Under the pieces are notes generated by a model that made no database searches, was not told where the DNA came from, and saw only the letters and a list, made by a program, of their open reading frames with translations. From assembly GCF_039541235.1 (NCBI RefSeq), contig NZ_BAABFV010000001.1:1178001-1242000 (forward strand): a DNA stretch of 64,000 bases, in the 5' to 3' direction. The position numbers and the translations under genes were made by a program. Every line of letters begins with the position of its first letter. Within the stretch, counting starts at the first letter, position 1. The stretch comes from Kangiella marina. Lineage in GTDB: Bacteria; Pseudomonadota; Gammaproteobacteria; Enterobacterales; Kangiellaceae. This document shows positions 1-64,000 of the stretch, one piece after another.

Positions 1-1
1 A

Positions 2-451
2 CGTAAATTTGCCAACTTTTCAGCAACATCAGACTGGTTCGCCAGCTTAGGCATGCCAATGCCTGACGTCATGACGTTTCTGGCTGCAAGCGCAGAAATG
101 ATCGGCGGTATTTTTATCCTGGTTGGCTTTGCGACGCGATGGGCCGCCATCCCGCTGATGATCACCATGTTGGTCGCGGCGTTAGCGGTGCATTGGGACA
201 ATGGTTGGTACGCCATCGCCCAGTCGTCTGATCCAGAAGTTGGTAAGCGCTTGGATATGGCGCGCAGTATCTTAAAAGAATACGGTAACTATGGCTGGTT
301 AACGGAAAAAGGCGGCATCGCTATTTTGCAAAATGGTATTGAGTTTGCTGCGACCTACTTCATCATGTTGGCGTCGCTGTTCTTTACCGGTGGTGGCCGT
401 TACTTCTCGGTCGATTATTGGCTCGGGAAAGCATTTCCTAAAGCAGAGTAA
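2..451 (+). CDS. DoxX-family membrane protein, HvfX-like (5' end outside window)
   Basis: The frame is open from the first bases of the window, so the gene is cut at its 5' end; 149 codons remain. The product is a multi-pass membrane protein of the DoxX family, with hydrophobic segments at about residues 30-45, 50-65 and 115-135. The block AVHWDNGWYAIA and the C-terminal GIEFAATYFIMLASLFFTGG resemble the HvfX group, DoxX-like proteins found beside HvfA/B/C copper-binding RiPP maturation genes. That role is family knowledge; the partner genes would lie upstream of this window and cannot be seen. A clear terminator follows the stop codon. Confidence 0.75.
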   Translation, partial: RKFANFSATSDWFASLGMPMPDVMTFLAASAEMIGGIFILVGFATRWAAIPLMITMLVAALAVHWDNGWYAIAQSSDPEVGKRLDMARSILKEYGNYGWLTEKGGIAILQNGIEFAATYFIMLASLFFTGGGRYFSVDYWLGKAFPKAE

Positions 452-478
452 TTAATTCAGCGTTTAAAACATCAATTA

Positions 479-502
479 AGCCAGTGAAAACTGGCTTTTT
501 TT
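479..502 (+). terminator. Rho-independent terminator after the DoxX gene
   Basis: A perfect 7-bp stem AGCCAGT/ACTGGCT with a GAAA loop is followed by six T residues, 28 bases after the DoxX stop codon. Confidence 0.85.
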
Positions 503-594
503 GTAATAAGCCCCGTTTTACGGTGCTAATCCGACCACAAATCCCGTACAATAGGCGTATCATTGGTGCGCACAAATTCTCAGTATTAATAATC

Positions 595-1788
595 ATGAGC
601 GAGTTTTTTAAGAAGTCTTTAGATATCCACAAATACTTACGCGGAAAGTGGGCAATCAAGAGTAAAGTCCCTCTACAAAACCGTGACGATCTTTCTGTTG
701 CCTACACCCCGGGTGTTGCCGCAGTATCCAACCATATCGCCAAAGATAAAAATTCCAGCTATCTCTACACCATGAAAGGTAATTCTGTCGCCATCGTTTC
801 TGACGGCTCGGCAGTGCTTGGACTTGGTGATATTGGTCCTGAAGCTGCACTTCCCGTGATGGAAGGTAAAGCGATTTTATTCAAAGAGTTCGCCGATATT
901 GATGGCGTGCCTCTGGTGATTGACGCGGAATCGGTTGAAGAAATCGTGACCACCGTAAAAACTATCGCACCAACTTTTGGTGGAATTAACCTAGAAGATA
1001 TCGCTGCTCCAAAATGCTTCGAGATTGAAGAGGCATTACAAGACATTGGTATTCCAGTCTTTCATGATGACCAGCATGGTACAGCGATCGTGTTGCTTGC
1101 GGCACTGATCAACGCTTGTAAAGTGACCGGCAAAAACATCGAAGAACTTAAAGTTGTTATCAATGGCGCGGGCGCTGCGGGAACTGCCATTGCCAAATTA
1201 TTGCGCTGTGTTGGTCATGACGAAGCCGCCTGTATTCCTGTGGAAGATGTGTTGGTTTGCGATTCGAAGGGGATCATTTCGCCTGATCGCGATAACCTTA
1301 ATCATGAAAAAATTAAGATCTTAGCTTATACCAATCGTCACAACCGCAACGGTGACCTGCGTGATGCGCTGCGTGATGCAGACGTCTTTATTGGCGTTTC
1401 AAAGGGTAATTTGTTGAACGGCGACGATATCAGGCTAATGAATACGGATCCGATTATTTTAGCGATGGCGAACCCGATTCCTGAAATTATGCCCGATGAA
1501 GCGAAAGCTGCTGGTGCCTCAGTCGTCGGTACTGGTCGTAGCGACTTCCCGAATCAGGTCAATAATGTATTAGCTTTCCCTGGTATTTTCCGTGGAGCCC
1601 TTGAAGCGCGAGCGACCCGCATCACTGAAGCAATGAAAATTGCAGCAGCGCATGCTTTGGCAAATTCAGTCAATAACTTGTCAGCTGACCACGTTTTACC
1701 GGATCCATTGAACCGCAACGTGGCACAAAAAGTTGCTGAAGCGGTGCGCGAACAAGCTATCAAAGATAACGTCCAACGTCCTCTGTAA
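595..1788 (+). CDS. Malic enzyme (oxaloacetate-decarboxylating malate dehydrogenase), short single-domain form
   Basis: Converts malate to pyruvate and CO2 with reduction of NAD(P)+. The 397-residue length is that of bacterial short malic enzymes and lacks the C-terminal phosphotransacetylase-like domain of MaeB. Visible motifs are the N-terminal SVAYTPGVA block, SDGSAVLGLGDIG, the metal and substrate region LEDIAAPKCFEIE followed by FHDDQHGTA, and a Rossmann dinucleotide motif INGAGAAGTAI. The frame is open further upstream to 484, but the ATG at 595 starts exactly where the family begins (MSEFFKKSLDIHKYLRGKW), and the upstream part overlaps the terminator of the previous gene. No strong ribosome binding site is seen. 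Cofactor preference cannot be told from the sequence. Confidence 0.93.
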   Translation: MSEFFKKSLDIHKYLRGKWAIKSKVPLQNRDDLSVAYTPGVAAVSNHIAKDKNSSYLYTMKGNSVAIVSDGSAVLGLGDIGPEAALPVMEGKAILFKEFADIDGVPLVIDAESVEEIVTTVKTIAPTFGGINLEDIAAPKCFEIEEALQDIGIPVFHDDQHGTAIVLLAALINACKVTGKNIEELKVVINGAGAAGTAIAKLLRCVGHDEAACIPVEDVLVCDSKGIISPDRDNLNHEKIKILAYTNRHNRNGDLRDALRDADVFIGVSKGNLLNGDDIRLMNTDPIILAMANPIPEIMPDEAKAAGASVVGTGRSDFPNQVNNVLAFPGIFRGALEARATRITEAMKIAAAHALANSVNNLSADHVLPDPLNRNVAQKVAEAVREQAIKDNVQRPL

Positions 1789-1799
1789 GGCTTTATTCG

Positions 1800-2849
1800 T
1801 TAAGAACCTTCTGAGCAGGCCTGCACCTTACGGATGGCCTGCTCAATTAACTCTGGCTGAGTCATCATTAATAGATGCTCTTGGGTAGCCACCGGCCAGT
1901 AAGCTCCGCATTGGCTTTTTTGGGCCAGCTCAAAATACCACTCGATACCTTCTTGGCGCCACTTGGCGATTGATGCTTTGACCGCTTCATCATCCAAAGT
2001 TTCGAGATAAGCACTTTCAAAATCGGTGTCCAAAATGATCAAGGGCAGCTCAGCCGGAAGTGGTGATTGTTTAGCCGTTAATAAATCTTCTCGATAGCCG
2101 CTCGCTTCTAAAAACTTATGCACTTGGTACTCTCGTGCGCCTCGAATCATTTCCACTGCGTCATAATATTCCCAGTCCATTCGTTCAACATGCTCGCTCG
2201 GAATAATACTGTTTAGATGCTCTCGCTCAGCGACTAACTTCTGCTCGATCCGCTGATCATATTTCCCCGACCGGATATAGTCTTCCAGCCCCTGCCACCC
2301 CTCTTTGTAGCGATCGGTTTCACTGGTGTAGTGGTTAATCGAGTGTTGGGTTAACACATCAGGGTCAATCAGTACCACGCCTTCGGTGCGCGCTAATACC
2401 GCAGTATTCGTTAGCAAGCTGTTGAGCGTCAGATTTGAGCTGGCGAAAGCGACAAAGATGAGCCTTCGATTGTCTTCCACCACAAAATCACCGAGTAACA
2501 ACGCCTCAACATCCTTGGCGAATTGCTGATACGAAGGGGCGTCAATCCTTTGCGACCAAGCCTGACCTGCGCGGTCAATAGCGACAGTTTGATAGTTCTC
2601 CGCGAGCACATCTTGCGCCACAATCCACCAAGCACTATCGCTGTGCCAGTTATCCGTCGGCCCAGATAATAAGACTAACAGTGGCGCTTCCGTGTTTTTC
2701 CCTTTTTGATGCAGGTGTAGTTGATGACCATTCACCTCAACCAAATGACTCTGTAGCGGTATCGCCGGCTGCTCAACGTTTGCAATCAGGAGTCCTGACA
2801 TCATTGCCAGCACAACCGTCAGTACAGATGCGCGTAATAACCTAGCCAT
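1800..2849 (-). CDS. Exported alpha/beta-hydrolase-like protein with a non-canonical nucleophile elbow
   Basis: A 349-residue protein with an N-terminal hydrophobic signal or anchor (about residues 5-24). The fold is suggested by LLVLLSGPTDNWHSDSAWW (oxyanion strand region), TVAIDRAGQAWS, a strand leading to FVAFASSNL where the nucleophile elbow should be, an acid candidate in LIILDTDFE, and a C-terminal histidine in TQEHLLMM. The elbow reads A-F-A-S-S-N instead of G-x-S-x-G, so catalysis is uncertain. It converges on the malic enzyme with 11 bases between stops and probably has its own promoter in the gap before the LVIVD gene. Substrate unknown; it could also be a non-catalytic relative. 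Confidence 0.7.
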   Translation of the reverse strand: MARLLRASVLTVVLAMMSGLLIANVEQPAIPLQSHLVEVNGHQLHLHQKGKNTEAPLLVLLSGPTDNWHSDSAWWIVAQDVLAENYQTVAIDRAGQAWSQRIDAPSYQQFAKDVEALLLGDFVVEDNRRLIFVAFASSNLTLNSLLTNTAVLARTEGVVLIDPDVLTQHSINHYTSETDRYKEGWQGLEDYIRSGKYDQRIEQKLVAEREHLNSIIPSEHVERMDWEYYDAVEMIRGAREYQVHKFLEASGYREDLLTAKQSPLPAELPLIILDTDFESAYLETLDDEAVKASIAKWRQEGIEWYFELAQKSQCGAYWPVATQEHLLMMTQPELIEQAIRKVQACSEGS

Positions 2850-2976
2850 AAATCAATCTCTTCGCTTTTATTGTTGTATACAAAATAATCATTTTTTTGC
2901 CCATTTAACAGATCTTTTTCATAGAAAAAGCGTATCTGTTGTTATAGTCTGGCTAGACGATCGTTAGGAGTTAGCA

Positions 2977-4791
2977 ATGAAAAAAATACTATTACTAGGC
3001 TTGTCAGCTATATCTTTAGCTTTGATTCCCACCACACCGACCCTCGCCCACAGTGGCGCGCACCCGGTACGGTACGTTGCCGTCGATGGCGTTGACCAAG
3101 GCAATTGCTCAACACCGAGTGAGCCTTGCGCCTCGATCAGCTATGCCGTTAATGAATCGAGCAAAGGCGATAAAATTTACGTTGCATCGGGTAAATATTT
3201 CGCACAAGAAATGGACATTTTTTACTTACTGAACGATATGGTCGCAGTCAAAGGCGGGTTCTCCCAAGCAAATGGCTATAAGAAGCAACTCCCTGAGAAG
3301 CACGTCACCACCATTGTCGGCCTTCCCGCAGAATATCGCGACCAACTGAGCAAAAAGGGCTTTCGTTTACTGCAAGACACTAAAGGCAATACTGAGTTTC
3401 GTGAAAAGCCAGAGTATCTCGACATGCTAGACCGCTATCGCAAAGTAAATGCCACTAGCAAGCAGCAAATCGCTTGTACCAACGGCAGTGCCGACGACTT
3501 TCCTTGCTATCAAATTGACCTTATCTCACAGTTTTCCTTAGCGTCATTAAGCACGACCCCATCCAGCGCCAGTGATATTTGGGGCTATGTCGATCTCAAT
3601 AATAATCGCGAGTATGCGGTTATGGGGCTGGTGAATGGGACGACCGTTATTGATGTCACTGATGCCGATAATCCCTCGGAAGTTGGCACCATCTCAGGCG
3701 TTAGTAGTACCTGGCGCGACGTTAAAGTGTATCAATACCTTGATAACGATACAGGCAGCCATAAAGCCTACGCTTACGTCACCACGGAAGGGCAAGGTGG
3801 CTTACAGGTTATCGATCTCAGCGATGCCCCGAACAGTATCAATCTGGTCAACACCATTGATGTGTTCCAAACGGCTCATAACGTGTATTTAGGCAACATT
3901 GATTACACCAACGGCATGGCGCTGGATGGACACGAACCTTATCTGTATATCGCTGGCTCTAACCTTGGCAATGGCTCATACCGGGTATTTGATTTGGTCG
4001 ATCCTGAAAATCCAGCTTTGATTACCACACCTGAGTCAACGGGTTATGTCCACGATGCGACTAACATGATCATTAGCGACAGTCGCACCAGTCAGTGTGC
4101 CAACGGCCACAACCCTTGTGAGCTGTTTATCGACTTCAACGAAAATACGGTCGATATTTGGGACACCACCGACAAGACTTCACCCACTCGTATCAGTAGC
4201 ACGCCTTACAATGGCGCCAGCTATACCCACTCGGGCTGGTACTCACAAGACAAGAATTACGTGTTCATTCAGGATGAGCTCGACGAACGTAATCTCGGCG
4301 TCAATACTCGCCTCTACGTCATGGACATTCGTGACTTAACCGCTCCCCAAGTGGTTGGTCGCTACGAGGGACAAACTCGTGCCATCGATCACAACGGATT
4401 CACACTGGGCGATAAGTATTACATGTCCAATTATAAGCGCGGGCTGACAGTTCTTGATGTCGCCGATCCAACACAGCCGAAAGAGATTGCGTTCTTTGAC
4501 ACTTATCCGATCCCCGAAGCCAATGATCCCCAGTTTGACGGAGCATGGGGAACCTTCCCATATTTACCGAGTGGCAATATCTTGGTCAGCGATATTTCTA
4601 ATGGTTTATTTGTCCTAAAAGACAACAGCAGTATTGGTGATGATGGCCCAGGAGCCATTCAGCCCGATCCACCAACAACACCGCCAGAAGATAACGACTC
4701 AGGTGGCGGCGGTGGCCCGATTCAGCTGGCCTTACTGTTACTGTTGCTTGGGACCCTCTTGACTCGTCGTTATAACGAGTCGCACCACTAA
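2977..4791 (+). CDS. Choice-of-anchor B family protein (LVIVD-type beta-propeller) with GlyGly-CTERM sorting tail
   Basis: A 604-residue exported protein. A signal peptide covers residues 1-24. A short region with paired cysteines (CSTPSEPCASISYAV) resembles the start of a parallel beta-helix domain. From about residue 195 on, repeated phrases such as VIDVTDADNPSEVG, VIDLSDAPNSINLV, VFDLVDPENPALI and VLDVADPTQPKEI mark LVIVD-like propeller blades. The C-terminus has a proline/aspartate spacer, then five glycines, a leucine-rich transmembrane stretch and TRRY: this is the GlyGly-CTERM architecture, normally processed by a rhombosortase after type II secretion. No rhombosortase is in this window. 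The start has a good site, TTAGGAG, seven bases upstream of ATG. The exact ligand is unknown. Confidence 0.88.
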   Translation: MKKILLLGLSAISLALIPTTPTLAHSGAHPVRYVAVDGVDQGNCSTPSEPCASISYAVNESSKGDKIYVASGKYFAQEMDIFYLLNDMVAVKGGFSQANGYKKQLPEKHVTTIVGLPAEYRDQLSKKGFRLLQDTKGNTEFREKPEYLDMLDRYRKVNATSKQQIACTNGSADDFPCYQIDLISQFSLASLSTTPSSASDIWGYVDLNNNREYAVMGLVNGTTVIDVTDADNPSEVGTISGVSSTWRDVKVYQYLDNDTGSHKAYAYVTTEGQGGLQVIDLSDAPNSINLVNTIDVFQTAHNVYLGNIDYTNGMALDGHEPYLYIAGSNLGNGSYRVFDLVDPENPALITTPESTGYVHDATNMIISDSRTSQCANGHNPCELFIDFNENTVDIWDTTDKTSPTRISSTPYNGASYTHSGWYSQDKNYVFIQDELDERNLGVNTRLYVMDIRDLTAPQVVGRYEGQTRAIDHNGFTLGDKYYMSNYKRGLTVLDVADPTQPKEIAFFDTYPIPEANDPQFDGAWGTFPYLPSGNILVSDISNGLFVLKDNSSIGDDGPGAIQPDPPTTPPEDNDSGGGGGPIQLALLLLLLGTLLTRRYNESHH

Positions 4792-4845
4792 TTGTTAACA
4801 ATTGCCCCGAGCTTTTTAGTTTGGGGCTAACCCGATGAACCTTAT

Positions 4846-5682
4846 ATGAAAATCATTAACCTATGGCTGCTCATTATCAGCCTTGCCATTGCCAGCCTGT
4901 TAGCAGGCAGTAAAGCGCTCGACTACCACGGTGAGCAATATACCGATGAAGCCTTGAAGCGTAGTTTAGTGGCTTTTGCCGTCGCTCGTGGTTTGAACGG
5001 CCTGATTTCAGTCGCTCAAGAAGCAGAAATTGCGATGCAACCCGCTGGCGTCGGACTGACCTTGTCGCCCGGTGAAATTCTTGACCCCATCAATGACCTT
5101 ATCGAACGATTTTCCGTGGTCATGCTGGTCACGGCCAGTGCCATTGGTGTGCAAAAGTTACTATTAACCATGGGCGCTTGGTCCTTTTTTAACATCTTTA
5201 TTATCGCTTATTGGATCTTTAGCGCAGGTTATCTATTACTCAAGCACCATAAAAAGAAACCGTCTCATCCTTTCGTCCTAAAGTTTGCGCTTTTTTTGGT
5301 TTTGGTTCGCTTCGCAGCACCCTTGATGGCACTCGGCTCCGAAGCTTTATACCAAGGTTTCTTATCCGATAATTATCAAGTAGCCAGTGCCGGTTTGGAA
5401 CAAACTGAGAGTCAAATTCGACGCAATACGCCCGAAGAAGATATCACGGCAGAAGAGTTGAGTACGCTAGAAAAAACCAAGCGTTGGTTTGCTGACGCAG
5501 CCGAGCAGTTAGACGTGAAAAAACAAATTGCGGCGTACCAAGAAGCGGCTGAACAAGCCAGCCAAAGTGTGATTCAATTAATCACCATATTTGTTGTGCA
5601 AAACATCCTGTTTCCATTGCTATTTATCGTTCTTTTTATCAAGTTAGGTAAGGGCTTAATAAACAAAAGGCACCCTGTTTAG
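4846..5682 (+). CDS. Conserved-type integral membrane protein of unknown function
   Basis: A 278-residue protein with an N-terminal hydrophobic segment (about 4-22), a cluster of membrane segments at roughly 90-115, 120-135 and 143-165, a soluble charged stretch (about 175-240) rich in E, Q and K that may be helical, and a final membrane segment (about 243-265). I do not recognise a family with a named function. It lies 54 bases after the GlyGly-CTERM gene on the same strand and may be cotranscribed. Its stop codon falls inside a strong hairpin that ends transcription. Confidence 0.7.
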   Translation: MKIINLWLLIISLAIASLLAGSKALDYHGEQYTDEALKRSLVAFAVARGLNGLISVAQEAEIAMQPAGVGLTLSPGEILDPINDLIERFSVVMLVTASAIGVQKLLLTMGAWSFFNIFIIAYWIFSAGYLLLKHHKKKPSHPFVLKFALFLVLVRFAAPLMALGSEALYQGFLSDNYQVASAGLEQTESQIRRNTPEEDITAEELSTLEKTKRWFADAAEQLDVKKQIAAYQEAAEQASQSVIQLITIFVVQNILFPLLFIVLFIKLGKGLINKRHPV

Positions 5683-5691
5683 GGTGCCTTT
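5666..5691. terminator. Bidirectional terminator between convergent genes
   Basis: A perfect 11-bp inverted repeat AAAGGCACCCT/AGGGTGCCTTT with a GTTT loop lies between two convergent genes and overlaps the stop codon of the left one. T-rich runs occur on both sides, so it can serve both strands. Confidence 0.8.
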
Positions 5692-5718
5692 GCTATCAGA
5701 CAGTAAAACTACGATGTT

Positions 5719-6591
5719 TTAGAAGTCTACCGTTACCGTTCCGTCTGCTGCCACTGTCACGTTCTGTGTCGTGAAATTAATCACATCATCCGTTTCAGGA
5801 TCATCGTTTGCGGCTTCACAAGTAAAGCCTAACGTGTAGTCACCCGCTAGAACGAAACCAATCTCATAGACATAGTCTCCATCATTATTCACGTCAACCA
5901 GACCTGTCGTGATTGGCTCAGGTTCGTTAGCGTCAACATCATCCACTTCCGCATCTGCACCAGCAAAGAGATATACAGCACTTGAATCAGTACAACCTTC
6001 AGCGTTGATTAGGTTAGGGTCGATCATACCGTTAATATGACCCACCTCAGCGTTATCAACAATCCTCAGCGTTGGACGTAAGTAATAGTCTTCGGCATCA
6101 TTTTGCGGCTCATGTACCGACTTACGTAAGTCAAAGTCGATGGTGAAGTCTGTTAAGCCACCCGCAGCGATCACGAAGGGACGGTTTAGTTTTAAACCTG
6201 ATTGGTTACCGCTTGGTACAAATAACGAGTAACGGGCACCATTGATATCAATGTATGAATCCGTCACACCACGCTCGGCATTGACCTTCAAGCGCATCCA
6301 CTGGTATTCACCTGCAACCAGATCCGTTGCTGGTAATAACTCTAACGACTCATCACCCGTCAGCTCCAGTAAGTCGATTGTTTTTGGCGTCGCAAAGTCA
6401 AAGCTTTGTCGACCACCAACACCTTGGATTTCAATACCAGTAAACTGAACCACAACCGCCTCAGCACCATCAACTGGAGCATCGGTAACGGCTACCGCTA
6501 ATTTACCTTCTTCAGGATCATTTGACTTACAGGCTACTAATGCCAAAGTTACACTCGTCGCTAAAACACTTAATTTTAATAATTTATTCAT
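5719..6591 (-). CDS. DUF4382 domain-containing lipoprotein
   Basis: A 290-residue lipoprotein. The signal peptide ends in the lipobox LVAC with the lipidated cysteine at residue 21 followed by K-S-N-D. The mature protein opens with GKLAVAVTDAPVDGAEAVVVQFTGIEI, the hallmark of DUF4382, and the middle has LPATDLVAGEYQWMRL and FDLRKSVH, also typical. The ATG at 6591 is preferred over the longer frame to 6630 because GGAG lies nine bases upstream and the signal peptide then starts cleanly. Location is probably the outer membrane or periplasmic face. Function of DUF4382 is unknown; the fold is thought to be beta-sandwich-like (inference). Confidence 0.88.
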   Translation of the reverse strand: MNKLLKLSVLATSVTLALVACKSNDPEEGKLAVAVTDAPVDGAEAVVVQFTGIEIQGVGGRQSFDFATPKTIDLLELTGDESLELLPATDLVAGEYQWMRLKVNAERGVTDSYIDINGARYSLFVPSGNQSGLKLNRPFVIAAGGLTDFTIDFDLRKSVHEPQNDAEDYYLRPTLRIVDNAEVGHINGMIDPNLINAEGCTDSSAVYLFAGADAEVDDVDANEPEPITTGLVDVNNDGDYVYEIGFVLAGDYTLGFTCEAANDDPETDDVINFTTQNVTVAADGTVTVDF

Positions 6592-6842
6592 TTCGGACTC
6601 CATACTACAATTTGATACAAAGGCTAGCACAGCCCGGTAAACTTAAAACCATCATCACGCAAAAACATGAACTAATTACATCTTTAAACTACAAATATAG
6701 AACTTAATCACTGTTCTGAATGATTTAACATCGATTTACATTCTTAGCACATCTTTATCCCACGAAACGGACTTTGCCATAGGAATACACCCTTAGTTTC
6801 CGTATAATCAGCGCAAGTTTACTATCCCAAACAGGAGTCTTT

Positions 6843-7559
6843 ATGCGCCCAAGTGGACGAAGTACCAACCAATTAAGACCCATCACCATTACTAGAAATT
6901 ACACCAAACATGCTGAAGGTTCCGTATTAATCGAGTTTGGCGAAACCAAAGTACTTTGTAACGCCAGTGTTGTTGAAAGCGTTCCTCGTTTTCTCAAAGG
7001 CAAAGGCCAAGGCTGGTTAACCGCTGAATACGGCATGTTGCCTCGCTCTACTCACAGCCGTATGGATCGTGAAGCGTCTCGTGGAAAGCAAGGCGGCCGA
7101 ACGCTTGAAATTCAGCGCCTAATTGGTCGTTCGCTCAGAGCAGCGGTCGATCTTAAGCAATTAGGCGAACATACGATTTATCTCGACTGCGATGTTTTAC
7201 AAGCCGATGGTGGTACGCGAACTGCTTCTATCAGTGGCGCTTGCGTCGCGCTGCACGATGCTTTGTTTAGCATGCGCCAAAAAGGCATGATAAAAACCAA
7301 TCCGCTGAAACACATGATCGGCTCTGTGTCGGTTGGAATCTACCAAGGCACGCCGGTTCTCGATCTGGATTACGCCGAAGACTCCAAAGCTGAAACCGAC
7401 ATGAACCTCGTCATGGATGAACATGGTGGCTTTATTGAAATCCAAGGCACCGCTGAGGGCGAAACCTTTAGTGGTGATGAATTGATGCAAATGCTGGATT
7501 TAGGTAAACACGGTATTCGTGAAATTTTTGATATCCAAAAGAAGGCTATTGGTAGCTAA
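6843..7559 (+). CDS. rph: Ribonuclease PH
   Basis: A phosphate-dependent 3'-to-5' exoribonuclease that trims the 3' ends of tRNA precursors. At 238 residues it has full family length. The signature [16 protein letters not shown] is at residues 85-100, and the N-terminus [16 protein letters not shown], the block [17 protein letters not shown] and the C-terminal [13 protein letters not shown] are all characteristic. An AACAGGAG site lies just ahead of the ATG. A 9-bp inverted repeat without a T tract (7570-7602) follows the stop. In many relatives rph stands near yicC and gmk, as here at about 5 kb distance. Confidence 0.97.
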
Positions 7560-7628
7560 TACATTGATCGCTGATGACGGCCGTCACATCACTGTCATCA
7601 GCCTTCCCTGACTCACTGTAAAGGATTA

Positions 7629-8312
7629 ATGATGAAGCTTGTGGTGATACCTGGACTGAACGGCAACGATCAATTGTGCCAAGAGTTTCTACACCATCTA
7701 TCGATAGAAACTCTTTTTATCCCGTTACCGGAAGATTGCCCTCAAGATCACTCTTCGTTGGCCGATCGCATAGCTCCATTACTGCCTAACGAACCTTTTG
7801 TGCTGATGGTCGAGTCCTACGCTGGCTCAATAGCACCTTACCTCAATGCCAAACCAGACGTTGATTTAAAAGGCATCATCTTTTTTGTCAGTTTATTAGC
7901 CGCACCGAGTAAAGCGCTTTTAGAATTGCCTAAATTTATTCAGGCCGATACTTTGATGAAATTGCCTTTTGCCGAGCAGCAGTTAGGCAGCAACTTCATG
8001 AACAATGATGGCACACCGGAGCAAGTAAAGCATGTGAGATCCGTGATCGAGGCCATCCCTCATCACATCCTGAAAGCACGCACCGAAGCCTTAAAAAACT
8101 TAGGCCCTTTTCCTGAGCAACCCAAAATTCCAGCCGCTTTCGTCGAAGCAACTCACGACAAAGTGTTGAATCAACGCGCCAAAGATAGCATTGCTTCGAT
8201 CTACCTCGGCGCTCGAAAATACCCGATGGAAGGCAGTCACTTTTTGCTATACACCAAGCCTAAGCAATCAGCAGCTTTAATAAAAAAGATCATTAAAGAC
8301 ATTAACTCCTAG
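7629..8312 (+). CDS. Small alpha/beta-fold hydrolase
   Basis: A 227-residue cytoplasmic alpha/beta hydrolase. The N-terminal strand and oxyanion region read VVIPGLNGND; the nucleophile elbow is VESYAGS, with serine in the E-S-Y-A-G context common in this subgroup; the acid is likely in EATHDKVL and the base in EGSHFLLYT. There is a site AAAGGA a few bases upstream; the start could be either of two adjacent ATG codons. Substrate unknown. It follows rph by 70 bases on the same strand. Confidence 0.75.
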   Translation: MMKLVVIPGLNGNDQLCQEFLHHLSIETLFIPLPEDCPQDHSSLADRIAPLLPNEPFVLMVESYAGSIAPYLNAKPDVDLKGIIFFVSLLAAPSKALLELPKFIQADTLMKLPFAEQQLGSNFMNNDGTPEQVKHVRSVIEAIPHHILKARTEALKNLGPFPEQPKIPAAFVEATHDKVLNQRAKDSIASIYLGARKYPMEGSHFLLYTKPKQSAALIKKIIKDINS

Positions 8313-8369
8313 ATAAATCCTAGTTACCCTGATAAAATAGCCGCAAAATGTCACGGGACACACTAAATC

Positions 8370-8765
8370 ATGGAACGGTTAACGTTATCACTAAATGGAA
8401 TTTTTTCTTCTTTTTTAATTGGCTTTATTATCTTAAGCTTTGTAACCAGTAGCTACACCAAGAACACATGGTTCTTCTATGTGGCCTTTGCTATTTCAAT
8501 TGGCACAATACTTTGCACAGTTTATAAAAACAAACACTTCTTAATTAAATATATCCGCCCGCTTTTTTTTCTTGGAAATGTTTTAATGCTCCTACTTGTT
8601 ATGTTAGTACTGCTATCAGCGCTGACTAGCCAAGGTAGCCTCGGCGGAATAACATTCGTACAAGGAGCCGCAGTTACATTAGCTTTCATAACGCCGTTAA
8701 TGAATACTGCTCTCTTTGTTTCGCTATTTCAGAAAAGTAAATCTGTAACAAGACCAACAGTCTAG
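8370..8765 (+). CDS. Small four-helix membrane protein, unknown
   Basis: A 131-residue hydrophobic protein with about four predicted membrane segments (residues 9-27, 34-51, 62-84 and 95-120) and a short basic tail. No motif or family is recognised. No strong ribosome binding site is visible. Its last four bases overlap the end of the convergent slyD-like gene. Coding is supported by the hydrophobic pattern and by fitting the gap between neighbours, but not by a known homologue. Confidence 0.55.
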   Translation: MERLTLSLNGIFSSFLIGFIILSFVTSSYTKNTWFFYVAFAISIGTILCTVYKNKHFLIKYIRPLFFLGNVLMLLLVMLVLLSALTSQGSLGGITFVQGAAVTLAFITPLMNTALFVSLFQKSKSVTRPTV

Positions 8766-9244
8766 CTCTCACAAGTTCCATGTTGATGCACATGCCCGTG
8801 GGCAATCTCCTCGTCGGTACCCGCTCTTACTGAAAGCACTTTCACTTCGACTTTAACGGCTTTGCCCGCCAAAGGATGATTGGCATCAATAATAACGATG
8901 TCGTCGCGAATTTCACGCACCATAACGGCATGCACACCATCACTGCTTTCAGCAGCCAGCCGCATGCCCTCAGCGAGGTTATCAACATCCGCGAATGCTT
9001 CGCGCGGCACTTCGGTTTTTAAATCATCTTCGTAAGGGCCATAGGCTTCTTCAGGGCCAAGCTCAACTCGAATCTTTTGCCCAATTGCTTTTCCAGTCAA
9101 CTGACTTTCCAAGCCGGGCATGACTTCGCCATGACCATGCAAATAGACCCATGGGCCGCCCTCTTTTGAGCTTTCCCAAACATTACCTTCCACATCCATC
9201 AGCTGATAATCCAGCTCAACCACACTATTTTTTTCAATCTTCAT
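8762..9244 (-). CDS. slyD: FKBP-type peptidyl-prolyl cis-trans isomerase, SlyD-like
   Basis: A 160-residue prolyl isomerase and chaperone of the SlyD class. The FKBP part begins VVELDYQLMDVEGNVWESS and includes YLHGHGEVMPGLESQLTGK, followed by the insert-in-flap region and the motif GPEEAYGPYEDD, then DANHPLAGKAVKVEVKVLSV. The C-terminal tail GHVHQHGTCES is a short histidine/cysteine-bearing remnant of the metal-binding tail, far shorter than in E. coli SlyD. Cytoplasmic. Of the SlyD/FkpB group, the flap layout and HPLAGK motif favour SlyD. Confidence 0.88.
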   Translation of the reverse strand: MKIEKNSVVELDYQLMDVEGNVWESSKEGGPWVYLHGHGEVMPGLESQLTGKAIGQKIRVELGPEEAYGPYEDDLKTEVPREAFADVDNLAEGMRLAAESSDGVHAVMVREIRDDIVIIDANHPLAGKAVKVEVKVLSVRAGTDEEIAHGHVHQHGTCES

Positions 9245-9282
9245 GGACTCTTAATCTCAACTCATTAGCTCAGCACATTCAA

Positions 9283-9705
9283 TTAAAACGCAACAATATC
9301 AAGAATTAACACGACCCAGATCGCGAATAACACAAAGTAGCTCGAAATAAACGCTTTAAAGCGGTGAAACACATTATTATAGCCACAGTGAATATAGGCG
9401 TGAATAATGCGACAGGCTACATAAGCCCAGGACAAACCCAATAACCAATATGAAGCACTTTGAGTCATGATCGCGATCACCACCGCCACATAGAATAAAA
9501 CGGGCATCTCAAATAAGTTTTTAAAATGATCCGCCGCACGTTCATCAGCCATGTGTTCGGCCATCCCCTTTCGCGTAGCGGTTTTCTGCGGGTGTAACCG
9601 CTGCTCTCGATAAAACCGAAAACGTCTGCGCGCCATGACGACTGCGACAGCAAACGTTAATAACACCATCACAAATACCGGAACTAAAATAGGTTGGAAT
9701 GACAT
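9283..9705 (-). CDS. MAPEG family membrane protein
   Basis: A 140-residue protein with four membrane helices, of the MAPEG superfamily (membrane-associated proteins in eicosanoid and glutathione metabolism). The diagnostic block is DHFKNLFEMPVLFYVAV (about residues 57-73), followed by WAYVACRIIHAYIHCGYNN and a final helix. Bacterial members are poorly characterised; some bind glutathione. It lies 17 bases downstream of the SDR gene on the same strand, so the two are probably cotranscribed. AAGGAG stands six bases or so before the start. Confidence 0.85.
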   Translation of the reverse strand: MSFQPILVPVFVMVLLTFAVAVVMARRRFRFYREQRLHPQKTATRKGMAEHMADERAADHFKNLFEMPVLFYVAVVIAIMTQSASYWLLGLSWAYVACRIIHAYIHCGYNNVFHRFKAFISSYFVLFAIWVVLILDIVAF

Positions 9706-9722
9706 CGAGTGTCTCCTTATGA

Positions 9723-10517
9723 TTAACCTTGAATTTTATCGATGGCCAGTGCCGCCCACGCTTGTGAGGTTGGCATTAGCTCTATCGAGTTAATATTAAC
9801 ATGTTGTGGCTGCTCTGCCGCCCAGATAACTGCCTCAGCAATATCCCCTGCGGTTAACGGGTCGGTCCCCTTGTAGACGTCATCCGCTTTATTTTGATCG
9901 CCATTAAAACGCACCAACGAAAACTCAGTCTCTGCCAAACCCGGCTCGATATTGGTCACTCGAATTTGTGTGCCCAACAAATCTGCCCGCAAGTTGCGCG
10001 TAAACTGCTTAACAAACGCCTTCGTGGCGCCATAAGCATTACCACCGGGATAAGCATAGTTTCCAGCGATCGAGCCAATGTTGATGATATGTCCACGACG
10101 TCGCTCAACCATCCCCGGCAACATCTTACGCGTCATCAAATACAATCCTTTGATATTGGTATCAACCATACGGTGCCAATCGTCGAGATTCGCCTCATGA
10201 GCAGGCTCTAATCCTAGCGCTAACCCTGCATTGTTGACCAACACATCAACCTCAGAAAAAGCTTCAGGCAGCGCCGCCATCATGGCATCAATCTGCTCTT
10301 CTGAGGTCACGTCCAGCGGCATCACGAAAACCGTGTCTTTTCCAAACTCTTGGTCCAGCTCTTGCTTTAACGCTTCCAAGCGCTCTTTCCGTCGCGCTGC
10401 AACAATGACCCGGTGCCCCTTTTGCGCAAAGCGCCTTGCCGTCTCCAGACCAAAGCCTGAACTCGCGCCCGTGACCATCACGGTCTTAATTGTGTTTGCC
10501 GCTTGATCGTTTGCCAT
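9723..10517 (-). CDS. Short-chain dehydrogenase/reductase, YdfG-like
   Basis: A classical SDR of 264 residues. The cofactor motif TGASSGFG is near residue 17, followed by RRKERLEAL which suits NADP; the NNAGLALG motif is central; the catalytic S-Y-K set is in INIGSIAGNYAYPGGNAYGATKAFVKQF. The C-terminus resembles the serine/3-hydroxy acid dehydrogenase YdfG group (NLRADLLGTQIRVTNIEPGLAETEFS). Substrate cannot be proved from the sequence. It heads a two-gene unit with the MAPEG gene and is divergent from apaG. Confidence 0.88.
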   Translation of the reverse strand: MANDQAANTIKTVMVTGASSGFGLETARRFAQKGHRVIVAARRKERLEALKQELDQEFGKDTVFVMPLDVTSEEQIDAMMAALPEAFSEVDVLVNNAGLALGLEPAHEANLDDWHRMVDTNIKGLYLMTRKMLPGMVERRRGHIINIGSIAGNYAYPGGNAYGATKAFVKQFTRNLRADLLGTQIRVTNIEPGLAETEFSLVRFNGDQNKADDVYKGTDPLTAGDIAEAVIWAAEQPQHVNINSIELMPTSQAWAALAIDKIQG

Positions 10518-10638
10518 ATGACCATCACCACTTCTTATGCCAAAAATTAGCTAAATAGTATCACAGGCTTGCGCCTAACACAGTTACATTAGAGAATGAT
10601 CATAACAATCAAACAGACTAGGTCATTCTAAACATCTG

Positions 10639-11016
10639 ATGTCACAACAGTATCAATTTCAAATTAACGTCAATACTCAATACATCGAAGAACAATCCGA
10701 GCCTGACAATGAACGCTATGTTTTTGCCTATACCATCACTATCCAAAATACCGGTGATCTCGGGGCTAAACTCGATTCTCGTCACTGGGTCATTACCGAC
10801 GCCAACGGCGAAGTGACCGAAGTACAAGGCCAAGGCGTAATTGGTGAGCAGCCTTATATTGAGCCTGGTAAAAGCTATCAGTATTCCAGCGGTGCGGTTA
10901 TCGCAACCCCAATTGGCACAATGGAAGGCGACTATAAAATGATTGGCCAAAATGGTGCCGAATTTAAAGCGCCTATCCCTATTTTCAGCTTGACCGCTCC
11001 GGGCGTGCTTCACTAG
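10639..11016 (+). CDS. apaG: ApaG (Co2+/Mg2+ efflux-associated protein)
   Basis: A 125-residue ApaG protein, a fibronectin-III-like beta-sandwich. Characteristic blocks are YVFAYTITIQNTGD, LDSRHWVITDANG, VQGQGVIGEQPYIEPGKSYQYSSG and MEGDYKM. It precedes apaH by three bases, the arrangement found in many gammaproteobacteria, where ksgA usually lies upstream; ksgA is absent here. Its exact biochemical role is unsettled: it has been linked to cobalt and magnesium resistance in Salmonella. Confidence 0.95.
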   Translation: MSQQYQFQINVNTQYIEEQSEPDNERYVFAYTITIQNTGDLGAKLDSRHWVITDANGEVTEVQGQGVIGEQPYIEPGKSYQYSSGAVIATPIGTMEGDYKMIGQNGAEFKAPIPIFSLTAPGVLH

Positions 11017-11019
11017 TTC

Positions 11020-11841
11020 ATGGCGACTTACGCGATCGGCGACATTCAAGGGTGTTACGACGAATTTCGGTTACTATTGAAGAAGGTTCAATTTAACCCC
11101 TCGCGGGATCAGTTGTGGTTGGCAGGCGATCTGATCAGTCGAGGCCCGAAGTCACTGGAAGTGCTGAATTATATTTATGAGCACCAAGATCTCTGCGATA
11201 TTGTTCTTGGTAACCATGACTTGCACCTATTGGCGGTCTACTACACTAACTCCAAGTTACCGAAGAAAGACGATCTTAACCGCATTTTAGCCGCTGATAA
11301 CGTCAAAACGCTGATGAAGTGGCTGCGTAAACAACGTTTAGCGGTACATGACAAGCAGCTCGACTTTTTAATGACGCACGCCGGAGTCCCCCCGGGCTGG
11401 GACTTAAATCAAACTCTGGCCTGTGCCTATGAGTTGGAGCAAGTGCTAGAGCATAAAGATTCCGCGGTGGATTTCTTTCAACATATGTATGGCAATAAAC
11501 CCAATCATTGGCACAAGAATTTAAAAGGCATTGAGCGCCTACGCTTTATCACCAACGGTTTCACTCGTATGCGTTTTTGTCACCAAGACGGCAGTCTTGA
11601 TTTTAAAAGCAAGTCCACCCCAGGAAAGCAAGCCAAAGGACTGAGCCCTTGGTATGAACTGAGCGATATTGGTCAAGAAACCCAAGTCGTTTTTGGCCAC
11701 TGGGCTGCGCTTGAAGGGCGCGCAAAAGCCAAGCGCATATATGCTATCGACACCGGTTGTGTCTGGGGCAATCGTTTAACCGCTCTACGCTTAGAAGATC
11801 AAAAACGCTTCCACGTTCAAGCGCTGCGCAAGTGGTCTTAG
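11020..11841 (+). CDS. apaH: Symmetrical bis(5'-nucleosyl)-tetraphosphatase
   Basis: Hydrolyses Ap4A to two ADP and removes Np4 caps from RNA. The 273-residue protein carries the calcineurin-type metallophosphatase motifs in order: GDIQGCYDEF (residues 7-16), GDLISRGPKS (about 36-45) and LGNHDLHLL (about 63-71), then MTHAGVPPGWD and FGHWAALEG. Translation is likely coupled to apaG, whose stop is three bases upstream. Cytoplasmic. Confidence 0.96.
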   Translation: MATYAIGDIQGCYDEFRLLLKKVQFNPSRDQLWLAGDLISRGPKSLEVLNYIYEHQDLCDIVLGNHDLHLLAVYYTNSKLPKKDDLNRILAADNVKTLMKWLRKQRLAVHDKQLDFLMTHAGVPPGWDLNQTLACAYELEQVLEHKDSAVDFFQHMYGNKPNHWHKNLKGIERLRFITNGFTRMRFCHQDGSLDFKSKSTPGKQAKGLSPWYELSDIGQETQVVFGHWAALEGRAKAKRIYAIDTGCVWGNRLTALRLEDQKRFHVQALRKWS

Positions 11842-12084
11842 TTTAAAACCCTCAGCTTATTCAGCTATTTTCTTGATCCATGCTCCAAATACAACGCTTC
11901 TATTGGTTCAACCTTTGGCGCAAACTCTTTGATTAAACTATCGCCAACCCATTCAAAACTCGGTACAATTGTAGGCTTTCTGTGTCGATTTTCAGCTCAT
12001 AGCGCCCACGGTGGTATCTAGTTGGGGCGAGCTCAATAAACACGGGCATTTGCAGTCAAAGTTCGAATTGGAGATTATTCTCAT

Positions 12085-13625
<1,541 letters not shown>

Positions 13626-13734
13626 AAAGATTTTCTGAGTGAGGCTGTTGCCTGCTTAGGTTTTTAGATACACTATTTTTATAGTGTTAAAAGGTTGATA
13701 AGGCGGATTTCCCGCAAGGTGTAAGAGGTAAGTT

Positions 13735-13983
13735 ATGGCACGTGTAACAGTACAAGACGCAGTTGAAGTCGTTGGTAACCGTTTTGATTTAATCATGTTG
13801 GCAGCGAAACGTTCGCGTCAAATCGCTAACGGTACTCACGACCCTAAAGTTGAGTGGGATAATGATAAACCTACCGTGGTCGCTTTGCGCGAAATCGAAG
13901 AAGGTTTAACCACCGCAGAAACCGTTGCAGCTGACGAGCGCGCTGCTGAGCAAGAGCAGGAATCTCGCCCAGTATTATTCTAA
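13735..13983 (+). CDS. rpoZ: RNA polymerase omega subunit
   Basis: An 82-residue omega subunit that assists assembly of the beta' subunit and contributes a ppGpp site. The sequence [19 protein letters not shown] followed by [13 protein letters not shown] is definitive, and the length is close to E. coli's 91. A strong GTAAGAGG site lies upstream. It is 30 bases ahead of spoT. A small A/T-rich palindrome CACTAT/ATAGTG in the gmk-rpoZ spacer (about 13671-13684) may mark a local promoter or terminator. Confidence 0.96.
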
Positions 13984-14013
13984 TTATCGTCACAGCACAG
14001 AACCTCGATACGC

Positions 14014-16158
14014 ATGGCCTATTTTGCAGATCTTAAAAACGTTCTTGAGTCGTACTTAGAACCGAAACAGGTCGCTGATGCGGAACGTGCGTATCAAGTC
14101 GCTGAGTGCGCCCATGACGGGCAAATGCGCTCAAGCGGCGATCCCTACATCACGCATCCGGTCGCGGCAGCCAATATTCTGGCCGAGCTTCACTTAGATC
14201 ATCAAACCATCATGGCAGCTCTAATGCATGATGTGATCGAAGATTGTGATGTTACCAAGCAAGACTTAAGCGAGCAGTTCGGTGAAACCGTCGCTGACTT
14301 GGTAGAAGGCGTGAGTAAGTTAACTCAGATTGACTTCCAATCGAAAGAGCAGGCCCAAGCCGAAAACTTCCGCAAAATGATGATGGCAATGACGCAGGAC
14401 ATTCGCGTTATTCTGATCAAGCTAGCCGATCGCCTTCACAATATGCAAACCCTTGGCGCGCTGCGTCCAGATAAACGCCGTCGAATTGCTCGTGAAACCC
14501 TTGAAATTTATGCGCCGATTGCCAACCGTCTCGGCATCCACCGCATTAAAGAACAATTGGAGCTGTTGGGTTTCGCAAACATGTATCCAATGCGTTACCG
14601 GGTACTCAGAGAGTCCGTTAAGAAAGTCCGCGGCCATCGAAAAGAAGTCGTTGAACGTATTACCAAGCAACTGCGTGATCGCTTAAAAGACTCCGGCTTA
14701 AAATGCCAAGTCATTGGCCGAGAAAAAAGCCTCTACAGCATTTATAAGAAAATGCGCGACAAAGTCGGTACTTTTAATGAAGTGATGGATATTTACGCCT
14801 TCCGCGTTATTACGGATAGTGAAGATTCCAGTTATCGTGCGCTCGGCCAAATCCATAATCTGTTCAAACCGATTCCCGGACGCTTCAAAGATTATATTGC
14901 AATCCCTAAGACCAACGGCTATCAATCGCTGCATACCGTGTTAAGAAGTAAGTCAGGGATGCATGTCGAAGTCCAGATCCGTACAGAACTCATGGATCAA
15001 ATGGCTGAACATGGCGTTGCAGCACACTGGCTGTATAAGGCAGGTACTTCGCACCACCCGGCTGAAACCAAAGCGCGTGAGTGGTTACAAAGCCTGATTG
15101 AAATGCAGCAAAACGTTGGCGACTCCATTGAGTTCATCGAAAACGTCAAAATCGACCTTTACCCCGACGAAGTCTATTTGTTCACTCCGAAGGGTAAAAT
15201 TATCGAGCTGCCAAAAGGCGCAACGCCGGTTGATTTCGCTTACGCCATTCATACCGATGTCGGTAACACCTGTATCGCCTGTAAAATTGATAAGCAGTTT
15301 TCACCCTTAAGTACGCCACTAGTGAACGGCCGTACCGTCGAAATTATTACCGCCCCAGGTTCGCGCCCAAATCCAGCGTGGTTAAGTTACGCCGTCACCG
15401 GTAAGGCTCGAACTAATATCCGTAACTTCGTTAAGAACATGCGTCACGATGAAGCGGTTCATTTAGGCCGCCGTCTGCTTGAGCAGTCTTTGAAAAAACC
15501 TTTAGACGATTTTTCCGAGGATATGCTACAACAAATCACGGACGTCACGCGCTACTCCAGTTTTGATGATTTACTAGCAGGTATTGGTTTAGGGAAGATT
15601 GCCAGCGCCTTAGTCGCGCACCGCTTAAGTTCTAATCCTGACAAGCTTGATGAAAGCTCGAAAAAAACAGATTCTCAAGAAGATCGCTCGCCGCTCGCCA
15701 TTAAGGGCACCGAAGGTCTGGTTATTAAATACGCTCGTTGCTGCCGCCCTATTCCGGGCGATCCTATTATGGCTTACGTTAGCCCAGGTCGCGGCTTTAA
15801 TATCCATCGCGAAAATTGCCCCAATATTCAACGTGCACACAAGCAAAACGATCACTATGTTCCCGTTGAATGGTCAGAAGAGTTAGAAGGCGATTTTACC
15901 ACCGAGCTTAGGCTACAAGTCTTCAACCAACGGGGTGTTCTGGCACAAATTACTAATATTATTGCTAATCAAGAGGGCAATATTATTAATATTGATATCA
16001 ATGAATTGGATGGTGACGTTAATATCATAACCTTCCAAATTGGCGTGAAAAATCGTGTCCACCTCGCCTCTTTGATTAAAAAATTACGCGTTATACCTTT
16101 TGTAAACAAAGTGTACCGCCACCCCGATATTCAACCGAAAGGAAATAAAAGTGACTAA
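14014..16158 (+). CDS. spoT: Bifunctional (p)ppGpp synthetase/hydrolase
   Basis: A 714-residue long RelA/SpoT homologue. In order: an HD hydrolase domain with intact H-D at residues 72-73 ([14 protein letters not shown]), the synthetase domain with [20 protein letters not shown], the TGS domain ([30 protein letters not shown]), the conserved-cysteine region ([17 protein letters not shown]) and a C-terminal ACT domain ([19 protein letters not shown]). The HD motif argues for active hydrolysis, hence SpoT rather than RelA. It sits in a gmk-rpoZ-spoT-ridA-trmH block as in E. coli, where trmH also follows spoT. Its stop overlaps the ridA start by eight bases. Confidence 0.97.
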
Positions 16159-16534
16159 ACAGGTTATCAATACTGAAAAAGCACCAGCCGCTATCGGTAC
16201 TTATTCTCAGGCCGTGAAAGCCGGCAATGTTGTTTACCTTTCAGGACAAATCCCTCTTATTCCAGAGAGTATGGAATTAGTCGAAAGCTTCGATCAACAA
16301 GTCCACCAAGTGTTCAAGAACTTAAGTGCGGTTTGTGAAGCGGCTGGCGGCTCATTGGATCATATTTCAAAGCTGAATATTTTTATGCTCGACCTCGCTC
16401 ATTTCGCCACCGTTAACGACATTATGGCCCAATACTTCGCACAACCGTACCCGGCTCGTGCTGCAATCGGCGTTAAAGAACTTCCGAAAGGCGCTCAAAT
16501 CGAGATGGACGCCATCATGACGCTAGAGGACTAA
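16151..16534 (+). CDS. ridA: RidA family reactive intermediate/imine deaminase
   Basis: Hydrolyses reactive enamine/imine intermediates such as 2-aminoacrylate released by PLP enzymes. The 127-residue protein has the family blocks [48 protein letters not shown] and [23 protein letters not shown], including the conserved arginine in PARAA and the final glutamate. It starts with GTG at 16151, eight bases inside the end of spoT, with AAAGGA seven bases upstream inside spoT; translational coupling is likely. Confidence 0.94.
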
Positions 16535-16537
16535 TCG

Positions 16538-17224
16538 TTGCAAGAACGTTCGCCAAGTCGTTATGACAAAATTATACAGTTACTGTCCAATCGCCAGCCT
16601 GATCTGACGGTTTTTATGGACGAGGTCCATAAACCTCACAACCTAGCCGCCATCGTCCGAACTTCTGATGCTGTTGGCATTGGTCATGTTCACGCCGTCT
16701 TTCCAGAGGGTGTGAGCTATTCTGGGCATCACACCTCTAGCGGCAGCAAACGATGGGTTACGACGCACAAGCACCCTAACCTAAAAACCGGTATTGCTGA
16801 AGTTAAGCAGCAAGGCATGCAGGTATTAGCCGCTCACTTCTCGGACAAAGCCGTTGATTTCCGCAGCATTGATTATACGAAACCGACCTGTCTCTTGGTC
16901 GGCTCTGAATTGGTTGGCGTTTCCGAAGAAGCCGCAGAGCTGGCTGACGAGCACGTGATTATACCGATGGTTGGTATGGTGCAATCACTCAACGTTTCCG
17001 TTGCGACAGCACTGATCCTTTATGAGGCTCAACGTCAGCGTGATCACGCCGGAATGTATGGCGAGCTTAAAGTACCGCAAGAAGAAGTCGACTATATCCT
17101 TTTCAATGCCCTTCACCCGACCATCAAAAAATATTGTGACAAGCACAAGATGCGCTATCCCAAGCTGGATGAGCAAGGCGATATCGACGACCCAGAATGG
17201 GATCAGTTAAGACGTCAAATATAA
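16538..17224 (+). CDS. trmH: tRNA (guanosine(18)-2'-O)-methyltransferase
   Basis: A SPOUT-class enzyme that methylates the 2'-hydroxyl of G18 in the tRNA D loop. The 228-residue protein contains LTVFMDEVHKPHNLAAIVRT (N-terminal), DFRSIDYTKPTCLLVGSELVGVS and the trefoil-knot SAM-binding block IPMVGMVQSLNVSVATALILYEAQRQR, a close match to E. coli TrmH in order and spacing. The start is TTG at 16538, three bases after the ridA stop; no ATG or GTG is available before conserved sequence begins, so TTG is likely genuine. Confidence 0.95.
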   Translation: MQERSPSRYDKIIQLLSNRQPDLTVFMDEVHKPHNLAAIVRTSDAVGIGHVHAVFPEGVSYSGHHTSSGSKRWVTTHKHPNLKTGIAEVKQQGMQVLAAHFSDKAVDFRSIDYTKPTCLLVGSELVGVSEEAAELADEHVIIPMVGMVQSLNVSVATALILYEAQRQRDHAGMYGELKVPQEEVDYILFNALHPTIKKYCDKHKMRYPKLDEQGDIDDPEWDQLRRQI

Positions 17225-17326
17225 ATTTTGTGATAACCATCACGAGCGTTTTCTTTTTAGCTTGCGGAGAGCCTTTTTAATTTCTATATTGCGTTCAGGA
17301 TAAATCTTAAATAAAAGGAATTTCTA

Positions 17327-17839
17327 ATGACTCCCTCCTTAACATATAACGGTACCAAGGTTCTGTGGGGCAAGCGGTCTTACAAAGCCACTTCGGGAAT
17401 GCAGGGTTATCAGTTGGTTAGTGATCAGTGCTTAAAAGACAAAGGCCCTGTTCCAGAGGGGCTTTATAAAGTTTTTATAAACGACCTTGGGCTTGCTGAA
17501 GACAATGGTACTAATACTTGTAGTCTTAAGCCAGCATGGGGAATACAAACTATTCCGCGAAATGAACTTGCTGGAAGCTGTGAACCCTATTGGTCTAACT
17601 GGGGCTTCCATCGAGCAAGAATGGAACCTGCTAACAACGAAACCAAGCGAAAATGTAATCCAATTCGAGGTGGCTTTTACCTACATGACTCTACCAAGGG
17701 CTATAGTCATGGCTGTATTGAAGTTGATACCGACTTGCTTTCAGAGCTTAAAAATCACTCAAAACGAACTGGTTTAAATCGGCTATTACTTGAAGTCAAA
17801 TATAAAGGAACTACAACTTATGGCAAAACTGATCAATAA
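17327..17839 (+). CDS. Tlde1-like L,D-transpeptidase-fold protein (candidate peptidoglycan-targeting toxin)
   Basis: A 170-residue protein of the DUF2778/Tlde1 type. The catalytic block GGFYLHDSTKGYSHGCIEV places H120, H128 and C130 in the arrangement of the L,D-transpeptidase/Tlde1 fold; the ten-residue H-to-C spacing is that of the catalytic pair of Salmonella Tlde1, a type VI secretion effector that cuts and exchanges D-amino acids in tetrapeptide stems. The N-terminus starts directly with the Tlde1-style LTYNGTKVLWG strand; there is no signal peptide, so export would need a secretion system. A good site TAAAAGGAA lies upstream. No type VI gene is in this window. The gene overlaps a small secreted-protein gene by 20 bases, consistent with an effector-immunity pair (inference). 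Confidence 0.75.
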   Translation: MTPSLTYNGTKVLWGKRSYKATSGMQGYQLVSDQCLKDKGPVPEGLYKVFINDLGLAEDNGTNTCSLKPAWGIQTIPRNELAGSCEPYWSNWGFHRARMEPANNETKRKCNPIRGGFYLHDSTKGYSHGCIEVDTDLLSELKNHSKRTGLNRLLLEVKYKGTTTYGKTDQ

Positions 17840-18212
17840 ATTACTCATACTTAGCCTCGCAGTATCCTCATCATCTTGCACAATTGCAGAAACCATAACC
17901 GAGAATAAAGATGTGTATACTATAGAGAACTCGTTAAAAGCATGTGTAAGCTTAGCTCAAAAAGAAGCTCCTCATACATACAATAACACTACCCTCTTAT
18001 TAGTTGACCCAACAATACATAAATCCATAGCGTATTGTGGCTGTAAGTCTGCGCTTGCTCAATACCGAGTCTACAGCCCTAACCAAAACATAGCTTCAGG
18101 TCTTTTAGACTTTAGATCACAAGAAAAAGTTAACTTAACACTGTCCAATACAACGAGCTTACTCAATCAAGATAATATCACTATCAGCCTTAGTTGCGCT
18201 CAACCACAGTAA
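17820..18212 (+). CDS. Small exported protein overlapping the Tlde1-like gene; candidate immunity protein
   Basis: A 130-residue protein starting at the ATG at 17820, inside the 3' end of the Tlde1-like gene (20-base overlap), with AAGGAA ten bases upstream. Residues 1-23 form a signal peptide, MAKLINKLLILSLAVSSSSC; the cysteine gives an imperfect lipobox. The mature part has three further cysteines (ACVS, YCGCKS and SLSCAQ) that could form disulfides in the periplasm. No family is recognised. Position, overlap, export and small size fit the periplasmic immunity proteins that protect against Tlde1-type effectors, but no sequence similarity supports this directly. Confidence 0.65.
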   Translation: MAKLINKLLILSLAVSSSSCTIAETITENKDVYTIENSLKACVSLAQKEAPHTYNNTTLLLVDPTIHKSIAYCGCKSALAQYRVYSPNQNIASGLLDFRSQEKVNLTLSNTTSLLNQDNITISLSCAQPQ

Positions 18213-18333
18213 CAAACATAGTAAATCAATATGATTGTTATTCATGATTTCGATTAACAATCCATTACAGAGATTTGTTGTTCTGTTCTATTCAATAAAG
18301 CTATACTGCGCAAAAGATCACAAAGGATATGTA

Positions 18334-19566
18334 ATGACAGCGACAACACCTCTCACGCCAACAGAATCGACGGCACGTTACCACTCATTAGATCTCATTC
18401 GCGGCATAGCGGTCGCGGGTATTTTAATCATGAACATCTATGCCTTCGCCAATGTTTATGCCTATTACGTCAGTCCAGCTGCGCTCGGCGAGCCGTCCTT
18501 GGCTAACTTAGTCACTTGGTTAGTCACCCACACTTTCGCTGATCAAAAGTTTTATACGCTATTTTCCATGTTGTTTGGTGCGGGAATTATGTTGATGGCA
18601 GAACGCGCTAAAGCGAATGGCACATCCCCAGCCGGTTTACATTACAAGCGGATGTTTTGGCTACTTTGCATCGGTGTTATTCATGCTATTTTTATATGGT
18701 ATGGCGACATTCTTGTCACTTACGCCCTTACCGGTCTTTGGGTCTACTTATTCGCACGCGATACCCAAGCTAAAACCAAGTTGGTCGTTGGCAGCATTTT
18801 AATTCTGATGATTGTCTTATTAATGACACTGTTTGCTGCTTATATTGATAACGCCTCCGAAGCAGACATGGCCGAGATGGCGAACATGTTTGCGCCAACT
18901 GAAGATTTTGTGGCCAATGAAACAGCTGTTTACACCAGCACTTATGCCTCTCAAATGGATCATCGCATTCACTTTTTTGTTACCAGCTTGCCCATGATGG
19001 CGTTGTTCTTTGGTTTGTTCCGAATAGGGGGGTCCATGTTGCTGGGTATGGGGCTGTATCAACTGGGTATTCTTACCGCAGAACGTAGCCGAAGCTTTTA
19101 TCTTAAAATGATGATCCTTTGCTTTATTGCCGGCTTTGGCATACTTGCTTACGATAACTTTTTATTGCTCACTTCTAATTTTAGTATGAGCACAACCATG
19201 TTGTCGTTTATGTCGCTCAATAGTTTCGCCGCCGTCTTTGTTGCGCTCGGTTATATCGCGCTCTTCTGTCTCTGGGTAAAGTCAGATAAATTCACCGGTT
19301 TTAGAAGCCGCTTAGAAGCGGTAGGACGTATGGCCTTCACCAACTATCTCGCGCAAAGCATTATCTGCACCCTGCTGTTTTACAGTCACGGCTTTGGCTT
19401 GTTTGGTCAGCTCGAACGCTACCAATTAATGTTCATTGTTGCGATTATTTTTACTGCGCAACTGATTTGGTCTCCATGGTGGCTCGCTCGTTTTAAGTAC
19501 GGCCCACTGGAATGGCTATGGCGCAGTTTAAGCTATGGCAAGCTGCAAAGTTTTAAGCGAAACTAA
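18334..19566 (+). CDS. DUF418 domain-containing membrane protein, YeiB-like
   Basis: A 410-residue polytopic membrane protein. The N-terminal YHSLDLIRGIAVAGILIMNIYAFA is the shared signature of the DUF418/acyltransferase-3-like proteins, and the C-terminal domain with RLEAVGRMAFTNYLAQSIICTLLFY and WLARFKYGPLEWLWRSLSY is DUF418. About nine to ten membrane segments are visible. The longer frame from 18235 is rejected because AAAGGA lies just ahead of the ATG at 18334, where homology begins. Function is unknown; members are often called transporters without proof. Its stop overlaps the next start as TAATG. Confidence 0.9.
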   Translation: MTATTPLTPTESTARYHSLDLIRGIAVAGILIMNIYAFANVYAYYVSPAALGEPSLANLVTWLVTHTFADQKFYTLFSMLFGAGIMLMAERAKANGTSPAGLHYKRMFWLLCIGVIHAIFIWYGDILVTYALTGLWVYLFARDTQAKTKLVVGSILILMIVLLMTLFAAYIDNASEADMAEMANMFAPTEDFVANETAVYTSTYASQMDHRIHFFVTSLPMMALFFGLFRIGGSMLLGMGLYQLGILTAERSRSFYLKMMILCFIAGFGILAYDNFLLLTSNFSMSTTMLSFMSLNSFAAVFVALGYIALFCLWVKSDKFTGFRSRLEAVGRMAFTNYLAQSIICTLLFYSHGFGLFGQLERYQLMFIVAIIFTAQLIWSPWWLARFKYGPLEWLWRSLSYGKLQSFKRN

Positions 19567-20369
19567 TGACGACGATACCGATCATCGATTTACGCCCTGC
19601 GGAAATCTTCCAGCAGGGTCATCTGCCTGGCGCCATTCATTTAGCTTTCGAACAACTGGCTGCTTTATGGCACGAACTACCGCCAAAAGGCACCACCGTG
19701 ATTCTCTGCGCTGATGATCCTTATGCCAGCGATGCGCTCGCGCTGTTTACTGATCGACAGTTTGTAGTTGATACCCTCTATAGCACGGACCAATTATCAC
19801 AATTCTCGCTAGCGTCTGGCCCAAGCCAAGAAAGGGTTTGGCATGGCAACCCGATTTTAGAAGAACATGCCGCATTAATTACACCCAACACACCGAATCC
19901 AGCGGCGATTGATGTTGGCTGCGGCTCCGGACGTGACGCCATCCTTCTTGGCCTCATGGGGTATCATGTTTATGCGATTGATCTGTTTGAGCAAGCTTTA
20001 GAGCGTGCCGAGCATTCAGCAACCCGCTGGGGCGTCACCTTGTCCCGGGTTCATATGGACTGCCGTAAAGATCCTGATGAGTTGATTGCCTTAATCAAAA
20101 AGACTCAACCGCAATTAATCATGCAAAGCCGCTTTCTTCACCGCCCTTTATTCGATATTTACCAACAGTATCTTCCCCGTGGCTGTAAACTCGTCATTCA
20201 CACCTTTTTAGAAGGTGCAGCCAAGTTCGGCAAGCCTAAAAAACCGGACTTCTTACTCAAAAACGACGAGTTGTCTGAACGCTTTGGGCATTGGTCAGTC
20301 TTACTCGATCAAGTGCACCACCTTGACGATGGCCGACCGCTATCGCTGTTTATCGCTGAAAAACGGTAG
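19566..20369 (+). CDS. Rhodanese-like domain fused to a class I SAM methyltransferase
   Basis: A 267-residue two-domain protein. Residues 1-80 look like a rhodanese fold (IIDLRPAEIFQQGHLPGAIHL, then VILCADDPYASDALAL). Rhodanese active sites read C-x4-R; here the loop begins C-A-D-D-P-Y, so a cysteine is present but the loop is atypical. Residues 110-267 form a Rossmann methyltransferase with AAIDVGCGSGRDAILLGLMGYHVYAID (motif I and the acidic end of beta-2). Start and upstream stop overlap as TAATG, so it is coupled to the DUF418 gene. Substrate unknown. Confidence 0.82.
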   Translation: MTTIPIIDLRPAEIFQQGHLPGAIHLAFEQLAALWHELPPKGTTVILCADDPYASDALALFTDRQFVVDTLYSTDQLSQFSLASGPSQERVWHGNPILEEHAALITPNTPNPAAIDVGCGSGRDAILLGLMGYHVYAIDLFEQALERAEHSATRWGVTLSRVHMDCRKDPDELIALIKKTQPQLIMQSRFLHRPLFDIYQQYLPRGCKLVIHTFLEGAAKFGKPKKPDFLLKNDELSERFGHWSVLLDQVHHLDDGRPLSLFIAEKR

Positions 20370-20484
20370 CCTGTTCATCCTTAACGTGTTGCCAAGCAAT
20401 AACGACTAATGAGTATAATTTCATGACTTGTGGATTGACTTATCCCTCTCAGCACTGGATCATAATAGAGAGAGGCTATCAATT

Positions 20485-21399
20485 ATGACACTGACAGAGT
20501 TTAAATATATTGTTGCGGTTGCTCGTGAGCGCCACTTTGGGCGCGCAGCAGAAGCATGTTTCGTCAGCCAACCGACCTTAAGCGTTGGCGTTAAAAAGCT
20601 CGAAGAGCAACTGGGAGTTACACTTTTTGAGCGCAGTAAGTCCGATGTTCGAACCACGCCACAGGGTGATCTGGTAGTTGAACAAGCTCAACGTATTTTG
20701 GAGCAGGTTAGCGTTTTAAAACAAATGGCTAAGCAAAACTCTGATCAGTTGGATGGACCGCTCAAACTTGGTGCCATTTTCACCATCGGGCCTTACTTAT
20801 TGCCCTCGCTTATTCCACAGTTGCGCGAGTTGGCACCAAAAATGCCCTTGCACATTGATGAAGACTATACCCACAGCCTACGCGCAAAGCTACGCAATGG
20901 TGAAGTCGATGCGATCATTGTTGCACTGCCTTTTGAAGAGCCTGAAGTCGATGTTATTCCACTTTATCAGGAAGACTTCATTGCCTTATTGCCGGAGCGT
21001 CACCCTTGGGTTAAACGCGAGTCGCTACAGTTAGCGGATATTGCTGACGAGGTCATGATTATGCTCGGCGCTGGTCACTGCTTCCGCGATCAAGTATTAG
21101 AAGCTTGCCCACAATGCCGTGATAACAGCCTTAATCCTCAAAAAGACTGGATCACCGGAAGCTCTATCGAAACCATTCGTCAGATGGTTGCCAGTGGCTT
21201 AGGCGTTAGTGTGATTCCAAAATCCGCTGCAGATTTCCATAACGAAAAATTGGGACTGGTTACTCGAGAATTCGAAGAACCCAAACCGAGCCGTCAAGTT
21301 GCTTTAGCTTACCGCCGTAGTTTCCCGCGCAAGAAAGCTCTGGAACTGATTAAACAAGCGCTCGATACCATTGAGCTTCCCGGTAAACGTCTTATCAGT
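20485..21399 (+). CDS. oxyR: Hydrogen-peroxide-sensing LysR-type regulator OxyR
   Basis: A 305-residue LysR-type activator; coordinates end before the TAA stop, which completes at 21402. The helix-turn-helix region is at residues 18-37 (FGRAAEACFVSQPTLSVGVK). The redox cysteines fall at C199 and C208 in GAGHCFRDQVLEACPQC, the same numbers as in E. coli OxyR, so peroxide-driven disulfide formation is expected. The ATG at 20485, after GAGAGAGG, is preferred to the longer frame from 20428. The stop overlaps the recG start as TAATG. The oxyR-recG pairing is known from Pseudomonas, where recG is cotranscribed with oxyR. Confidence 0.96.
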
Positions 21400-21401
21400 T
21401 A

Positions 21402-23504
21402 ATGGCTATCTCGAAACTCGCCTCGGATATTAATTTAGCCAACCTCGACTGTACCAGTCTTAAAGGGGTAGGTCCGAAGCTTGCTGAAAAGTTACAGCGC
21501 CTGCACATCCATAATGTGCTCGACTTACTGCTGCACTTACCTCATCGCTATGAAGATCGAACTCAGATAAAGCCTATCGCCAGTTTGCAAGATGGCGATA
21601 GAGCCCTAATAAAAGTCCAAGTGGAACTCGCTCAAGTTCAGTACGGCAAACGACGCTCCTTGGTATGCCGTGCTAGCGATCAAAGCGCCAGTATCGACTT
21701 TCGTTTTTTCTACTTCAATAAAAGCCAGCAACAACGCTTACAAAAAGGTGCAGAGTTCTATGCCTTTGGCGAAGTGCGCCGTTTTGGTTATCAGTGCAAT
21801 ATGGTTCACCCTGAGCTGACAGCGGCAGATTCCACTAACGCCGCACCCTTACTCGATAGCTTGACCCCGGTCTATCCGACTACCGATGGCTTGCATCAAA
21901 ACAATCTACGACAGCTTACTCGTCAAGCCGTCGCACTGCTTGAAAAGCATCCGATTGATAACTTAGTTCCTGAGTCGATTCAGCAGCAATTTCAATTGCC
22001 CGATATCAATCAAGCCCTTCGCTGGATTCATACGCCTCCGAAAGATGCCAGCGCTGACGCTTTACAGGAGTTTAGCTCTCCCGCAGCAAAGCGTTTGATC
22101 TGTGAGGAATTATTGGCCCATCAGCTGAGTATGATGCTGCAACGCAATAAGCAACAACAACAAACCGCTTTTGTCATGAGTAAAAGTAACAAGCTACAAC
22201 AAGGATTGTTGCAGCAGCTGCCCTTTTCCTTAACCCAAGCACAGTCACGAGTATCCGCTGAAATTGGTCACGACTTGACTAAAGACAAGCCGATGCTCCG
22301 ACTATTACAAGGTGATGTTGGTGCAGGCAAAACCTTAGTTGCAGCGATGGCGGCGTTGCAAGCGATTGAAGCTGGCTTCCAGGTCGCGATCATGGCTCCC
22401 ACCGAAATATTGGCAGAGCAACACTACTTGTCCTTTAGTGGGTGGATGGAAGCGCTAGGAATTGAAACTACCTTTTTAGTCAGCAAGTTACCTGCCAAAC
22501 AGAAAAAAGAAGCGCTTGAAGCTATTGCCTCCGGAAAAAGCCCATTAATTATAGGCACTCATGCCTTGTTTCAAACTGAGGTCAGTTACCACAAGCTAGG
22601 ATTCGCCATCATTGATGAGCAGCACCGCTTTGGCGTCAATCAGCGTCTCGCGTTAAAGCAAAAAGCACCGCAAGGTTTTCAGCTACACCAGCTGATGATG
22701 ACGGCGACGCCTATCCCGAGAACATTGTCGATGACGGTTTATGCGGATATGGATGTTTCAATTATCGATGAATTACCACCGGGTAGAACCCCAGTGCAAA
22801 CCGTTGCCCTCTCGGATCAACGTCGCGAGCAAGTCATTCAACGGATCGCCACGGCCTGCCAAGAGGAACAGCGCCAAGTCTACTGGGTCTGTACTTTAAT
22901 TGACGAGTCCGAGGAGGTTCAATGTCAGGCCGCGGAAACCACTGCCAGTCAGCTCGCGGAACAGCTGCCTCAGCTCAAGGTCGGTCTGGTTCACGGCCGA
23001 CTTAAAAGTGACCAAAAACACATGGTCATGGATAAGTTTAAGCAAGGCGAACTGGACATCCTCGTCGCGACTACTGTTATTGAAGTCGGTGTTGACGTGC
23101 CGAACGCCAGCCTGATGATTATTGAAAACCCCGAACGGCTTGGCCTGTCGCAACTCCATCAGCTACGCGGTCGAGTCGGTCGAGGCTCGGTCGAAAGCCA
23201 TTGCGTACTGCTGTACCAGCAACCCCTGTCGAATAATGCCAAAGCGCGCATTCAAGTCATGCGCGACACCAATGACGGCTTTGTTATTGCTGAAGAAGAT
23301 CTCAAACTTCGCGGGCCTGGAGAGTTATTGGGCACGAGACAAACCGGCGATGTCGGATTGCGCTTTGCTGATCTCGTGCGCGATGTGGCGTTAGTCGAAG
23401 ACTTACAACAGGTTGCACAACAGTTAACTCAGGAATCTCCTGATATTGCCCACAAAATTAGTCAGCGCTGGCTCGGCTCACGCGAAGATTTTGCGGACGT
23501 TTAA
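21402..23504 (+). CDS. recG: ATP-dependent DNA helicase RecG
   Basis: A 700-residue branch-migration helicase that remodels stalled forks and Holliday junctions. Order: N-terminal wedge domain with an OB fold (residues about 55-150), helicase motif I LLQGDVGAGKTLVAAMAAL (about 305-323), motif II DEQH, motif III MMTATPIPRTL, motif V/VI region TTVIEVGVDVPNASLMII and QLRGRVGRG, and the C-terminal RecG block RGPGELLGTRQTGD. Translation is coupled to oxyR by an overlapping TAATG. A long palindrome downstream probably protects or ends the transcript. Confidence 0.98.
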   Translation: MAISKLASDINLANLDCTSLKGVGPKLAEKLQRLHIHNVLDLLLHLPHRYEDRTQIKPIASLQDGDRALIKVQVELAQVQYGKRRSLVCRASDQSASIDFRFFYFNKSQQQRLQKGAEFYAFGEVRRFGYQCNMVHPELTAADSTNAAPLLDSLTPVYPTTDGLHQNNLRQLTRQAVALLEKHPIDNLVPESIQQQFQLPDINQALRWIHTPPKDASADALQEFSSPAAKRLICEELLAHQLSMMLQRNKQQQQTAFVMSKSNKLQQGLLQQLPFSLTQAQSRVSAEIGHDLTKDKPMLRLLQGDVGAGKTLVAAMAALQAIEAGFQVAIMAPTEILAEQHYLSFSGWMEALGIETTFLVSKLPAKQKKEALEAIASGKSPLIIGTHALFQTEVSYHKLGFAIIDEQHRFGVNQRLALKQKAPQGFQLHQLMMTATPIPRTLSMTVYADMDVSIIDELPPGRTPVQTVALSDQRREQVIQRIATACQEEQRQVYWVCTLIDESEEVQCQAAETTASQLAEQLPQLKVGLVHGRLKSDQKHMVMDKFKQGELDILVATTVIEVGVDVPNASLMIIENPERLGLSQLHQLRGRVGRGSVESHCVLLYQQPLSNNAKARIQVMRDTNDGFVIAEEDLKLRGPGELLGTRQTGDVGLRFADLVRDVALVEDLQQVAQQLTQESPDIAHKISQRWLGSREDFADV

Positions 23505-23528
23505 ACGCACTAATCCTCAACAAGTTAC

Positions 23529-23597
23529 GTCATCCCCGCGAAGGCGGGGATCTCCAACAAACTTGCTTCAAAAGATCCCCACCTTCGCGGGGATGAC
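23529..23597. repeat. REP-like palindrome after recG
   Basis: Two 25-base arms in inverted orientation, GTCATCCCCGCGAAGGCGGG... and its mirror ...CTTCGCGGGGATGAC, differ at one base and flank a 19-base loop. Each arm also contains a small palindrome (CCCCGC/GCGGGG). Related GTCATTCCCGC and GTCATCCCG palindromes lie at 33047 and 50350. The placement just after a gene is typical of REP-type elements, which stabilise or end transcripts. Confidence 0.85.
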
Positions 23598-23713
23598 AAA
23601 AAACAATACTCCCTTATATCCGCCAAAGCACCCTAGTTATGGGATTTACAGCGACTTTGTGTTAAAGTTGGCGACCTAAATTTTAGACATCCATTAACGA
23701 TGAGGATTCAGGA

Positions 23714-24691
23714 ATGAAAGAGCCTGTTCGCGTTACGGTAACCGGAGCAGCCGGTCAAATTTGTTATTCTTTACTTTTCCGCATTGCCAGCGGCGAAATG
23801 CTTGGGAAAGATCAACCCGTTATTTTAAACCTTTTAGAAATCACGCCAGCACTTAAGGTTTGTGAAGCGGTAGCTATGGAGCTAAACGACTGCGCATTCC
23901 CACTAGTGAAAGATGTGGTTGTGACAGACGACCCGGCAGTAGCCTTTAAGGACGCTAAAATCGGTCTTATGGTTGGCGCTAAGCCGCGTGGTCCTGGTAT
24001 GGAGCGTAAAGACCTTATCGCTGATAACGGTAAAATCTTCAGCTCGCTGGGTAAAGTTATCGACCAAGTAGCTGACAAAGACATCCGCATCTGTGTTGTG
24101 GGTAACCCAGCAAACACCAACGCTTTTATCTTGGCAGCAAACGCACCAAGCATTAACCAGCGTAACATCACGGCACTAACACGCCTTGATCACAACCGTG
24201 CGATTTACCAGCTTGCTGAAAAATCAGGTTCTGACATTGCTAGCGTTAAGAAAATGACTATCTGGGGCAACCACTCAGTAACTCAAGTTCCTGATATCTC
24301 TTTCACCGAAATCAACGGTGCTAACGCTGCCGATAAAGTTGACGCGACTTGGGCAAAGGAAGAGTTTATCCCAACAGTAGCCAAACGTGGTGCAGCCGTT
24401 ATCGCAGCTCGTGGCGCTTCTTCAGCAGCTTCAGCAGCAAACGCGATTTTGGATCACATGCGCGACTGGTGTCTTGGCTCTGAGTCAGGTGACTGGGTTT
24501 CTATGGCCGTTCCATCTGACGGCAGCTACGGTGTTGAAAAAGGTCTTATCTACTCGTACCCAGTAGTATGCAAAGATGGCGACTATGAAATCGTTCAAGA
24601 CTTAGCAGTATCTGATTTCATCAAAGGTAAAATGGTTGAATCAGAGACTGAACTAAAAGAAGAGCGCGATACAGTATCTGATTTACTGTAA
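23714..24691 (+). CDS. mdh: Malate dehydrogenase
   Basis: A 325-residue NAD-dependent malate dehydrogenase of the citric acid cycle, of the type related to cytosolic enzymes (MDH type 2) rather than the E. coli type. The cofactor loop is [19 protein letters not shown], the mobile loop has [15 protein letters not shown] with the substrate arginines, then [12 protein letters not shown], the [16 protein letters not shown] motif and the catalytic histidine in [15 protein letters not shown] precedes the ATG. A clear terminator follows. Codons are strongly biased to those of highly expressed genes compared with neighbours. Confidence 0.97.
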
Positions 24692-24706
24692 TCGTCATCG
24701 TTCAAG

Positions 24707-24734
24707 AAAAGCCAGCTTAACCGCTGGCTTTTTT
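24707..24734 (+). terminator. Rho-independent terminator of mdh
   Basis: AAAAGCCAGC and GCTGGCTTTTTT form a 10-bp stem around a TTAACC loop, ending in six T residues 16 bases after the mdh stop. Confidence 0.88.
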
Positions 24735-24811
24735 GTGCCTGCCATCAATAAAACTTTGTACTTTCCCCAGCATAGCGCTATAAAAGATACACACCACTAA
24801 AGATTAGTTCT

Positions 24812-25318
24812 ATGCTTATTCATTCCGACGACAACATCCTTTTACGCCACATCACATTAGGCGATGCAGATTTTATTCTTGATCTCTATAATCAACCAGC
24901 ATTTAAACGATTTATTGGCGACCGTGGTGTTAACGACCTACAATCAGCCAAAGACTTCATTACCAAAACACAAGGCCACTATCAGCAGCATGGCTTCTGG
25001 TTGTATTTAGTCGAGGATAAAACGTCAGGGGAGTCACTCGGTGTCAACGGCCTAGTTCAACGGCCTTACTTAAATGCACCGGATATTGGCTTCGCCATCT
25101 CTGAGCAGTATTGGGGGCAAGGCTTCGCCTATGAGTCTAGTTTGGCCGTACTGGAGCATGCAAAAACCCTCCATCTGCCAGAAGTTCTCGCCATAACCTC
25201 ACCTGACAACAGCAGTTCGGTTAACCTGCTAGTCAAGCTCGGCTTTTCAGATCAGGGTATTCAGCTCATTCCTGATACAAATGAGGAAGTGACCTTATAC
25301 CGCCACACTTTAACCTGA
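24812..25318 (+). CDS. GNAT family N-acetyltransferase
   Basis: A 168-residue RimJ/RimL-like acetyltransferase. It opens with ILLRHITLGDADFILDLYNQPAFKRFIGDRG, a pattern common in this subgroup. The acetyl-CoA region is PDIGFAISEQYWGQGFAYESSLAVLEHA with the Q-x-x-G-Q-G-F/A loop, followed by TSPDNSSSVNLLVKLGF. The acceptor substrate (a protein N-terminus, amino sugar or small molecule) cannot be assigned. It is flanked by its own promoter region after the mdh terminator. Confidence 0.88.
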   Translation: MLIHSDDNILLRHITLGDADFILDLYNQPAFKRFIGDRGVNDLQSAKDFITKTQGHYQQHGFWLYLVEDKTSGESLGVNGLVQRPYLNAPDIGFAISEQYWGQGFAYESSLAVLEHAKTLHLPEVLAITSPDNSSSVNLLVKLGFSDQGIQLIPDTNEEVTLYRHTLT

Positions 25319-25450
25319 GTATATGTCGAAACGTTTCTAACTGTCACATTCATTAACACTTGAAGACCTTTTGTTGCGACTTTTCACTACCCTGTTAACC
25401 CGACTTTGTTATTAAATAATAAGTAAGCACCTAATACAGGAACATACTGA

Positions 25451-25852
25451 ATGTCATTATTGTTAAATATTCTCTGGCTTATTTTTGGCGGTTTTTTTGT
25501 CTCAATGGGGTACATCGCTGGCGGTATCGCTTTATGTTTTACCATCATCGGTATTCCTTGGGGCGTCCAATGTTTTAAGCTCGCTATTTTTGCACTCTTT
25601 CCATTCGGCCAAGATACCCGCATGGCAGAGCGTCCAGCGACACAAGATTTACTTAACGTGATCCTCAATATTATTTGGCTCATCTTTGGTGGTATCTGGG
25701 TCATGATTAACCATTTATTCTGGGGTGTGGTGTTATGTATTACCATTATCGGTATTCCGTTTGGTATACAGCACTTCAAAATGGTTAAGCTTGCGCTGTG
25801 GCCTTTCGGTCGTGAAATTTATGGCCTCAGAAATGGTGAGCGTCTGTTCTAA
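25451..25852 (+). CDS. yccF: YccF family inner-membrane protein
   Basis: A 133-residue membrane protein made of two similar halves. Each half has ILWLIFGG(F/I), then CFTIIGIPWGVQCFKLA or CITIIGIPFGIQHFKMVKLALWPFG. This is the YccF domain pair, with about four membrane segments. AGGAA is located ahead of the ATG. Function unknown in all species. A strong terminator follows. The reverse strand of this gene is also open over 130 codons, which is an effect of its repeated, low-complexity codon pattern. Confidence 0.9.
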   Translation: MSLLLNILWLIFGGFFVSMGYIAGGIALCFTIIGIPWGVQCFKLAIFALFPFGQDTRMAERPATQDLLNVILNIIWLIFGGIWVMINHLFWGVVLCITIIGIPFGIQHFKMVKLALWPFGREIYGLRNGERLF

Positions 25853-25872
25853 TCACACTACTCATCAAGTTA

Positions 25873-25907
25873 GGCAGCCCGCATGATAATACGGCGCTGC
25901 CTTTTTT
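25873..25907 (+). terminator. Rho-independent terminator after yccF
   Basis: GGCAGC...GCTGCC stem with inner pairing GCGC-type bases and a final TTTTTT tract, 20 bases after the yccF stop codon. Confidence 0.8.
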
Positions 25908-26005
25908 ATGTCAGAATCTGTAACTTCTTATCGTTTTTTTATAGAAATCTTGCCAACTCTTTAGCGTGTAATGGTGTCATCCAAGCAAAACATCAGGGAG
26001 ACACC

Positions 26006-28015
26006 ATGAAACGCATCACTCTTATTATTATAGCTTTATTCGCGCTGCTGAACGTTACTGCATACGCTAGTCAGGATTCCTCACTGATTCGTTACAGCTC
26101 ACTCGAAAGCGATCAAACTTTTGAACAGCTTCCACTGTCTACCGATATCCAAATGCACGTTAACAGTGTGGTCTCACGAGTCACCGTAAAACAAACTTTT
26201 AAAAATAACTCAACTGAGTGGCTAGAAGGTATATATCAGTTTCCACTACCTGAGGATGCCGCTATTGATACCTTGAAAATGCATATCGGGCAGCGAATCA
26301 TTGAAGGTGAAGTTCAGGAAAAACAACAAGCCGAGCGCACTTATCAACAAGCAAAGAATCAAGGACAGCGTGCAAGCATTGTTCATCAAGCACGCGCCAA
26401 TCTATTTACCACGAAGCTTGCGAATATCGCTCCGGGTGAAAGCATCACTATCGAAATCCAATTTCAGAGCTTAGTTAAAGCTGACTCAACTCACTTCAGT
26501 ATTCGCATGCCGCTTGGAATTACGCCACGCTATCAACCGGGGGGAAACACAACTCAAGGTAGCTCTGAGCAGAGCGTCACTCAGAATAAACATCAAGTGA
26601 CTCCTCTGCCTCACGAAATGACCATGTTCAATACCGCAACACAACCTAACCGACCGGTTAACATCCGTGTGTTGCTTAATCCAGGTTTTGATTTAGCTTT
26701 ACTCGAAAGCCCTTACCACAAAACACAGATCCAGCAGCATGGCGATAACTATGAGATTAGCCTAGAAAATCCAGCGCAAGCCAATCGTGATTTTGTTCTT
26801 AACTGGCAACCTCAACTTGGTCAAGAACCCAAAGTCGCTTTATTCAGTGAGGCACAAGACGGTTATAACTATCACGTTTTGATGATGCTGCCACCTACAC
26901 ACACATTGGTCACTGAAAATACTCAGCCACGCGAAATGATCTTCGTCATTGATTCCTCAGGTTCAATGTCCGGTGAGTCGATGCAACAGGCTAAAGCAGG
27001 GCTTTTATTCGCACTCAATCAACTCGGCCCAGATGACACTTTCAATATTATCGACTTCGATCATATCGCTCGTAAATTGTTTCCCAACGCGGTCGAAAAT
27101 TCTGAACAAACACGCCAAAGTGCCATTGAATTCGTTAACCAGCTGGTCGCTGATGGCGGCACCGAAATTGCTGGAGCGGTACAATTAGCACTTGATAAGC
27201 CTCAATCCGATCGTCTTCGACAAATCGTCTTCTTAACCGATGGTAGTATCGGCAATGAGTCTCAAATATTTCAGCTTATTGAGAGTAAACTTGGCAATAA
27301 TAGACTGTTTACCGTCGGTATTGGGTCAGCGCCTAACAGTTACTTTATGAATAAGGCGGCCAATTTTGGACGCGGTACTTACACTTACATTGGTAGCATT
27401 AATGAGGTGCAAACACAGCTACAAAACCTGTTTAAAAAATTACGTCATCCCGCATTAACCGACCTACAGCTTAAAGGTGCCTCAGCCGCCAGTATTGATT
27501 TACAACCCAAAGTACTGCGTGACTTATATTTGGGTGAACCGTTATTCGTCAGCTACCGAACGCCAAAAGAACACGCCGTCAGCCTTAAGGTCAGCGGAAA
27601 GTCTGATGTTTACGACTGGTCGAGCAATATTCCCGTCGTCGTCAACGGTAAGGATAAAGGTATTGCGAAGTTATGGGCACGTCAAAAAATTGCTTCTATC
27701 AACAGTAATTTCGAGCTGAGTTATGCTGACAAAAAAGAGAAAATCACGGACACAGCGTTAGCGTTTCAGCTTGTCAGTGATTTCACCAGCTTAGTGGCGG
27801 TCGATAAAACCCCGGCAAGAGTTCGTGAAGCTCTCAAGCAACACCGTCTAAAGAACCCTCTCCCTAAAGGTTTTAAAAGCAAGCATGGCTACCCACAAGG
27901 CGGCACCATTGCCAACATCGCGTTATTTGTTGGTGTACTTACGCTGCTGTTAGCCATTGCTTATCAGATGATGTTTAACCGCCGTCGTAAAGCAGTTCAT
28001 AACAGTAACGCCTAA
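26006..28015 (+). CDS. Marine proteobacterial sortase target protein (VIT and VWA domains)
   Basis: A 669-residue exported surface protein, the dedicated substrate of the class GN sortase encoded next. Residues 1-22 are a signal peptide; a VIT (vault protein inter-alpha-trypsin) domain covers roughly 25-160, with WLEGIYQFPLPEDAAIDTLKM and EKQQAERTYQQAKNQGQRASI; a VWA domain at about 310-480 has an intact MIDAS motif (FVIDSSGSMSGESM, then DGGTEIAGAV). The C-terminus has a YPQGGT sequence, a hydrophobic segment and RRRK. GGGAG precedes the ATG at 26006, which is preferred to the longer frame from 25883. The sortase gene follows after 18 bases. Confidence 0.93.
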   Translation: MKRITLIIIALFALLNVTAYASQDSSLIRYSSLESDQTFEQLPLSTDIQMHVNSVVSRVTVKQTFKNNSTEWLEGIYQFPLPEDAAIDTLKMHIGQRIIEGEVQEKQQAERTYQQAKNQGQRASIVHQARANLFTTKLANIAPGESITIEIQFQSLVKADSTHFSIRMPLGITPRYQPGGNTTQGSSEQSVTQNKHQVTPLPHEMTMFNTATQPNRPVNIRVLLNPGFDLALLESPYHKTQIQQHGDNYEISLENPAQANRDFVLNWQPQLGQEPKVALFSEAQDGYNYHVLMMLPPTHTLVTENTQPREMIFVIDSSGSMSGESMQQAKAGLLFALNQLGPDDTFNIIDFDHIARKLFPNAVENSEQTRQSAIEFVNQLVADGGTEIAGAVQLALDKPQSDRLRQIVFLTDGSIGNESQIFQLIESKLGNNRLFTVGIGSAPNSYFMNKAANFGRGTYTYIGSINEVQTQLQNLFKKLRHPALTDLQLKGASAASIDLQPKVLRDLYLGEPLFVSYRTPKEHAVSLKVSGKSDVYDWSSNIPVVVNGKDKGIAKLWARQKIASINSNFELSYADKKEKITDTALAFQLVSDFTSLVAVDKTPARVREALKQHRLKNPLPKGFKSKHGYPQGGTIANIALFVGVLTLLLAIAYQMMFNRRRKAVHNSNA

Positions 28016-28033
28016 GTATTGGATAGAACACTA

Positions 28034-28612
28034 ATGAAGAAACTCTTACGCAAATACGGCGTCATCGTCGCCCTTCTGACCATCAGCCTTGTGGCTTTTG
28101 GTCAGGCCGGCTACATTAAGGCCAAAGCTATATTGGCACAACATTTATTAAGCAACGCTTGGGAACAGACCTTAAAAGATGGTAAGCCTCATAAGCCTTG
28201 GTCATGGGCGGATACTTATCCCGTGGCCAAGCTTGAAGCCCCCAGTCAAAATGTTGAGCAGATTGTATTAGCAGGAGCTTCCGGTCGAAATTTAGCATTT
28301 GGTCCTGGGCACGTGCTTTCCAGCTCACCGCTAACCGAAAAAGGACATATCGTTCTTGGTGGTCACCGTGATACTCACTTTGAATTTCTGCAATATGTAA
28401 AAGTTGGTGAGCCGCTACGCTTGACGAATAAAAAAGGAGTAACGATGACGTATGAGATCACAGCCTTAGAAGTCCATCACATCGAGAAAGATGTACTGTA
28501 TGATCGTGGTGAGAATCAACTAACGTTAATTACCTGCTACCCCTTTAATTCACTCGAAACGGGTGGGCCATTACGGTATTTAGTGCATGCGACCCTAAGC
28601 AATAACTCCTAA
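28034..28612 (+). CDS. Class GN sortase
   Basis: A 192-residue sortase of the class found in marine Gram-negative bacteria. An N-terminal membrane anchor lies at residues 8-26. The catalytic triad is visible: H111 in GGHRDTHFEF, C168 in TLITCYPF and R181 in GGPLRYLVHAT. It attaches or processes the VIT/VWA protein encoded immediately upstream; such pairs are one-enzyme one-substrate systems. The ATG at 28034 is chosen over a TTG at 28019 because the membrane anchor then begins with MKKLLRKYG. Periplasmic active domain, inner-membrane bound. Confidence 0.94.
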   Translation: MKKLLRKYGVIVALLTISLVAFGQAGYIKAKAILAQHLLSNAWEQTLKDGKPHKPWSWADTYPVAKLEAPSQNVEQIVLAGASGRNLAFGPGHVLSSSPLTEKGHIVLGGHRDTHFEFLQYVKVGEPLRLTNKKGVTMTYEITALEVHHIEKDVLYDRGENQLTLITCYPFNSLETGGPLRYLVHATLSNNS

Positions 28613-28630
28613 GACGGCACTAGGCAGCAC

Positions 28631-29056
28631 TTACCTTTTCTTCACCACCGCCAAAGTTAACCGGGAGATACAACTGAGTTTGTTATTCGAGTCATACAGC
28701 TTGATCTGCCACACTTGAGACTTACTACCGCCATGTACCTGCTCAGCTCTGCCTCTAACCACGCCCGAACGAACGCCTCTCAAGTGATTGCCATTCACCT
28801 CTTGCCCAACACAAATGTATTTATCCGGATCAATGGTTAACATACCGCCTATCGATCCTAAAGTTTCAGCTAAAACGATATTAGCCCCACCATGCACCAA
28901 CTTATAAGGTTGAAACGTTCGATGATCCGCGGGCATGGTGCCTTCTAAATAATCGTCACCAATCTCTGTTATCTCGATCCCAATGTGCTCCAAGAGAGTT
29001 CCTTTTCTCCAACTATTTATTTCTTCTAAGTCAGGTTTCTTAAACCAGATGCTCAC
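28631..29056 (-). CDS. Hotdog-fold acyl-CoA thioesterase, PaaI/MenI-like
   Basis: A 141-residue hotdog thioesterase. Blocks typical of the YdiI/MenI and EntH group are LLEHIGIEITEIGDDYLEGTMP, then LVHGGANIVLAETLGSIGG with the catalytic acidic residue in AETLGS, and GQEVNGNHLRGVRSG. The substrate is not certain; YdiI acts on dihydroxynaphthoyl-CoA and other acyl-CoA esters. A degraded copy of its first thirty codons lies 1.7 kb downstream at 30683-30767. The gene converges on the sortase gene with 18 bases between stops. Confidence 0.88.
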   Translation of the reverse strand: MSIWFKKPDLEEINSWRKGTLLEHIGIEITEIGDDYLEGTMPADHRTFQPYKLVHGGANIVLAETLGSIGGMLTIDPDKYICVGQEVNGNHLRGVRSGVVRGRAEQVHGGSKSQVWQIKLYDSNNKLSCISRLTLAVVKKR

Positions 29057-29241
29057 GCTTTACTCCAATACTCTCGATGAACCTACTCTAAAGCCAACAA
29101 TTTACATGATTTCATCACTGCCTAAAAGTCATTACGCTTTGAAATAGATTGCCTATTACGCTAACTGCTATACCCTGTAGTGATACTGTGTCTAGTTTTT
29201 ATCATCGATAATCTGCTGAACACCCCAACCGAGCCAGCCTA

Positions 29242-29892
29242 ATGACAAACCTCCGCCTGTGTTATCAGACAGTTGAATTTGGACAAATAGATATACACCT
29301 CTGCACTTTGCGCGACAATCAAGAATTTTATGATCCAGAAGGCATTGCAGAAAATCTCGGTATCTCGTCAGCATCCTGGCCTATTTTCGGTACGATCTGG
29401 CCGTCCAGTTTAGTACTTGCTCACTATATGTTGGATTATGACACTGACTCTAAACGAATCTTGGAAGTCGGCTGCGGCATGGCACTATCAAGTTTACTGT
29501 TGAATAAGCAATCCGCTGACATTACGGCAACTGACTACCATCCAGAAACGCATAAGTTCTTACAGAGAAATACCTTGCTAAATGGCGATAAAGATATCGC
29601 CTACGAACAAGTAAACTGGGTTGATAACAATGATCATCTAGGCCTTTTTGATGTCATCATTGGTAGCGACCTGCTGTATGAAGATAGTCACATTGAACTC
29701 TTGGCGAATTTTATAGAGGCACACGCCAAGCCTCACTGTGACGTCATTATTGTTGACCCTGGTCGCGGTAGGAAAACTAAGCTCAGCACGCGATTTATGG
29801 AGTTTGGGTTCACTTCGTCCCACCTAAAACCCAGCCATACCGATTATCTGCCAACAGAATTTAAGGGATATATCCTCAAATTTGAACGCTAA
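29242..29892 (+). CDS. Class I SAM methyltransferase, METTL21-like protein lysine methyltransferase type
   Basis: A 216-residue methyltransferase. Motif I is ILEVGCGMALSSLLL (about residues 73-87), with ITATDYHPETHKFLQRN as the acidic beta-2 region and the post-motif DVIIGSDLLYEDSHIELLANFI; the D-L-L-Y-E sequence is the one seen in the METTL21/EEF-type protein lysine methyltransferases. The ending KGYILKFER also fits. Its protein substrate is unknown. It stands alone on its strand, with its stop three bases from the end of the convergent gene. Confidence 0.82.
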   Translation: MTNLRLCYQTVEFGQIDIHLCTLRDNQEFYDPEGIAENLGISSASWPIFGTIWPSSLVLAHYMLDYDTDSKRILEVGCGMALSSLLLNKQSADITATDYHPETHKFLQRNTLLNGDKDIAYEQVNWVDNNDHLGLFDVIIGSDLLYEDSHIELLANFIEAHAKPHCDVIIVDPGRGRKTKLSTRFMEFGFTSSHLKPSHTDYLPTEFKGYILKFER

Positions 29893-29895
29893 ACC

Positions 29896-30384
29896 TTAAT
29901 CATGGATTGCCCACTCTTTCGCGCTCCGGTCTTTGTTCTCGTCCTCAATAGGTTGGATTCTCTCAATCTTTCTTAGAATGTAGTCTTTAGGTAACAGCGT
30001 TTCCTTGGCTCCCACTAGCACATGATTCAAATACCATGAATACGGCTGTATGCCACTTTCTTTACCAATGGCTATATAGATTGTCGCTTCCGTTGGTGAA
30101 CCATCGTTACTTGATACAACGGTCACCACCTTCTCTTCGTACCCCGCTTCAGCTTCATCCAAAACAGGTTTTTCCTGCGGGTCAATTTTATACAAGGCAC
30201 CATAAACTCTATCACCATCGTTTGAAGTAAAGTAAGCGTCACACTTTCCTGAGCCGTCACCACTTAATTTATGGAACCTCAGATCATACCCATCAAGCAT
30301 ATAGCAGCCCATAGGCTGAGCACTGGGAACTCGCGCTCTTAGGCGAGAAACTGACATGTTTGAACCGTACGCAAAATAATACAT
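29896..30384 (-). CDS. Gamma-glutamylcyclotransferase-like protein
   Basis: A 162-residue protein of the gamma-glutamylcyclotransferase/AIG2 fold. It begins MYYFAYGSNMSVSRLRARVP, the defining YGSN substrate loop, and has the conserved glutamate in DEAEAGYEEKVV. Members form 5-oxoproline from gamma-glutamyl compounds; the true substrate here is unknown. It ends convergent with the METTL21-like gene. Confidence 0.87.
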   Translation of the reverse strand: MYYFAYGSNMSVSRLRARVPSAQPMGCYMLDGYDLRFHKLSGDGSGKCDAYFTSNDGDRVYGALYKIDPQEKPVLDEAEAGYEEKVVTVVSSNDGSPTEATIYIAIGKESGIQPYSWYLNHVLVGAKETLLPKDYILRKIERIQPIEDENKDRSAKEWAIHD

Positions 30385-30555
30385 CTTTCCCCTTTTTATA
30401 GTCCTGCTACTGATCAGTAACGACTAAAACTATTCGTACTCTACTGCCCACATACTAACAAACCCAGCCCCTTCACTAAAAATATTAGTATTTTTAGAAA
30501 TAAAATCACTGGTTTAACGTTAAACTATAAATGTTGACTATATAGGGATTTTTTT

Positions 30556-30627
30556 ATGAAGCGCTTATTACAAATTATCTTGTTAATTTTTATATTAGTG
30601 GGGATTATAATTCTATTGGTGAGATAG
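30556..30627 (+). CDS. 23-residue hydrophobic microprotein (copy A)
   Basis: A small frame of 23 codons, M-K-R-L-L-Q then a run of I, L, V and G, ending V-R before TAG. It would form a single membrane helix with a positive N-terminus. AGGGAT lies eight bases upstream. The case for coding is a paralogue at 31606-31686: 15 of 23 aligned residues are identical, the rest are I/L/V/M/F exchanges or R/H, and at least eight codons differ only by synonymous changes. I do not recognise a family; it resembles type I toxin peptides or small membrane regulators in form only. Confidence 0.6.
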   Translation: MKRLLQIILLIFILVGIIILLVR

Positions 30628-30682
30628 AATTGAAGGTTTTATTCGAAATAGGGATACCCCTCACTCTGACCCTATTATTTTA

Positions 30683-30767
30683 ATCTCGATCCCAATGTGC
30701 TCCAAGAGAGTCCTTTTCTCCAACTATTTATTTCTTCTTGATTTGCTTCTTTAAATCATATATTCAT
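30683..30767 (-). pseudogene. Fragment of a hotdog thioesterase gene (5' end only)
   Basis: Bases 30683-30740 match the segment 28971-29030 of the thioesterase gene almost base for base (ATCTCGATCCCAATGTGCTC and onward), less closely on to the start codon at 30767. Read on the minus strand, it gives M-N-I-stop-F-K-E-A then EEINSWRKG, with a TGA in place of the fourth-codon TGG and a one-base deletion after RKG that breaks the frame. The remainder of the gene is missing; the GST gene lies upstream of it. It is a dead duplicate. Confidence 0.85.
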
Positions 30768-30802
30768 TATTTATCTCCAGCTCATTAGATGATTAGTACC
30801 GA

Positions 30803-31453
30803 TTATTGATTGAATCTGTCTGCCATTGCAAAGTGCGCTAACTGATCTGCATATGCTTTTTTAAAAGCAGGACGGGCAGTAGCCCTCTCAACATAATCCT
30901 TACAGGCTGGATAATCACTTAACTCACCAAAACGGTCCACTAAACGCAATACATCTGACATAGCAATATCAGCAATGGAGAAATCATTTACCAGCCATTC
31001 ACGCTCAGCCAATACTGACTCCATGCGTTGTAATCGCGACTCTAAAAAATTATTCAAATTTTCACGACCTGGCGTTTCTTCATTATCGTTACTAAATTTA
31101 AACAACGACCAAGGCACGCTAGCCATCTCTATTGAGTTAAGTGCTGCAAATAACCACTGAATAACTTGGCTACGGCCTATTGGTTCGTTTGGTATTAAGT
31201 TCTCGCTACGTTCAGCAATATGAAGGAGCATAGCCCCGCTTTCAAAAATCGTGAACTCTCCATCCTTCAACCATGGTACTTGCCCAAAAGGCTGATTCTC
31301 AAGATGCTCTTTATTTCTATTTTTAAAAGGCACTCCCTCTATACGATATGCTAAGCCAGCTTCTTCCATCGCCCAACTAGCACGGATATCACGAACGTAC
31401 CCACGGGGAACCTCCGGCACCCAATCAAAAGTTGTTAAAATAATCTCCTTCAT
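30803..31453 (-). CDS. Glutathione S-transferase family protein
   Basis: A 216-residue GST-like protein. The thioredoxin-fold N-terminal part includes GYVRDIRASWAMEEAGLAYRIEGVPF and the cis-proline region NQPFGQVPWLKDGEFTIFESGAMLLHIAE, where P-W-L and E-S bind the gamma-glutamyl portion of glutathione. The all-helical part ends with LVNDFSIADIAMSDVLR, the usual N-capping D motif. Substrate unknown. The two copies of the hydrophobic microprotein lie on either side of it on the opposite strand. Confidence 0.9.
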   Translation of the reverse strand: MKEIILTTFDWVPEVPRGYVRDIRASWAMEEAGLAYRIEGVPFKNRNKEHLENQPFGQVPWLKDGEFTIFESGAMLLHIAERSENLIPNEPIGRSQVIQWLFAALNSIEMASVPWSLFKFSNDNEETPGRENLNNFLESRLQRMESVLAEREWLVNDFSIADIAMSDVLRLVDRFGELSDYPACKDYVERATARPAFKKAYADQLAHFAMADRFNQ

Positions 31454-31605
31454 TCTTCACCTTCTATCTAATCAACTGCTTTAACACTAAATATCACATA
31501 ATATTCAGCCTATCAAAAATAACTGTCTATCAAAACATAACGCTCATTGGAATAAAAAACCAACATGTCTCGTTAAAGTTAAAAATAATGGCTCATGAAT
31601 GAATA

Positions 31606-31686
31606 ATGAAAAGATTAATACAAGTTATTTTATTAATATTAATGCTAATAGGTATTGTTATTTTGCTAATCCATTGTTCTATGTAA
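31606..31686 (+). CDS. 26-residue hydrophobic microprotein (copy B)
   Basis: A 26-codon frame, M-K-R-L-I-Q followed by I/L/V/M-rich residues with one glycine, ending H-C-S-M before TAA. It is clearly related to copy A at 30556 (15 of 23 aligned residues identical, the same glycine at position 16, many synonymous codon differences). It overlaps the 3' end of folA on the opposite strand by 21 bases. No strong ribosome binding site is visible, which lowers confidence. Likely a single membrane-spanning peptide. Confidence 0.55.
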   Translation: MKRLIQVILLILMLIGIVILLIHCSM

Positions 31687-32187
31687 TTCGATAAACTGAT
31701 AGTGATATTGATTCTTTTCATCTGGCTGGTGTTTCTCTCGCGAGATTTCTTTCCAGTGATGATGGGTCCAGTCGGGGAAACGTGCATCGCCGTTTGTATC
31801 GAGATCAATAAACGTCAGGTAGAGTTTGTCCGCTTGGTCAATCATTTGACCGTAGATATTAGCGCCGCCGATAATCATGATTTCGTCTTCATCTTGTGCC
31901 ACTTCTAGCGCAGCTTCTAAGCTTGTCACCACTTCGCAGTGCTCGTTATGAAAATCCGAACGATAATCGGGGTTGCGACTAATAATAATATTTTTTCGTC
32001 CCGGTAATACCATGCCGATAGACTCATGGGTTTTACGCCCCATGATCACGGGCTTGCCTAAGGTCACGGCTTTGAAATGTTTTAAGTCAGCAGGTAAGTG
32101 CCACGGCATTTGGTTATCTTTTCCGATAACCCGATCGTTTGCCATGGCGACGATTAAACTAATTATCGGTTTCTTATGTTGAGGCAT
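31666..32187 (-). CDS. folA: Dihydrofolate reductase
   Basis: Reduces dihydrofolate to tetrahydrofolate, restoring the cofactor oxidised by thymidylate synthase. At 173 residues it matches the family. Blocks: ISLIVAMANDRVIGKDNQMPWHLPADLKHFK (active-site loop and acidic residue), GKPVIMGRKTHESIG, NIIISRNPDY and IMIIGGANIYGQMID; the ending EKNQYHYQFIELHR is typical. The longer frame to 32274 runs back into thyA and is rejected; the ATG at 32187 has AGAGAAG upstream. It lies 16 bases after thyA and is cotranscribed. Confidence 0.97.
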   Translation of the reverse strand: MPQHKKPIISLIVAMANDRVIGKDNQMPWHLPADLKHFKAVTLGKPVIMGRKTHESIGMVLPGRKNIIISRNPDYRSDFHNEHCEVVTSLEAALEVAQDEDEIMIIGGANIYGQMIDQADKLYLTFIDLDTNGDARFPDWTHHHWKEISREKHQPDEKNQYHYQFIELHRTMD

Positions 32188-32203
32188 ATTCTTCTCTGAA
32201 ATT

Positions 32204-32998
32204 TTAAACGGCCACAGGCGCTTTAATGTGCGGATGACTTTCATAACCCACGATTTCAAAGTCTTCAAACTCATAATCGAATAACGAATCCGGCTTACGC
32301 TTAATGTTCAGCTTAGGCAAAGGTAATGGTTCACGAGACAGTTGCTCTTTGGCTTGCTCGAAATGATTGCTGTAAAGGTGCGTATCACCGCCGGTCCAGA
32401 TAAACTCGCCGACCTCTAAACCCGCCTGCTCCGCCATCATGTGCGTCAATAGCGCATAAGAGGCGATATTAAACGGCACTCCTAGAAAAATATCGGCGCT
32501 GCGCTGGTACAACTGGCACGATAACTTTCCGTTAGCGACGTAGAACTGGAATAACGAGTGACAAGGCGGTAACGCCATTTCATCGGCGACTCCAGGATTA
32601 TAAGCCACTACCATCAAGCGACGGCTGTTGGGATTATTTTTTATTTGTTCAAGAACATTAGTGATTTGATCAATCGTGGTGCCGTCAGGCTTTTTCCAAG
32701 AGCGCCACTGTTCACCATAAACTGGGCCCAAGTCACCATTCTCATCAGCCCACTCGTCCCAAATTTTCACGCCATTATCTTGTAAGTATTTGATATTAGT
32801 ATCGCCATTCAAGAACCACAATAGCTCGTAAATAATCGAACGCAGGTGTAATTTCTTCGTGGTGACAAGAGGAAAGCCTTCTTGTAAGTCAAAACGCATC
32901 TGGTAGCCAAAAACACTGCGTGTTCCAGTCCCCGTTCTATCACCTTTATCTTCGCCATTGTCTAAAACATGGCGCATCATATCTAAATATTCTTTCAT
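32204..32998 (-). CDS. thyA: Thymidylate synthase
   Basis: Methylates dUMP to dTMP using methylenetetrahydrofolate. The 264-residue length equals E. coli ThyA. The catalytic cysteine is C146 in [11 protein letters not shown], the same position as in E. coli, and the phosphate-binding arginines are in NSRRLMV and [21 protein letters not shown]. Lgt lies upstream on the same strand, thyA-folA downstream: the lgt-thyA pairing is common in gammaproteobacteria. The 207-base spacer to lgt contains a REP-like hairpin. Confidence 0.98.
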
Positions 32999-33046
32999 AG
33001 GACTTGTTTCATAATACCTGTTTTATAAGCTCAGCCTTATAACTCT

Positions 33047-33072
33047 GTCATTCCCGCGGAAGCGGGAACGAC
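33047..33072. repeat. REP-like hairpin between lgt and thyA
   Basis: GTCATTCCCGCGGAAGCGGG with mirror GCGGGAA gives a small hairpin of the same family as the palindrome after recG (23529). Its 3' GTCGTT half is degenerate. It lies in the spacer of two same-strand genes. Confidence 0.7.
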
Positions 33073-33138
33073 GCATCCAATTTGTTTATTAAAACGACAT
33101 TTTTGTTCACACGTAAGACAAAATACTTTTTGAATCAC

Positions 33139-33161
33139 GGAGTTTACTATTATGTAAATGA
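33139..33161. repeat. Short GGAGTTTAC/GTAAATGA element
   Basis: The inverted pair GGAGTTTAC and GTAAATGA around a six-base loop also occurs in the gcvH-gcvP spacer at about 46570-46597 with a four-base loop. The shared, imperfect palindrome suggests a dispersed intergenic element, here reduced to its core. Confidence 0.5.
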
Positions 33162-33205
33162 GTATATTCTAACAGTATTTTAACACCACTATGGGAAAGG
33201 CCGTT

Positions 33206-33988
33206 TTAAGGCTTCTGATATGCCTTTACCAACAAATATACACCGATAACGATCATCGGTACACACAGCACCTGCCCCATGGTTAACCACGATATCACTT
33301 TACCTAAATGGGCATCTGGCTCGCGGAAAAACTCAACGCCGAACCTAAAGACACCATAACCAATCAAGAACAAGCCTGATACCGCTTTTCTCGGTCTAGG
33401 CTTTGCTGAATAAAACCACACGACGAGAAACAGTATCAATCCTTCAAATATCGCCTGATAGAGCTGCGAAGGATGGCGCAAAATACCGTCGGGGTCTTGT
33501 GGGAAACGTATGGCTAAGAAAAAGTCCGAACTTGCGGCTCTGCCCCACAGCTCTCCATTGATAAAGTTCCCTATTCGGCCAAACATCAAGCCCAAAGGCA
33601 CTAACGGCACCACAAAGTCAGTTACTTCAAAGAAACTTTTCTGGTTCTTTCGAGCAAAATACCAACCCGCCAAAGCCACCCCCAGCAAACCACCGTGGAA
33701 TGACATACCACCTTCCCATATCTTGAATAGGTAGAGCGCGTCCTGAGCCCAAAACTCCAATCCATAAAATAGCACATACCCAATACGGCCACCGATGATG
33801 ACGCCAATGAAACCGAAGAACAAAAAGTCTGACACTTGCTCTGCCGTCCAACCTGAATTTGGCTGTTTTGCACGATAGGTGCCTAAGCCCCACGCAGCTA
33901 AGAAGCCGAGCAAATACATAAAGCCGTACCAATGCAGTGCTATCGGTCCTATCTCAAACATGACGGGGTCAATTTTCGGGAAATCCAT
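33206..33988 (-). CDS. lgt: Prolipoprotein diacylglyceryl transferase
   Basis: Adds diacylglycerol to the lipobox cysteine of prolipoproteins, the first step of lipoprotein maturation. The 260-residue membrane protein has the Lgt signature GRIGNFINGELWGRAAS (about residues 139-155) and the essential HGG region in GGMSFHGGLLG, with seven membrane helices. Inner membrane. Substrates in this window include the DUF4382 lipoprotein and the iron-binding lipoprotein. Confidence 0.97.
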   Translation of the reverse strand: MDFPKIDPVMFEIGPIALHWYGFMYLLGFLAAWGLGTYRAKQPNSGWTAEQVSDFLFFGFIGVIIGGRIGYVLFYGLEFWAQDALYLFKIWEGGMSFHGGLLGVALAGWYFARKNQKSFFEVTDFVVPLVPLGLMFGRIGNFINGELWGRAASSDFFLAIRFPQDPDGILRHPSQLYQAIFEGLILFLVVWFYSAKPRPRKAVSGLFLIGYGVFRFGVEFFREPDAHLGKVISWLTMGQVLCVPMIVIGVYLLVKAYQKP

Positions 33989-34027
33989 AAATATCTCTTT
34001 TCTAAGAAGTTATTGTCTTTTATTAGC

Positions 34028-34834
34028 TTACAGGTGGTCGATAATGATTTTTATAGCCACAACGATCAGTAATACCGCGAATATACGTTTAATCACTTTG
34101 GTCGGTAATCGATGAGCCAAATAAGCCCCAAACGGTGCCGTCAGCATTGAACCGATCGCAATGGCAATCATCGCAGGCCAGTAGACATAGCCGATATGGT
34201 TTACCGGCAGTGAATCCGTACCCCAGCCCGTTATGATATAGCCTGCCGCCGCCATAATCGCTAACGGTAAGCCACATGCCGCTGCGGTACCAATGGCAAC
34301 CACTAATTTTTCTTTATGATACAACAAATAAGGGACGACCACACTACCACCGCCAATACCCACTAGCGACGAAACAGCCCCCATCACCACTCCTGCGGGT
34401 AATCGCTGTTTGCCTTGGGTTTTCTCGCCTTTTGCCTCAGGGTTAACGCCTGATAACAGTTTTATTCCAACAAGGATGGCAAAAATACTAAAAGTCCAAG
34501 CCAGCCAAGCCGTATTCATGTACTTAGCAAGAATGGCCCCCAGCAAACCTCCAATGGCGATTCCCGGAATTAACACCTTTAGCAAAGGAACACTGACCGA
34601 TCCTCGTCTGTAGTGTGAGCGTGCTGAAGACAGTGCGATAAAGCAAATTGTCGCCATTGAAGTGCCCAGAGCGACATGCATCACGTGTTCAGCAGGCACC
34701 CCAAGCTGCGGCGCCAACCAAATCATCGAAGGCACTATCACCATGCCTCCACCAATCCCCAAAAGTCCGGCTAAAACACCATTAAATAGACCCAATGCTA
34801 CAAACGCCAGCAGCCACAAAAACTGTATGTCCAA
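34028..34834 (-). CDS. TauE/SafE family membrane permease
   Basis: A 268-residue permease with about eight membrane segments in two related halves, each with a glycine-rich motif: GVLAGLLGIGGGMVIVPSMIWL near the start and GAVSSLVGIGGGSVVVPYLLY in the middle. This is the TauE/SafE family (former DUF81), linked to export of sulfite or organosulfur compounds. The substrate here is unknown. It lies 39 bases upstream of lgt on the same strand and may be cotranscribed. Confidence 0.92.
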   Translation of the reverse strand: MDIQFLWLLAFVALGLFNGVLAGLLGIGGGMVIVPSMIWLAPQLGVPAEHVMHVALGTSMATICFIALSSARSHYRRGSVSVPLLKVLIPGIAIGGLLGAILAKYMNTAWLAWTFSIFAILVGIKLLSGVNPEAKGEKTQGKQRLPAGVVMGAVSSLVGIGGGSVVVPYLLYHKEKLVVAIGTAAACGLPLAIMAAAGYIITGWGTDSLPVNHIGYVYWPAMIAIAIGSMLTAPFGAYLAHRLPTKVIKRIFAVLLIVVAIKIIIDHL

Positions 34835-34950
34835 GCGATAAACTCTATTGTTATGAGAGTCCTGATTATTGCATAAATCCGTTATTATTTAAGGCCTTTC
34901 TTCCCCTTAAGCCTAGCTAGTGTCGCTTTATCGCTGTTCCAGCTTACGGT

Positions 34951-35586
34951 ATGATTATTGATATCATCATACAAAACACAGACACTATGCGCCGATTTAG
35001 CGAAGCCTGCGAACGCAATCAAGGCCCCATCCTTGATGCTATAAAACCCTATTTAACCCACAGTAACGATGTGCTCGAAGTGGGCTCAGGCACCGGTCAG
35101 CATGCAGTCTGGTTTGCTGGCGCCATGCCTCATCTAACGTGGCATACCAGCGACTTACGCGAGAATCATGGTTCCATAATTGCATGGCTAGAAGCGAGTG
35201 ATTTACCCAACATTCGCAGCCCAAGAAGCCTCAATGTTGGCCAGAAAGTTTGGCCAGTCAATCAAGTTGATGCCATTTTCACTGCCAATACCTGCCACAT
35301 CATGTCTTGGGATCGCGTGAAAGACCTATTCCACGGCGCTAACCGTGTCCTGAAGCCAGGAGGTTACCTGCTAATTTATGGCCCCTTTAACGTCAATGGC
35401 GATTACACCTCTGAATCTAACAAAGACTTTGACCAGTTTCTTAAGGAGCAGGATCCGGATAGCGGTATTAGAGATTATGACGACATGAATCGTGCCGCTA
35501 GGCATAACGGGCTACAGCTCGTAGAACGCCACGACATGCCCGCCAATAATATGCTGCTGGCTTATCAGAAGAATTCTTCGTTCTAA
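34951..35586 (+). CDS. DUF938 family SAM-dependent methyltransferase
   Basis: A methyltransferase of the DUF938 family, 211 residues from the first ATG or 199 from the ATG at 34987. The family usually begins near the sequence RRFSEACERNQGPIL, which favours the inner start, but no ribosome binding site decides it. Motif I is VLEVGSGTGQHAVWFA; TANTCHIMSWDRVKDLFHGANRVLKPGGYLLIYGPFN forms the catalytic and beta-5 region. Substrate unknown. It is divergent from the TauE gene, with a short promoter region between. Confidence 0.88.
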   Translation: MIIDIIIQNTDTMRRFSEACERNQGPILDAIKPYLTHSNDVLEVGSGTGQHAVWFAGAMPHLTWHTSDLRENHGSIIAWLEASDLPNIRSPRSLNVGQKVWPVNQVDAIFTANTCHIMSWDRVKDLFHGANRVLKPGGYLLIYGPFNVNGDYTSESNKDFDQFLKEQDPDSGIRDYDDMNRAARHNGLQLVERHDMPANNMLLAYQKNSSF

Positions 35587-35669
35587 CGCTCGTCACATAA
35601 TTCGCCAGATTTAAAACACAAAAACCTCTTTTTTGTTCGCTCTAATACAAGCTTAAAAAAGGAGGTTTC

Positions 35670-36026
35670 ATGCTTATTAAATTTATTATCTTTTGTCTTC
35701 TAGCAACGTTTAGCTCTACTCTTTTCGCCTGCGGAGGATCTAGCTCACCAACACTCGAGAATCTTGCTCTAATATTTTCTTCCGGACTTATTCTTAGCTG
35801 CTTTTTCCTTTTGCCACTTGGAATCATCATGCTCAATACCAGCAACTCTTCTCGATACCTATGGCTATTTTCTGTGTACTTCATAACAGCTGTCTTTACC
35901 ATAGTGACGATGTTCTTCGTAACTAATAACATGGCGGCATACTTAAGCTTGCTACTATGCGTGCTTTGTACTCTTCCAACATTCCACACCGCTTATTTGG
36001 CATATAAAAAAAGAGCAGCTAATTAG
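35670..36026 (+). CDS. Small membrane protein with a lipoprotein-like N-terminus
   Basis: A 118-residue protein. The first 21 residues look like a signal peptide ending in a lipobox, LFAC, followed by GGSSSP; three membrane segments follow (about 31-52, 62-82 and 87-108). No family is recognised. The ribosome binding site AAAAAGGAGG, six bases before ATG, is among the strongest in the window and supports real expression. Its last four bases overlap the end of rppH on the other strand. Confidence 0.65.
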
Positions 36027-36694
36027 CTGCTCTCTGACTCTTTATTCACGTTGTTGCGGTAAGGATGTCGGGGTCTTCGACGTCGGTTGCCTTGGCGCTG
36101 CTGACTATTATTTGAGTCGGCGGCTGGCGCCTGCTCCTGCTTTCCTTGTTGTGAGTGACGGGAGCCACCACCTTTTTTATGCTTCTTTTCTGGACGATGA
36201 CTGGACTTACCTTGCATCTGAAAACGAAACATAGCCCCCATCAATTCTGATAGTGCTGAGCGGTAAACATCCCTTTTGAAATTAACTACATTTCGTACCG
36301 GGTACCAATAGTTAACCCAGATAAAACCATCAAACTCCGGATGGTTAGTCGCTTCAAAGTCAATTTTACTTTCATCGCTCACCAGCTGTAACAAAAACCA
36401 CTTCTGTTTTTGGCCAACACACAGTGGTTGGGAGTTCTGGCGAATCAGTCGTTGCGGCAATCGGTACTTGTACCAATGCTGCGTACTCCCTAGAATACGG
36501 ACATCATCTTTTTCAAGGCCGACTTCTTCGTATAGTTCTCGGTACATGGTTTGCTCTGCACTTTCGCCCGGGTGCACGCCCCCTTGCGGGAACTGCCACG
36601 ATGTCTGTCCAAAACGGCGCGTCCAGAGTAACTGGCCTTGGTTGTTACAAATGATGATGCCGACGTTGGCCCTAAAGCCGTCTGCGTCGATCAT
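36023..36694 (-). CDS. rppH: RNA pyrophosphohydrolase
   Basis: Removes pyrophosphate from the 5' end of mRNA, triggering RNase E decay. The Nudix box is [23 protein letters not shown] at about residues 38-60. The N-terminal [17 protein letters not shown] and TSWQFPQGG are as in E. coli RppH, as is the ERR-type LPQRLIRQ region. At 223 residues it is longer than the E. coli enzyme (176); the extra C-terminal tail, from about 165, is rich in H, K, R, Q and N ([20 protein letters not shown]) and probably disordered, perhaps RNA-binding. It is divergent from mutH, the same arrangement as in E. coli. Confidence 0.96.
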
Positions 36695-36763
36695 CTATTC
36701 ATCCAAATCATAAAACTTTGATATCATTGTTCCACATACCGATGCTTTCGACAATAACAAATT

Positions 36764-37435
36764 ATGCAATACGATAACCCGCAAGCCCTACTAGACCACG
36801 CCCAGAGCTTCGCAGGCTCTACCTTAGGCGAGCTTTGTGAGCGCTATAAAGAACAGGTTCCTCAGCAGTTATTGCATAAAAAAGGCTGGGTCGGCCAATT
36901 CATTGAAATGATTCTCGGAGCAACGTCCGGCTCGCTGGCGCAACCAGACTTTCCTGACATTGGTGTTGAACTTAAAACGTTGCCGATTGATGAACAAGGA
37001 CGCCCGCTTGAATCAACCTACGTCAGCGTCGTTCCTTTGATTGATATCCAAGGCTTATGCTGGGAGAACTCTGTCGTCCGACACAAGCTCATGCACGTTC
37101 TTTGGGTGCCCATCGTCGCCAGTCGGGAAATTCCTATTGAGAAACGACAAATTGCAATGCCCTTCCTATGGCAGCCAAGCGTTGAACAAGAGCAGACATT
37201 AAAACAAGACTTCGAGGATATCCTTGATCATGTCTCAATGGGGGGTATTGAACAAGTGGATGCTCGGCTTGGCGAGATATTACAAGTAAGACCAAAAGCC
37301 GCAAACTCGAAAGCATTGACTGATGCCATAGGGCCAGATGGCTCAACCATTAAAACATTGCCCCGAGGTTTTTACTTACGCCCACAGTTTACCAAGCATT
37401 GTTTACAGCAGTACTTTACTGAGACTCAAGTTTAG
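36764..37435 (+). CDS. mutH: DNA mismatch repair endonuclease MutH
   Basis: Nicks the unmethylated GATC strand during methyl-directed mismatch repair with MutS and MutL. The 223-residue protein keeps the catalytic D62, E69 and K71 in DFPDIGVELKTLPID, with the same spacing as E. coli D70/E77/K79. Other family blocks: KGWVGQFIEMILGA and PKAANSKALTDAIG. MutH implies a Dam methylase elsewhere in the genome. The last 20 bases overlap the end of a convergent TPR gene. A broken second copy of mutH lies at 38607-39011. Confidence 0.97.
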   Translation: MQYDNPQALLDHAQSFAGSTLGELCERYKEQVPQQLLHKKGWVGQFIEMILGATSGSLAQPDFPDIGVELKTLPIDEQGRPLESTYVSVVPLIDIQGLCWENSVVRHKLMHVLWVPIVASREIPIEKRQIAMPFLWQPSVEQEQTLKQDFEDILDHVSMGGIEQVDARLGEILQVRPKAANSKALTDAIGPDGSTIKTLPRGFYLRPQFTKHCLQQYFTETQV

Positions 37436-38501
37436 CTAATGCTTCAGCTCGTAATTCCTGTCGAGCTTGATCGTAGGCCAGTTTTCTCTGACGACTTGCT
37501 GTATTGATCTTTTTCTCCAACTCCATATACAGCTGATAGTATTCAATTGCTTTATCTTTATTCTTTAGCTTAGAGTGAGTCTTCGCTAATATTTGGGTAG
37601 CATTTCTCATACGCTTAACATCTCCTGCGTCTTCTGACACTGAGAATGCTTTACTCGCGAACTTTTCCGCTTTGTCATAGCGACCCGTTTCAAAATATAA
37701 GTTTGCCAGACGGATTTCGGTAAGCGACGTTAAAACGGGCCAACCATACTTCTTAACATCGATGTAGCTCTTTTCTAACAACCTTTTTGCTTTAGTAAAT
37801 TCCTTCCTACTCATCGCAATATCAGCTTCAAGATTTGGCAAATGTAGTATGAATAGTCCTTCATTAGCTTTTCGGCAAACCTCATAAGCTTGATTTAGAC
37901 GGTTACCCGCTAATGCATATTCTTCCGCAGAGATCTCGATGAATGCCATCTCGTAATGTGACTGACATTGCTTGGCCAAGTCCTTTGTTTTTATTGAAAG
38001 CTGTAATAATCTTCTTGCATAATCCATCGCATAATCGACCATTCCGGAGTCATTATAAAAACTTACGGCATTCTGCAACACATTGGCTTTATATTCTTCG
38101 TCCTGCATCTTCGGTATCAAGCCTAAAGCTTTATCAAAGTGCATATAGGAGCGTACGTACTTTCCTTGGAGCTGAGAAACCGCAGCAAAAATCGAATGTG
38201 CCCGACCTTTATAGTCAATATCAGCATCGCTGTTAATGATTTTCAACAGTAACCTCTCTGCTTCAGCGAAATCACTCTCCATGGTGGCAGAGTGAGCCAT
38301 CAGCAGCCAATATAAATGCTTCTCACTATCCGAAAACTCAGACTTGTATTTAGATATTTCCTGTAAGGACTGCTTTGTACCTGACAAGTCTTTAATTCTC
38401 TGACTCTCAATTGCTTTGAGATCATTATAATAATCGGCCCCAACCAAGCTTTTGGTCAACAGACATAAAGCAATACCAGATATAAGTTTTTTAACATTCA
38501 T
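37416..38501 (-). CDS. Exported TPR-repeat protein, tandem paralogue 1
   Basis: A 361-residue protein with a signal peptide (MNVKKLISGIALCLLTKSLVGA) and about six tetratricopeptide-like helix pairs; clear ones are LANLYFETGRYDKAEKFASKA and ILAKTHSKLKNKDKAIEYYQLY. It ends with the shared family motif RQRKLAYDQAR. The first 95 residues are almost identical to paralogue 2 (39013-40077); the rest is only moderately similar. Such helical arrays often form the sensor part of exported or membrane signalling proteins such as TPR-GGDEF cyclases, but here the protein ends after the array. Its 3' end overlaps mutH by 20 bases. Function unknown. Confidence 0.8.
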   Translation of the reverse strand: MNVKKLISGIALCLLTKSLVGADYYNDLKAIESQRIKDLSGTKQSLQEISKYKSEFSDSEKHLYWLLMAHSATMESDFAEAERLLLKIINSDADIDYKGRAHSIFAAVSQLQGKYVRSYMHFDKALGLIPKMQDEEYKANVLQNAVSFYNDSGMVDYAMDYARRLLQLSIKTKDLAKQCQSHYEMAFIEISAEEYALAGNRLNQAYEVCRKANEGLFILHLPNLEADIAMSRKEFTKAKRLLEKSYIDVKKYGWPVLTSLTEIRLANLYFETGRYDKAEKFASKAFSVSEDAGDVKRMRNATQILAKTHSKLKNKDKAIEYYQLYMELEKKINTASRQRKLAYDQARQELRAEALAKLESQ

Positions 38502-38504
38502 AGA

Positions 38505-38606
38505 TTACAAGTCTCTCGTATTAGTAACATCAAAGGCAAGCTTTCTTTGACGTAACTTTATATCTCTTTCATTACTTAAGCGTCTATAAATCCGAAAGTA
38601 CTTTAG
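38505..38606 (-). pseudogene. Remnant of the 3' end of a TPR paralogue-3 gene
   Basis: Minus-strand codons read KYFRIYRRLSNE, then R-D-I-K-L-RQRKLAFDVTNTRDL and stop, matching the last 33 codons of paralogue 3 at 40081-40180 with only a few changes. There is no upstream part: at 38606 the sequence switches to mutH. This is the right end of a tandem duplication. Confidence 0.85.
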
Positions 38607-39011
38607 ATGCTCAAAGCTTTGCAGGATCGATCTTGGGCGAACTCTGTGGTTAGTCATAAGCTAATACACGTGCTTTGGATGCCCAACGTCGCTAGCCGTG
38701 AGCTCCCTATTGAACAACGACAAATTGCCACGCCCTTCCTGTGGCAACCCACTTTCGAGCAGGAGCAGACGTTAAAAAAGGACTTTGAGGATGTTCTTGA
38801 TCAGGTCTCCATGGGGAATGTAGAGCAAGTCGATGCTCGGCTTGGTGAAATACTACAGGTAAGACCTAAAGCTGCAAACTCAAAAGCACTAACGGATGCG
38901 ATTGGGACGGACGGTTCCACTATTAAAACGTTACGCAAATCTTTTTACTTACGTCCACAATTTGCCAAGCAGTGCTTACAACAACAGTTTAGTTACCTAA
39001 GTCCAACTTAG
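38607..39011 (+). pseudogene. Truncated second copy of mutH without an active site
   Basis: The open frame of 134 codons matches the last 117 residues of MutH from NSVV through PKAANSKALTDAIG to the end, roughly 80 percent identical. Upstream, bases 38608-38646 match mutH from about codon 13 (AQSFAGS...LGELC) but in another frame; the intervening mutH segment, about 230 bases encoding the catalytic D/E/K residues, is deleted at short matching sequences (GAGCTTTGTG and GAACTCTGTC). The product, if made, could not cut DNA. It was copied along with the neighbouring TPR gene. Confidence 0.9.
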
Positions 39012-39012
39012 A

Positions 39013-40077
39013 TTACTGCTCTACTCTAAGCCACTGTCTCGCCTGGTCATAGGATAACTTTCTTTGACGGCTTGAAGCGCTTAATCTTTTCTCAAGCTCC
39101 ATGTACATTAGAAAGTATTTGATAGCCTTATCTTTTTCGCCGAGTTCAGAATATATATTTGCCAAGATTTCAGTAGCACCTTTGGCACGCTTGATGTCGC
39201 CTATCTCCTCTGAAGCTTTCAATGCTTTTAAAGCTAGCTTTTCTGCCTCTTTAAACTCATCTATTTTAGAGTACAAGTTAGCTAACTTAATTTCAGTGCT
39301 TGCACTGAGAATCTTCCAACCATACTTTTTGACTTCAGTATAATTTTCTTCTAATAACTTTCTTGCTCTTGAGGTATCGCCTTTCTGTATTGCTAAATCA
39401 GCCCTTACATTTGGCAAGTGCAATAAAAATAACGTTTCATTCGCTTTGTTACATATATTATCTGTTTTAGTTAATCTATCTTCTGCTAATTCATATTTAT
39501 TTGCTGATAACTCGATAAACATCATCTCAAAGTGGGCTTGGCACTGATTCGATAAATCTTTTCTTTGGACTCCAAGCTTCAGTAATCGTCTTGCATGATC
39601 CATCGCATAATCAAACATGCCTGAGTCATTATAAAAACTTACAGCATTTTGCAGAATATTCGCCTTATACTCTTCATTGTCCATTCTTGGGACATGTCTT
39701 AATGCTTTGTCTAAATGCAGATAAGATCTTACGTACTCCCCTTGAAGCTGTAATACCGCAGCAAAAACCGAATGAGCCCGGCCTTTATAGTCAATATCAG
39801 CATCACTGTTAATGATTTTCAGCAGTAACCTCTCTGCTTCAGCGAAATCACTCTCCATGGTGGCAGAGTGAGCCATCAGCAGCCAATATAAATGCTTCTC
39901 ACTATCCGAAAACTCAGACTTGTATTTAGATATTTCCTGTAAGGACTGCTTTGTACCTGACAAGTCTTTAATTCTCTGACTCTCAATTGCTTTGAGATCA
40001 TTATAATAACCTGCACCAATCAAGCCTTTGGTCAACAGATATAAAGCAATACCAGATATAAGTTTTTTAACATTCAT
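39013..40077 (-). CDS. Exported TPR-repeat protein, tandem paralogue 2
   Basis: A 354-residue exported helical-repeat protein. Signal peptide MNVKKLISGIALYLLTKGLI, then TPR-like helix pairs including LANLYSKIDEFKEAEKLALKA and ILANIYSELGEKDKAIKYF, ending with RQRKLSYDQAR. The DNA for residues 1-95 differs from paralogue 1 at only about a dozen bases in 290, while the rest is strongly diverged, which points to gene conversion or a recent partial copy. It starts three bases after the stop of paralogue 3, so it is part of the same transcript. It lacks an obvious ribosome binding site. Confidence 0.8.
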   Translation of the reverse strand: MNVKKLISGIALYLLTKGLIGAGYYNDLKAIESQRIKDLSGTKQSLQEISKYKSEFSDSEKHLYWLLMAHSATMESDFAEAERLLLKIINSDADIDYKGRAHSVFAAVLQLQGEYVRSYLHLDKALRHVPRMDNEEYKANILQNAVSFYNDSGMFDYAMDHARRLLKLGVQRKDLSNQCQAHFEMMFIELSANKYELAEDRLTKTDNICNKANETLFLLHLPNVRADLAIQKGDTSRARKLLEENYTEVKKYGWKILSASTEIKLANLYSKIDEFKEAEKLALKALKASEEIGDIKRAKGATEILANIYSELGEKDKAIKYFLMYMELEKRLSASSRQRKLSYDQARQWLRVEQ

Positions 40078-40080
40078 AGA

Positions 40081-41124
40081 TTACAAGCCCCTCGTATTAG
40101 CAGTATCAAAGGCAAGCTTTCTTTGTCGTAACTTTATTTCTCTTTCATTACTTAAGCGTCTATAAATCCGAAAGTACTTTAGGGCTTTATCATTTTCTTC
40201 TAGGGCTGAATAAACTTCAGCCAAAATTCCCGAAGCATTTTGCAATCTCTTTTTATCTTTCCTATAAGAGGACATATTAAAGCCTTCAAGTGCATACGCC
40301 TCGGCCTCCTCGTAACTTTCAGTTTTGAGTAATTGCTTTGAGAGGTTAATGTATACAATATAGGCTCCCATATCCCATCCATACTCTTCAGCTTTTGGAA
40401 TCAAATTTCTTAATCTGGCAATAGCTGATGCAACGTTCCCTTGCTCCCCTTCTATTCTTGCAATCTCATCATCTATTCCAAGTAAAAACATCGTCATCTT
40501 TGCTTTTTCACAATACTTTATGCTTTTTAGTAATCTATCTAAAGCTAAATCATAAAACCCAACCTTCCTCTCAATGGATGCTAGCTCATAATTAGCAACA
40601 CAACGATCCGTATTTTTCCTTGTTTTTTCTGCTTCTAGCTTTAATTGGCGGCTACTTTCAAGTGCATACTCATATAGCTCCGCATCTTTATATATAGATG
40701 AAATATTTTGAAGAATCCGAACCCTGTAATCATTATCATTTACTTTAGGTAATAACTCATTGGCTTTTTTTATGTATATAAATGAATCAATGGCTTTCCC
40801 TAAAGTCCAAGCTGAAGCTGCCGCTATCGAATATGCTCTTGCTTGAATATTCGAGTTGTTTGTTGATTTTGCCAAATCACTTAATAAAGTCTTAGCCTCA
40901 TTATGTTTACCTTCAATATAATAAAAGTGACCCTTGATAAGTTGGTACAGATCTCTCTCTTTTTGACTCATTGACTCGCTTTTCTCACCGAGCTTAGTAA
41001 GAGACTGCTTTAGCTCTACTAGACTTTTCAGATTGCTGGATTCGATCCTTTTGAGCTGTATATAGAAGCTCGCAGACAGAGCGCTAGAAAATATAAGGAT
41101 AAAAAGAGAAACTGTTAATTTCAT
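40081..41124 (-). CDS. Exported TPR-repeat protein, tandem paralogue 3
   Basis: A 347-residue protein from the ATG at 41124, which gives a clean signal peptide (MKLTVSLFILIFSSALSASF); the frame can be extended to a TTG at 41148. The helical repeats include AYALEGFNMSSYRKDKKRL and ILAEVYSALEENDKALKYFRIY, and the C-terminal family motif is RQRKLAFDTAN. It is diverged from paralogues 1 and 2 throughout. A broken copy of its last 33 codons lies at 38505-38606. Close spacing to both neighbours (30 and 3 bases) shows one operon. Function unknown. Confidence 0.78.
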   Translation of the reverse strand: MKLTVSLFILIFSSALSASFYIQLKRIESSNLKSLVELKQSLTKLGEKSESMSQKERDLYQLIKGHFYYIEGKHNEAKTLLSDLAKSTNNSNIQARAYSIAAASAWTLGKAIDSFIYIKKANELLPKVNDNDYRVRILQNISSIYKDAELYEYALESSRQLKLEAEKTRKNTDRCVANYELASIERKVGFYDLALDRLLKSIKYCEKAKMTMFLLGIDDEIARIEGEQGNVASAIARLRNLIPKAEEYGWDMGAYIVYINLSKQLLKTESYEEAEAYALEGFNMSSYRKDKKRLQNASGILAEVYSALEENDKALKYFRIYRRLSNEREIKLRQRKLAFDTANTRGL

Positions 41125-41155
41125 GATTAATATGTCTTTTGACTCCAAAGCGAGC

Positions 41156-42220
41156 CTACTCTAACTTTCCGCGCCTGGCCATATCAAAAGCCATCTTTCT
41201 TTGTCTTATCCTAGTCTTGTTCGCATCGTTCAACTCCATATACTCCTTATAGAACTTTATAGCTTCTTTATCATTTTCTAATTCTGTATATATTTGTGCT
41301 AATAAACGACTTGCAACTTCCATTCGTTTTCTATCATTTGTCTTTTTAGCAATCTTATAAGCTTTTTTTGCATGCTCTTCTGCTTTTTTAAAGTTTGCTT
41401 CACTTAGTTCTAATCTTGCTAGCATTGAGTGTGATGCTGAAATAAGTACATCCCACCCATAATCTATCATTTTAGGATGTAGCTCGTTTGCTATTTCTCT
41501 TGCTTTATCTAATTTTCCTGTTTCAATTCGTAACTCTAATATTGAGTAACTTACACCCAAAAGTAAAATTTTATGTTGCGCTTTCTCACAGTACGACTTG
41601 GCGCTTAACAATCTATTCTCTGCCATTTGATATTTTTTTGTCAGCAGTTCAATTGAAGCCAACTCATAAGTGGCATCACAAATTTTAGAAGGGTCCTTCA
41701 ATTGATTTGCTAAAACTAGAGCTCTACGCCCATAATCTAAAGAAAAATCAATTAAATCAGCATCTTTATAGAGCCCCACCGCATTAATTAAGATTCTTGA
41801 TTTGTATTCTTGTTTTTTTATTTTATCTAGTAGGTCTAACGATTTATCTAGCGAAACAAAGGCCTCTACACTATGCCCTTTATAATGATTTATTGATGCA
41901 GTTAGAAGATGCTTAATTCCTTCTCTTCCTGCACTGCTAGTTTCCAGCTTATCCAGATGGCCTAATAGCTCTAAACTTTGATCTGGTTTGTTTTGCAAAA
42001 GAAGGATATGAGCTTTTAACAAATTAAAGAAATAGATCTCTTCGCTATTAAATTCATTTTTATTTTTAGATAAAGACTCTAACTTTTGAGCAGATTCTGA
42101 TACATTGTTGGTTAAGCTTTCTTCGATTTTCTTAAGTTCAATGAAAGTAGTAGTTTCATTTGCAAATACTGAACTTACTACTAGACTATAAACAACAAAA
42201 ACATTAAGTAGCTTGATCAA
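41156..42220 (-). CDS. Exported TPR-repeat protein, tandem paralogue 4
   Basis: A 354-residue protein starting with TTG at 42220, eight bases after a strong AGGAGAG site. Signal peptide MIKLLNVFVVYSLVVSSVFA; helical repeats such as MLARLELSEANFKKAEEHA and LLAQIYTELENDKEAIKFYKEY; C-terminal motif RQRKMAFDMARRG. It is the first TPR gene after the borosin-type methyltransferase, 56 bases downstream on the same strand. It is A/T-richer than the housekeeping genes around the cluster, as are its siblings and the borosin pair. Confidence 0.78.
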   Translation of the reverse strand: MIKLLNVFVVYSLVVSSVFANETTTFIELKKIEESLTNNVSESAQKLESLSKNKNEFNSEEIYFFNLLKAHILLLQNKPDQSLELLGHLDKLETSSAGREGIKHLLTASINHYKGHSVEAFVSLDKSLDLLDKIKKQEYKSRILINAVGLYKDADLIDFSLDYGRRALVLANQLKDPSKICDATYELASIELLTKKYQMAENRLLSAKSYCEKAQHKILLLGVSYSILELRIETGKLDKAREIANELHPKMIDYGWDVLISASHSMLARLELSEANFKKAEEHAKKAYKIAKKTNDRKRMEVASRLLAQIYTELENDKEAIKFYKEYMELNDANKTRIRQRKMAFDMARRGKLE

Positions 42221-42276
42221 CTAAATACTCTCCTGAAATTTTCCGATAACAACTTCATTACTCCTATACTCTTTTG

Positions 42277-43059
42277 TTACTTCGAACTTTTCTGAGCCAA
42301 CTCCTCAGCTAATTCTCTATCAAAACTTATTGCATCTACAGGCGGTATGACAAGCGTGGTATGCAACTTCAGCTCTACTTTATGAACATCTTTCAAAGCT
42401 ACTTTCTCACTCCTGACTTTATCTATAGGGAGAAAAGCAGCTTCATATAATATTACTTCATGCTCACTATCATACCATTGTTTTAAATGCTCAGTCAGAT
42501 GCTTTACTTTCTCTGGATCTGTCTTAAAGGTCTTAGCTGTGGTATCTCCTGCTAATGCAATCTGCCATAATAGTAAGTAACTGTATTTATTAGGCTTATG
42601 ACCATAATAAAGAAACTGCGTAGCTTCATAACTTTGCACACCACACGAGCCAGGGTCAATGAGTAGATCTGAGTACAAACATGCCTCTGCTGAAATCCCA
42701 GGCTCCATATACGCAAAATAACCTTCATTTTTTGCTCTTTTTATGGATTCATGTGGTACCCAAGAAAATACCCCTGCATGCCCATAAAAGGCTCCACAAA
42801 CGCTTCTTCCTTTCCGTACTTCTGCAAGTATCGCTTCTATCATTTCTTCATATGTTTCTTTTCTGTATTTTCCTTCACCATAATAAGGTTGCAAACTTAT
42901 ATGCTCCTTACTAACAGTTTCAAGCCAGCTCTCAGCTATTGGATGAGGCATTAATGAAAACACAACATCTGCATCCTCTATTATTTTTTTCGTTCTTACA
43001 GAAAGGTGGCCTGCTAGTAGTATTCCTGTGCTAACAGCTATATAGGTTCCTTTAGTCAT
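42277..43059 (-). CDS. Borosin-type peptide backbone alpha-N-methyltransferase (tetrapyrrole methylase fold)
   Basis: A 260-residue SAM methyltransferase with the tetrapyrrole (corrin/porphyrin) methylase fold. It is not a cobalamin enzyme: Y60, R66 and Y70 in YYGEGKYRKETYEEM repeat the 6- and 4-residue spacing of the catalytic Y66/R72/Y76 of the omphalotin enzyme OphMA, and YGHAGVF (92-98) and YMEPGISAEACLYSDLLID match borosin methyltransferases. It is free-standing, as in split (SonM-like) systems of Shewanella, not fused to its substrate. Its start overlaps the stop of the 75-residue precursor gene as TAATG, so the two are translated together. Expected to methylate backbone amides in the precursor's C-terminal tail. 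Confidence 0.88.
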   Translation of the reverse strand: MTKGTYIAVSTGILLAGHLSVRTKKIIEDADVVFSLMPHPIAESWLETVSKEHISLQPYYGEGKYRKETYEEMIEAILAEVRKGRSVCGAFYGHAGVFSWVPHESIKRAKNEGYFAYMEPGISAEACLYSDLLIDPGSCGVQSYEATQFLYYGHKPNKYSYLLLWQIALAGDTTAKTFKTDPEKVKHLTEHLKQWYDSEHEVILYEAAFLPIDKVRSEKVALKDVHKVELKLHTTLVIPPVDAISFDRELAEELAQKSSK

Positions 43060-43286
43060 TATTCTTTATCATCGCTTTTCATCATTGTAACCATAAAAAT
43101 GCAAACGGCTTTAGTACCTAAAAGTTTCTCCACCTCTTTTGAATCTCCTTTCATTACTGCTGTAATTTCTTTATCTTCTAAACCAAAGTCTTTCATGACT
43201 GCCTCTGGGTTTTCTACATAAGATTGATTGAGCTTTGGGTCTTCTGAAAGTTTAATGACAAACTCTTCTAACTTCTTCTTTGACAT
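43059..43286 (-). CDS. Split borosin RiPP precursor peptide (SonA-like)
   Basis: A 75-residue protein. Residues 1-55 form a small helical recognition domain: LEEFVIKLSEDPKLNQSYV, then ENPEAVMKDFGLEDKEITAVM and KGD. The N-P-E-A-V-M and I-x-A-V-M-x-G-D phrases are those of SonA-type precursors as I recall them. The C-terminal tail from about residue 58 (TKAVCIFMVTMMKSDDKE) has a run of hydrophobic residues, the likely core for backbone methylation. AAAGGA precedes the start. The next gene is the methyltransferase, overlapping by one base. No protease or exporter gene of the usual kind is adjacent. Confidence 0.87.
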   Translation of the reverse strand: MSKKKLEEFVIKLSEDPKLNQSYVENPEAVMKDFGLEDKEITAVMKGDSKEVEKLLGTKAVCIFMVTMMKSDDKE

Positions 43287-43354
43287 AGCCTTGTTCCTTT
43301 ACCCTAAATACATGCGCTTCAAGCCAAACGCTCCATTTATAGCTTACGATTACG

Positions 43355-43380
43355 AAAAAAGCCAGCAAACGCTGGCTTTT
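43355..43380 (-). terminator. Rho-independent terminator of gcvP
   Basis: On the minus strand AAAAGCCAGCGTTTGCTGGC continues into TTTTTT: a 9-10-bp stem with a short loop and T tract, 28-53 bases after the gcvP stop. It insulates the borosin operon from gcv transcription. Confidence 0.85.
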
Positions 43381-43407
43381 GAGTCAAGTAACTGGCTCTC
43401 AACTTAG

Positions 43408-46272
43408 TTACTCAGCATACGTTTCTGTCGCTGGGCAACTGCACATTAAGTTTCTGTCGCCGAACACGTCATCAATTCGGTTTGTGGTTGGCCAGAATTT
43501 ACTTAAAATCGTGGCTTCCGACGGGTAAATCGCTTCCGCTATCGTGTAGGGCTTATCCCAGTCACGTAAATCGGCTTGAGTGTGCGGTGCATTAACCAGT
43601 GGGTTGTTGTCTTTATCCCACTCACCACTTGCGACTTTCTTAACTTCCTGACGGATGCGGATCATGGCATCTACAAAACGATCCAGCTCATACTTTGACT
43701 CACTCTCCGTCGGTTCAATCATAAAGGTTCCAGCGACTGGGAAACTCATTGTAGGCGCATGGAAACCGTAATCCATCAAGCGCTTAGCAAGGTCAACCTC
43801 ACTAATACCCGTTTCATTTTTAATGTCACGTAAATCAATGATGCACTCGTGAGCGACTTTATCGTTACGACCGACATACAATACAGGGTAATGCTCCGAA
43901 AGCTTATTTTTCAAGTAGTTAGCATTTAATAACGCGACTTCCGTTGATTTGCGTAAACCCACTTGACCTAGCATTTTGATGTAAGCCCACGAAATTGGAA
44001 GAATCATTCCGCTGCCGTATGGTGCTGCTGATACCGCATTGTCACGAGCTTCTACACTGTGGATTTTGCGTACCGAGTGGCCTGATACAAACGGCGCTAA
44101 GTGCGACTTCACACCAATAGGCCCCATGCCAGGGCCACCACCGCCATGAGGAATGGCGAACGTTTTGTGTAGGTTTAGGTGTGAGACGTCTGAGCCAATA
44201 TCGCCCGGACGTGAAATACCGACCTGAGCATTCATGTTAGCGCCATCCATGTAAACCTGACCGCCGTTGTCATGGATGATGTCACAAATGTCTTTAATCT
44301 CTTCTTCATAAACGCCGTGTGTCGAAGGATAGGTCACCATCAGTGCAGCTAAGTTGTCTTTCATCTCTTCAGCTTTAGCTTTCAGATCGTCAACATCAAC
44401 GTTACCGTTGTCATCACACTTTGTAATCACCACTTTCATGCCCGCCATTTGCGCTGAAGCGGGATTAGTACCATGCGCGGAGCTTGGGATCAGGCAGATA
44501 TTACGGTGTCCTTCGCCTTGGCTTTCATGGTATTTCTTAATCGCGATAAGACCCGCGTACTCGCCTTGTGCACCTGAGTTAGGCTGCATCGATACAAAGT
44601 CGTAACCGGTAATTTCCACTAAGTCCGCTTCCAGTTCCTTGATCATCTTGATGTAACCGTAGGTTTGGTCTTCTGGCGCAAACGGATGAATGCATGCGAA
44701 TTTTGGCCAGGTTACTGGCATCATCTCGCTGGTCGCATTCAATTTCATGGTACACGAACCTAGAGGGATCATGCCGTGCACTAATGAAAAGTCTTTAGTT
44801 TCCAAACGCTTGATATAACGCAACATATCGGTTTCAGAATAGTAGTCGTTAAATGTTGGGTGCGTTAGGAAATCCGACTGGCGAACTAACTGTTCTGGAA
44901 TCGATGACTGAGCTTCATTATCTAAACCAAATATGTCTGACTCTGCGCCAGTAATAACTTCGATTAATTGCTCAATATCCGCTTGGCTTTTCGCTTCATC
45001 GATAGAAAAGCTGATTAAATCACCATCATAATGCAGGTTCACGAGTGCTTCTTTGGCACGATCTTGAATAGCCTCTACATCCGAAGCACGGAAAGTGACT
45101 GTATCAAACCAGTGATCATTCACCACTTCCAAGCCAGCATTGACCACCGCTGATGCAGCAATAGACGCATAACGATTAATACGGTTAGCAATCGTCGTTA
45201 AGCCTTTTTTGCCATGGTAGACCGCATAAAAACTGGCAATATTGGCGAGTAATACCTGAGCTGTACAGATATTAGACGTCGCCTTCTCACGGCGGATGTG
45301 CTGTTCGCGGGTTTGCATCGCCATACGCAACGCATTATTACCACGAGTATCTTTTGATACCCCAATAATACGGCCAGGCAACGAGCGCTTGAATGAGTCG
45401 CGTGTCGCGAAGAATGCAGCATGCGGGCCACCAAAACCCATCGGAACGCCAAAACGTTGCGCAGAGCCAAATACCACATCAGCACCCATCTCGCCGGGAG
45501 ATTTCAGCATCACCAAGCTCATAATATCCGCTGCGACACACGCCACGGCTTTTTTGTCGTGTAGCGCCGCGATAATACTTTCTAAGTCAACAATATCGCC
45601 ATGGACATTGGTGTATGACAATAAAGCACCAAACACATCATGGTTAGCAGCGTCTTCAATTGGCCCAATGATTAAATCCCAGCCGTAATGCTCAGCGCGT
45701 GTCTTTACCACATCAATCGTTTGTGGGAATGTTTTTTCGTCAACAAAGAAGGTATTGCACTTTTTATTCTTCGACGAACGCTTGGCTAAGCCCATGGCTT
45801 CAGCAGCGGCTGTCGCTTCATCCAGCAATGAGGCACTGGCCAGCTCCATTCCGGTCAAATCCATCGTCATTTGCTGAAAGTTTAAAATAGCTTCCAAACG
45901 ACCTTGTGCGATCTCAGGCTGGTAAGGTGTGTAAGCCGTGTACCATGCTGGATTTTCCAAAACATTGCGCTGAATAACTGCCGGCGTGACTGTGTCGTAA
46001 TAGCCCATACCGATGTATGACTTTGCGACAATATTTTCATCCGCCAATGACTGCAAATAATCCAAGGTTTCACGCTCTGAACGTGACGCTTCAACGCCAA
46101 TCGGTTCCTTAACTTGGATTTTGTGCGGAACAGCCTTTTCCACCAAATCGTCTAACGACGACAAGCCCAACTCAGTGAGCATTTCCTGAATCTCGTTCTC
46201 ACGAGGGCCTAAATGGCGGCGGATAAAATCATCCGACTGCTGTAATTCTTGCAAGCTTGTTTTATCAGTCAT
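43408..46272 (-). CDS. gcvP: Glycine dehydrogenase (decarboxylating), P-protein
   Basis: The PLP-dependent decarboxylase of the glycine cleavage system; passes the aminomethyl group to lipoyl-GcvH. At 954 residues it is the single-chain (fused P1-P2) type. The PLP lysine is in [22 protein letters not shown], and the N-terminal [17 protein letters not shown], the [19 protein letters not shown] block and the C-terminal [17 protein letters not shown] are characteristic. It is last in gcvT-gcvH-gcvP, separated from gcvH by a 369-base structured spacer. Confidence 0.98.
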
Positions 46273-46327
46273 ACTGGTCGCGACCTACTTATTTCACTTA
46301 TGCCGATCTGCATAAACTGTTGAATCG

Positions 46328-46351
46328 AAAAAGCCTCGAACAACTCGAGGC
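46328..46351 (-). terminator. Terminator-like hairpin in the gcvH-gcvP spacer
   Basis: On the minus strand GCCTCGA GTTGT TCGAGGC is followed by TTTTT: a 7-bp perfect stem with a T tract, 56 bases before the gcvP start. It may end the gcvTH transcript or act as an attenuator for gcvP. Confidence 0.75.
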
Positions 46352-46383
46352 CCTTAAAGCGTGCCACTGCTTATATAGTGGCC

Positions 46384-46412
46384 GATGGGTTACGCCTCTC
46401 GGCTAACCCATC
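46384..46412. other. Strong GAGA-capped hairpin in the gcvP leader
   Basis: On the minus strand GATGGGTTAGCC, loop GAGA, then GGC, one bulged G and TAACCCATC: a 12-bp stem with a GNRA-type loop and a single bulge. It lies between the gcvH gene and the terminator-like hairpin. No known riboswitch consensus is recognised. Confidence 0.6.
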
Positions 46413-46429
46413 CTATTTATTTAATGCTC

Positions 46430-46640
46430 AGCTCAGAGCATTTAGCTCCAAATCTTAAAACTTTAGAAAACTAACCAACTAAACTTTTATTGCGTTCAGA
46501 GCATTTAACTTCAAATCTGAAAATTTAGAAAAACGTCTTTAGGCGAGGCGAAGTCTTCAGTGAAGAAAAGGAGTTTACATAAGTAAATGACTTTTCTGAG
46601 CTAAGGCTTCAACAACGCATAATGGCGTTTTAATAATTTT
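46430..46640. repeat. Structured repeat region between gcvH and gcvP
   Basis: The segment has an imperfect direct repeat of about 40 bases (CAGAGCATTTAGCTCCAAAT near 46432 and CAGAGCATTTAACTTCAAAT near 46497) and, at 46545-46612, a long imperfect palindrome centred on GTTTACATAAGTAAATGAC with flanking arms GAAGTCTTCAGTGAAGAAAAG and CTTTTCTGAGCTAAGGCTTC. A small ACGC/GCGT hairpin ends it. No protein-coding frame is seen. The GGAGTTTAC...GTAAATGA core recurs at 33139. Confidence 0.6.
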
Positions 46641-46641
46641 T

Positions 46642-47028
46642 CTATTCGTCAGCGATTTCTTCAGCGTACTGCTCTGCCGACAGTAGCGAATCCAAATCAC
46701 CCGAATCAATTTTCATCTTGAACATCCAGCCATCACCATAGGGATCGCTATTGATTAATTCTGGTGAATCTTCCAGCTCTTCGTTGACTTCGGTGATTGT
46801 GCCCGCTAATGGCGCATAGATATCTGACGCAGCTTTTACTGACTCAACCACTGCGATTTCGTCTTCTACATCAACTTCGCTATCCACTTCTGGCGCTTCT
46901 ACAAACACCACATCACCAAGCAACTCTTGCGCGTGCTCAGTAATACCAACGGTTACAATGCCGTCACCTTCATCACGAATCCACTCATGGCTCGATACAT
47001 ATTTTAATTCAGCTGGAATTTGGCTCAT
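46642..47028 (-). CDS. gcvH: Glycine cleavage system H protein
   Basis: The lipoyl carrier of the glycine cleavage system. The lipoylated lysine is in [18 protein letters not shown] (residue about 64), and the N-terminal [33 protein letters not shown] is typical. The ATG at 47028, with AGGAAGAG upstream, gives 128 residues; the longer frame to 47055 adds nine residues without homology. It lies 142 bases downstream of gcvT. Confidence 0.97.
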
Positions 47029-47170
47029 TGTCTCTTCCTCTATAGCCCCCGACACCCATTGAGGTGGCTATCAGTTTAAAAATTAATCGTATTGTATATC
47101 AAAGTTAAACGCTGCCCAAGCGTTTATCCTCGGGCAACAAAGGTCTTTAAGTCCTAGCTTTCGGCCAACA

Positions 47171-48259
47171 TTAAATCAATGACTTACCTTTACGCACAAA
47201 GCTTGGCTTGACCACTTTTGCTGGAATTTGCTTCTTACGAACTTGCACTAGTACATCTTCGGCATCAACAGAACGCTGCACGCGTGCCATCGCAATGCTT
47301 TTACCCGTTGTTGGCGACATAGTGCCAGAGGTAACAACGCCAACAACCTCATCATTCAGCACCACTTCTTGACCTTCACGCATAATGCCTTTGCCGTCCA
47401 GTACCAAGCCAATCAACTTACGTGCAACACCGTTGGCTTTCTGCTCTGTTAGCGCTTTACGCCCCACAAAGTCACGGCCTTCAGGCTCCCACGCAATGGT
47501 CCAGCCCATGTTTGCTTCAAGCGGCGACACCGTTTCATCCATATCGTGACCATACAGGTTCATGCCAGCTTCAAGGCGCAAGGTATCGCGCGCCGCTAAG
47601 CCGCATGGCTTCACACCTGCATTAATCAACGCATTCCACAATTCAATGGCTTTATTGTCTGGAACTAGAATTTCGTACCCGTCTTCGCCGGTATACCCTG
47701 TACGAGCAACGAACAGATCGCCTGCGTAAGCGGCCATGAATGGCTTTAATTCTGACACTGCTGCTTTTTGTTCATCACTAAAGGTCGCCTGCGCTTTTTC
47801 TATCGCTTCAGGCCCTTGAACAGCAATAATCGCCAAATCTGAACGCTCCTCCACGGAGACATCAAACTGCTGGGCAACGTTCTCTAACCACGCCAGATCT
47901 TTCTCGCGAGTCGCCGCATTCACGACCACGCGATAATGGGCATCATTCAAGTAATAAACGATAAGATCGTCAATCACGCCACCATCTTCATGTAACATGC
48001 CCGTATATAGCGCTTTGCCAGACTCTTGAAGCTTCGCCACGTCGTTTGCTAATAAATACTGTAGATACGGCTTCGCTTCGCTGCCTTTAATCTCGACGAT
48101 GGTCATATGCGATACGTCGAACATACCCGCCGCTTCACGCACTGCAGCATGTTCATCAAGTTGTGAACCATAGTTTAACGGCATATCCCAGCCGCCAAAA
48201 TCGACAATGCGTGCCTCAGCATCAACATGAGCTTGATATAAAGGTGTTTTGCTACCCAT
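47171..48259 (-). CDS. gcvT: Aminomethyltransferase, glycine cleavage T protein
   Basis: Transfers the methylene group from aminomethyl-lipoyl-GcvH to tetrahydrofolate and releases ammonia. The 362-residue protein has [31 protein letters not shown] (folate-binding N-terminal block), [33 protein letters not shown] with the catalytic aspartate region, and the C-terminal barrel. First gene of gcvTHP. AAGGAA precedes the ATG. A good promoter is present upstream; no glycine riboswitch is seen. Confidence 0.97.
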
Positions 48260-48281
48260 AACGACACCGTTCCTTAAACAA

Positions 48282-48333
48282 TTGAGTGGTAATAATGGCG
48301 CATGATTATACAGGGGTTCTTAAGACAAAAGAA
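48282..48333 (-). promoter_or_regulatory. Candidate sigma-70 promoter of gcvT
   Basis: On the minus strand a consensus TATAAT (48305-48310) stands 45 bases before the gcvT start. Seventeen bases upstream is TTCTTT, a weak -35. The -35 to -10 region overlaps an inverted repeat, GGGTTCTT/AAGAACCC (about 48314-48337), a possible operator. Confidence 0.55.
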
Positions 48334-48477
48334 CCCGAAAAGGTAGAGTCAGACCAGTAAAACACTATCCCAAATAGCTTTTGATTATATTCAGAAAAAT
48401 ATCCTTACACTTAAGTGCTTGAAGAGATTGGTGGCCATCTCCATAATTCATCCGTATTTCAAACACAAGGATTGGGA

Positions 48478-48666
48478 ATGTTGAACTTGTTAAAATCTAT
48501 CGGAAAGGAAATACTTTTCTTACTTGCTGCGATTGTTTCTTTTACTGTTGGTTATCTAGCAGGAAATATTCTATCCGGCTTTCTCAGCCTTATGGCTTTT
48601 AGTCTAATCGGAAAGTTCATCGGTAAGAAGCTAGCCGAAAGCCAAGTAAACTCTACACAAGCTTAA
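48478..48666 (+). CDS. Small hydrophobic membrane protein, unknown
   Basis: A 62-residue protein starting at ATG 48478 with AAGGATTGGGA just upstream; the frame is open back to a GTG at 48415. Residues 8-50 are hydrophobic and glycine-containing (LFLLAAIVSFTVGYLAGNIL, then LSLMAFSLIG), giving two membrane helices, followed by a charged tail. No family is recognised. It overlaps the 3' end of the convergent iron permease gene by four bases. Confidence 0.55.
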   Translation: MLNLLKSIGKEILFLLAAIVSFTVGYLAGNILSGFLSLMAFSLIGKFIGKKLAESQVNSTQA

Positions 48667-50306
48667 AGCTCACTCTTCTTAATCAGCAGAATTACCGGAA
48701 TAATACCTACGGCTACAAGCATGATGGCTGGGAGCGAAGTCAGCTCCCACTGACCTTCAGCGCTGAGTTCGTAGATCCGCACCGCAAGCGTGTCCCAGCC
48801 ATAGGTACGCAATATCAGCGTTGCCGGCATTTCCTTCATCACTTCGACGAAGACTAGCAATAAAGCAGTCAGTACGCCTGGGCGCAACAGCGGAATATAC
48901 ACGCGGAATAAACGCTCACGTTTTCCAGCACCCAAAATTCCAGCGGTTTCTACCACACTTGGTTTAATTTGCCCCATCGAGCTGGCCAATGGTCCGTAAC
49001 CAATGCGCAAGAAGCGAATCACGTAAGCCAGTAACAACGCAAACAATCCAGTTGCTAACCATTGGCTTTGATCATCCATAATATCGGCAATCCAACTGTC
49101 GATACCGTTGAGCGCCATCATGATGCCTACCGCCAATACGGTTCCTGGCATGGCGTAACCAAGCTGCGAGACCTCGGTCATCACGCCTCGTGGTTTGGTT
49201 TGCTTATGACGCTGCGCCCAGACCATAATACTGGCGACAAGCAGTGTGATTACCGCAGCAAGCACGGCTAACAGTACCGTGTTGATCAGTAAATCAATGG
49301 TACCCTCCGTGTGTTGCTCAAAACTACTGACGACCCAATATACCAACTGAATGACTGGCAATATAAAGCCTAAGGCGAAGACCAACCAAGCACCGCACTG
49401 TGCCACTAGGCCCCAGCCACCGCTTAAACGCTGACGGTACTGCTTCAGCGCTGCTCCGGATTGTTCATAACGCCCTTTTCCGCGGCCCCATTTTTCAGCA
49501 ATCACCGCCATACTGACAAAAAGCAATAACAAGCACGCGAGCTGCGCCGCAGTGCCGTGACTGTAAAACCCATACCATGACTTATAAACGGCAGTGGTAA
49601 AAGTGTTGTAATTAAAAATACTCACAGCACCAAAGTCAGCCAAAGTTTCCATCAACACCAGCGCCAGACCCGCCACCCATGCAGGACGCGTTAGCGGAAT
49701 AACCAACCGCCAGAACGCGGCGGCTTTGCTGTAACCTAATGTGCGGGCACTTTCGTAACTTGAGCGGCCTTTTCGTTGCAAGGCACTGCGCATCAGTAAA
49801 TACACATACGGGTAAAGCGATAAGGTGAACACCAAGCCCACGCCCAAAGGGTTACGCATATCTGGCAGCCACTCAATGCCCAGTCCAAGCGCAAACAAAA
49901 ACTGCTGCATCGGCCCGCCAAAGTCAGTAAAGCCTAACAAGACGAACGCTAATATATAGGGCGGGATCGCTAGCGGTAGCATCAGACCCCACTGTAAAAT
50001 ACTACGCCCGGGGAAATCGTACATCACCACCAACCACGCCAAACTGACGCCGAGCAGGAAACTGGCTGTGCCTACTAAGGTGATCAGAATAATCGTATTA
50101 GAAAAGAGTTGTCGTAACTCGGTTTGCCAAAGATGTGACCACAGTTCAGGTTCAACCTGTCCCCATGAAGCTAAAAGAGGCACCAACGGCATGACACAAA
50201 TTGCAAACACGGCGGAAAGCAATATGACCGGCAACCAAGCGCCCATACGTTGACGCCAGCGATGAACGCTGGCGTCGTTAGATCTTAATAATTTATTGCC
50301 GATCAT
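48663..50306 (-). CDS. fbpB: Ferric iron ABC transporter permease, FbpB/SfuB type
   Basis: A 547-residue permease with about twelve membrane segments, two fused copies of the binding-protein-dependent permease domain. EAA-like loops are YESARTLGYSKAAAFWRLVIPLTRPAW in the first half and VVETAGILGAGKRERLFRVYIPLLRPG in the second. This organisation is that of ferric (Fe3+) permeases FbpB/SfuB. It lies downstream of the iron-binding lipoprotein with a REP-like palindrome between. No ATPase gene (fbpC) follows; it must be encoded elsewhere. Confidence 0.93.
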   Translation of the reverse strand: MIGNKLLRSNDASVHRWRQRMGAWLPVILLSAVFAICVMPLVPLLASWGQVEPELWSHLWQTELRQLFSNTIILITLVGTASFLLGVSLAWLVVMYDFPGRSILQWGLMLPLAIPPYILAFVLLGFTDFGGPMQQFLFALGLGIEWLPDMRNPLGVGLVFTLSLYPYVYLLMRSALQRKGRSSYESARTLGYSKAAAFWRLVIPLTRPAWVAGLALVLMETLADFGAVSIFNYNTFTTAVYKSWYGFYSHGTAAQLACLLLLFVSMAVIAEKWGRGKGRYEQSGAALKQYRQRLSGGWGLVAQCGAWLVFALGFILPVIQLVYWVVSSFEQHTEGTIDLLINTVLLAVLAAVITLLVASIMVWAQRHKQTKPRGVMTEVSQLGYAMPGTVLAVGIMMALNGIDSWIADIMDDQSQWLATGLFALLLAYVIRFLRIGYGPLASSMGQIKPSVVETAGILGAGKRERLFRVYIPLLRPGVLTALLLVFVEVMKEMPATLILRTYGWDTLAVRIYELSAEGQWELTSLPAIMLVAVGIIPVILLIKKSEL

Positions 50307-50349
50307 TATTTGAAGTCATTTTAGGCTAGCAATGACACCTATTGTTATT

Positions 50350-50379
50350 TTGTCATCCCGCCCTTCGACGGAATGACAA
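50350..50379. repeat. REP-like palindrome between the iron transport genes
   Basis: TTGTCATCCCG and CGGAATGACAA form an imperfect 11-bp stem around CCCTTCGA, the same GTCATYCC family as at 23529 and 33047. In transcripts it would sit after the binding-protein gene and before the permease gene, where such hairpins favour the upstream product. Confidence 0.75.
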
Positions 50380-50385
50380 GTGTAT

Positions 50386-51477
50386 TTATTTATAGCCTGA
50401 TCGATCCATCACTTTAACCGCTTGCGGTTGAAGCTCGCCCGCTTTTGATAAATTCATATCATCGGCTTTAAAACTTCCCCAAGCTTCCACTTCTGGAACA
50501 GGCTTAATCTCTGCATTCGCTGGATATTCCATATTGTGACCAGCGTACATTTGCTGTGCGTCTGCACTCGATAGCCATTCTATCAGCTTTGTCGCATTTT
50601 CGACATTAGAAGAGTGCTTGGTGATACCCGCGCCAGAAATATTAACGTGGACGCCCGACGTATCTTGGTTTGGCCAGAACAATGCTACCGGTATTTCTGG
50701 GTTTTCTTTTTCCAAACGACCAAAGTAATAGGTGTTAACGATACCCACATCACAAGCGCCCGCTTCAATCGCGTTCATGACCTTAGTGTCGTTTGAGAAA
50801 GGATCCGTTGCTAAGTTGGCGACCCAGCCTTCAACAATCTCTTGCGCCTTTTCTTCGCCGTGACGAGCAACCAACATTGCCACTAGCGACTGGTTATACA
50901 CTTTCTTCGAGGTTCTTAAGCACAAGCGACCTTTCCATTGCTCATCACCCAAAGCTTCATAGGTTGTCAGGTTTTCGGGATTAACACGCTCCTTACTGTA
51001 AACAATCGTTCGCGCACGCACCGTTAAACCAAACCACTCGTTACCGGGATCTTGAAGACTCTCTGGAATATTGCTTTCAAGTACATCGGATTCTATCGGC
51101 TGTAAAATACCTTCCTGAGTCGCCTGCCATAAATTGCCCGCATCGACTGTCATCAATATATCCGCTGGCGAGCGCTCGCCCTCAGCTTTTAATCGACTGA
51201 TTAGGGGTGCTGCGCCATCAGTGATATAGACCACTGGAATACCGGTTTCTTTCGTGAACTGCTCAAAGAACGGTTTGATCAAGTGTTCTTTACGCGAGGA
51301 ATAGACCACAATTTCTTTTTGCGCCGCACCTTGCTTTTCAGCGGCTGGAGACTGCTGTTCTGGTGTAGCAGATTGCTCATTAGTTTTAGCTTGCTCTTTC
51401 TCAGAGTCACCACAAGCCGTTAGCGTTAAAGCAGAAGCCGCTACTATTGAAACAAGCCATTTATTCATTGTTTTCAT
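50386..51477 (-). CDS. fbpA: Ferric iron-binding lipoprotein of an ABC transporter
   Basis: A 363-residue substrate-binding lipoprotein. The signal peptide ends in LTAC with the lipid cysteine at residue 22, then a Glu/Gln/Ala-rich linker (to about residue 50) before the folded part starting KEIVVYSSRKEHLIKPFFEQF. The Fe3+ ligands of this class include the paired tyrosines in VNTYYFGRLEKENP. A Fur box lies upstream, so low iron should induce it. AGGA precedes the ATG at 51477. The permease gene lies downstream. Confidence 0.94.
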   Translation of the reverse strand: MKTMNKWLVSIVAASALTLTACGDSEKEQAKTNEQSATPEQQSPAAEKQGAAQKEIVVYSSRKEHLIKPFFEQFTKETGIPVVYITDGAAPLISRLKAEGERSPADILMTVDAGNLWQATQEGILQPIESDVLESNIPESLQDPGNEWFGLTVRARTIVYSKERVNPENLTTYEALGDEQWKGRLCLRTSKKVYNQSLVAMLVARHGEEKAQEIVEGWVANLATDPFSNDTKVMNAIEAGACDVGIVNTYYFGRLEKENPEIPVALFWPNQDTSGVHVNISGAGITKHSSNVENATKLIEWLSSADAQQMYAGHNMEYPANAEIKPVPEVEAWGSFKADDMNLSKAGELQPQAVKVMDRSGYK

Positions 51478-51517
51478 TTAAAAAATCCTGGGGATTTCCC
51501 GTAGAGATATAATGCAC

Positions 51518-51538
51518 AAATGATAATTATTATCATTT
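51518..51538. promoter_or_regulatory. Fur box upstream of the iron transporter
   Basis: The 21-base segment has the core ATGATAATTATTATCAT, a near-perfect palindrome at one central mismatch, close to the classical Fur site of GATAAT hexamers. It is 41 bases upstream of the fbpA start; a candidate -10 (CATTAT or TTATAT, minus strand) lies between it and the gene. Confidence 0.88.
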
Positions 51539-51586
51539 GTAATTTCAAGCAGAGTTTTATGACAATCGCGTTATTCAGCGACTCAC

Positions 51587-52795
51587 TTACAAGCCCATCG
51601 CTTTTCTAATCAGGGTTTGCTTTAGTAGGGGGTGTTTATCGGTCATAGCTAAGCCATAACTGCGCGCCATTTGTAGCGCTGGTATTTCTTGCTCAAACAG
51701 TCGCTTAAAGCTCTGCATCGCCAACTGCATCGCCTTAGTTTCTGACTTGCGCGCTCGCTCAAAAGGTCGCAAACGATGCTTTAGCCCAATATCCGCGCCT
51801 TTCGCTAATGAGGTTTCAATCACCTTAGCAAGCTCTAAGGCATCGGAAAATCCAAGGTTCACGCCCTGCCCCGCAAGCGGATGAATGGTATGAGCGGCAT
51901 CACCGATTAAAGCCAATCGATGCAGAGCCATGGCGCTCGCTGTTCGCTCATACAATGGGAAAGACACTGGCCTAGATTCCAGCGTCACTTGCCCCAAACT
52001 CATTTCAAAGGTCTGACTCAAGCGCTTTTCAAAATCAGCGACGTTGAGCGTTAATAATTCCTCGGCATAAGCTTCATCAACCGACCATACAATTGAACAC
52101 AGATGACTGTTCGCCAAGGGAAGAAAAGCCAAAGGACCATGATGGTCGAATCGCTGCCAAGCCGTTTTCTGATGGGGCTTTTCGGTTTTGACCGTACAGA
52201 CGATAGCCTTGTGTCCGTATGCTTGCTGCTCTTGACCAATGTCGCTGGCTTTGCGTAGCCATGAAAAGGCACCATCCGCGGCGACCAATAGCGAGGCCTT
52301 CATTCTCTTACCTGAAGCTAAGGTAAGCTCCGCATAGTTTTCTTGATAATCAACAGCTTGGCACTTTTCAGGGCACAGCCAATCCACCGTTCGAACGTTC
52401 TCAGTCGACTGATACAAGGCACGACGCAACACTCGATTCTCAATAATGTAACCTAAATTTTGCTCCGCAATTAAGCTGGCATCAAACGCAATTTTGCCAC
52501 GTGATGATTCACCATCCCAGACAAACATTCGCTGATAATCAGACCGATACGGTGCTTCGATTAGCTGCCAAGCACCGACGTCCTGAAACAGCTTCTGACT
52601 GGCACGAGTCATCGCGCTAACACGAGCATCCACGGTCTTTTCGTCCCAGCTGAGCTCCACAGGTTTCGGATCAATAACAGCCACACGCAAATCGAGTTGC
52701 GCCAACTTAGCCGTTAACGCCAACCCTACCATGCCACCACCAACGATGATGACATCATAATCGAGTTTAGCTTGTCGGTTACTCTTACCTATCAT
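51587..52795 (-). CDS. ubiI: UbiH/UbiF/VisC-family FAD hydroxylase, UbiI-like
   Basis: A 402-residue flavoprotein monooxygenase of ubiquinone synthesis. FAD-binding motif GGGMVGLALTAKLAQ near the start, and the second FAD motif LALIGDAAHTIHPLAGQGVNLGFSDALELAKV near residue 290, as in E. coli UbiI, including the C-terminal LIRKAMGL. UbiI hydroxylates C5 of the ring. The start overlaps the preceding gene's stop by four bases. UbiF is an alternative, less similar in the final motif. Confidence 0.87.
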   Translation of the reverse strand: MIGKSNRQAKLDYDVIIVGGGMVGLALTAKLAQLDLRVAVIDPKPVELSWDEKTVDARVSAMTRASQKLFQDVGAWQLIEAPYRSDYQRMFVWDGESSRGKIAFDASLIAEQNLGYIIENRVLRRALYQSTENVRTVDWLCPEKCQAVDYQENYAELTLASGKRMKASLLVAADGAFSWLRKASDIGQEQQAYGHKAIVCTVKTEKPHQKTAWQRFDHHGPLAFLPLANSHLCSIVWSVDEAYAEELLTLNVADFEKRLSQTFEMSLGQVTLESRPVSFPLYERTASAMALHRLALIGDAAHTIHPLAGQGVNLGFSDALELAKVIETSLAKGADIGLKHRLRPFERARKSETKAMQLAMQSFKRLFEQEIPALQMARSYGLAMTDKHPLLKQTLIRKAMGL

Positions 52796-53769
52796 CGTGA
52801 GCCCTTTTCATCCTCAAAACACGCTTTAAACGATTCCAACGGATTTCCAGTTTCACCAATCACAAACGCCAAAAGTTCTGGTAGCGGCGGATGGTTTCGT
52901 AGCTCTATCCCTAATCGCTGTCGTTGCTTTGTTATGTCATCAACTAAAGCATCCGTCCGTTGCTTGATGAGCTGTTCATCAAATTCATTTTCAATCTCGT
53001 TGACCATGTTTCCGGTAATTTTTCCGCCCAGCTGGTCGCCAAGACGATCCGTGGCTTGCTCCCACGCTAAATATTCCAACTCCAATGCTTTCAAGCGCCC
53101 ACGATCGGCCTCTTCGCCCTCTTTACGCCGCTCTTCATAAATTCTCGTCGCTAAGTAGGAAGATTTACACATCACCAACGCTGTGTAGCCATCAGCAATT
53201 GCTCGGTCACAATACGGCTGTGCGCGCTTCATATTGTCTTTGTCACCCTTGATGTACAGTCGATAAGCAAGCCGGACATTGGCCATCGAATCGCCCGCCT
53301 TGGCCATTTCTTCCAGATCATCGATTTCGTAATAGTCGTAATCCGAGCGTTTCTTTATATCAAGATTGCCTTTGCTGTACTCAGTTTCAAAATACCCACG
53401 CGAGAATGCCCACGCTTTTACTTCGTCCATAAACTTTTCGGATTCATAACTATCGCCTTTCGGGTACCAATCATCGTATTGATCTACCAGCTGACAAATT
53501 TCCTTGTTCTCGTTATCGGATGCCGACTCGTTTTGACGCTTAGCGACCACTGCCTTAGGTGGCGTTGGCTGCTCGTCCTTATCAGTTAGCTCAACCGATG
53601 CATCAGTTTTTTCAGTCGCTCTCGCTGGTTGTGAAGCCTCAGTGTTCTCCATTGGCGTCGTCGGTACGTCTTCAATCAACACACCCTTGTCTTCACTCCA
53701 TAAATGATAGGCCACCAACGCCAACACGATCACCACCGCAGCAAGCAGCCCAATAATTTTATTCGTCAT
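52792..53769 (-). CDS. Membrane-anchored protein of unknown function between ubiH and ubiI
   Basis: A 325-residue protein with one N-terminal membrane helix (residues 5-22), a Thr/Glu/Ala-rich linker to about residue 85, and a soluble helical domain with two Sel1-like stretches (YYEIDDLEEMAKAGDSMANVRLAYRLYIKG and RAQPYCDRAIADGYTALVMC). The C-terminal third is a charged helical region. Its ends overlap ubiH by 11 bases and ubiI by four bases, so all three are translated from one message. No known ubiquinone protein matches; a role as an assembly factor is only a guess from context. Confidence 0.72.
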   Translation of the reverse strand: MTNKIIGLLAAVVIVLALVAYHLWSEDKGVLIEDVPTTPMENTEASQPARATEKTDASVELTDKDEQPTPPKAVVAKRQNESASDNENKEICQLVDQYDDWYPKGDSYESEKFMDEVKAWAFSRGYFETEYSKGNLDIKKRSDYDYYEIDDLEEMAKAGDSMANVRLAYRLYIKGDKDNMKRAQPYCDRAIADGYTALVMCKSSYLATRIYEERRKEGEEADRGRLKALELEYLAWEQATDRLGDQLGGKITGNMVNEIENEFDEQLIKQRTDALVDDITKQRQRLGIELRNHPPLPELLAFVIGETGNPLESFKACFEDEKGSR

Positions 53770-54982
53770 TAGCTGCTAGCTCACTGTTATTGAAATTAAA
53801 GCCCATGGCCTGTTGGGCAAACACGCCTTTAGCAAAAGGGGCTAAGTCCAAGCCTTTTAACAATACATTTCGCGATAAGGCCAACGGTGCCCATGGATTA
53901 GAAAAAAGTCTCGCCAAGGACTCCGTCACCCACAAAGCTTGCTCCCGATCGGTCTGCCGTTGCTCGGCGTACTGTCTTAGGGTTGAGTAGCTGCCATAGT
54001 CCTCATCATCAACCTGCCCTAGGCATTGACTTAAATAGGCCACATCCCTTAAACCCAGGTTAAAGCCTTGTCCCGCAATCGGGTGTAATGATTGCGCCGC
54101 ATTCCCAATGAGCACACAACGTCCACGAAACAGCGTTTCCGCTTTCAGTTGCACCAAAGGAAAAGCACTGCACTTACCGACTTTGGTAATACTGCCTAGA
54201 CGCGCTCCAAGCTCTGACTCTAGGGCTTTGGCAAAGTCGCTCTCTGACAGGGATAAGTACGGTTCGATTTGCTCGTTTGGTTTTGACCACACCAACGCCA
54301 TTCGGTTTTGCGTTAACGGCAACAACGCCAATGGCCCATGCTGAGTAAAACGCTCAAAAGCACAGCCCTGATGCGGCTGTTGCGTTGCAACATTGCACAC
54401 AATCGCAGAAGTTCCAAAATCGCGTTGCTCACAATCAATGTGTAAGCTCTCGCGCAGTGGCGAGCGCGCGCCATCCGCCAGAATCACCAGCGAAGCTTTA
54501 ACGCCAACGTCTCCATCGGCAGTCTCAATTCGCAACTCTGCTTGCTCGCTGCTCTGCTCAAGGTCCACCACCTTTGTCGGTGCAAACCAGTCAATGAGTT
54601 CCTGCTGATCGATCGCTTGATGCAAAATCTTGCCCAACTGCCAATTTTCAATCACCGCACCTAATTGCTCGACCTTAAAGTCAGCGGCATTTAACCTCGA
54701 AAACCCAATATGCCCTTGCTCAGACACATGGATCTGTTCAATCGGCTCAGCTGCACGTAGAAGGTTATCGTTAAGGCCAAGGTGGCGCAGAATATTTAAG
54801 GATGCCGCAGATAATGCGACGGTACGATCATCGAAGCTGGGCTGGCTTGGAGTGTCTGCAGCAAAAGCCTCAAAAACAGCACAAGCAATACCCTGCCGAG
54901 CCAAAGCTAAGGCCAAACTCGCCCCAGCCATGCCACCACCGACAATGACGACGGGATATTTTTCTTTAGGCTTTGCTGTCAT
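53759..54982 (-). CDS. ubiH: 2-octaprenyl-6-methoxyphenol hydroxylase
   Basis: A 407-residue FAD monooxygenase of ubiquinone synthesis that hydroxylates the ring at C1. The FAD motif is VVIVGGGMAGASLALALARQG, and VLIGNAAQSLHPIAGQGFNLGLRDVAYLSQ is the second one; GNAAQ-LHPIAGQG-FNLGLRD is distinctive of UbiH against UbiI/UbiF. It follows pepP in the ygfB-pepP-ubiH-ubiI block, as in E. coli, with seven bases between pepP and ubiH. Confidence 0.95.
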   Translation of the reverse strand: MTAKPKEKYPVVIVGGGMAGASLALALARQGIACAVFEAFAADTPSQPSFDDRTVALSAASLNILRHLGLNDNLLRAAEPIEQIHVSEQGHIGFSRLNAADFKVEQLGAVIENWQLGKILHQAIDQQELIDWFAPTKVVDLEQSSEQAELRIETADGDVGVKASLVILADGARSPLRESLHIDCEQRDFGTSAIVCNVATQQPHQGCAFERFTQHGPLALLPLTQNRMALVWSKPNEQIEPYLSLSESDFAKALESELGARLGSITKVGKCSAFPLVQLKAETLFRGRCVLIGNAAQSLHPIAGQGFNLGLRDVAYLSQCLGQVDDEDYGSYSTLRQYAEQRQTDREQALWVTESLARLFSNPWAPLALSRNVLLKGLDLAPFAKGVFAQQAMGFNFNNSELAANDE

Positions 54983-54989
54983 GCTCTGC

Positions 54990-56312
54990 TTAACCTGCCA
55001 TTAAACGTTCGATCTCGTCCCGTGTTTTAGGAACATCTTTGGATAAAATATCGTAACCCTTACTGGTCACCAATACGTCATCTTCAATTCGGATACCGAT
55101 TCCACGCCATTTTTTAGCAATATTATGCCCGTTAACGCGAGTCATACTATGCGGAATATAGAGCGCTGGCTCGACAGTTAAAACCATCCCAGGCTCCAAT
55201 ACACGAGGCTCTCCGTGCAAGTGGTAATCACCAACATCATGCACATCCAATCCTAACCAGTGTCCCGTTTTGTGCATATAAAACTCTCGGTAAACGCCAC
55301 GTTTGATCAAATCGGTTGCATCCCCCTTTAGAATATTAAGCTTGATTAACCCTTTGGTTAACACTTCAACGGCTTTATTGTGGATATGATCCCAATGATT
55401 TCCCGGCTTGACCATCTCAATCGCCGCCAATTGCGCCTCTAACACCACGTCATACAGCGCGGCCTGCGCATCACTGTATTGACCACTCACCGGAATGGTC
55501 CGGCTAATATCAGACGCATAGTGCTCAAATTCACCACCGGCATCAACCAACAACAGGTCGCCTTCTACCATCTCATCCTGATTTTCGATGTAATGCAAAA
55601 TATTTGCATTGTCGCCGGACGCGATAATCGAAGGGTAAGCAGGATAGCGACAGCCCCCTTTGGCAAAGTGGTAATGTAACTCAGTTTCCATTTCTCGCTC
55701 TGACTTCCCCGGGGCACAAGCTTTGATGAGCGCGATATGAGCTTTCGCAGAAGTCTTTGCTGCATGGCGAATACGCTGTATCTCGGCTGCTGATTTGATT
55801 AAGCGCATATCGTGTAAATGATGCCCAATATCAATCAACTCACCCGGCGAGGCAGTACGTTTTGCTGGTGAAGTCATCAGCTCGCTGCGCCACTCCATGA
55901 CCTTATGATCAAATTCGGAGTTCGCGCCTAATGCAAAATAAATCCGATCACGCCCTTCCATCAATCCGGGCAAGATATCGTCAATATCATCAATGGGGAA
56001 AGCATCTTCCGCACCCAACTGCTCAATGGCGCCATCCTGTCCTAAGCGTTTACCGTGCCAACGCTCTTGCGTGGTATCTTTTTCACGGTTGAAGAGAATA
56101 AACTCCGCCTGTTTACGGCCGGGAATCAACACCATAACCGCATCAGGCTCATTAAAACCGGTCAAATACCAGAAGTTGTTATCTTGTCGAAAGGGAAAGT
56201 TAACATCATGACTGCGTACTTTTTCTTCAGCAGCCGGTAAAATCGCAATAGAGTTTGGCCCCATCCATTGCATTAACTTTTTGCGTCGCGCGGCGAAATT
56301 AATGGCTCTCAT
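54990..56312 (-). CDS. pepP: Xaa-Pro aminopeptidase
   Basis: A 440-residue metallopeptidase that removes N-terminal residues before proline. The pita-bread metal ligands are D in LLLVDAGGEFEHYASDISRT (two aspartates), H in FYMHKTGHWLGLDVHDVGDYH, E in MVLTVEPALYIP and E in GIGIRIEDDVLV. N-terminal domain FARRRKKLMQWMGPNSIAILPAAEE. Matches the E. coli PepP length (441). Confidence 0.97.
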   Translation of the reverse strand: MRAINFAARRKKLMQWMGPNSIAILPAAEEKVRSHDVNFPFRQDNNFWYLTGFNEPDAVMVLIPGRKQAEFILFNREKDTTQERWHGKRLGQDGAIEQLGAEDAFPIDDIDDILPGLMEGRDRIYFALGANSEFDHKVMEWRSELMTSPAKRTASPGELIDIGHHLHDMRLIKSAAEIQRIRHAAKTSAKAHIALIKACAPGKSEREMETELHYHFAKGGCRYPAYPSIIASGDNANILHYIENQDEMVEGDLLLVDAGGEFEHYASDISRTIPVSGQYSDAQAALYDVVLEAQLAAIEMVKPGNHWDHIHNKAVEVLTKGLIKLNILKGDATDLIKRGVYREFYMHKTGHWLGLDVHDVGDYHLHGEPRVLEPGMVLTVEPALYIPHSMTRVNGHNIAKKWRGIGIRIEDDVLVTSKGYDILSKDVPKTRDEIERLMAG

Positions 56313-56326
56313 ACAATGCTTATTGG

Positions 56327-56884
56327 TTAGTGAATCTGTTGCTGCTCTGGATCAGGAATCGGCTCAGGCTGGTTTGCCTGAAACAATATAAGCGCTGACA
56401 TTTTAATGTGTTCACACACCGTCACAAATGCTTTTTCCATCGCTTCGTCAGGCTCAGACATTTCAAAATCAATTTTTGCTATTTCGCCGATATCCTGTAA
56501 GGCCTCTTTAGACTCGCCTTCTAGTTCTTTATTGTCCTTGCTCGGCACAAGACCATAACCAACCAAATAGCCCTGACACCATTCACCAATGGCTTTGGCG
56601 CGTTGCTCCAGTGGGTAATCGTCCTCAGGCTTCATCAGATCAATCGAAAAAGAGTCGGCCTGGTAATCTTTTTGACAAAAGGCGATGAGTTGTTCCAGTC
56701 CCTCTAATGCAGGTTCAGGCAACGGCTCACCAGACGCTAAATATTCGCTCATGTGCTGTTGCCAACGGCCAGCTTCAATCACAAAACCATGGCCGAAGAG
56801 ACCATGAATCATCCCTGCAAGCTCTGATGGCGTTAGATCGGGGAAGAAATTTTGACATAACTCAGCTGCTTGAGTGTAGTTCAT
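56327..56884 (-). CDS. ygfB: UPF0149 (YecA/YgfB) family protein
   Basis: A 185-residue protein of the YgfB family. The N-terminal LTPSELAGMIHGLFGHG and the middle GEWCQGYLVGYGL (W-C-x-G-(F/Y)-L-x-G) are diagnostic. YgfB is the conserved first gene of the ygfB-pepP-ubiH-ubiI operon; in Pseudomonas aeruginosa it influences the AmpDh3 amidase and beta-lactam resistance. It is divergent from the zapA-side genes, with a 195-base promoter region. Confidence 0.93.
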   Translation of the reverse strand: MNYTQAAELCQNFFPDLTPSELAGMIHGLFGHGFVIEAGRWQQHMSEYLASGEPLPEPALEGLEQLIAFCQKDYQADSFSIDLMKPEDDYPLEQRAKAIGEWCQGYLVGYGLVPSKDNKELEGESKEALQDIGEIAKIDFEMSEPDEAMEKAFVTVCEHIKMSALILFQANQPEPIPDPEQQQIH

Positions 56885-57079
56885 AGAAAAATACAGTGAA
56901 AACGGTTAATTCTGGCGTTAGTGTAACCCTTGTTAAAGACAAAACCCAGTTTATCGCTAAAACTTAGCCGATATGTCGCGAAACAGTTGGCTTTGTAATT
57001 GATTATTGATTGACCACTCATTCTCAGAACTTTATAGTATACTTTAACAAAATTGGGTAACTTGCTATCTCGGCTCACT

Positions 57080-57277
57080 ATGACAGAAAGTCAATTTGAA
57101 CAGTTAGAAGAAAAAGTTGATGCACTATTAGCGCGTTTCAACACCATTGATACTGAAAATAAACAACTTAGACAACAGGTCAATGAACTTCGTGTTGAAA
57201 GAGATCGTTTGCACAGTCGTAACGAGTCTGCTCGTAAGCAGATTGATTTAATGATATCTCGCTTAAAATCTATTTAA
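57080..57277 (+). CDS. TIGR02449 family coiled-coil protein (ZapB-like)
   Basis: A 65-residue coiled-coil protein: MTESQFEQLEEKVDALLARF then heptads TENKQLRQQVNELRVERDRL and final LMISRLKSI. This is the small conserved protein family that precedes zapA in gammaproteobacteria. The resemblance to the FtsZ-associated ZapB is in form. The ATG at 57080 starts at conserved sequence; a TTG at 57053 is possible. It is 96 bases ahead of zapA. Confidence 0.88.
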   Translation: MTESQFEQLEEKVDALLARFNTIDTENKQLRQQVNELRVERDRLHSRNESARKQIDLMISRLKSI

Positions 57278-57373
57278 GAGCGATTCACTATAAAAAGCAC
57301 AAGCAAGCTTGCAGTTACATAATTTTCGGGGGCGTCCTGTAAACACTTTAACCGACAGGAAGATGAATAAGAA

Positions 57374-57715
57374 ATGGCTGATACCATGGCTAAATCCAAA
57401 GCTACTCCGGTGAATATCACCATACTGGGGAAAGAATTTCAGGTTGCAAGTCCTGAAGACGAGCACCAAACCTTGTTACAAGCCGCTAACTTTTTAGATA
57501 AGCGTATGCGAGAAATACGCTCCTCTGGAAAGGTCCTAGGGCTTGAGCGCATTGCTATCATGGCAGCACTCAATCTAAGCTATGAACTCCTAAACTCGCC
57601 AGGTATCGATTCGGACGAGATGTCAGATATGGAACAGCGTATTCAACTGATACGCAATAAAATTGATGACGCACTCCAAGAAAGCGAACAAATAGGGCTG
57701 ACGGATAATCCCTGA
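57374..57715 (+). CDS. zapA: Cell division protein ZapA
   Basis: A 113-residue Z-ring-associated protein that cross-links FtsZ filaments. The globular head has PVNITILGKEFQVASPEDEHQTLLQAANFLDKRM, and the tail is a coiled coil from ALNLSYELL on. CAGGAAGATG lies upstream of the ATG; a second ATG four codons inside is also possible. It is followed directly by the 6S RNA promoter and gene, as in E. coli. Confidence 0.95.
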   Translation: MADTMAKSKATPVNITILGKEFQVASPEDEHQTLLQAANFLDKRMREIRSSGKVLGLERIAIMAALNLSYELLNSPGIDSDEMSDMEQRIQLIRNKIDDALQESEQIGLTDNP

Positions 57716-57727
57716 TTTTGTTATACT
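57698..57727 (+). promoter_or_regulatory. Sigma-70 promoter of 6S RNA
   Basis: CTGACG (57698-57703) and TATACT (57722-57727) with an 18-base spacer, overlapping the end of zapA. Transcription would start about 57734. Confidence 0.65.
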
Positions 57728-57733
57728 GGGCTC

Positions 57734-57906
57734 ACCTGGGCTGTTCGTCAGTAGTGACCGTCCTCGAGCCGATAATTGTTATTTAGGGATTCCTCAATGT
57801 GGGTGTTGCGCAAGTCCGCTTAGACCGGAAAGCCTGATCCCGCACATGGACTCCCCCCTTGAAACTCCGGGTTTCAGGGCTATTACCTACAACGGCAGTC
57901 TGGGTT
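57734..57906 (+). ncRNA. ssrS: 6S RNA
   Basis: A roughly 170-base RNA that binds sigma-70 RNA polymerase by imitating an open promoter. Recognised by order and conserved pieces shared with E. coli 6S: GAGCCGATA on the left side, AATGTGGG and its partner in the right arm, the closing CCTTGAAACTCCGGGTTTCA..GGG-TTACC region, and CGGCAGTCTGGG, which pairs with the 5' CCTGGGCTGTTCGTC. The zapA-ssrS-fau order is the standard one. Ends are approximate. Confidence 0.9.
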
Positions 57907-57909
57907 TTT

Positions 57910-58509
57910 ATGAACGAATTTGTCGCACAAAAAAACTATATTCGTACACGAATCAAGCATGATCGGCAGAACCTTACCTCGCCCTTTATGCAACGTTCAG
58001 CCATTGCCTTAATGGGCCATGTCTCCAAAGCCGAGCTGATTGAAAACCATGACAATATCGCTTTTTACCTACCAATAGCCGGTGAAATTAGCTGCTTGCC
58101 TATCATTGAATACGCCTTATCTTTAGGCAAAAAATGTTATGTCCCAAAAATTCGCAGCGGACGCAAACGTTCCATGTGGTTTCTGCCTTACACTGGACGA
58201 GATTCCGTGGAAAAAGGGAAGTATGGCATCTTAGAACCCGTTGCCAGCTCTAGCAAAGCCATCGCTCCTAGTGAGCTGTCATTAGTTTTTATGCCACTGG
58301 TTGCCTTTGACGGTACCGGCAATCGACTGGGTATGGGAGGCGGTTATTACGATACCGTTTTCTCCGATATGCCCACTGACAAGCGACCACTCCTGATTGG
58401 TTTAGCCTATAATTTGCAGAAAATCTCCAAAGTGCCCACTGAACAGTGGGATTTAAAGATGGATGGCGTCATCACACCTAATCACTACCATCGGTTCTTC
58501 GACCAGTAA
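57910..58509 (+). CDS. fau: 5-formyltetrahydrofolate cyclo-ligase
   Basis: Converts 5-formyl-THF to 5,10-methenyl-THF; in E. coli its gene (ygfA) is cotranscribed with 6S RNA. The 199-residue protein has the N-terminal helix KNYIRTRIKHDRQNL, the substrate region IAFYLPIAGEI, and the ATP-binding block LVAFDGTGNRLGMGGGYYDTVF. The ATG at 57910 is preferred over the frame from 57859, which lies within the 6S RNA. Confidence 0.94.
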   Translation: MNEFVAQKNYIRTRIKHDRQNLTSPFMQRSAIALMGHVSKAELIENHDNIAFYLPIAGEISCLPIIEYALSLGKKCYVPKIRSGRKRSMWFLPYTGRDSVEKGKYGILEPVASSSKAIAPSELSLVFMPLVAFDGTGNRLGMGGGYYDTVFSDMPTDKRPLLIGLAYNLQKISKVPTEQWDLKMDGVITPNHYHRFFDQ

Positions 58510-58582
58510 CCGCTCGCCCCTAACATTTTCCTCTGCCATGTTTTATACTTGGCGTCATCAATAAAACAACCAAACGAGAATT

Positions 58583-59053
58583 ATGGCCTACTGGTTAATG
58601 AAATCTGAGCCTGATGTTTTTGGTATCGAGCACCTTAAAGCTTTGCCTAAAAAAACCGACCATTGGGATGGCGTGCGCAACTATCAGGCACGCAACATGA
58701 TGCGTGATGATATGAAGGTTGGCGATCAAGTCTTCTTTTACCACTCGAACTGCAAGCCACCTGCGATTGTTGGCGTCATGGAAGTAACGAAAGAGGGTTA
58801 TGTCGATCATACCGCGTTTGATCCCGACGAAAAGTATTACGATCCGAAAAGCAACCCTGATAAGCCGCGTTGGTACATGGTTGATGTTACCCATGTCCGT
58901 GATTTAAAACGTGAAATCCCGTTGGACGAGCTTAAGGGTTACCCGGAATTATCCGATATGCGTCTTGTTCAAAAAGGCAATCGCCTATCGATTATGCCGA
59001 TTGAGAAAGACGAATGGGACTTTATATTAAGTATTGAGGACGACAAAGCATGA
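58583..59053 (+). CDS. EVE domain-containing protein
   Basis: A 156-residue EVE-domain protein, PUA-like fold. It begins [17 protein letters not shown] and contains [41 protein letters not shown], the family core. Such domains are thought to bind modified bases in DNA or RNA. It lies between fau and rpiA and overlaps the rpiA start by four bases (ATGA). Confidence 0.93.
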
Positions 59054-59709
59054 CCCAAGACGAACTCAAGGCGTTGGTTGGCAAAGCCGCCATCGATTAT
59101 GTCGAAGAAGGCTCAATCGTTGGTGTCGGCACTGGCTCGACCGTCAATTTCTTTATCGATGAGCTAGCGACGATAAAGCACAAGATTCAAGGCGCCGTTT
59201 CTAGTTCAGAAGCCTCAACCAAACGGTTAAAGTCTCACGGCATCGAAGTATTTGAGCTTAATGATGTTGATAGAATTCCAGTTTATGTCGATGGCGCTGA
59301 TGAATCGAATCACCTGCTCGAACTCATAAAAGGCGGAGGTGGCGCTTTAACACGCGAAAAAATCATTGCCGCTGTCGCTGAAAAGTTTGTTTGTATTGCT
59401 GATGAATCAAAGCTCGTACGTCGCTTGGGTGAGTTCCCATTGCCGGTCGAAGTGATCCCCATGGCTAGGAGCTATGTCGCAAGGGAAATCGTGAAGTTGG
59501 GCGGTGATCCAGTTTATCGCTCAGGCTTTACGACTGACAACGGTAACGTGATTCTCGATGTGCACAGTTTAGAAATCAACGAGCCTATAAAGTTAGAACG
59601 CATCCTCAACAATATCGTCGGCGTTGTCACCAATGGCCTCTTCGCTGATAGAGCGGCGGATGTCTTACTACTCGGAAAGGCTGACTCAGTAGAAACCTTA
59701 ACTCGCTAG
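59050..59709 (+). CDS. rpiA: Ribose-5-phosphate isomerase A
   Basis: Interconverts ribose-5-phosphate and ribulose-5-phosphate in the pentose phosphate pathway. At 219 residues it matches the E. coli length. Motifs: [58 protein letters not shown] with the catalytic acid and K, and [22 protein letters not shown]. Translationally coupled to the EVE gene. The rpiA end and the following 168-base gap show a 9-bp hairpin (about 59731-59755) but no T tract. Confidence 0.97.
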
Positions 59710-59877
59710 AGTTCGGGGCTCAATCATAAGCTTTCCTACTCTGTGGGGAAGCTTTGATTCACCCTCAAAGCCTCCTATTACTCCTAAACTCACCAAAACT
59801 TGATTCCTTCGGCAGTTCCATAGCCCAAACTCCGCTATGATTAACCGCTTAAAAATAGCTCCATTAGAATCCAAGAG

Positions 59878-60363
59878 ATGTCGCATTCCATAAAATCCAC
59901 GCCACAACCGATGGCCAAACCCTGGTTGGCGCTTTACCATTTACTGCTCTTTTACCCTTTGTATGTGGCCTGTTGCTGGCTGCTGTTCCATGGCGTAAAT
60001 TTTGCTTGGAGTGATTTTATGGAGCCGTCGACAGCTGACTTGATCGCCTACAGCCACTTATTTTTCGCCTGCATATTACTCGGCTGGCAGTCACTGCAAC
60101 TAAAGTCGGGCTATCTCAAACTTCGGCAATGCTCTCACTATGAGAGCTACCTCAATGAACTTTTTGACAACAGGACACGTAATAGACCCGCTCAAAACGC
60201 ATCCTTATTGGAAGTGGTGCGAAAACAGCGCAAAGCGAACAATGTCATTCGTGGGGATGCAGAAAGCTATCAGCAAACCCACTATACTCTGCTCTTTTTT
60301 GGCTTGCTGACACTTTTTATCGGTAGCCTATTTCTATTGTTAGCGCAGATTTTAAAGCTCTAG
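59878..60363 (+). CDS. Two-to-three-helix membrane protein, unknown
   Basis: A 161-residue protein with membrane segments at about residues 20-38, 54-70 and 135-157, with a basic, helical loop between them (YESYLNELFDNRTRNRP). No motif or family is recognised. It is convergent with prsR, with 44 bases between stops. Confidence 0.55.
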   Translation: MSHSIKSTPQPMAKPWLALYHLLLFYPLYVACCWLLFHGVNFAWSDFMEPSTADLIAYSHLFFACILLGWQSLQLKSGYLKLRQCSHYESYLNELFDNRTRNRPAQNASLLEVVRKQRKANNVIRGDAESYQQTHYTLLFFGLLTLFIGSLFLLLAQILKL

Positions 60364-60407
60364 CGCGCTAAACACAGAGCACCGTTCGAACCACTCTTTA
60401 ATAAGAG

Positions 60408-61763
60408 CTAAGAGTGGATACTGTATTTATCCATTAAACTGTATAGCGTTGGTCGAGTTAACCCCAACAGTTTAGCCGCTTGCGAAATATTCCCATCCGC
60501 CAGAACAATAGCCCTTTGAATCGCTCGTGTTTCAGCTGCCTCGCGTACCTGACGTAAGTTCAGTGGCATTTCGCGCAGCTGAGACTCTTCAATTTGTAGG
60601 TCTTCTGACGATATTTGCGTATTTTCAGACATCACCACCGCACTTTTGATTTTATTCTCCAGCTCACGAACATTGCCCGGCCAAGCATAAGCCTCCATTG
60701 CTTGTACCGCGTCTTTCGTAAAGCTTCGAATATTTCGACCAAACTGTTTGTTGAAGCGGTTTAGCATGGCTCGCGCAATCAGAACCACATCGCCATCACG
60801 CTCCGCCAACGGTGGAATCACAATATTAATTTCATTCAACTTGTAAAACAGGTCTTCTCGGAACTTGCCTTCCTGAACCTGCTTTTCCAGCTGGTTGTTG
60901 GCAGCACAGACCACGCGAATATTCACTTTTTTAGCGTCTCGGCTACCGACACGCTCTACCACAGAGTCCGTGAGCACTCGCATGAACTTTGCTTGTAAGG
61001 ACATTGGCATCATCCCTATTTCATCCAGAAATAGAGTCCCGCCATCAGCTTCTTCAATTTTGCCTTGGCTGTTACTCGCTTGGCCTTGGCTAAACCCCGT
61101 CGCGTCATAACCAAACAGCTCGGTTTCCAATAAATTTTCTGGGATTGCTGCACAATTTAAGTACGAGAACGGGCCATCACTGCGTTCACTCAGGTTATGA
61201 ACTGCGCGGGCCAAAACCTCTTTACCCGTACCACTATCCCCTTCTAACATCACGCTAAGATCGGTCGGTGCAACTTTTTCAATCTTCTGACAAACGGCTA
61301 ACATTTTCGGGCTGGTCGCGACAATGCCATGAAAACGCATATTCTCATTGCGACGATAAACACGACTTTCCTCTTCCAAATTGGCCAACTCAAAAGCCCG
61401 ATTAATGATCAACTTCAACTCTTCGGGTTGGATCGGCTTATGGTAATAATCGTAGGCACCAAGCTCTACAGCCCGCATCGCCACTTCACGCTCATCGTTG
61501 CCCGTAACAACAATGATTTTGCTGGCAGGTGATAGCTTTAAAATCTCTTCAAGCAACTCCAAGCCCGCGCTAGCGTTGGCTGGGTCGGGCGGCAATCCTA
61601 AATCGAGCGTGATGACTTTGGGCTGAAACCGTCGCAGCTCAACCAGTGATGTGTCTTTATCTTCTGACAGCACAACATGGTACTCATCCAGTGACCATTT
61701 GAGCTGTTTTTGGAGTCCTTTATCGTCTTCAATGACTAATAATTCAGGTTTATTCTGTGCCAT
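60408..61763 (-). CDS. prsR: PEP-CTERM-box response regulator PrsR
   Basis: A sigma-54-dependent (NtrC-like) response regulator of 451 residues. The receiver domain (1-130) has the phosphoacceptor D in VITLDLGLPP and K in YYHKPI; the AAA+ domain has Walker A GDSGTGKEVLARAVH, the GAFTGA-like loop altered to G-Y-D-A-T-G-F-S-Q-G, and Walker B GGTLFLDEIG; a Fis-type HTH is at the C-terminus (NISQAAKLLGLTRPTLYSLM). The usual sigma-54 GAFTGA is replaced by DATGFSQG. The ATG at 61763 is preferred after GAGAGAGGG. Its 5' end overlaps prsK. Confidence 0.92.
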   Translation of the reverse strand: MAQNKPELLVIEDDKGLQKQLKWSLDEYHVVLSEDKDTSLVELRRFQPKVITLDLGLPPDPANASAGLELLEEILKLSPASKIIVVTGNDEREVAMRAVELGAYDYYHKPIQPEELKLIINRAFELANLEEESRVYRRNENMRFHGIVATSPKMLAVCQKIEKVAPTDLSVMLEGDSGTGKEVLARAVHNLSERSDGPFSYLNCAAIPENLLETELFGYDATGFSQGQASNSQGKIEEADGGTLFLDEIGMMPMSLQAKFMRVLTDSVVERVGSRDAKKVNIRVVCAANNQLEKQVQEGKFREDLFYKLNEINIVIPPLAERDGDVVLIARAMLNRFNKQFGRNIRSFTKDAVQAMEAYAWPGNVRELENKIKSAVVMSENTQISSEDLQIEESQLREMPLNLRQVREAAETRAIQRAIVLADGNISQAAKLLGLTRPTLYSLMDKYSIHS

Positions 61764-63756
61764 ATTCCCCATCCCTCTCTCCTGCTGGAGAGGCTAGAAT
61801 CGCGATACAATGCGTACCTTGATTAACTTCACTATGGATAATTAAATCACCACCGAAGCTTTGTAGCAAATAGCGGCACTGATAAACACCAATACCAATC
61901 CCTGCGTTGCCTTTTGTGGTGACAAACGGTTTGAACAGTTGCTTTCGCATAAATTCACCATCCATGCCACTTCCTTGGTCATAGATATGCCAGTGAACCT
62001 GATCATTTTGTAACTCAACTCGGTGCGTGACAAGACTCTCGCCATCACTTGCCTCCAGTCCATTTTGATGCAAATGCTGGATAATATTCAATAGTGCATC
62101 TTTTTCCGCGATCACTTTTACGTCAGGGACATCTCCTGTCCACTTCAGTCGCTCGGCATTCTTTTGAAAACTGTCCACAATCCAGGTTAAATCGCAAACC
62201 TTGCGCAGGTCCGTAGTGGAACGGCCCCGCTTGAGTTGCGTTAACATCTTGTTCAGACGATTGGTCGCACTGGTTACGGTTTCAAAAGTATCATCAATAA
62301 ATTCTTGATTGTCCCGATAGCGCTCAGCGTTATGAGTGATCAACTCCAGTTGTGCGGTTACGTTTTTTATATCATGAACCACGAAGGCCGAAAGACGGTT
62401 GAAAGCATCGAAGTGTTGTTGCTCATAGATTTGTGTGGTCGCCTCAAACATGGCTAAATAACTGGCCATCTGTAACCCAGCTGCTTTCAACAGATCATGA
62501 TCTTCCCAGTTTAAGATAGGCTTACTATAACTCGACGCCAAGCCGACGATACCGATCAACTCATCATTGCGTCGTAGCGGGATAAAGATACGATGGTTTC
62601 TGAATAACGTATCCGCTAGATCAATCTCAAGCCCACGATACATATCGGCATTCTTTTGATACTCCTGAATATCAATGACCCAGTTAGTTTTATCAATAAA
62701 ATCGCTGAGTGATCGTGGTAGCTGGTAGCTCATGTCCTCTGAGAGCGGCGACTCCCAGTGATCAACAAAACCAAAACTGTCGTTACGCAAACTCCATAGC
62801 TTTCCTGCCGGACTGCCGATAATATTGCCAATCGCTTTAATCGACAGCTGGTAATAATTTCCAGTAACATTGGCTTCATCCAGCGCTCGGTTAAATCGTA
62901 TCCAGCTTTCGCGGTAATCGTATTTATAGGCGGAGAATAGTTTGCGGTATAAGATCTTTAGCTGGCCAAAGAAACGTTTGTTATAGGCCAAAACCATAAA
63001 GCCAATACCCGCCGTCAGTAAGAAGGCGAGCGCTAATTCGGCGTTATGGGTTGCTCTTTCAATTAGGATATAGCCAACCACCGCAATCCAGCAGTAAATC
63101 GCAAAAATATTCAACCCGCTCTCAGGGCGATACCTTGGCAACACCTCATTCAGCTGAAAGCGGCTATGCTCAATCCCTTGCAGGTGGATAATACTAAAGC
63201 TGATGGCCAGCGAGGTAACGATAGAGCGTGAGATATCCAAAACTTCTGGAGTGCGCGATTGATCGAGCATCAGCAATAGCATGCACATCAAGTCCCAAAC
63301 CAGAATAAAGCCGATTGCTCCGGCTAATGTAGCGATTTCTCGTCGGTAAGTTTCGGCGAACTGATTGCCAGCGATCTCAACCAAGTGCAGCAGAAGGAGC
63401 AAAATCAGTCCTGCAAAACCCGGGTTGATTAATGCCCCAACGGCGTCTAAATCTTGGAATTGGGCAAACAGCCACACCGCCAGTACCACGCAGACAGCCA
63501 AATTAACCCAGTGGCTTGGACGAGCGAACTTCCACATGAAGAGTGCTAAGGTGCAGAAAAAACCGAAAAGGCGAATCCACTCTAACAACCAGAATGGCAA
63601 ATTGTAGACATCTTCGAGTAACTTTGCGCCACCCCAGATTGCCATTGTCAGCGCAACCACAGATAGCGGCCAAAACAAAGCAATACGCCGCCAGCGCATT
63701 ATTGTTAACACTAAAAGATAAATAGCCAGAATAATACTGGCGATGAAACCTGCCAT
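61750..63756 (-). CDS. prsK: PEP-CTERM system histidine kinase PrsK
   Basis: A 668-residue membrane histidine kinase. About eight membrane helices fill residues 1-270, then a GAF-like domain (about 315-455), the phosphoacceptor H in FVVHDIKNVTAQLELI, and an ATPase domain with N-box HLHQNGLEAS and G-boxes DQGSGMDGEF and GIGIGVYQCR. This layout is PrsK. PrsK/PrsR adjoin exosortase and PEP-CTERM gene sets and are thought to regulate exopolysaccharide and PEP-CTERM genes. The gene overlaps prsR by 14 bases. Confidence 0.94.
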   Translation of the reverse strand: MAGFIASIILAIYLLVLTIMRWRRIALFWPLSVVALTMAIWGGAKLLEDVYNLPFWLLEWIRLFGFFCTLALFMWKFARPSHWVNLAVCVVLAVWLFAQFQDLDAVGALINPGFAGLILLLLLHLVEIAGNQFAETYRREIATLAGAIGFILVWDLMCMLLLMLDQSRTPEVLDISRSIVTSLAISFSIIHLQGIEHSRFQLNEVLPRYRPESGLNIFAIYCWIAVVGYILIERATHNAELALAFLLTAGIGFMVLAYNKRFFGQLKILYRKLFSAYKYDYRESWIRFNRALDEANVTGNYYQLSIKAIGNIIGSPAGKLWSLRNDSFGFVDHWESPLSEDMSYQLPRSLSDFIDKTNWVIDIQEYQKNADMYRGLEIDLADTLFRNHRIFIPLRRNDELIGIVGLASSYSKPILNWEDHDLLKAAGLQMASYLAMFEATTQIYEQQHFDAFNRLSAFVVHDIKNVTAQLELITHNAERYRDNQEFIDDTFETVTSATNRLNKMLTQLKRGRSTTDLRKVCDLTWIVDSFQKNAERLKWTGDVPDVKVIAEKDALLNIIQHLHQNGLEASDGESLVTHRVELQNDQVHWHIYDQGSGMDGEFMRKQLFKPFVTTKGNAGIGIGVYQCRYLLQSFGGDLIIHSEVNQGTHCIAILASPAGERDGEYGTE

Positions 63757-63869
63757 GGTATTTTATTCGTTTGAATGAATCTTTGTTATAAAAGAATTGC
63801 GCCTAAAGATCCACTCTTTAAGCCTTAAAAATCAATAATATAGTATTTATTTAGAAGTGCCAGAAATGG

Positions 63870-64000
63870 CTAAATTGCAGTAGCAGCTTGCTGTATCTCA
63901 ACGAACTCAGTCAACGACTGTACCGACTCAAACACCTCACCGGATAATTCATCGTCAGGAATCTCAATTCCAAAGTCTTCCTCAATCTGCATTAAAATTG
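63870..64000 (-). CDS. Acyl carrier protein, C-terminal part (gene cut by window edge)
   Basis: The last 43 codons of a minus-strand gene read I-L-M-Q-I-E-E-DFGIEIPDDEL, then SGEVFESVQSLTEFVE and a short tail. The pattern of an acidic helix after the phosphopantetheine site, EEDFGIEIPDDEL, is that of an acyl carrier protein. The serine arm lies outside the window. A free-standing acyl carrier protein is regularly encoded beside PrsK/PrsR and exosortase genes, so this is most likely the start of the PEP-CTERM locus. Confidence 0.82.
   Translation of the reverse strand, partial: ILMQIEEDFGIEIPDDELSGEVFESVQSLTEFVEIQQAATAI

Follow-up and report, generated by a model that had tools for sequence, protein, structure and literature searches.

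What kind of pathway is encoded by the small gene pair borA-borM, and what might its product be for? The pair lies in a 64,000-nt stretch of the Kangiella marina genome (the window) and was described in an initial annotation as a split borosin system, made up of a precursor peptide of 75 residues (borA, 43059-43286) and a backbone N-methyltransferase of 260 residues (borM, 42277-43059) encoded on the minus strand and overlapping at TAATG. These coordinates and lengths were confirmed; Y60, R66, Y70 and the YGHAGVF motif are present in BorM, as are NPEAVM, ITAVMKGD and AVCIFMVTMM in BorA. The Y-6-R-4-Y spacing of BorM equals that of OphMA as quoted, with the OphMA numbering, in the annotation, and the titles of PDB entries name R72A and Y76F mutants of OphMA.

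BorM is 47% identical to SonM over the aligned enzyme (E = 1.3e-71 among PDB sequences), and all 25 PDB sequences that match it at E ≤0.01 are SonM or fused borosin enzymes, with the SonM chains first. Residues Y60, R66, Y70 and Y92 of BorM align with SonM Y58, R67, Y71 and Y93, which have been assayed by mutation (PMC8429565), consistent with membership in the SonM kind of enzyme; the Y60-R66 loop of BorM is shorter, SonM having three more residues between its Y and R. The BorA leader matches SonA (E = 6.7e-10, phmmer against PDB sequences); both matches are far from chance. In the AF2 model of BorA (mean pLDDT 76.5), helices are predicted at residues 3-15, 17-25, 27-34, 38-46 and 49-56, followed by a tail helix. 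SonA chains take the top three places among the Foldseek matches of this model (48-52 columns at rmsd 0.7, with E only ~0.02), and its first 29 matches are all chains of SonM-SonA entries (rmsd mostly ~1 Å, E 0.02-0.28). Judging from the predicted model and the homology, the leader is a five-helix borosin binding domain (BBD). Two other precursors and the BorA leader match the NCBIfam model IniB_NTERM below its cut-off (BorA, E 4.5e-7, 29.7 of 40 bits; the others, 26.6 and 18.6 bits), and the borosin leader fold may be common to IniB N-terminal domains.

The annotation had named placement in a cobalamin or siroheme methylase clade as the outcome that would count against it. Pfam assigns BorM to the superfamily PF00590, which would also accommodate an ordinary tetrapyrrole methylase beside an unrelated small ORF, but that explanation is extremely improbable and was rejected on sequence grounds: the 25 PDB matches are borosin enzymes without exception, the small ORF has the homology and predicted fold of a borosin precursor, and at E up to 1 NCBIfam shows no family of cobalamin or siroheme enzymes, its only listed match being YabN at 23.3 of 525 bits. 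The methyltransferase and the BBD-bearing precursor are encoded by separate, adjacent genes, a 260-aa enzyme and a 75-aa peptide, which is the type IV arrangement and not that of the fused borosins of types I-III. Type IV split borosins are already known (PMC8429565, PMC11285071), and SonM/SonA of Shewanella oneidensis (PMC8429565; PDB 7LTC and others) shares with the window pair the separate genes, the active-site residues, the five-helix leader and the C-terminal hydrophobic core. The window pair differs from SonM/SonA in its core, TKAVCIFMVTMM, with Cys, Phe and Met, and in the TPR-only genes that follow it. By homology, then, BorA/BorM is a type IV split borosin, of a known kind with a new core (TKAVCIFMVTMM), and BorM very probably methylates backbone amides of the BorA tail.

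The predicted core at BorA residues 58-75, TKAVCIFMVTMMKSDDKE, differs from that of SonA, as the annotation had proposed. SonA is methylated at L63 and I65 (PMC8429565), positions that would fall on M65 and T67 of BorA if the ungapped alignment is continued into the tail. Five sister genomes retain TKAVCI or AKAVCI in the core and vary in the residues beyond it; the cores of two further loci (L117 and L145) diverge more.

The initial annotation had reported no adjacent protease or exporter, which fits the neighbours found: four TPR proteins on one side and, on the other, upstream of borA, a gene that we take to be gcvP. Its identification of a split borosin thus stands, while its account of the locus was incomplete, leaving out the downstream TPR array and a second cassette elsewhere in the genome. 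The array, T1-T4 (37416-42220; Table 1), is on the same strand as borM and downstream of it. T1 has a TTG start 56 nt past borM, and gaps of 7, 3 and 511 nt separate T1 from T2, T2 from T3 and T3 from T4. T1, T2 and the T3/T4 pair are mutually 31-35% identical, and T3 and T4 are the copies of a ~1.57-kb tandem duplication (direct repeats spaced 1573-1576) whose unit also included the 3' portion of mutH as well as the T2 end. The operon order would be borA-borM-T1-T2-T3, with the duplicate T4 behind. The hairpin and T run between gcvP and borA is absent from the terminator scan output; no known RNA family reached its gathering score in 36000-48500, and a sigma-70 scan gave 14 sites, where shuffled sequence averaged 17.1.

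Table 1. Features of the borosin locus and its TPR array (window positions)
Feature	Position	Strand	Basis
BorA residues 1-57, predicted borosin-binding-domain leader, five predicted helices	43116..43286	-	phmmer to SonA, AF2 model
BorA residues 58-75, predicted core TKAVCIFMVTMMKSDDKE	43062..43115	-	ungapped alignment to SonA
BorM, 260 aa, putative alpha-N-methyltransferase of the SonM kind	42277..43059	-	PF00590 59.5 bits, SonM E 1.3e-71, active-site alignment
T1, 354 aa, TPR-only, hydrophobic N-terminal segment, Cys181 and Cys211	41156..42220	-	TPR_12 38.1 bits, AF2, hydropathy
T2, 355 aa, TPR-only paralogue	40081..41148	-	31% identical to T1
T3, 354 aa, TPR-only paralogue	39013..40077	-	70.5% identical to T4
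T4, 361 aa, TPR-only paralogue	37416..38501	-	tandem-duplication copy with T3
Truncated MutH ORF	38607-39011	+	duplication remnant between T4 and T3
50-codon ORF ending in the T2 tail	38505-38657	-	duplication remnant between T4 and T3
Hairpin and T run AAAAGCCAGCGTTTGCTGGCTTTTTT	43355..43380	-	between gcvP and borA; read by eye

A relative of the T proteins is encoded in a further complete borosin cassette, the second in this genome (L006:8706-11460; C1, about 463.7-466.5 kb), which is ordered borA, TPR-GGDEF, borM and has a precursor tail of GGGEYAVVVHNVKEHNL. T1-T4 align with the TPR half of its TPR-GGDEF protein, TG2 (L006:9519-11237), at E values from 5e-11 (T4) to only 0.01 (T1). A profile of the T proteins matched, in this genome, T1-T4, an adjoining fragment, the TG2 sensor and part of one 761-codon frame elsewhere. 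Like the borosin-linked TPR-GGDEF (TG) proteins, T1-T4 contain the TPR sensor region with both of the cysteines described below, but neither the later transmembrane segment nor the GGDEF domain of those proteins; T1-T4 gave no GGDEF match at E up to 1 and are not TPR-GGDEF cyclases.

In named genomes, scanning yielded 122 confirmed SonM relatives, of which the best 80 were analysed as loci. By profiles built from these same 80 loci, a BBD precursor is near borM in 79/80, a TPR-GGDEF ORF follows borM in the same orientation, at most 4.5 kb downstream, in 78/80, TPR-GGDEF is upstream of borM in 0/80, and any GGDEF is upstream in 4/80. At the two loci without a TPR-GGDEF ORF, the contigs stop 373 and 823 bp past borM. 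In a clustering of ORFs of at least 110 aa, borM and TPR-GGDEF each recurred at 78 loci spread over 16-17 genus labels (unnamed MAGs counted among these), and the next family reached 13 loci and 6 labels. Among the genera represented are Shewanella, Rheinheimera, Alkalimonas, Lysobacter, Rhodanobacter, Colwellia, Marinicella and Povalibacter. Since the window's own genome contains 23 GGDEF domains in 2.51 Mb, chance adjacency of borM and GGDEF is unlikely. Gene order differs among loci (with M for borM, A for borA and TG or T for the TPR protein, M-A-TG, A-TG-M, A-M-T and M-A-T), with the TPR partner retained. Because the 80 loci were chosen by similarity to the query, and because three far class members with borM (L177-L179, ORF starts read by eye) have no TPR-GGDEF-like neighbour, we restrict the link to the SonM-like clade. 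borM itself was found in 38/40 genomes of Kangiellaceae and in 4/184 genomes drawn from the class (the window's own genome included in both counts), and a plasmid collection contained 12 records with a BorM-like match, all below 60% identity.

To our knowledge, no function has been assigned to the SonM clade. The association of borosins with GGDEF is not new, as a GGDEF domain is named in the Figure 1 legend on borosin architectures in PMC11395268. That paper was the only one found to pair borosin with GGDEF, and none was found to pair borosin with diguanylate cyclase; neither TPR nor GGDEF appears in the main text of PMC8429565. No earlier description of TPR-only arrays or of the cysteine pair was found in the borosin-GGDEF and borosin-diguanylate cyclase literature searched. 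A related arrangement is RcbA/RcbB of Vibrio vulnificus (PMC12282931), in which a TPR protein is co-encoded with a TPR-GGDEF enzyme and controls it via TPR contacts; RcbA differs from the T proteins in having an extra C-terminal region, and the word "methyltransferase" is absent from the main text of that paper.

The TPR domains of the two kinds of borosin-linked protein have a cysteine pair in common. Cys181 (T1 numbering) is present in 147/147 aligned TPR domains and Cys211 in 146/147, the one exception being a gap; this set comprises 33 T and 114 TG domains, loci with tandem TG genes contributing more than one. The cysteines are kept even though T1 is only 14-20% identical to the aligned TG sensors. 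As controls, 8 GGDEF proteins of the window's genus that are not beside a borosin were taken from searches for GGDEF and TG2 relatives, and both cysteines are present in 0/8 of these. In seven of the eight the corresponding stretch resembles TPR and lacks both cysteines; in the other (L166) it does not resemble TPR, and there the first position is a gap and the second column holds a Cys. In the T1 model, Cys181 and Cys211 are located in consecutive helices (177-193 and 197-214), and from these modelled helices alone a disulfide between them would be plausible in a periplasmic protein. By hydropathy, a later hydrophobic segment occurs in 27/27 TG and 0/33 T proteins, and an N-terminal hydrophobic segment in 22/27 TG and 26/33 T proteins, being present in T1 and T2 and absent from T3 and T4. 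T1 and T2 therefore look like secreted proteins without an anchor.

To map the two kinds of locus, 40 longer stretches were read along with the window and the second cassette; 18 other genomes of the genus supplied 33 of them, and the remaining 7 came from 7 further family members. Fifteen TPR-only loci were found, one per genome, each with 1-4 T copies and all on the borM strand (15/15), along with 27 TPR-GGDEF loci, of which 20 are in the genus. All 15 TPR-only loci belong to the window's genus, one of whose genomes (G027) was covered without full flanks, and none is found among the 80 named loci (0/80). In a tree of 73 BorM proteins (57 from TG loci, 15 from T loci and 1 with neither on its strand), the TPR-only loci form one clade (SH-aLRT 99), and the 33 T proteins make up one side of a branch in an unrooted tree of 71 TPR domains (SH-aLRT 99); both are quick trees in which long branches were flagged. 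Since the tree has no inferred root, a loss of the GGDEF part is the natural direction of change, though an unproven one. The T proteins could have been partners that need TG2, a notion rejected as a general rule since G020 and G021 carry T loci and no close TG2 relative was found in either (G022 was outside this search).

The AF2 model of T1 (pLDDT 93.2, pTM 0.86) is helical throughout, with no separate effector domain apparent. Eukaryotic LGN complexes lead its Foldseek matches, and among bacterial proteins Rap with peptides comes first, followed by NprR; the model superposes on Rap chains with TM 0.57-0.68 and rmsd of about 5-10 Å (one at 11.5) and on NprR with TM 0.60. A sequence profile likewise puts LGN first (E 1.9e-13) and extends to RapF (1.5e-6). 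Because TPR superhelices are generic and bind many things, this likeness supports only a peptide-binding shape for modelled T1. With Rap and NprR of the RRNPP family the T proteins would share a TPR superhelix and a small cognate peptide, a resemblance of fold and not a claim of sequence membership. RRNPP receptors are cytoplasmic, bind unmodified peptides and often carry an HTH or phosphatase-type effector part, whereas the T proteins look periplasmic and their peptide is predicted to be N-methylated.

Sequence divergence gives a mixed picture of core-receptor co-variation. Across five orthologous loci, T1 has the lowest identity (45-49%), against 64-68% for BorM, 50-69% for the core and 82-86% for the leader. 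Of the 80 loci, 72 had all parts after filters, and a regular expression sorted these into 28 with SonA-like precursors and 44 others, the core columns of the latter being poorly aligned. Among the 28 SonA-like loci, core and TPR distances correlate at 0.37 after correction for BorM (0/300 permutations), above the core-GGDEF value of 0.14 (28/300). The 44 other loci, with their poorly aligned core columns, show no core-TPR co-variation (0.07, 43/300) and a slight core-GGDEF signal (0.15, 14/300). Over all 72 loci, core-GGDEF given TPR (0.46) exceeds core-TPR given GGDEF (0.34). Leader-TPR co-variation is stronger than core-TPR and is present in both sets (partial correlations 0.55 and 0.51, 0/300 each), and in the 44 other loci the leader also tracks GGDEF (0.31, 0/300).

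A mechanism that would join these elements begins with BorM binding the helical leader of BorA and N-methylating backbone amides of the hydrophobic tail, probably, by homology with SonA, around M65-T67. The tail, released or still attached, would be the ligand of the co-encoded TPR proteins. The T proteins would then represent the TG sensor domain without its membrane anchor and GGDEF domain, serving in the periplasm as soluble binding proteins, whether receptor, co-receptor or sink, and acting in place of, or beside, direct c-di-GMP signalling in this lineage. That the methylated peptide is recognised by the co-encoded TPR proteins is somewhat less likely than not. Counting against it, no exporter or protease is linked at the locus to bring a cytoplasmic peptide to a periplasmic protein. 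No C39 peptidase was found in the window's genome, 8/14 control genomes being positive in the same search; no pepsin-like protease (PF00026) was found there either, a weak result, as 0/14 controls were positive. More tentatively, and possible rather than probable, the split borosins of the SonM clade could be Gram-negative peptide pheromones, N-methylated, reaching the periplasm and read by a TPR receptor with the cysteine pair that is usually fused to a diguanylate cyclase; in the window's genus one cassette would have shed the cyclase and expanded the receptor into soluble tandem copies. If so, Rap-like logic would have been moved to the periplasm and split borosins would gain a function. 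As a near-constant sensor partner with a two-cysteine signature, the TPR protein is a candidate target of the peptide that can be tested directly, and binding and co-crystal work could draw on the anchorless proteins of the TPR-only loci. Were binding shown, a new kind of peptide signalling would be defined.

Three other explanations also take the pair to be a borosin and assign the TPR proteins a different part. The T proteins might confer self-protection by capturing, in the periplasm, a methylated peptide that is toxic or membrane-active, with the TPR-GGDEF form reporting on it; a copy number of 1 to 4 and fast divergence would suit a sink or immunity protein. This is nevertheless unlikely, as the commonest partner bears a cyclase domain, and the retention of TKAVCI or AKAVCI in the sister genomes and of borM across nearly all the family genomes resembles a housekeeping signal more than a weapon. 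The leader-TPR co-variation, the strongest of the distances compared, and the lack of an evident exporter or protease beside the window locus would suit TPR proteins that are maturation or transport factors, holding or exporting the leader-bearing precursor rather than sensing the product. Such a role is rather improbable, given that T1 and T2 look secreted and anchorless while BorA has no signal peptide (by eye), and that a GGDEF output is unexpected in a pure maturation factor.

BorA could also remain an intact, modified intracellular protein whose folding or contact with BorM is adjusted by methylation, the TPR-GGDEF linkage reflecting shared regulation only. The lack of an evident protease or exporter at the locus and of a C39 peptidase match in the genome agrees with this, as does the statement in PMC8429565 that, as of 2021, no split borosin pathway had been tied to a final product. 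We regard this explanation as quite improbable, because the linkage holds in 78/80 loci and persists when gene order changes, which points to a functional connection. A bacterial borosin product has reportedly been described in a later paper. Recognition of the methylated peptide by the TPR proteins remains the reading preferred here.

Other precursor types were seen among the surveyed loci. A second widespread core type has V/I-C, a short hydrophobic stretch, P-A-E or the like and a long tail rich in Asp and Glu, and occurs in several genera (precursors of L014, L025, L062, L070 and others); no methylation data for this type are known to us. In 14/80 loci (L064, L041, L043, L051 (a fragment), L062, L070, L074, L076, L078, L080, L082, L084, L086 and L087), borM has upstream of it, in the same orientation, a gene for a pepsin-like aspartic protease (PF00026, 62 bits for the L064 copy at L064:5545-7254), and five loci of the family (L104, L108, L111, L112 and L116) also have one. 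The precursors at 14/14 of these PF00026 loci are acidic-tailed (12 by pattern, L043 and L051 by eye) and none is SonA-like, and the pepsin-like proteases could be the missing leader protease of the acidic-core split borosins. Pepsin homologues of Shewanella are known as shewasins, and the account of them in PMC4814920 names neither a methyltransferase nor an operon. In three genomes of the window's genus (L136, L138 and L140), a second borM and a short precursor adjoin the TPR-GGDEF cassette, and the tail of this short precursor contains the near-repeat KLLLLEP, KLLLLTP.
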